From positions 1-11,647 of the forward strand of contig JAUUYI010000033.1 in NCBI GenBank assembly GCA_030590525.1: 11,647 nt of DNA, given 5' to 3'. The DNA comes from Sedimenticola sp. Lineage in GTDB: Bacteria; Pseudomonadota; Gammaproteobacteria; Chromatiales; Chromatiaceae. Below are positions 1 through 11,647 of the stretch, one piece after another. Positions within the stretch are counted from its first letter, which is position 1. Every line of letters starts with the position of its first letter. The translations under genes and the position numbers were made by a program. The notes beneath the pieces were generated by a model that was given only the letters and a program-made list of their open reading frames with translations, ran no database searches and was not told the origin of the DNA.

Positions 1-1
1 A

Positions 2-925
2 CGGTTATTGGCATGGCATACCATATTTATGGTGATGACTACCCTGGTGGTGGCGCGGGGAGTGCGATCCGGATTGGAGCAAGCGGTAAAAGTGATGATG
101 CCGGCACTGTTCTTCCTGCTGCTGCTGTTGACTGCCTATGTCCTGACTATCGGGGGGTACGAGAAGAGTTTTCGATTTCTATTCCACCTGGATTTCAGTG
201 CTCTCAATCGAGGGGGGATACTGGCTGCGATGGGTCATGCCTTCTTTACCCTTAGCCTGGGGGTGGGTGCGATCATGATGTATGGCTCCTATCTTCCCAG
301 TGGGATCTCCATCGCCAAAGCAGCCCTGGTGGTGGCGCTGATGGACACGCTGGTGGCACTGCTTGCCGGGCTGGCGATTTTTTCGATCGTATTCGCCAAT
401 GGGTTGCAGGTGGGAGCCGGGCCGGGCCTCATCTTCCAGACGCTGCCGATCGCCTTCGGGCAGATGCCGGGCGGGCTCTTTTTCGGTACACTCTTCTTTG
501 TGCTGCTGGTGCTGGCGGCCTGGACTTCTGCTATCTCGCTGGTCGAGCCGGCGGTGGCCTGGCTGGTGGAGAATCGCAGTCTGCTGCGGGTTCGGGCAGC
601 CGTGGTGGTCGGGGGAGTCGCCTGGTTGCTGGGGATAGCCACGATAATGTCCTTCAGTGACTGGGCCTTCCGGTTCAGGTTTGCTGGCGAGTACAGAAAC
701 AACGGTGTGTTCGATCTCCTGGATATTCTCACTTCGGGGATCCTGTTGCCGCTCGGGGGGCTCGCCATCGCCTTGTTCGCCGGCTGGGCCATGTCCAGGA
801 AATCGGTGCAGGAGGAGCTCGGCGGCAGGGGCGGTGTGCCGTTCTGGTTGTGGTATCTTGCTATACGTTATCTGGTGCCGCTGGCTCTCTCTCTGGTGTT
901 TCTTCAAGCCGTAGGGATAATCTGA
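2..925 (+). CDS. Sodium-dependent NSS (SNF) family transporter, C-terminal part
   Basis: This is a secondary transporter of the neurotransmitter:sodium symporter family, which couples Na+ entry to uptake of amino acids or similar small solutes across the inner membrane. The frame is open from the window edge, so the first roughly 140 residues are missing; 307 residues remain of a usual 440-460. About eight hydrophobic helices are visible. One carries FFTLSLGVGAI, matching the unwound substrate/Na+-binding helix TM6 of LeuT (FFTLSLGFGAI), with Val where LeuT has Phe259. A later AAWTSAISLVEP segment matches TM8, retaining the Thr-Ser pair that contacts Na2 in LeuT. Counting back from the last helix suggests an 11-helix architecture, common in bacterial members. 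The substrate cannot be told. The TTG at position 8 is an internal codon, not a start. No T-run terminator is visible after the stop. Confidence 0.9.
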   Translation, partial: RLLAWHTIFMVMTTLVVARGVRSGLEQAVKVMMPALFFLLLLLTAYVLTIGGYEKSFRFLFHLDFSALNRGGILAAMGHAFFTLSLGVGAIMMYGSYLPSGISIAKAALVVALMDTLVALLAGLAIFSIVFANGLQVGAGPGLIFQTLPIAFGQMPGGLFFGTLFFVLLVLAAWTSAISLVEPAVAWLVENRSLLRVRAAVVVGGVAWLLGIATIMSFSDWAFRFRFAGEYRNNGVFDLLDILTSGILLPLGGLAIALFAGWAMSRKSVQEELGGRGGVPFWLWYLAIRYLVPLALSLVFLQAVGII

Positions 926-985
926 GCCCCTGGGGATCGCCCTGGGTAAATCATAAACCTGACTCATTTATCGGATGATCTACTG

Positions 986-1423
986 TTGCCAGTCGTAAAA
1001 AAAAGCGCGCTCGTTTCTCACTCTGCGGCCCAGATGTTTGAGCTGATAAACGATGTTGAATCCTACCCGGAGTTTCTGCCCTGGTGCCGTTCGACCCGCT
1101 TGTTGTCCCGCAGCGAGACAGAGTTGTGCGGGGAGTTGGAAGTAGTTCGAGTCGGTATCAGGCAGAAATTTTCTACCTGCAATACGCTGCACCCCTTTGA
1201 ACGTATCGATATCCGGCTGAAGGATGGGCCGTTCAAGCAGTTGCAGGGGCACTGGCGTTTCACGGCTTTGCGGGAGGATGCCTGCAAGGTGCAGCTGGAA
1301 CTGGAGTTCGAGTTTTCGGGGCGGCTGATCAATTCTGCGTTTGGCCGGGTATTCAGTCAGATCGCCAACTCCCTGGTGGATGCGTTCTGCCGGCGGGCGG
1401 ATGAGGTGTACCGTGACCAATGA
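986..1423 (+). CDS. ratA: RatA/PasT, START-like (polyketide cyclase/COQ10) family protein
   Basis: This 145-residue protein aligns along its full length with E. coli RatA (PasT). It shares the N-terminal SALVxxSAxQMxxLxNDVxSYPxFLPxC pattern, the DGPFKxLxGxWxF motif in the middle and the FEFxxxLxxxAFGRVF stretch near the C-terminus. The family has a START-like fold with a hydrophobic cavity. E. coli RatA has been reported to block 70S ribosome association, and related COQ10 proteins bind quinone precursors. The start is TTG at 986; no in-frame ATG lies nearby and the length then matches the family. Only a weak GGAT at 973-976 could serve as ribosome binding site. Its 3' end overlaps rnfH by 11 nt, the conserved gene pair in gammaproteobacteria. 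Toxicity here is not implied by the sequence. Confidence 0.93.
   Translation: MPVVKKSALVSHSAAQMFELINDVESYPEFLPWCRSTRLLSRSETELCGELEVVRVGIRQKFSTCNTLHPFERIDIRLKDGPFKQLQGHWRFTALREDACKVQLELEFEFSGRLINSAFGRVFSQIANSLVDAFCRRADEVYRDQ
1403..1406 (+). promoter_or_regulatory. Ribosome binding site that decides the rnfH start
   Basis: GAGG sits 6 nt before the GTG at 1413, inside the end of ratA. This favours GTG 1413 over the in-frame ATG at 1401 and over the more distal start at 1341. Confidence 0.6.
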
Positions 1424-1724
1424 GACCTTTGAAGTGGAGGTGGCCTACGCCACTCCGGAAGAGCAGGTGATCCTGCCTCTGCAAGTGGGGCAGGGGACTA
1501 CCCTGATCGAGGCGATCGAGCGCTCAGGTATTCTGGAACAGTTTTCAGAGATCGATAGCGATAAGGTCAAGGTGGGAATCTTTGGTAAGGCGGCGAAGAA
1601 GGATGTTCCCCTGGCTCCCGGAGATCGGGTGGAAATCTACCGCCCACTGATCGCAGATCCTAAGGAGGCCCGCAAGAAAAGGGCGGCTGAGGGCAAGCAG
1701 ATGAAGAAGGGAGGAGGGGGGTGA
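1413..1724 (+). CDS. rnfH: RnfH family protein (UPF0125), ubiquitin-like fold
   Basis: This small protein of 103 residues belongs to the RnfH/RatB family, which has a beta-grasp, ubiquitin-like fold and no firmly established biochemical role. It is recognised by VEVAYATPEEQ near the N-terminus, a KVGIFGKAAKKD segment and the hallmark GDRVEIYRPLIADPKEARKKRA near the C-terminus. The last 15 residues are strongly basic and Gly-rich. GTG at 1413 gives an N-terminus (MTNETFEVEVAYATPE) of nearly the same length as E. coli RnfH and has a GAGG in front. An ATG at 1401 would add four residues. It overlaps the end of ratA, so translation of the two is probably coupled. It runs convergently into bamE with only 19 nt between stops. 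Confidence 0.92.
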   Translation: MTNETFEVEVAYATPEEQVILPLQVGQGTTLIEAIERSGILEQFSEIDSDKVKVGIFGKAAKKDVPLAPGDRVEIYRPLIADPKEARKKRAAEGKQMKKGGGG

Positions 1725-1743
1725 ACGACATCCGGAGAGGCCC

Positions 1744-2238
1744 TTATTCGTCATCGGTGGGTAGAGGCCAGAAGAACTCTCGTAGCTTTCTGGCAAAGCT
1801 CTTCCTGCGTGACTTGAAATCGGGTACCTCGACCACCGACTGTTCGCTGATCATCACCGTCTCACTCGATGACTGCGGCCGCAGATCCCCCTCCATCCTT
1901 ACCAGCCGGTCATCATCGAAATAAAGAGCGACCCAGTGCTCCGTCCGGTCTTTGCGCTCTTTCTTCATGGTGTAGACATAGTCCCAGCGATTTTGATTGA
2001 AGGGATCTACCAGCAGTGATGTGCCCATGACGTACTGCACCTGGTTGCTGGACATGCCCGGCTGCAGCATGTCTATCACCTCCTGCTTCAGGACGGTTCC
2101 CTGCTGCACGGGAGGTTGGTACAGGAGTGGCAGCCTGTTCAGGATGCTGGAGCGCTTGCTGCCGATTTCCTCCACGGATGTGCAGGCCGAGAGGAGCAGA
2201 CTTGCGCCGCACAGGCAGGAAATGAGAAGCTTTCGCAT
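1744..2238 (-). CDS. bamE: BamE (SmpA/OmlA) outer-membrane assembly lipoprotein
   Basis: BamE is an accessory lipoprotein of the BAM complex, which inserts beta-barrel proteins into the outer membrane. The 164-residue product begins with a lipoprotein signal: MRK, a hydrophobic stretch and the lipobox L-S-A-C with the lipidated Cys at residue 19. Then comes a SmpA/OmlA domain at roughly 39-117, including YQPPVQQGTVL, the LQPGMSSNQVQYVMGTSLLVDPF segment and WDYVYTMK...VALYFDDDRLVRMEGDL. E. coli BamE has 113 residues; the extra length is mostly a C-terminal tail of about 45 residues, acidic then basic, ending FFWPLPTDDE. GAGGA about 12 nt upstream of the ATG is a moderate ribosome binding site. 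It is divergent from fur, a common gammaproteobacterial arrangement. Confidence 0.95.
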   Translation of the reverse strand: MRKLLISCLCGASLLLSACTSVEEIGSKRSSILNRLPLLYQPPVQQGTVLKQEVIDMLQPGMSSNQVQYVMGTSLLVDPFNQNRWDYVYTMKKERKDRTEHWVALYFDDDRLVRMEGDLRPQSSSETVMISEQSVVEVPDFKSRRKSFARKLREFFWPLPTDDE

Positions 2239-2325
2239 GCGCTGGATTTTTCCTCAGGTGCCAAGGTTGATACAGTTTAAATGATACCCGATTAGCCACT
2301 TTAATACATCCAGGGGACAAACGAT
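2239..2325. promoter_or_regulatory. Divergent bamE/fur promoter region
   Basis: This 87-bp gap must hold the promoters for bamE (minus) and fur (plus). Visible signals are two direct copies of TGATAC (2268-2273 and 2282-2287) around a TTTAAA core, giving GATACAGTTTAAATGATAC at 2269-2287. TTTAAT at 2300-2305 could be a -10 for fur, and TATCAT read on the minus strand a -10 for bamE. AGGGGA at 2312-2317, 8 nt before the TTG of fur, is its likely ribosome binding site. No good match to the classical Fur box is seen, so autoregulation is not shown. Confidence 0.4.
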
Positions 2326-2754
2326 TTGGAAGATCAAGAGATAAGAAAGGCGGGTCTCAAAGTGACCGCGCCCAGATTGAAAATACTGGAATTGCTGGAG
2401 AAGTGTGGAGAACGTCATGTCAGTGCCGAGGAGGTCTATCGTCTGCTATTGGCGGATGGTGAGGAGATCGGGCTGGCCACTGTCTACCGGGTGCTTACTC
2501 AGTTCGAGGCGGCAGGTCTTGTGGAGCGACACAAGTTCGAGGATGGCTATTCAGTATTTGAACTCAACCGGGGTGAACACCATGACCACATAGTCTGTGT
2601 TACCTGTGGCAAGGTGGAGGAGTTTTTAGATGAGACCATCGAGCAGCGACAGCGGGAGATTGCGGCTGAAAGGGGTTACGAGATCGGCGATCATAGCCTG
2701 ATTATCTATGGACGCTGCAGGGATTCGGAATGCCCGAATCGCAGTAAGAAGTGA
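2326..2754 (+). CDS. fur: Ferric uptake regulator Fur
   Basis: Fur is a dimeric metal-dependent repressor that binds Fe2+ and shuts off iron-acquisition genes. The 142-residue product aligns with E. coli Fur with a constant offset of two residues. Residues 1-80 are the winged-helix DNA-binding domain (KAGLKVTAPRLKIL, EEIGLATVYRVLTQFEAAGLV). The rest is the dimerisation and metal domain. All expected metal ligands are present: His31, Glu79, His86, Asp87, His88, Glu106 and His123, plus the Cys91/Cys94 pair; the second pair Cys131/Cys136 is also kept. The start is TTG at 2326, with AGGGGA 8 nt upstream and no in-frame ATG nearby. The His-rich tail of enteric Fur is replaced by a short NRSKK end. 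It is divergent from bamE and convergent with recN, with a 23-nt gap that lacks a clear terminator. Confidence 0.97.
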   Translation: MEDQEIRKAGLKVTAPRLKILELLEKCGERHVSAEEVYRLLLADGEEIGLATVYRVLTQFEAAGLVERHKFEDGYSVFELNRGEHHDHIVCVTCGKVEEFLDETIEQRQREIAAERGYEIGDHSLIIYGRCRDSECPNRSKK

Positions 2755-2777
2755 GAAGAAATCAGGGGTGTGGGTGG

Positions 2778-4475
2778 CTAAATCTCCTGGCGCAGGTGCT
2801 CAGGCGGCCCGTTGGAGAGTTCCAGCATCTCGCGGGCGTGGTTCAAGGTTGAGGAGGTGATCTTTACCCCTCCCAGCATGCGGGCGATCTCCTGGACCCG
2901 CTGCCGCTCGTCCAGCTCGTAGATGCCGGTCTCGACCCGCTTCCCATCCGATTCCTTGCTGATCAATAGGTGGTGATGTCCCTGGGACGCCACTTGGGGC
3001 AGGTGGGTGACACAGAGTACCTGTCTCTCCTCGCCCAGGTGCCGCAACAGGCGACCGACGATCTCTGCGATACCGCCGCCGATGCCGACATCCACTTCGT
3101 CGAAGATAAGGGTGGGGACGCGGCCACAGTTGATGGTGGCAACCTGTATTGCTAGGCTGATGCGCGACAGTTCTCCGCCGGAGGCGACTTTCGCCAGTGG
3201 GCGTAACGGCTGGCCCGGGTTGGCGCTCACCAAAAACTCTACCCGTTCCAGTCCGTTGGCAGATGCGTCGCCACTCTCCAGGGGGTCCAGCCGGATCGCC
3301 ACGCTTCCATCCGGCATGCCCAGGGTGTGGATGCCGGTGCTGACCTCCCGGCCGAGCCGGGTGGCAGCCTGCCGGCGTTTTTTGCTCAACCGTGCGGCCT
3401 GTGTCTGGTACTGCTGCTTCAATGCGCTGGTGCGCTGTTCCAGTTCTGCCAGCTGCAGATCGGCGTTGTTGAGTTGCTGCAACTCCTGCTTCAGTGCTGC
3501 CAGATGGGGGCTCAGTTCTTCTGCCCGACAGCGATATTTGCGGGCCAGATCGTGGATCACCCCGAGCCGTTGCTCTACCTGCTCCAGCCGCTTCGGATTG
3601 AGTTCAATCGTCTCGCTGTACTGGCGCAGGGCCATGACGGCTTCACCGACCTGTATCTCGGCGCTCTCCAGCATCTCCTGACATTCAGTTAGTGAAGGTT
3701 CAATATTAACTATACCCTGTAACTCACTATTGCATCTGGATAAAACAATCTGTGCAGACCCCTCGTCATCATACAGTGATGCCAGGAGCAGGCCACACTT
3801 CTGCTGTAACTCGCCGGCATTACTGAGCCGACGCAGATCCTGTTCAAGCGACTGTAGTTCGCCTTCGGCCAGTTCCAGCCGGGTCAGCTCCTCGATCTGG
3901 TACTGCAGCAGTTCAATCCGTTCTATCCGCTCCTGAGCGTTGTTGCGGGTCTCGGCCAGTTGCCGTGCCAGCTGTTGCCACCCATGATGCAGCCGGGCCA
4001 CCTGTGCGCACAGTTCGGAACTCCCGGCATAGGCGTCCAGCAGTTCCCGCTGCTGCTCCCGGCGCAGCAGTGACTGATGGGCGTGCTGGCCATGAATATC
4101 CACCAGCAGTTGCCCCAGTTCGTGGAGTGAACGGGCCGGGACCGGTGAGCCGTTGATGAAGCCACGGGAGCTGCTGTCCCGCACCAGGACCCGGCGCAGG
4201 ATACACTCATCTCCCTCATCGAGGCTGTTCGATTCCAGCCAGTGGCGGACCTGGGGGCACTGCCTCAGATCGAACAGGGCGCTGATCTCAGCCCGCTTCG
4301 TATCCGCCCGGATCAGGGCATTGTCAGCCCGATCTCCCAGGATCAGCCCGAGGGCATCGATCAGGATCGACTTGCCAGCGCCGGTCTCGCCGCTGAGTAC
4401 GGTCATACCCGACTGGAAGTCACTCTCCAGATTGGTGACGATGGCCAGATTCCTGACCTGTATGCGTATCAGCAT
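2778..4475 (-). CDS. recN: DNA repair protein RecN
   Basis: RecN is a cytoplasmic SMC-like ATPase that acts early in RecA-dependent double-strand break repair, holding DNA ends or sister chromatids together. The 565-residue product has the expected split ABC head: Walker A GETGAGKS at 29-36, a long helical coiled-coil region at roughly 155-370, signature SGGELSR at 432-438, Walker B TLIFDEVD at 455-462 and the H-loop VTHLPQVA from 489. Length is normal. It lies 58 bp downstream of nadK on the same strand, so the two may be cotranscribed. Those 58 bp contain no CTGT-N8-ACAG LexA box and no strong ribosome binding site. The SOS induction known for E. coli recN is therefore not evident here, although a more distant operator in front of nadK was not excluded. 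Confidence 0.97.
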   Translation of the reverse strand: MLIRIQVRNLAIVTNLESDFQSGMTVLSGETGAGKSILIDALGLILGDRADNALIRADTKRAEISALFDLRQCPQVRHWLESNSLDEGDECILRRVLVRDSSSRGFINGSPVPARSLHELGQLLVDIHGQHAHQSLLRREQQRELLDAYAGSSELCAQVARLHHGWQQLARQLAETRNNAQERIERIELLQYQIEELTRLELAEGELQSLEQDLRRLSNAGELQQKCGLLLASLYDDEGSAQIVLSRCNSELQGIVNIEPSLTECQEMLESAEIQVGEAVMALRQYSETIELNPKRLEQVEQRLGVIHDLARKYRCRAEELSPHLAALKQELQQLNNADLQLAELEQRTSALKQQYQTQAARLSKKRRQAATRLGREVSTGIHTLGMPDGSVAIRLDPLESGDASANGLERVEFLVSANPGQPLRPLAKVASGGELSRISLAIQVATINCGRVPTLIFDEVDVGIGGGIAEIVGRLLRHLGEERQVLCVTHLPQVASQGHHHLLISKESDGKRVETGIYELDERQRVQEIARMLGGVKITSSTLNHAREMLELSNGPPEHLRQEI

Positions 4476-4533
4476 GGGTTCATTTCGTGGTCGCCGTCGC
4501 TTGCCGAGGTCAAGTGCCGCCCGCTGCCATGGG

Positions 4534-5430
4534 TCACCGGGACTGCTTGCGTGGGGAGTTCTCCCCCCACCCCAGCTTTGCCCGCAGCATCTCGAAGTGG
4601 TCGTGGCCGCTGGGATGGATCAAGCGTACCTGATGATCGTATTTCTCAATTCGGATCCGGTTCTCGCTGAGCGAGAGACAGGTCTGACCGTCACAGGTTA
4701 CCCGTACATGACTCAGTTCGATATGATCGCACACACAAATTTCGATGGTACTCTCTCCGCTGACGACGATCGGACGGTTGCTGAGCCGATGAGGGCAGAT
4801 AGGGACCAGCAGGGTGGCATCCAGACCGGGGTGAAGCAAGGGACCTCCGCCGGAGAGGGCGTAGGCAGTGGAGCCCGTGGGTGTGGAAATGATCAGCCCG
4901 TCCGAGCGTTGGGTGTCTACGAAGGTGCCGTTGATATAAGTCTCGAACTCGATCATCCGGGCGCTGTTCCATTTGTGCACCACCACATCATTGAGGGCGG
5001 TTGCCATCTGACCGTTGATATGGGCGACCAGCAGTGAGCGCTGCTCCTCCTCATAGTGGCCGGAGAAGATATCCTCCAGTGTGGCAAGCATGGAGTTCGG
5101 GGAGACGTCGACCAGAAAGCCGAGGCGACCCAGATTGATCCCCAGCAGGGGTACATCGTATTCCGCCAGGCTGCGGGCCGTTCGCAACAGGGTTCCGTCC
5201 CCTCCCACAACGATCGCCAGGTCGCAGTGACCCCCGATCTCTTCCAAGGCGGCGATCTGCAGCGCCTGTTCCGGTGGGTACCCGTGGCTGTTCTCCTCCA
5301 GTAATACGTGGTGTCCCCGCTCGATCAGGAATCGGCCCAGTTGGGCAATCGTCTCCCGGGGTGCGGCATCCCCGTGCTTCCCGAGCAGGGCGATAGTTTC
5401 GAAGGGTTGCGGCATCTGGGTTTCCAGCAT
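4534..5430 (-). CDS. nadK: NAD kinase
   Basis: NadK phosphorylates NAD+ to NADP+ in the cytoplasm using ATP (or polyphosphate in some bacteria). The 298-residue product has the family hallmarks in order: VVGGDGTLL with the catalytic Asp at 78, LGINLGRLGFL at 96-106, ALNDVVVHK at 145-153 (the usual Asn-Glu/Asp pair) and RSDGLIISTPTGSTAY at 175-190. It ends with LIHP...F..LRAKLGW, as in the E. coli enzyme. The start is uncertain. ATG at 5430 gives MLETQMPQPF but has no visible ribosome binding site. A second in-frame ATG at 5415 (MPQPFETIALLG) has a weak GGAA upstream and fits the usual N-terminal length. It is divergent from hrcA across a repeat-rich gap and precedes recN. Confidence 0.96.
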   Translation of the reverse strand: MLETQMPQPFETIALLGKHGDAAPRETIAQLGRFLIERGHHVLLEENSHGYPPEQALQIAALEEIGGHCDLAIVVGGDGTLLRTARSLAEYDVPLLGINLGRLGFLVDVSPNSMLATLEDIFSGHYEEEQRSLLVAHINGQMATALNDVVVHKWNSARMIEFETYINGTFVDTQRSDGLIISTPTGSTAYALSGGGPLLHPGLDATLLVPICPHRLSNRPIVVSGESTIEICVCDHIELSHVRVTCDGQTCLSLSENRIRIEKYDHQVRLIHPSGHDHFEMLRAKLGWGENSPRKQSR

Positions 5431-5517
5431 TAATGATTGGGTTGGGGCTGCTGAGTGGAACTTAACATGCGGACAGGAAGTCGGCCAACCGTGGCAACCC
5501 TCAATCCCCTGGTGTTA

Positions 5518-5539
5518 AAGTAACTCTTAAGTAACTCTT
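5518..5539. repeat. Perfect tandem 11-mer
   Basis: AAGTAACTCTT occurs twice with no gap (5518-5528, 5529-5539), directly before the left copy of the longer direct repeat. On the minus strand it lies about 90-110 bp upstream of nadK, where it could be an operator or simple replication slippage. Confidence 0.75.
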
Positions 5540-5575
5540 GAATAACATAATCGTAACTGATTGATTTTGTTATTC
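5538..5575 (+). repeat. Direct repeat, left copy (with internal palindrome)
   Basis: This 38-bp unit matches 5681-5719 at about 36 of 39 aligned positions (one indel, two substitutions). Its ends form an 8-bp inverted repeat, GAATAACA (5540-5547) and TGTTATTC (5568-5575), with 20 bp between, giving it the look of a regulator-binding site. Confidence 0.7.
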
Positions 5576-5583
5576 TCTGAATC

Positions 5584-5673
5584 ATAGGATGGGCAAAGCG
5601 AAGCGTGCCCATCAAAAGCCGCGCTGCCTACATCGGTGATGGGCACGGCGCTTCGCACCTTTGCCCATTCTAC
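5584..5673. repeat. REP-like palindromic pair (BIME-like)
   Basis: Two hairpins face each other. The first is ATAG followed by GATGGGCA (5588-5595), a 10-nt loop and TGCCCATC (5606-5613). The second, inverted, is GATGGGCA (5638-5645), a loop, TGCCCATT (5662-5669) and CTAC, which reads GTAG on the other strand. A GTAG-type tetranucleotide at the foot of a hairpin, arranged in inverted pairs, is how REP sequences mobilised by RAYT (TnpA-REP) proteins are organised. Assignment to that class is inference; no RAYT gene is in the window. A related pair lies at 11535-11612. Confidence 0.65.
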
Positions 5674-5680
5674 ATAAATT

Positions 5681-5719
5681 TTGAATAACATTAATCGTAA
5701 CTGCTTGATTTTATTATTC
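5681..5719 (+). repeat. Direct repeat, right copy
   Basis: This is the second copy of the 5538-5575 unit, on the other side of the REP-like pair. GAATAACA (5683-5690) is intact, but the partner arm reads TATTATTC, so its inner palindrome has one mismatch. It lies about 38 bp upstream of CIRCE. Confidence 0.7.
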
Positions 5720-5756
5720 CTCAAGTTTCGAAATTCAATGCGATTGCTTCACGCCA

Positions 5757-5783
5757 TTAGCACTCTTTGTTTGCGAGTGCTAA
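5757..5783. promoter_or_regulatory. CIRCE operator (HrcA binding site)
   Basis: The sequence is TTAGCACTC, 9 bp, GAGTGCTAA, an exact match to the CIRCE consensus with the usual 9-bp spacer. HrcA binds this palindrome and represses transcription; heat inactivates HrcA, in part by drawing GroE away from it. It lies 123 bp before the hrcA start, so hrcA is probably autoregulated. It is the only CIRCE seen in the window; none precedes grpE, dnaK or dnaJ. Confidence 0.97.
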
Positions 5784-5892
5784 TATTCCGTGATCTCATC
5801 GGGCCCCTCGGCGAGTTTAATCGGCTGCTTGCAAAAGTCACATAATAAAGACTAAAAATAGTTTATAGCTATATGATATTTCGTGTTATTAC

Positions 5893-5896
5893 GGAG
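5893..5896 (+). promoter_or_regulatory. Ribosome binding site that decides the hrcA start
   Basis: GGAG (within ACGGAG, 5891-5896) lies 10 nt before GTG 5907. It is too close to the in-frame TTG at 5898 and lies downstream of the GTG at 5883, so it supports 5907. Confidence 0.6.
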
Positions 5897-5906
5897 ATTG
5901 ATCGCG

Positions 5907-6959
5907 GTGGGTAAGCTCAGATCCAGTAATATTTCGGTCAATGAGCGGGCCCGGCATTTTCTCAAAGTGCTGATCGAGCGCTATATTCGCGACGGTGAGC
6001 CTGTGGGTTCCCGAACTTTGGCACGCGACTCCGGCCTCGAGCTCAGTCCGGCCACTATCCGCAATGTCATGTCCGACCTGGAGGCGATGGGGCTGGTAGT
6101 CTCACCCCACACATCTGCAGGCCGAATCCCCACGGTATCTGGTTACCGGATGTTCGTCGACTCTCTGGTGACCATCAAGCCGCTCGAGTCCAGTGAGATC
6201 TCCCGGCTGCGCCATGAGTTAGAAGGAGATGCGGAGGCCAGGCACCTGGTCGCTTCCGCTTCCCAGTTGCTTTCTGGTATTACGCATATGGCCGGGGTGG
6301 TGATGGTACCCCGGCGTGATCAGCTGATATTCCGGCAGATCGAGTTTTTGCCGCTGTCAGGCAATCGTATTCTGACCATCCTGGTGACCAGTGACGGTGA
6401 AGTTCACAATCGCGTCATCTCCACCCGCAAGGCATTTTCGCCATCTGAACTTCAGGAGGCAGCAAACTTCCTGAACCGGGCGTATCCGGGGGAGGCGTTA
6501 GAGGAGATGCGTCATCGGCTGGCAGAGGCGATGGAAGACGACCGGAACCGGATGAATCGGATCATGATCAGGGCTATGCAGATGGCGGAGCAGGTGATCA
6601 ACAGCCCGGATGACAAGGATGATTTTGTCATGGCCGGCCAGACCAATCTGATGGACTTCGATGAGTTGGCGCAGATGGACCGGCTGCGCAATCTGTTCGA
6701 CTCGTTCAATCAGAAGCACGAATTGCTGCATCTGCTGGATGAGTCCATGCGGGCGGAAGGGGTACAGATATTCATCGGCGAGGAGTCCGGCTATCAGCCC
6801 CTGGACCACTGTAGTCTGGTGACTGCACCCTACGAGATAGAAGACCAGGTTGCGGGGGTACTCGGAGTGATCGGGCCGACACGTATGGCCTACGATCGTG
6901 TGATCCCGATCGTGGATATAACCGCAAAACTGCTTGGGGCTGCCTTGAAACCTCGTTGA
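5907..6959 (+). CDS. hrcA: Heat-inducible transcription repressor HrcA
   Basis: HrcA represses chaperone operons by binding CIRCE in the cytoplasm. From the GTG at 5907 the product is 350 residues, normal for the family. Residues 1 to about 75 are a winged-helix domain (LSPATIRNVMSDLEAMGLVVSPHTSAGRIPTVSGYRMFVD), the strongly conserved HrcA signature. The rest is the GAF-like and dimerisation part, including TSDGEVHNRVI, NRMNRIM and IFIGEESGYQPLDHCSLVTAPYE, and ending with GPTRMAYDRVIPIVDITAKLL. A perfect CIRCE lies upstream. GTG at 5883 would add eight residues before the ribosome binding site and is unlikely. HrcA is absent from enteric bacteria, so its presence with sigma-32-type promoters shows two-layer heat-shock control. 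A 178-nt gap follows before grpE. Confidence 0.97.
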   Translation: MGKLRSSNISVNERARHFLKVLIERYIRDGEPVGSRTLARDSGLELSPATIRNVMSDLEAMGLVVSPHTSAGRIPTVSGYRMFVDSLVTIKPLESSEISRLRHELEGDAEARHLVASASQLLSGITHMAGVVMVPRRDQLIFRQIEFLPLSGNRILTILVTSDGEVHNRVISTRKAFSPSELQEAANFLNRAYPGEALEEMRHRLAEAMEDDRNRMNRIMIRAMQMAEQVINSPDDKDDFVMAGQTNLMDFDELAQMDRLRNLFDSFNQKHELLHLLDESMRAEGVQIFIGEESGYQPLDHCSLVTAPYEIEDQVAGVLGVIGPTRMAYDRVIPIVDITAKLLGAALKPR

Positions 6960-6971
6960 AAACCCTCAGAT
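6944..6971 (+). promoter_or_regulatory. Candidate sigma-32 promoter for grpE, overlapping the end of hrcA
   Basis: CTTGAA (6944-6949), a 13-nt spacer and CCCTCAGAT (6963-6971) resemble CTTGAA-N13-14-CCCCATNT. The -35 is exact; the -10 matches only in part. The hrcA stop codon lies in the spacer. The transcript would begin about 160 nt upstream of grpE. Confidence 0.45.
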
Positions 6972-7010
6972 AGAGGTCTGTCCAACAAAATCCAGCGTGG
7001 CGTGTATGGC

Positions 7011-7037
7011 GGGAATTGTCCTCATCGGGCAACTCCC
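7011..7037 (+). other. Hairpin in the hrcA-grpE gap
   Basis: GGGAATTGTCC (7011-7021) and GGGCAACTCCC (7027-7037) pair over 11 positions with one A-C mismatch and one G-U pair, around a 5-nt loop. No T-run follows, so it is not an intrinsic terminator. It may be an mRNA structure or chance. The rest of the gap includes a GC-rich patch with an eight-G run near 7072. Confidence 0.35.
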
Positions 7038-7137
7038 TTCCCATGTAAACAGCCACTGGAGCCGCGGGCAGCGGGGGGGGCCAGTCTTGCGGATTGCAGT
7101 TCCGGAAATTAAATCAGTAAAACACGAGGTATTAGGA

Positions 7138-7716
7138 ATGGATAAGGATCAGGAAGCGGTCGAGCGCAGTGCCGCTGCCGAAGAGGCGTCAGTAACCAAG
7201 GCGGAAGATCAGCAGGGCAGCGACCACTCGACCAGCCATGAAGAGCTGAGTCTGTTGCTGGAGGATGCCAGAAACAAGGTAGACGACCACTGGGATCAGC
7301 TGGTTCGGGCAAGGGCCGAGCTGGATAACTTACGCAAGCGTCAGCAGCGTGAGCTGGAGAACGCGCACAAGTACGCGCTGGAACGTTTCGTTGCTGAATT
7401 GTTGCCAGTGTGCGACAGCCTCGAACTGGGGCTGAATGCGGCATCTGAGGAGGGTGCAGACCCTGCCCGGTTGAGGGAGGGCACCGAGCTGACCCTCAAA
7501 CTATTGAAAGATGCCATGCAGAAATTCAACGTGGTGCAGATCGACCCGGAGGGCGAGCCTTTCGATCCGGAACTGCATCAGGCGATGTCTATGCAGCCGC
7601 GCTCCGATGTGCCTCCGAACACCGTGGTTTCGGTGGTGCAGACGGGCTATACCTTGAATGACCGGCTGGTGAGGCCGGCGATGGTAATGGTTTCCCAGGC
7701 GAACCAGGACGGGTAA
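7138..7716 (+). CDS. grpE: Nucleotide exchange factor GrpE
   Basis: GrpE is the dimeric cytoplasmic co-chaperone that opens the DnaK nucleotide cleft and releases ADP. From ATG 7138 the product is 192 residues, like the usual 190-200. Residues 1-35 are acidic and probably disordered. Residues about 36-90 form the long dimerising helix (RAELDNLRKRQQRELE at 59-74), followed by LLPVCDSLE at 88-96. The C-terminal beta domain carries the family signature FDPELHQAM at 142-150, then PPNTVVSVVQTGYTLNDRLVRPAMVMVS. GAGG at 7126-7129, 8 nt upstream, fixes the start; the frame is open further upstream (from 6997), but those residues do not resemble GrpE. It sits between hrcA and dnaK, the standard order. 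Confidence 0.97.
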   Translation: MDKDQEAVERSAAAEEASVTKAEDQQGSDHSTSHEELSLLLEDARNKVDDHWDQLVRARAELDNLRKRQQRELENAHKYALERFVAELLPVCDSLELGLNAASEEGADPARLREGTELTLKLLKDAMQKFNVVQIDPEGEPFDPELHQAMSMQPRSDVPPNTVVSVVQTGYTLNDRLVRPAMVMVSQANQDG

Positions 7717-7762
7717 GGGCTCGCAGACCGACAGCGAATGGCAGGGATTTTCGGCAGCGTCC

Positions 7763-7790
7763 CTTGAAAACAAGTGGGATTCCCCCATCT
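7763..7790 (+). promoter_or_regulatory. Sigma-32 heat-shock promoter of dnaK
   Basis: CTTGAAA (7763-7769; -35 CTTGAA with CC before it) and CCCCATCT (7783-7790) are separated by 14 nt, counted from CTTGAA to CCCCAT. This is a near-perfect match to the E. coli sigma-32 consensus. Transcription should start near 7797, giving a 5' leader of about 50-55 nt before dnaK. It lies between grpE and dnaK, so dnaK can be induced independently of the hrcA-grpE segment. Confidence 0.92.
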
Positions 7791-7850
7791 GGAGAGACAA
7801 GCCGAGCTTAAATAGATTTTAAGAAAGATTATTACCGGAGAGACCGAGAA

Positions 7851-9791
7851 ATGGGAAAAATCATAGGGATCGACCTGGGTACCACCAACTCCTGTGTGGC
7901 AGTGATGGAAGGTGACAAGGCCCGCGTCATCGAGAACAGTGAGGGTGATCGCACCACGCCGTCGATCATCGCTTATACCGGTGACGGAGAGGTGCTTGTG
8001 GGCCAGTCGGCCAAGCGCCAGGCGGTGACCAATCCGCACAACACGCTGTCAGCCATCAAACGCCTGATCGGCCGCAAGTTCGAGGACGATGTGGTCAAAC
8101 GCGACATGGATATGGTCCCCTATAAGATCGTCAAGGCGGACAACGGTGACGCCTGGGTGGAGGCCAACGGCAAGAAGATGGCCCCACCCGAGATTGCGGC
8201 CAAAGTACTGCAGAAGATGAAGAAGACCGCTGAGGATTATCTCGGCGAAGAGGTGATAGAGGCCGTGATCACGGTACCTGCCTACTTCAACGACTCTCAG
8301 CGTCAGGCGACCAAGGATGCAGGTCGGATCGCCGGCCTGGATGTGAAACGCATCATCAATGAGCCGACGGCAGCGGCCCTCGCCTACGGTATGGACAAGC
8401 AGACCGGGGATCGGAAGCTGGCTGTCTATGACCTGGGTGGTGGCACCTTCGATGTCTCCATCATCGAGATTGCCGAGATCGACGGTGAGCATCAATTCGA
8501 GGTGCTGGCAACCAATGGCGACACCTTCCTGGGCGGTGAAGATTTTGATCTGCGCATCATCGACTACCTGGTGGAGAGCTTCAAGAAGGAGCAGGGTGTT
8601 GATCTGCGCAACGACCCGCTGGCACTGCAGCGGCTGAAAGAGGGGGCGGAGAAGGCCAAGATCGAGCTCTCCTCGAGCCAGCAGACAGACATCAATCTGC
8701 CCTATATTACCGCAGACGCCAGTGGACCCAAGCACCTGAACATCAAGTTGACCCGGGCCAAACTCGAGTCGCTGGTGGAAGCGTTGATCGACCGGACCAT
8801 GGAGCCCTGCAGGGTGGCGATGAACGATGCGGGCGTCTCTTCATCCGATATCGATGACATCATCCTGGTGGGTGGTCAGACCCGTATGCCGAAGGTGCAG
8901 GAGAAAGTGAAAGCGATCTTCGGCAAGGCGCCGCGCAAGGACGTCAACCCGGACGAGGCGGTGGCCGTAGGTGCGGCGATCCAGGGTGGTGTGCTGGCCG
9001 GCGACGTGAAAGATGTGTTGCTGCTGGATGTGACCCCGCTCTCCCTCGGTATCGAGACCATGGGTGGTGTGATGACCAAGCTGATCGAGAAGAACACCAC
9101 TATCCCGACCAAGGCGAACCAGGTATTCTCCACCGCGGACGACAACCAGACAGCGGTCACGGTACATGTGCTGCAGGGTGAGCGTGAACAGGCCTCGGCC
9201 AACAAGTCACTGGGTCGTTTTGACCTGACCGACATCCCGCCAGCGTCGCGTGGGGTGCCGCAGATCGAGGTGAACTTCGACATCGATGCCAACGGCATCC
9301 TCAACGTGTCAGCCAAAGACAAGGCTACCGGTAAGGAGCAGTCGATCGTGATCAAGGCATCTTCCGGTCTGAATGATGCGGAGATCGAACGTATGGTCAA
9401 GGATGCCGAAGCGCACGTGGAAGATGATCGGAAGTTTCATGAGATCGTAACGGCCCGCAACAACGCCGATACCCTGATCCATGCCAGCAAAAAGTCCATG
9501 GAAGAGCTTGGTGACAAGATGGAATCGGGTGAGAAAGAGGCCATCGAGAGTGCCATAAAGGATCTCGAAGAGGTGATGAAGAGCGAGGATAAGGATGCGA
9601 TCGAGGCCAGAACCAAGACCCTGACCGATGCTTCCGCCAAGATGGCAGAGCGCCTCTATGCCCAGCAGGGTGGTGATGCTGCCGCGGGTGCAGAAGCCGC
9701 CGGTGCTGCGGGTGCGGAAGCTTCATCGGCCAGTGGTTCTGATGATGTGGTCGATGCCGAGTTCGAAGAGGTGAAGGACGACAAGAAGTGA
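7851..9791 (+). CDS. dnaK: Chaperone DnaK (Hsp70)
   Basis: DnaK binds exposed hydrophobic peptides and folds or protects them in an ATP-driven cycle with DnaJ and GrpE; it also controls sigma-32 stability in proteobacteria. The 646-residue product aligns collinearly with E. coli DnaK (638). The nucleotide-binding domain (1-385) has GIDLGTTNS with Thr11, Lys70, Glu171 and DLGGGTFD at 194-201 with Thr199, all at the same numbers as in E. coli. The interdomain linker VLLLD is at 389-393, followed by the substrate-binding beta domain and helical lid. An Ala/Gly/Ser-rich tail ends in the conserved [19 protein letters not shown] 10 nt before the ATG is the ribosome binding site. Unusually, 358 bp separate it from dnaJ. 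Confidence 0.99.
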
Positions 9792-9808
9792 CACTTTAAC
9801 GGGTACTA

Positions 9809-10072
9809 GTACTCCAACAAGGTTATATTGATGGTCTCAGCGGGCCTGGAAGGGGTTAGGCACAAGGCTCGTCTCGCAGGGAATGGCTTGCCCTTTCCAA
9901 GAGGCGCAACGCCGTGGATGACCCCTTCCAGGCCCGCCCGAAGGGAGCCCCCCAAATGCGCCCATGCGGCGTTGTCGTCCTTGATAAGGGTGAAGCCATT
10001 GTCTGCGGACGGTGCCTTGCATGGACACATTTGGGGGGCTCTGAGTCCGTCAATATAACCTTGTTGGAGTAC
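9809..10072. repeat. Structured four-way-junction element between dnaK and dnaJ (MITE-like or structured RNA)
   Basis: The element is 264 nt. P1 pairs 9809-9840 with 10041-10072: 32 positions, of which the outer 23 (9809-9831 / 10050-10072) are a perfect inverted repeat, with one G-U and one T-T further in. P2 pairs 9841-9856 with 9921-9936, 16 bp perfect. P3 is CCC-GAA-GGG at 9937-9945. P4 pairs 9946-9958 with 10028-10040 (13 bp perfect) and continues inward through CCATGC (9962-9967) and GCATGG (10019-10024). P1, P2, P3 and P4 abut with no unpaired nucleotide. The P2 loop also holds a GGCG-CAA-CGCC hairpin (9903-9913). The outer arms can be read as TA-CTCCAACAAGG and CCTTGTTGGAG-TA, suggesting a TA-targeting MITE. 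A 10-bp palindrome GTACTAGTAC (9803-9812) overlaps the left end. It has no coding signal. The pairing is read directly; the function is unknown. Confidence 0.85.
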
Positions 10073-10084
10073 CAGAGAACGAAG

Positions 10085-10115
10085 CGTGCGGGTGCTTGAG
10101 GTGCCCGCGCGTTTT
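10085..10115 (+). terminator. Intrinsic-terminator-like hairpin before dnaJ
   Basis: CGTGCGGG (10085-10092) and CCCGCGCG (10104-10111) pair over 8 bp (one T-G), with an 11-nt loop, followed by TTTT (10112-10115). The T-run is short, so partial termination or attenuation of dnaK transcripts is more likely than a full stop. It ends 34 nt before the dnaJ start. Confidence 0.5.
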
Positions 10116-10122
10116 CGCATGT
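10095..10122 (+). promoter_or_regulatory. Weak sigma-32-like promoter candidate for dnaJ
   Basis: CTTGAG (10095-10100), 14 nt and TCGCATGT (10115-10122) match the heat-shock consensus at 5 of 6 and about 4 of 6 core positions, with the same spacing as the dnaK promoter. It overlaps the terminator-like hairpin, so the two readings compete. It would explain dnaJ expression without read-through from dnaK. Confidence 0.3.
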
Positions 10123-10149
10123 CAGACGACGGAAAAACGCAGATCGAAA

Positions 10150-11286
10150 ATGTCACAACGCGACTACTATGAAGTGCTGGGTCTCAATAAGAATGCAAGC
10201 GAGGCCGAACTGAAGAAGGCTTACCGCCGGCTGGCGATGAAATATCACCCAGACCGCAATTCAGGAGAGGATGCGACGGCAGCGGAGGCACAATTCAAAG
10301 AGGTAAAGGCCGCCTACGAAATTCTCAGTGATCCCCAGAAGCGCGCCGCCTATGACCAGTTCGGGCATGCTGGCGTGAATCCCTCCATGGGTGCTGGACC
10401 CGGTGGGGCTGGGGGGGCCAGTTTCAGCGATATATTTGGCGATGTATTCGGCGACATGTTCGGCGGGGGACGTGGTGGTGGAGCGAGAGTACAACGTGGC
10501 GCCGATCTGCGTTACAACCTCGAGCTGACTCTGGAGGAGGCCGTGGCCGGTACCTCGGTCAAGATCCGGGTTCCGACACTGGTCAAATGTAATGTCTGTC
10601 GGGGAACCGGTACCAGGAAAGGCAGTAGTCCCAAGACCTGCCAGACCTGCGGTGGGCATGGCCAGGTGCGGATGCAGCAGGGCTTCTTCTCGGTTCAGCA
10701 GACCTGTCCCACCTGCCACGGCAAGGGGACAGTGATCGATGATCCCTGTACTGCCTGTCATGGGGCCGGCCGGGTGCAGCAGCACAAGACACTGTCGGTG
10801 AAGGTGCCAGCGGGTGTCGATACCGGGGACCGTATCCGTCTGGGAGGTGAAGGTGAGGCCGGTGAGAATAGTGGCCCGCCAGGCGATCTTTATGTCCAGG
10901 TGATGGTCAAGGAGCATGAGATCTTCACCCGGGAAGAGAACAACCTCTATTGCGGAGTCCCCATCCCCTTCGTCATCGCTGCTCTGGGTGGAGAACTGGA
11001 GGTGCCGACCCTGAATGGAAAGGTAATGCTGAAGATACCGGGTGGAACCCAGTCCGGAAAGATGTTCCGTATGCGTGGAAAGGGCGTGAAACCGGTGCGG
11101 GGCGGGCCACTGGGTGACCTGCTGTGCCGGGTGATCGTAGAGACCCCGGTCAATCTGACCGAGGAGCAGAGGGGTATCCTGCGCCAGTTCGAGAAGACCA
11201 TGGAAGGGAGTGGCAAGAAACATAATCCGAATGCCCACTCCTGGCTGGGCGGGGTCAAGAAGTTCTTCGAGAATATGGGTTTTTGA
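10150..11286 (+). CDS. dnaJ: Co-chaperone DnaJ (Hsp40, class A)
   Basis: DnaJ brings unfolded clients to DnaK and triggers its ATP hydrolysis. From ATG 10150 the product is 378 residues (E. coli 376). The J domain (1-70) has the HPD motif at 33-35. A Gly/Phe-rich linker follows at about 74-112 with repeated [13 protein letters not shown]. The zinc domain has all four CxxCxGxG repeats, with cysteines at 147/150, 164/167, 186/189 and 200/203. The C-terminal peptide-binding domains contain [18 protein letters not shown] and [19 protein letters not shown]. The frame is open further upstream, but [12 protein letters not shown] is the conserved N-terminus. No good ribosome binding site precedes the ATG, unlike grpE and dnaK. 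Repeat elements flank the gene on both sides. No clear terminator follows the stop directly. Confidence 0.98.
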
Positions 11287-11294
11287 AGCGGGAT

Positions 11295-11461
11295 CTAGGA
11301 GCCTGTCGGACTTAGGATGAATCTACTGCGGAAAAGCCCTTTTGGCCCATTTTTCCGCTCATTCTCGTTAAATATGAATAACTATTCGCCTCAAATGAAC
11401 GAAAAAATGGACTCAAAATGGTTTCCCTCGCTACGATCCCCTAAGTCCGACAGGCTCCTAG
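11295..11461. mobile_element. MITE-like element with 22-bp terminal inverted repeats
   Basis: The 22-bp arms 11295-11316 and 11440-11461 are perfect inverted repeats. They contain TA then GGAGCCTGTCGGACTTAGG on the left and the mirror image then TA on the right, consistent with a TA target duplication. The total length is 167 bp, too short for a transposase. Inside is an AT-rich segment with a GCGGAAAA / TTTTCCGC hairpin (11328-11335, 11351-11358), also close enough to dnaJ to stabilise its transcript end. Classification as a non-autonomous element is inference; the parent transposon is not identified. Confidence 0.7.
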
Positions 11462-11534
11462 GACCGAGGAAAAGAAAAAGCGGTATGTAGTACCTTACCA
11501 CTGAAATCTTGAACAGAAATACAAAGAAATCTCC

Positions 11535-11612
11535 GTAGGGTGGGCACGTTGTTTTTGCCCACCAAAGCGCCTTGTATCGCAATGGTGGGCACAAAAAAAG
11601 TGCCCACCCGAC
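11535..11612. repeat. REP-like palindromic pair (BIME-like), second copy
   Basis: GTAG (11535-11538) is followed by the hairpin GGTGGGCA (11539-11546) / TGCCCACC (11556-11563). The inverted partner is GGTGGGCAC (11584-11592), seven A, GTGCCCACC (11600-11608), then CGAC, which reads GTCG on the other strand. The architecture equals the pair at 5584-5673, with GGTGGGCA stems in place of GATGGGCA. The second hairpin is GC-rich but has no T-run after it. The remaining DNA after dnaJ (11463-11534 and 11613-11647) shows nothing recognisable. Confidence 0.65.
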
Positions 11613-11647
11613 TATTTGGTTACGGCGCTGTCGGGTTAGGGGTAGGC

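Follow-up and report, generated by a model that had tools for sequence, protein, structure and literature searches.

What holds a strongly folded, gene-less element in place between two genes of an apparent heat-shock unit? The DNA analyzed here, a stretch of 11,647 nt from Sedimenticola sp. (the window), carries such an element between two open reading frames (ORFs) that we take to be dnaK and dnaJ, the first because it resembles DnaK and was so named in an initial sequence-only reading of the window, the second on the same footing. That reading described a four-way junction stacked without unpaired nucleotides, suggested that it was selected as a folded RNA or as a DNA cruciform, and proposed that it could set the DnaK:DnaJ ratio.

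The predicted fold bears out the first of these statements. By RNA minimum free energy (MFE), positions 9809–10072 form four helices around a junction without any unpaired base, with the arms where they had been placed, at -172.6 kcal/mol compared with -98.4 (sd 5.33) in 200 dinucleotide shuffles, none of which matched it (0/200; z -13.92). Read from the sequence, P1 (9809–9840 with 10041–10072) comprises 30 Watson–Crick pairs, the exceptions being one T·G (9832/10049) and one T·T mismatch (9835/10046), while P2 spans 9840/9841 to 9936/9937, P4 spans 9945/9946 to 10040/10041, and P3 is the mini-hairpin CCC-GAA-GGG. The helices of 16 and 13 positions first assigned to P2 and P4 were correctly located but too small, as each is a whole 96–98-nt hairpin with internal loops. 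For G9840, C9937, G9945 and C10041 there are two equivalent pairings, neither of which leaves a base over, so that the junction can move by one pair; the MFE model takes the second alternative, in which P3 is 2 bp. Folded alone on either strand, P2 and P4 give z scores of -5.24 to -8.20. As had been supposed, the fold corresponds to no known RNA family: the window holds no Rfam family at gathering score, a permissive scan of 9780–10150 returned sub-threshold matches only (best MIR477, 24.3 bits against 65 required), and Rfam 15 found a tRNA and nothing else in 18 further loci.

P2 and P4 represent the same 96–98-nt hairpin module in inverted orientations. They have in common, on the plus strand for P2 and the minus strand for P4, a core of about AATGGC..GCCCTT.TCAAG....CAACGC set between unrelated arms, and a covariance model of the module, R1, scores P4 at 84.2 bits on the minus strand and 32.0 bits on the plus strand. 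The module is found again in 85 distinct elements whose ends are of many kinds, reduced from 109 oriented entries that were extracted by a core match with at most three substitutions and at least 24/35 matching end letters. Among the 170 module sides of these elements, 63 are 96 nt and 59 are 98 nt long, and 157 have at least 13/20 arm pairs. Both modules were recognized in 75/85 elements (one of these, L179, with an impossible overlap), and in 71 of the 75 the junction is flanked by the four letters G, C, G, C. The linker is exactly 7 nt in 57/75, with CCNNNGG in 56; it is 6 nt in 2, 25–28 nt in 14 (the ATTAACCC-type group and its kin) and odd in two. The closed four-way junction is thus common but not universal, as the longer linkers leave it open, and elements with a single module exist (for example L103). 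In L170–L172, from genome G166, the modules have grown to 138 and 165 nt through extra sequence within the apical part. At L271 (about 1465–1740) the same two modules stand behind ends that differ from the CTAGT ends; these begin GAGCCTGTTGATGATCTTTTCAT and presumably belong to another insertion sequence (IS) family.

Table 1. Features of the element and its neighbors in the window.
Feature	Positions	Strand	Evidence and remarks
dnaK, upstream neighbor, outside element	7851..9791	+	ORF of 646 aa; name presumed
CTAG target, left end	9806..9809 (TA at 9807-9808)	.	sequence; right counterpart CCAG at 10072-10075
P1, left terminal inverted repeat, 32 nt	9809..9840	+	inverted repeat I1
P2, hairpin module, 98-nt type	9840..9937	+ (forward on +)	R1 79.3 bits; -64.3 kcal/mol, z -6.32
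P3, mini-hairpin CCC-GAA-GGG (7-nt linker plus two flanking letters)	9937..9945	+	sequence
P4, hairpin module, 96-nt type (97 nt here)	9945..10041	- (forward on -)	-59.1 kcal/mol, z -8.20
P1, right terminal inverted repeat, 32 nt	10041..10072	+	inverted repeat I1
dnaJ, downstream neighbor, outside element	10150..11286	+	ORF, ATG at 10150 in frame; homologues in 10/12 genomes searched; name presumed

The element is MITE-like, with a CTAG/TA target and no recognizable gene. At 264 bp, with 32-nt ends that are 30/32 Watson–Crick, it has the short length and terminal inverted repeats by which MITEs are defined, and a 116-aa ORF across it matches nothing in Pfam, nor any NCBIfam model above cut-off. 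Its borders in the window are CTAG on the left and CCAG on the right, and those of other copies are CTAG or near variants; copies such as L002 and L005 show a clear TA target duplication, which in the window is degenerate (TA/CA). The genome itself (2.34 Mb in 389 contigs, 70% complete) holds six full or nearly full copies including that of the window, to which the other five are 89–94% identical. Two further copies are partial, and there are miniatures consisting of nothing but the terminal repeats, such as one of 61 bp at C174:7613–7673. The whole element was matched in 10 of the 55 relatives searched, its own genome counted, and a plasmid collection searched with the window element and the L134 element gave no match at 1e-5. 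By a rough classification that relies on mechanically called ORFs and counts as inside an ORF any element within one of at least 100 codons, 31 of the 85 elements lie between co-directional ORFs, 17 between divergent and 16 between convergent ones, 8 in an ORF and 13 at an edge; no leaning of insertion toward transcribed gaps is visible among them. At many of the borders an ORF ends no more than a few bases away, as would follow from an overlap between CTAG and a TAG stop. Two elements of G166, L203 and L209, are inserted in the terminal CTAG of another element with a different end type, forming head-to-tail clusters.

The dnaK–dnaJ gap is empty in a genome of the same genus (G001), measuring 94 nt there and 358 nt here with both flanks 84% identical, so comparing relatives, which had been proposed as a check, told against a tie between element and site. 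Given the empty gap and the mobility of the repeat, a dedicated heat-shock role is unlikely. In both genomes the gap contains a native GC-rich hairpin followed by TTTT ahead of dnaJ. In the window this hairpin lies at 10080–10118; its counterpart in G001 keeps the pairing, it is absent from the list of the consensus scan, and it looks like an attenuator between dnaK and dnaJ. Scanning 9700–10300 yielded no promoter-like sites and one terminator-like site, on the minus strand within the start of dnaJ. Right after dnaJ lies a second, different MITE-like element (11295–11461; 167 bp, CTAG at both ends), whose 22-bp inverted ends, CTAGGAGCCTGTCGGACTTAGG, are perfect. Close to where the contig ends, a third hairpin (11535–11612) has 35-nt arms that are 83% complementary and 8 nt apart, and is a weak fourth match to R1 at 13.3 bits.

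CTAG is the preferred target of IS630. The first eight letters take 33 different forms among the 85 elements, several of which are related by point changes, while P1 keeps a length of about 32 nt, counted from the first base beyond CTA and running to CAG, and its halves agree at a median of 29/31 positions. We compared these ends with ten IS630-family ISs that have visible inverted ends, in six of which the letters following CTAGT agree with an element end over a run of 8–17; with shuffled ends such a run was reached in 0/500 trials for five of these ISs and in 3/500 for L252. The remaining four have no long run in common with any element end. The best case, a 1,186-bp IS at G166:C71 with 17 shared letters, encodes an IS630 transposase (NF033545, 259 bits; PF13358, 76 bits). 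The window copy's own end type is present in 32/204 genomes of the order. The 30 loci fetched with that end yielded no IS that bears it: partner ends there are 163–293 bp apart or absent, and none stands at IS length. From the sister end types, by analogy, we infer that an IS630 transposase moves this end type too. An IS630-type fragment is present on contig C78 of the same genome. PF13358 was found in 2/8 element-bearing genomes searched and not in the single-contig G156, and the elements of genomes without it may be relics, or another agent may have moved them. Some elements of G166 (L190, L205 and L212) are chimaeras whose left and right ends do not match. Loci L279, L296, L299 and L305 hold ~35-bp palindromes consisting only of the outer part of CTAGTACTCC-type ends, with overlapping matches on both strands.

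Whether the interior is a passive filling was addressed by covariation, the very check that the sequence-only reading had named for P2 and P4. Among 28 ungapped A modules (set A1: 28 of the 96-nt modules, at <85% identity), 93.3% of 980 cells pair and two-sided change is seen in 25/35 pairs, with a covariation of 0.655 compared with 0.174 (sd 0.013) in shuffles and 0.064–0.142 when the strands are slid. The 24 B modules (set A2: 24 of 30 others, excluding L078:1896, L069:1460, L147, L112 and both L179 rows) are 91.8% paired, with two-sided change in 31/35 pairs and a covariation of 0.771 compared with 0.228 (sd 0.016) in shuffles; in both sets the shuffles keep the kinship of the rows. As these rows had been picked partly by arm pairing, the analysis was repeated on 131 stretches picked by the core alone (at most two substitutions, loci L001–L189). 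At least 6/7 pairs of the inner helix form in 118/131 of these, against a mean of 44.3 (maximum 58) with re-dealt strands, and at least 15/18 arm pairs in 110/131, against a mean of 9.4 (maximum 15), again with the kinship of rows kept. Compensatory change is therefore strong in both modules, including the core-only set, and together with an interior that is kept while the ends vary between relatives it upholds the suggestion of selection on the fold beyond the terminal repeats. In the A1 alignment A25, G26, A59, A60, A68, A69 and C70, which lie in the internal loops of the model, are among the letters invariant in all 28 modules, and the commonest apical pairs, at columns 40–57 and 41–56, are tandem G·U. 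That the fold is conserved more than the letters across many distantly related bacteria suggests that it does a job.

The two strands of a module are not equivalent. Using the 73/85 elements with at least 12/18 arm pairs on both sides, we counted arm wobble pairs in the forward reading and found that G·U outnumbers A·C by 31 to 8 among 30 A modules and by 54 to 16 among 32 B modules (<80% identity in each), compared with 29 to 20 in P1 of 40 elements. This excess is concentrated at arm positions 15–20; at positions 2–14 it is 11:6 (A) and 19:10 (B), which is not significant. The forward strand is also the more stable one in 24/27 A and 24/29 B modules with RNA parameters, and in 21/27 and 26/29, respectively, with DNA parameters. 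Since A and B are oppositely oriented, a simple bias of replication or transcription would favor different strands in them. The preference for the forward strand favors a single-stranded fold, of RNA or of single-stranded DNA (ssDNA), over a cruciform. Because the preference holds with DNA parameters as well, it does not separate RNA from ssDNA, although G·U as the commonest apical pairs leans toward RNA.

These observations weigh differently on the explanations that compete for the element. That it evolved as a regulator of the dnaK–dnaJ unit is scarcely credible: it does sit between the two genes, where a 35-bp-class mRNA duplex would be a plausible RNase III substrate, yet copies lie elsewhere in the genome, the site is empty in the same genus, and both genomes already have the native hairpin with TTTT ahead of dnaJ, points on which the proposed control of the DnaK:DnaJ ratio founders as well. 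An ordinary MITE would carry its hairpins as passengers, their arms kept complementary by template switching (quasi-palindrome correction) with no selection on the fold. Arm correction by template switching is an established mutational process, and the terminal-repeat-only miniatures, with the ~35-bp palindromes, indicate that the interior is dispensable for presence in a genome. Such correction would, however, mend the internal loops too, whereas the loops remain unpaired and their letters vary the least; the inner helix covaries between them, the same core and 7-nt linker stand behind many ends, and both modules show strand asymmetry in their wobble pairs, all of which makes this account improbable. 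The initial reading had held that relatives conserving the terminal repeats alone would reduce the element to such a MITE; the relatives show the opposite, but miniatures of just that kind do occur in the same genome.

A DNA cruciform or four-way junction selected for binding by a junction-binding protein, one of the two possibilities raised at the outset, would suit the flanking G, C, G, C (71/75) and the 7-nt linker (57/75). In a cruciform both strands fold and each G·T in one is an A·C in the other, so that no bias is expected, whereas a bias is seen in wobble pairs and in fold stability alike; elements with the open 25–28-nt linker (14/75) and with one module (L103) persist besides, and we judge a selected cruciform very unlikely. 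The main rival is ssDNA at transposition or replication, where a hairpin on the displaced or lagging strand would aid transposition, replication or the exchange of element halves. It would also account for the presence of one forward module per strand, the forward strand is the more stable with DNA parameters too, the G166 chimaeras (L190, L205, L212) imply that halves are exchanged, and the core is common to different end types. Against it, IS630-family transposition is a double-strand cut and paste, as reported for ISY100 (PMC2170065), and tandem G·U as the commonest apical pairs is easier to understand in RNA; selection as ssDNA therefore strikes us as rather unlikely.

On balance we consider it likely that the element is a non-autonomous IS630-type element whose module is selected as a folded single strand and whose dnaK–dnaJ site is incidental. 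It would have inserted recently at a CTAG between the two genes, its ends (P1) serving a transposase that acts in trans. The interior would be a two-headed chassis in which P2 and P4, as inverted versions of one module joined by the mini-hairpin, give either strand exactly one module in the forward sense. The forward module would show conserved internal loops, AAGGC opposite AACGC and GCA opposite CAA, held on a ~20-bp arm of almost free sequence, and would be selected as a folded single strand, RNA being likelier than ssDNA. More tentatively, forward modules in transcripts may be recognized by a host factor conserved across the phylum, such that insertions would be better tolerated, through processing or insulation of the transcript, and the element would persist; the two-headed layout would secure that recognition in either orientation.

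The module extends well beyond the genus. The core pattern (at most three mismatches) occurs in 39/210 genomes of the order, with a backward control of zero in the rows listed, and at least seven inverted core pairs with the same 85-nt offset are found among the matches listed. It is also present in 63 stretches of named contigs, some of which are chance matches in coding DNA, with Microbulbifer, Nitrosomonas, Kangiellaceae, Methylophaga, Amphritea and Psychromonas among the titles; the culturable Microbulbifer rhizosphaerae accounts for several of the matches. Model R1 finds a match at E ≤ 1e-6 in 57/398 genomes sampled from the phylum, the element's own included, of which the weakest are uncertain and may be structure-only, as the E-values are rough and wrong-strand matches in the fetched loci, which were the control in place of shuffled genomes, reach 49.0 bits. 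A match at E ≤ 1e-9 is found in 46 of the 57, and 25 of the 57 lie outside the element's own class, nearly all in one family (f58). Module pairs with the 7-nt gap are present in other families, in G330 (two), G420 and G509.

Among known bacterial repeats, REP pairs (BIMEs) likewise set two hairpins in opposite directions. Those hairpins are short, however, and associated with a Y1 (RAYT) transposase, whereas the present modules measure 96–98 nt and sit within ends that resemble those of DDE-type IS630 elements. The 107-bp RUP of Streptococcus pneumoniae, proposed to be mobilized by IS630-Spn1, is similarly small and gene-less, with IS630-like inverted ends, a TA target and many intergenic copies (PMC2229807), but it is described as a single element type that has the ends of just one IS, whereas the present interior covaries behind many end types. 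Correia/NEMIS elements of Neisseria are MITEs with TA at their termini whose transcript stem-loop is a proposed RNase III target (PMC2229807); that stem-loop forms by end-to-end pairing, and its description there includes no two-module interior. The CIR repeats of Caulobacter and Brucella, called unlike other bacterial repeats, resemble the element in an RNA fold of two long inverted-repeat arms and a linker, but expose GANTC in a terminal loop and, as described there, have no P1 derived from mobile-element ends (PMC2229807). Identity with CIR was rejected, the apical loops of P2 and P4 being without GANTC. A description of the module was not found in Rfam 15 or in the literature searched, which took in PMC2229807, PMC10969869 and few subscription journals, and a full-text search for the core letters matched one paper, which was unrelated.

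The broader reading, that the module represents a widespread and undescribed class of mobile structured RNA or ssDNA that uses the ends of many ISs and shows its loops to a host factor in either orientation, is one we put forward with some reserve; its span would take in at least two other classes of the phylum besides the Gamma- and Betaproteobacteria. In presenting loops to a host factor the module may be likened to a SINE, which carries a host-derived recognition signal. Bacterial MITEs have mostly been read as IS ends around a meaningless filling, whereas in this case it is the filling that is kept, and the ends can be exchanged. If this reading is true, the element would show clearly that a mobile element without genes can be selected for its fold, its covariance model would be able to name many unannotated repeats, and the module would provide a handle on a host factor.
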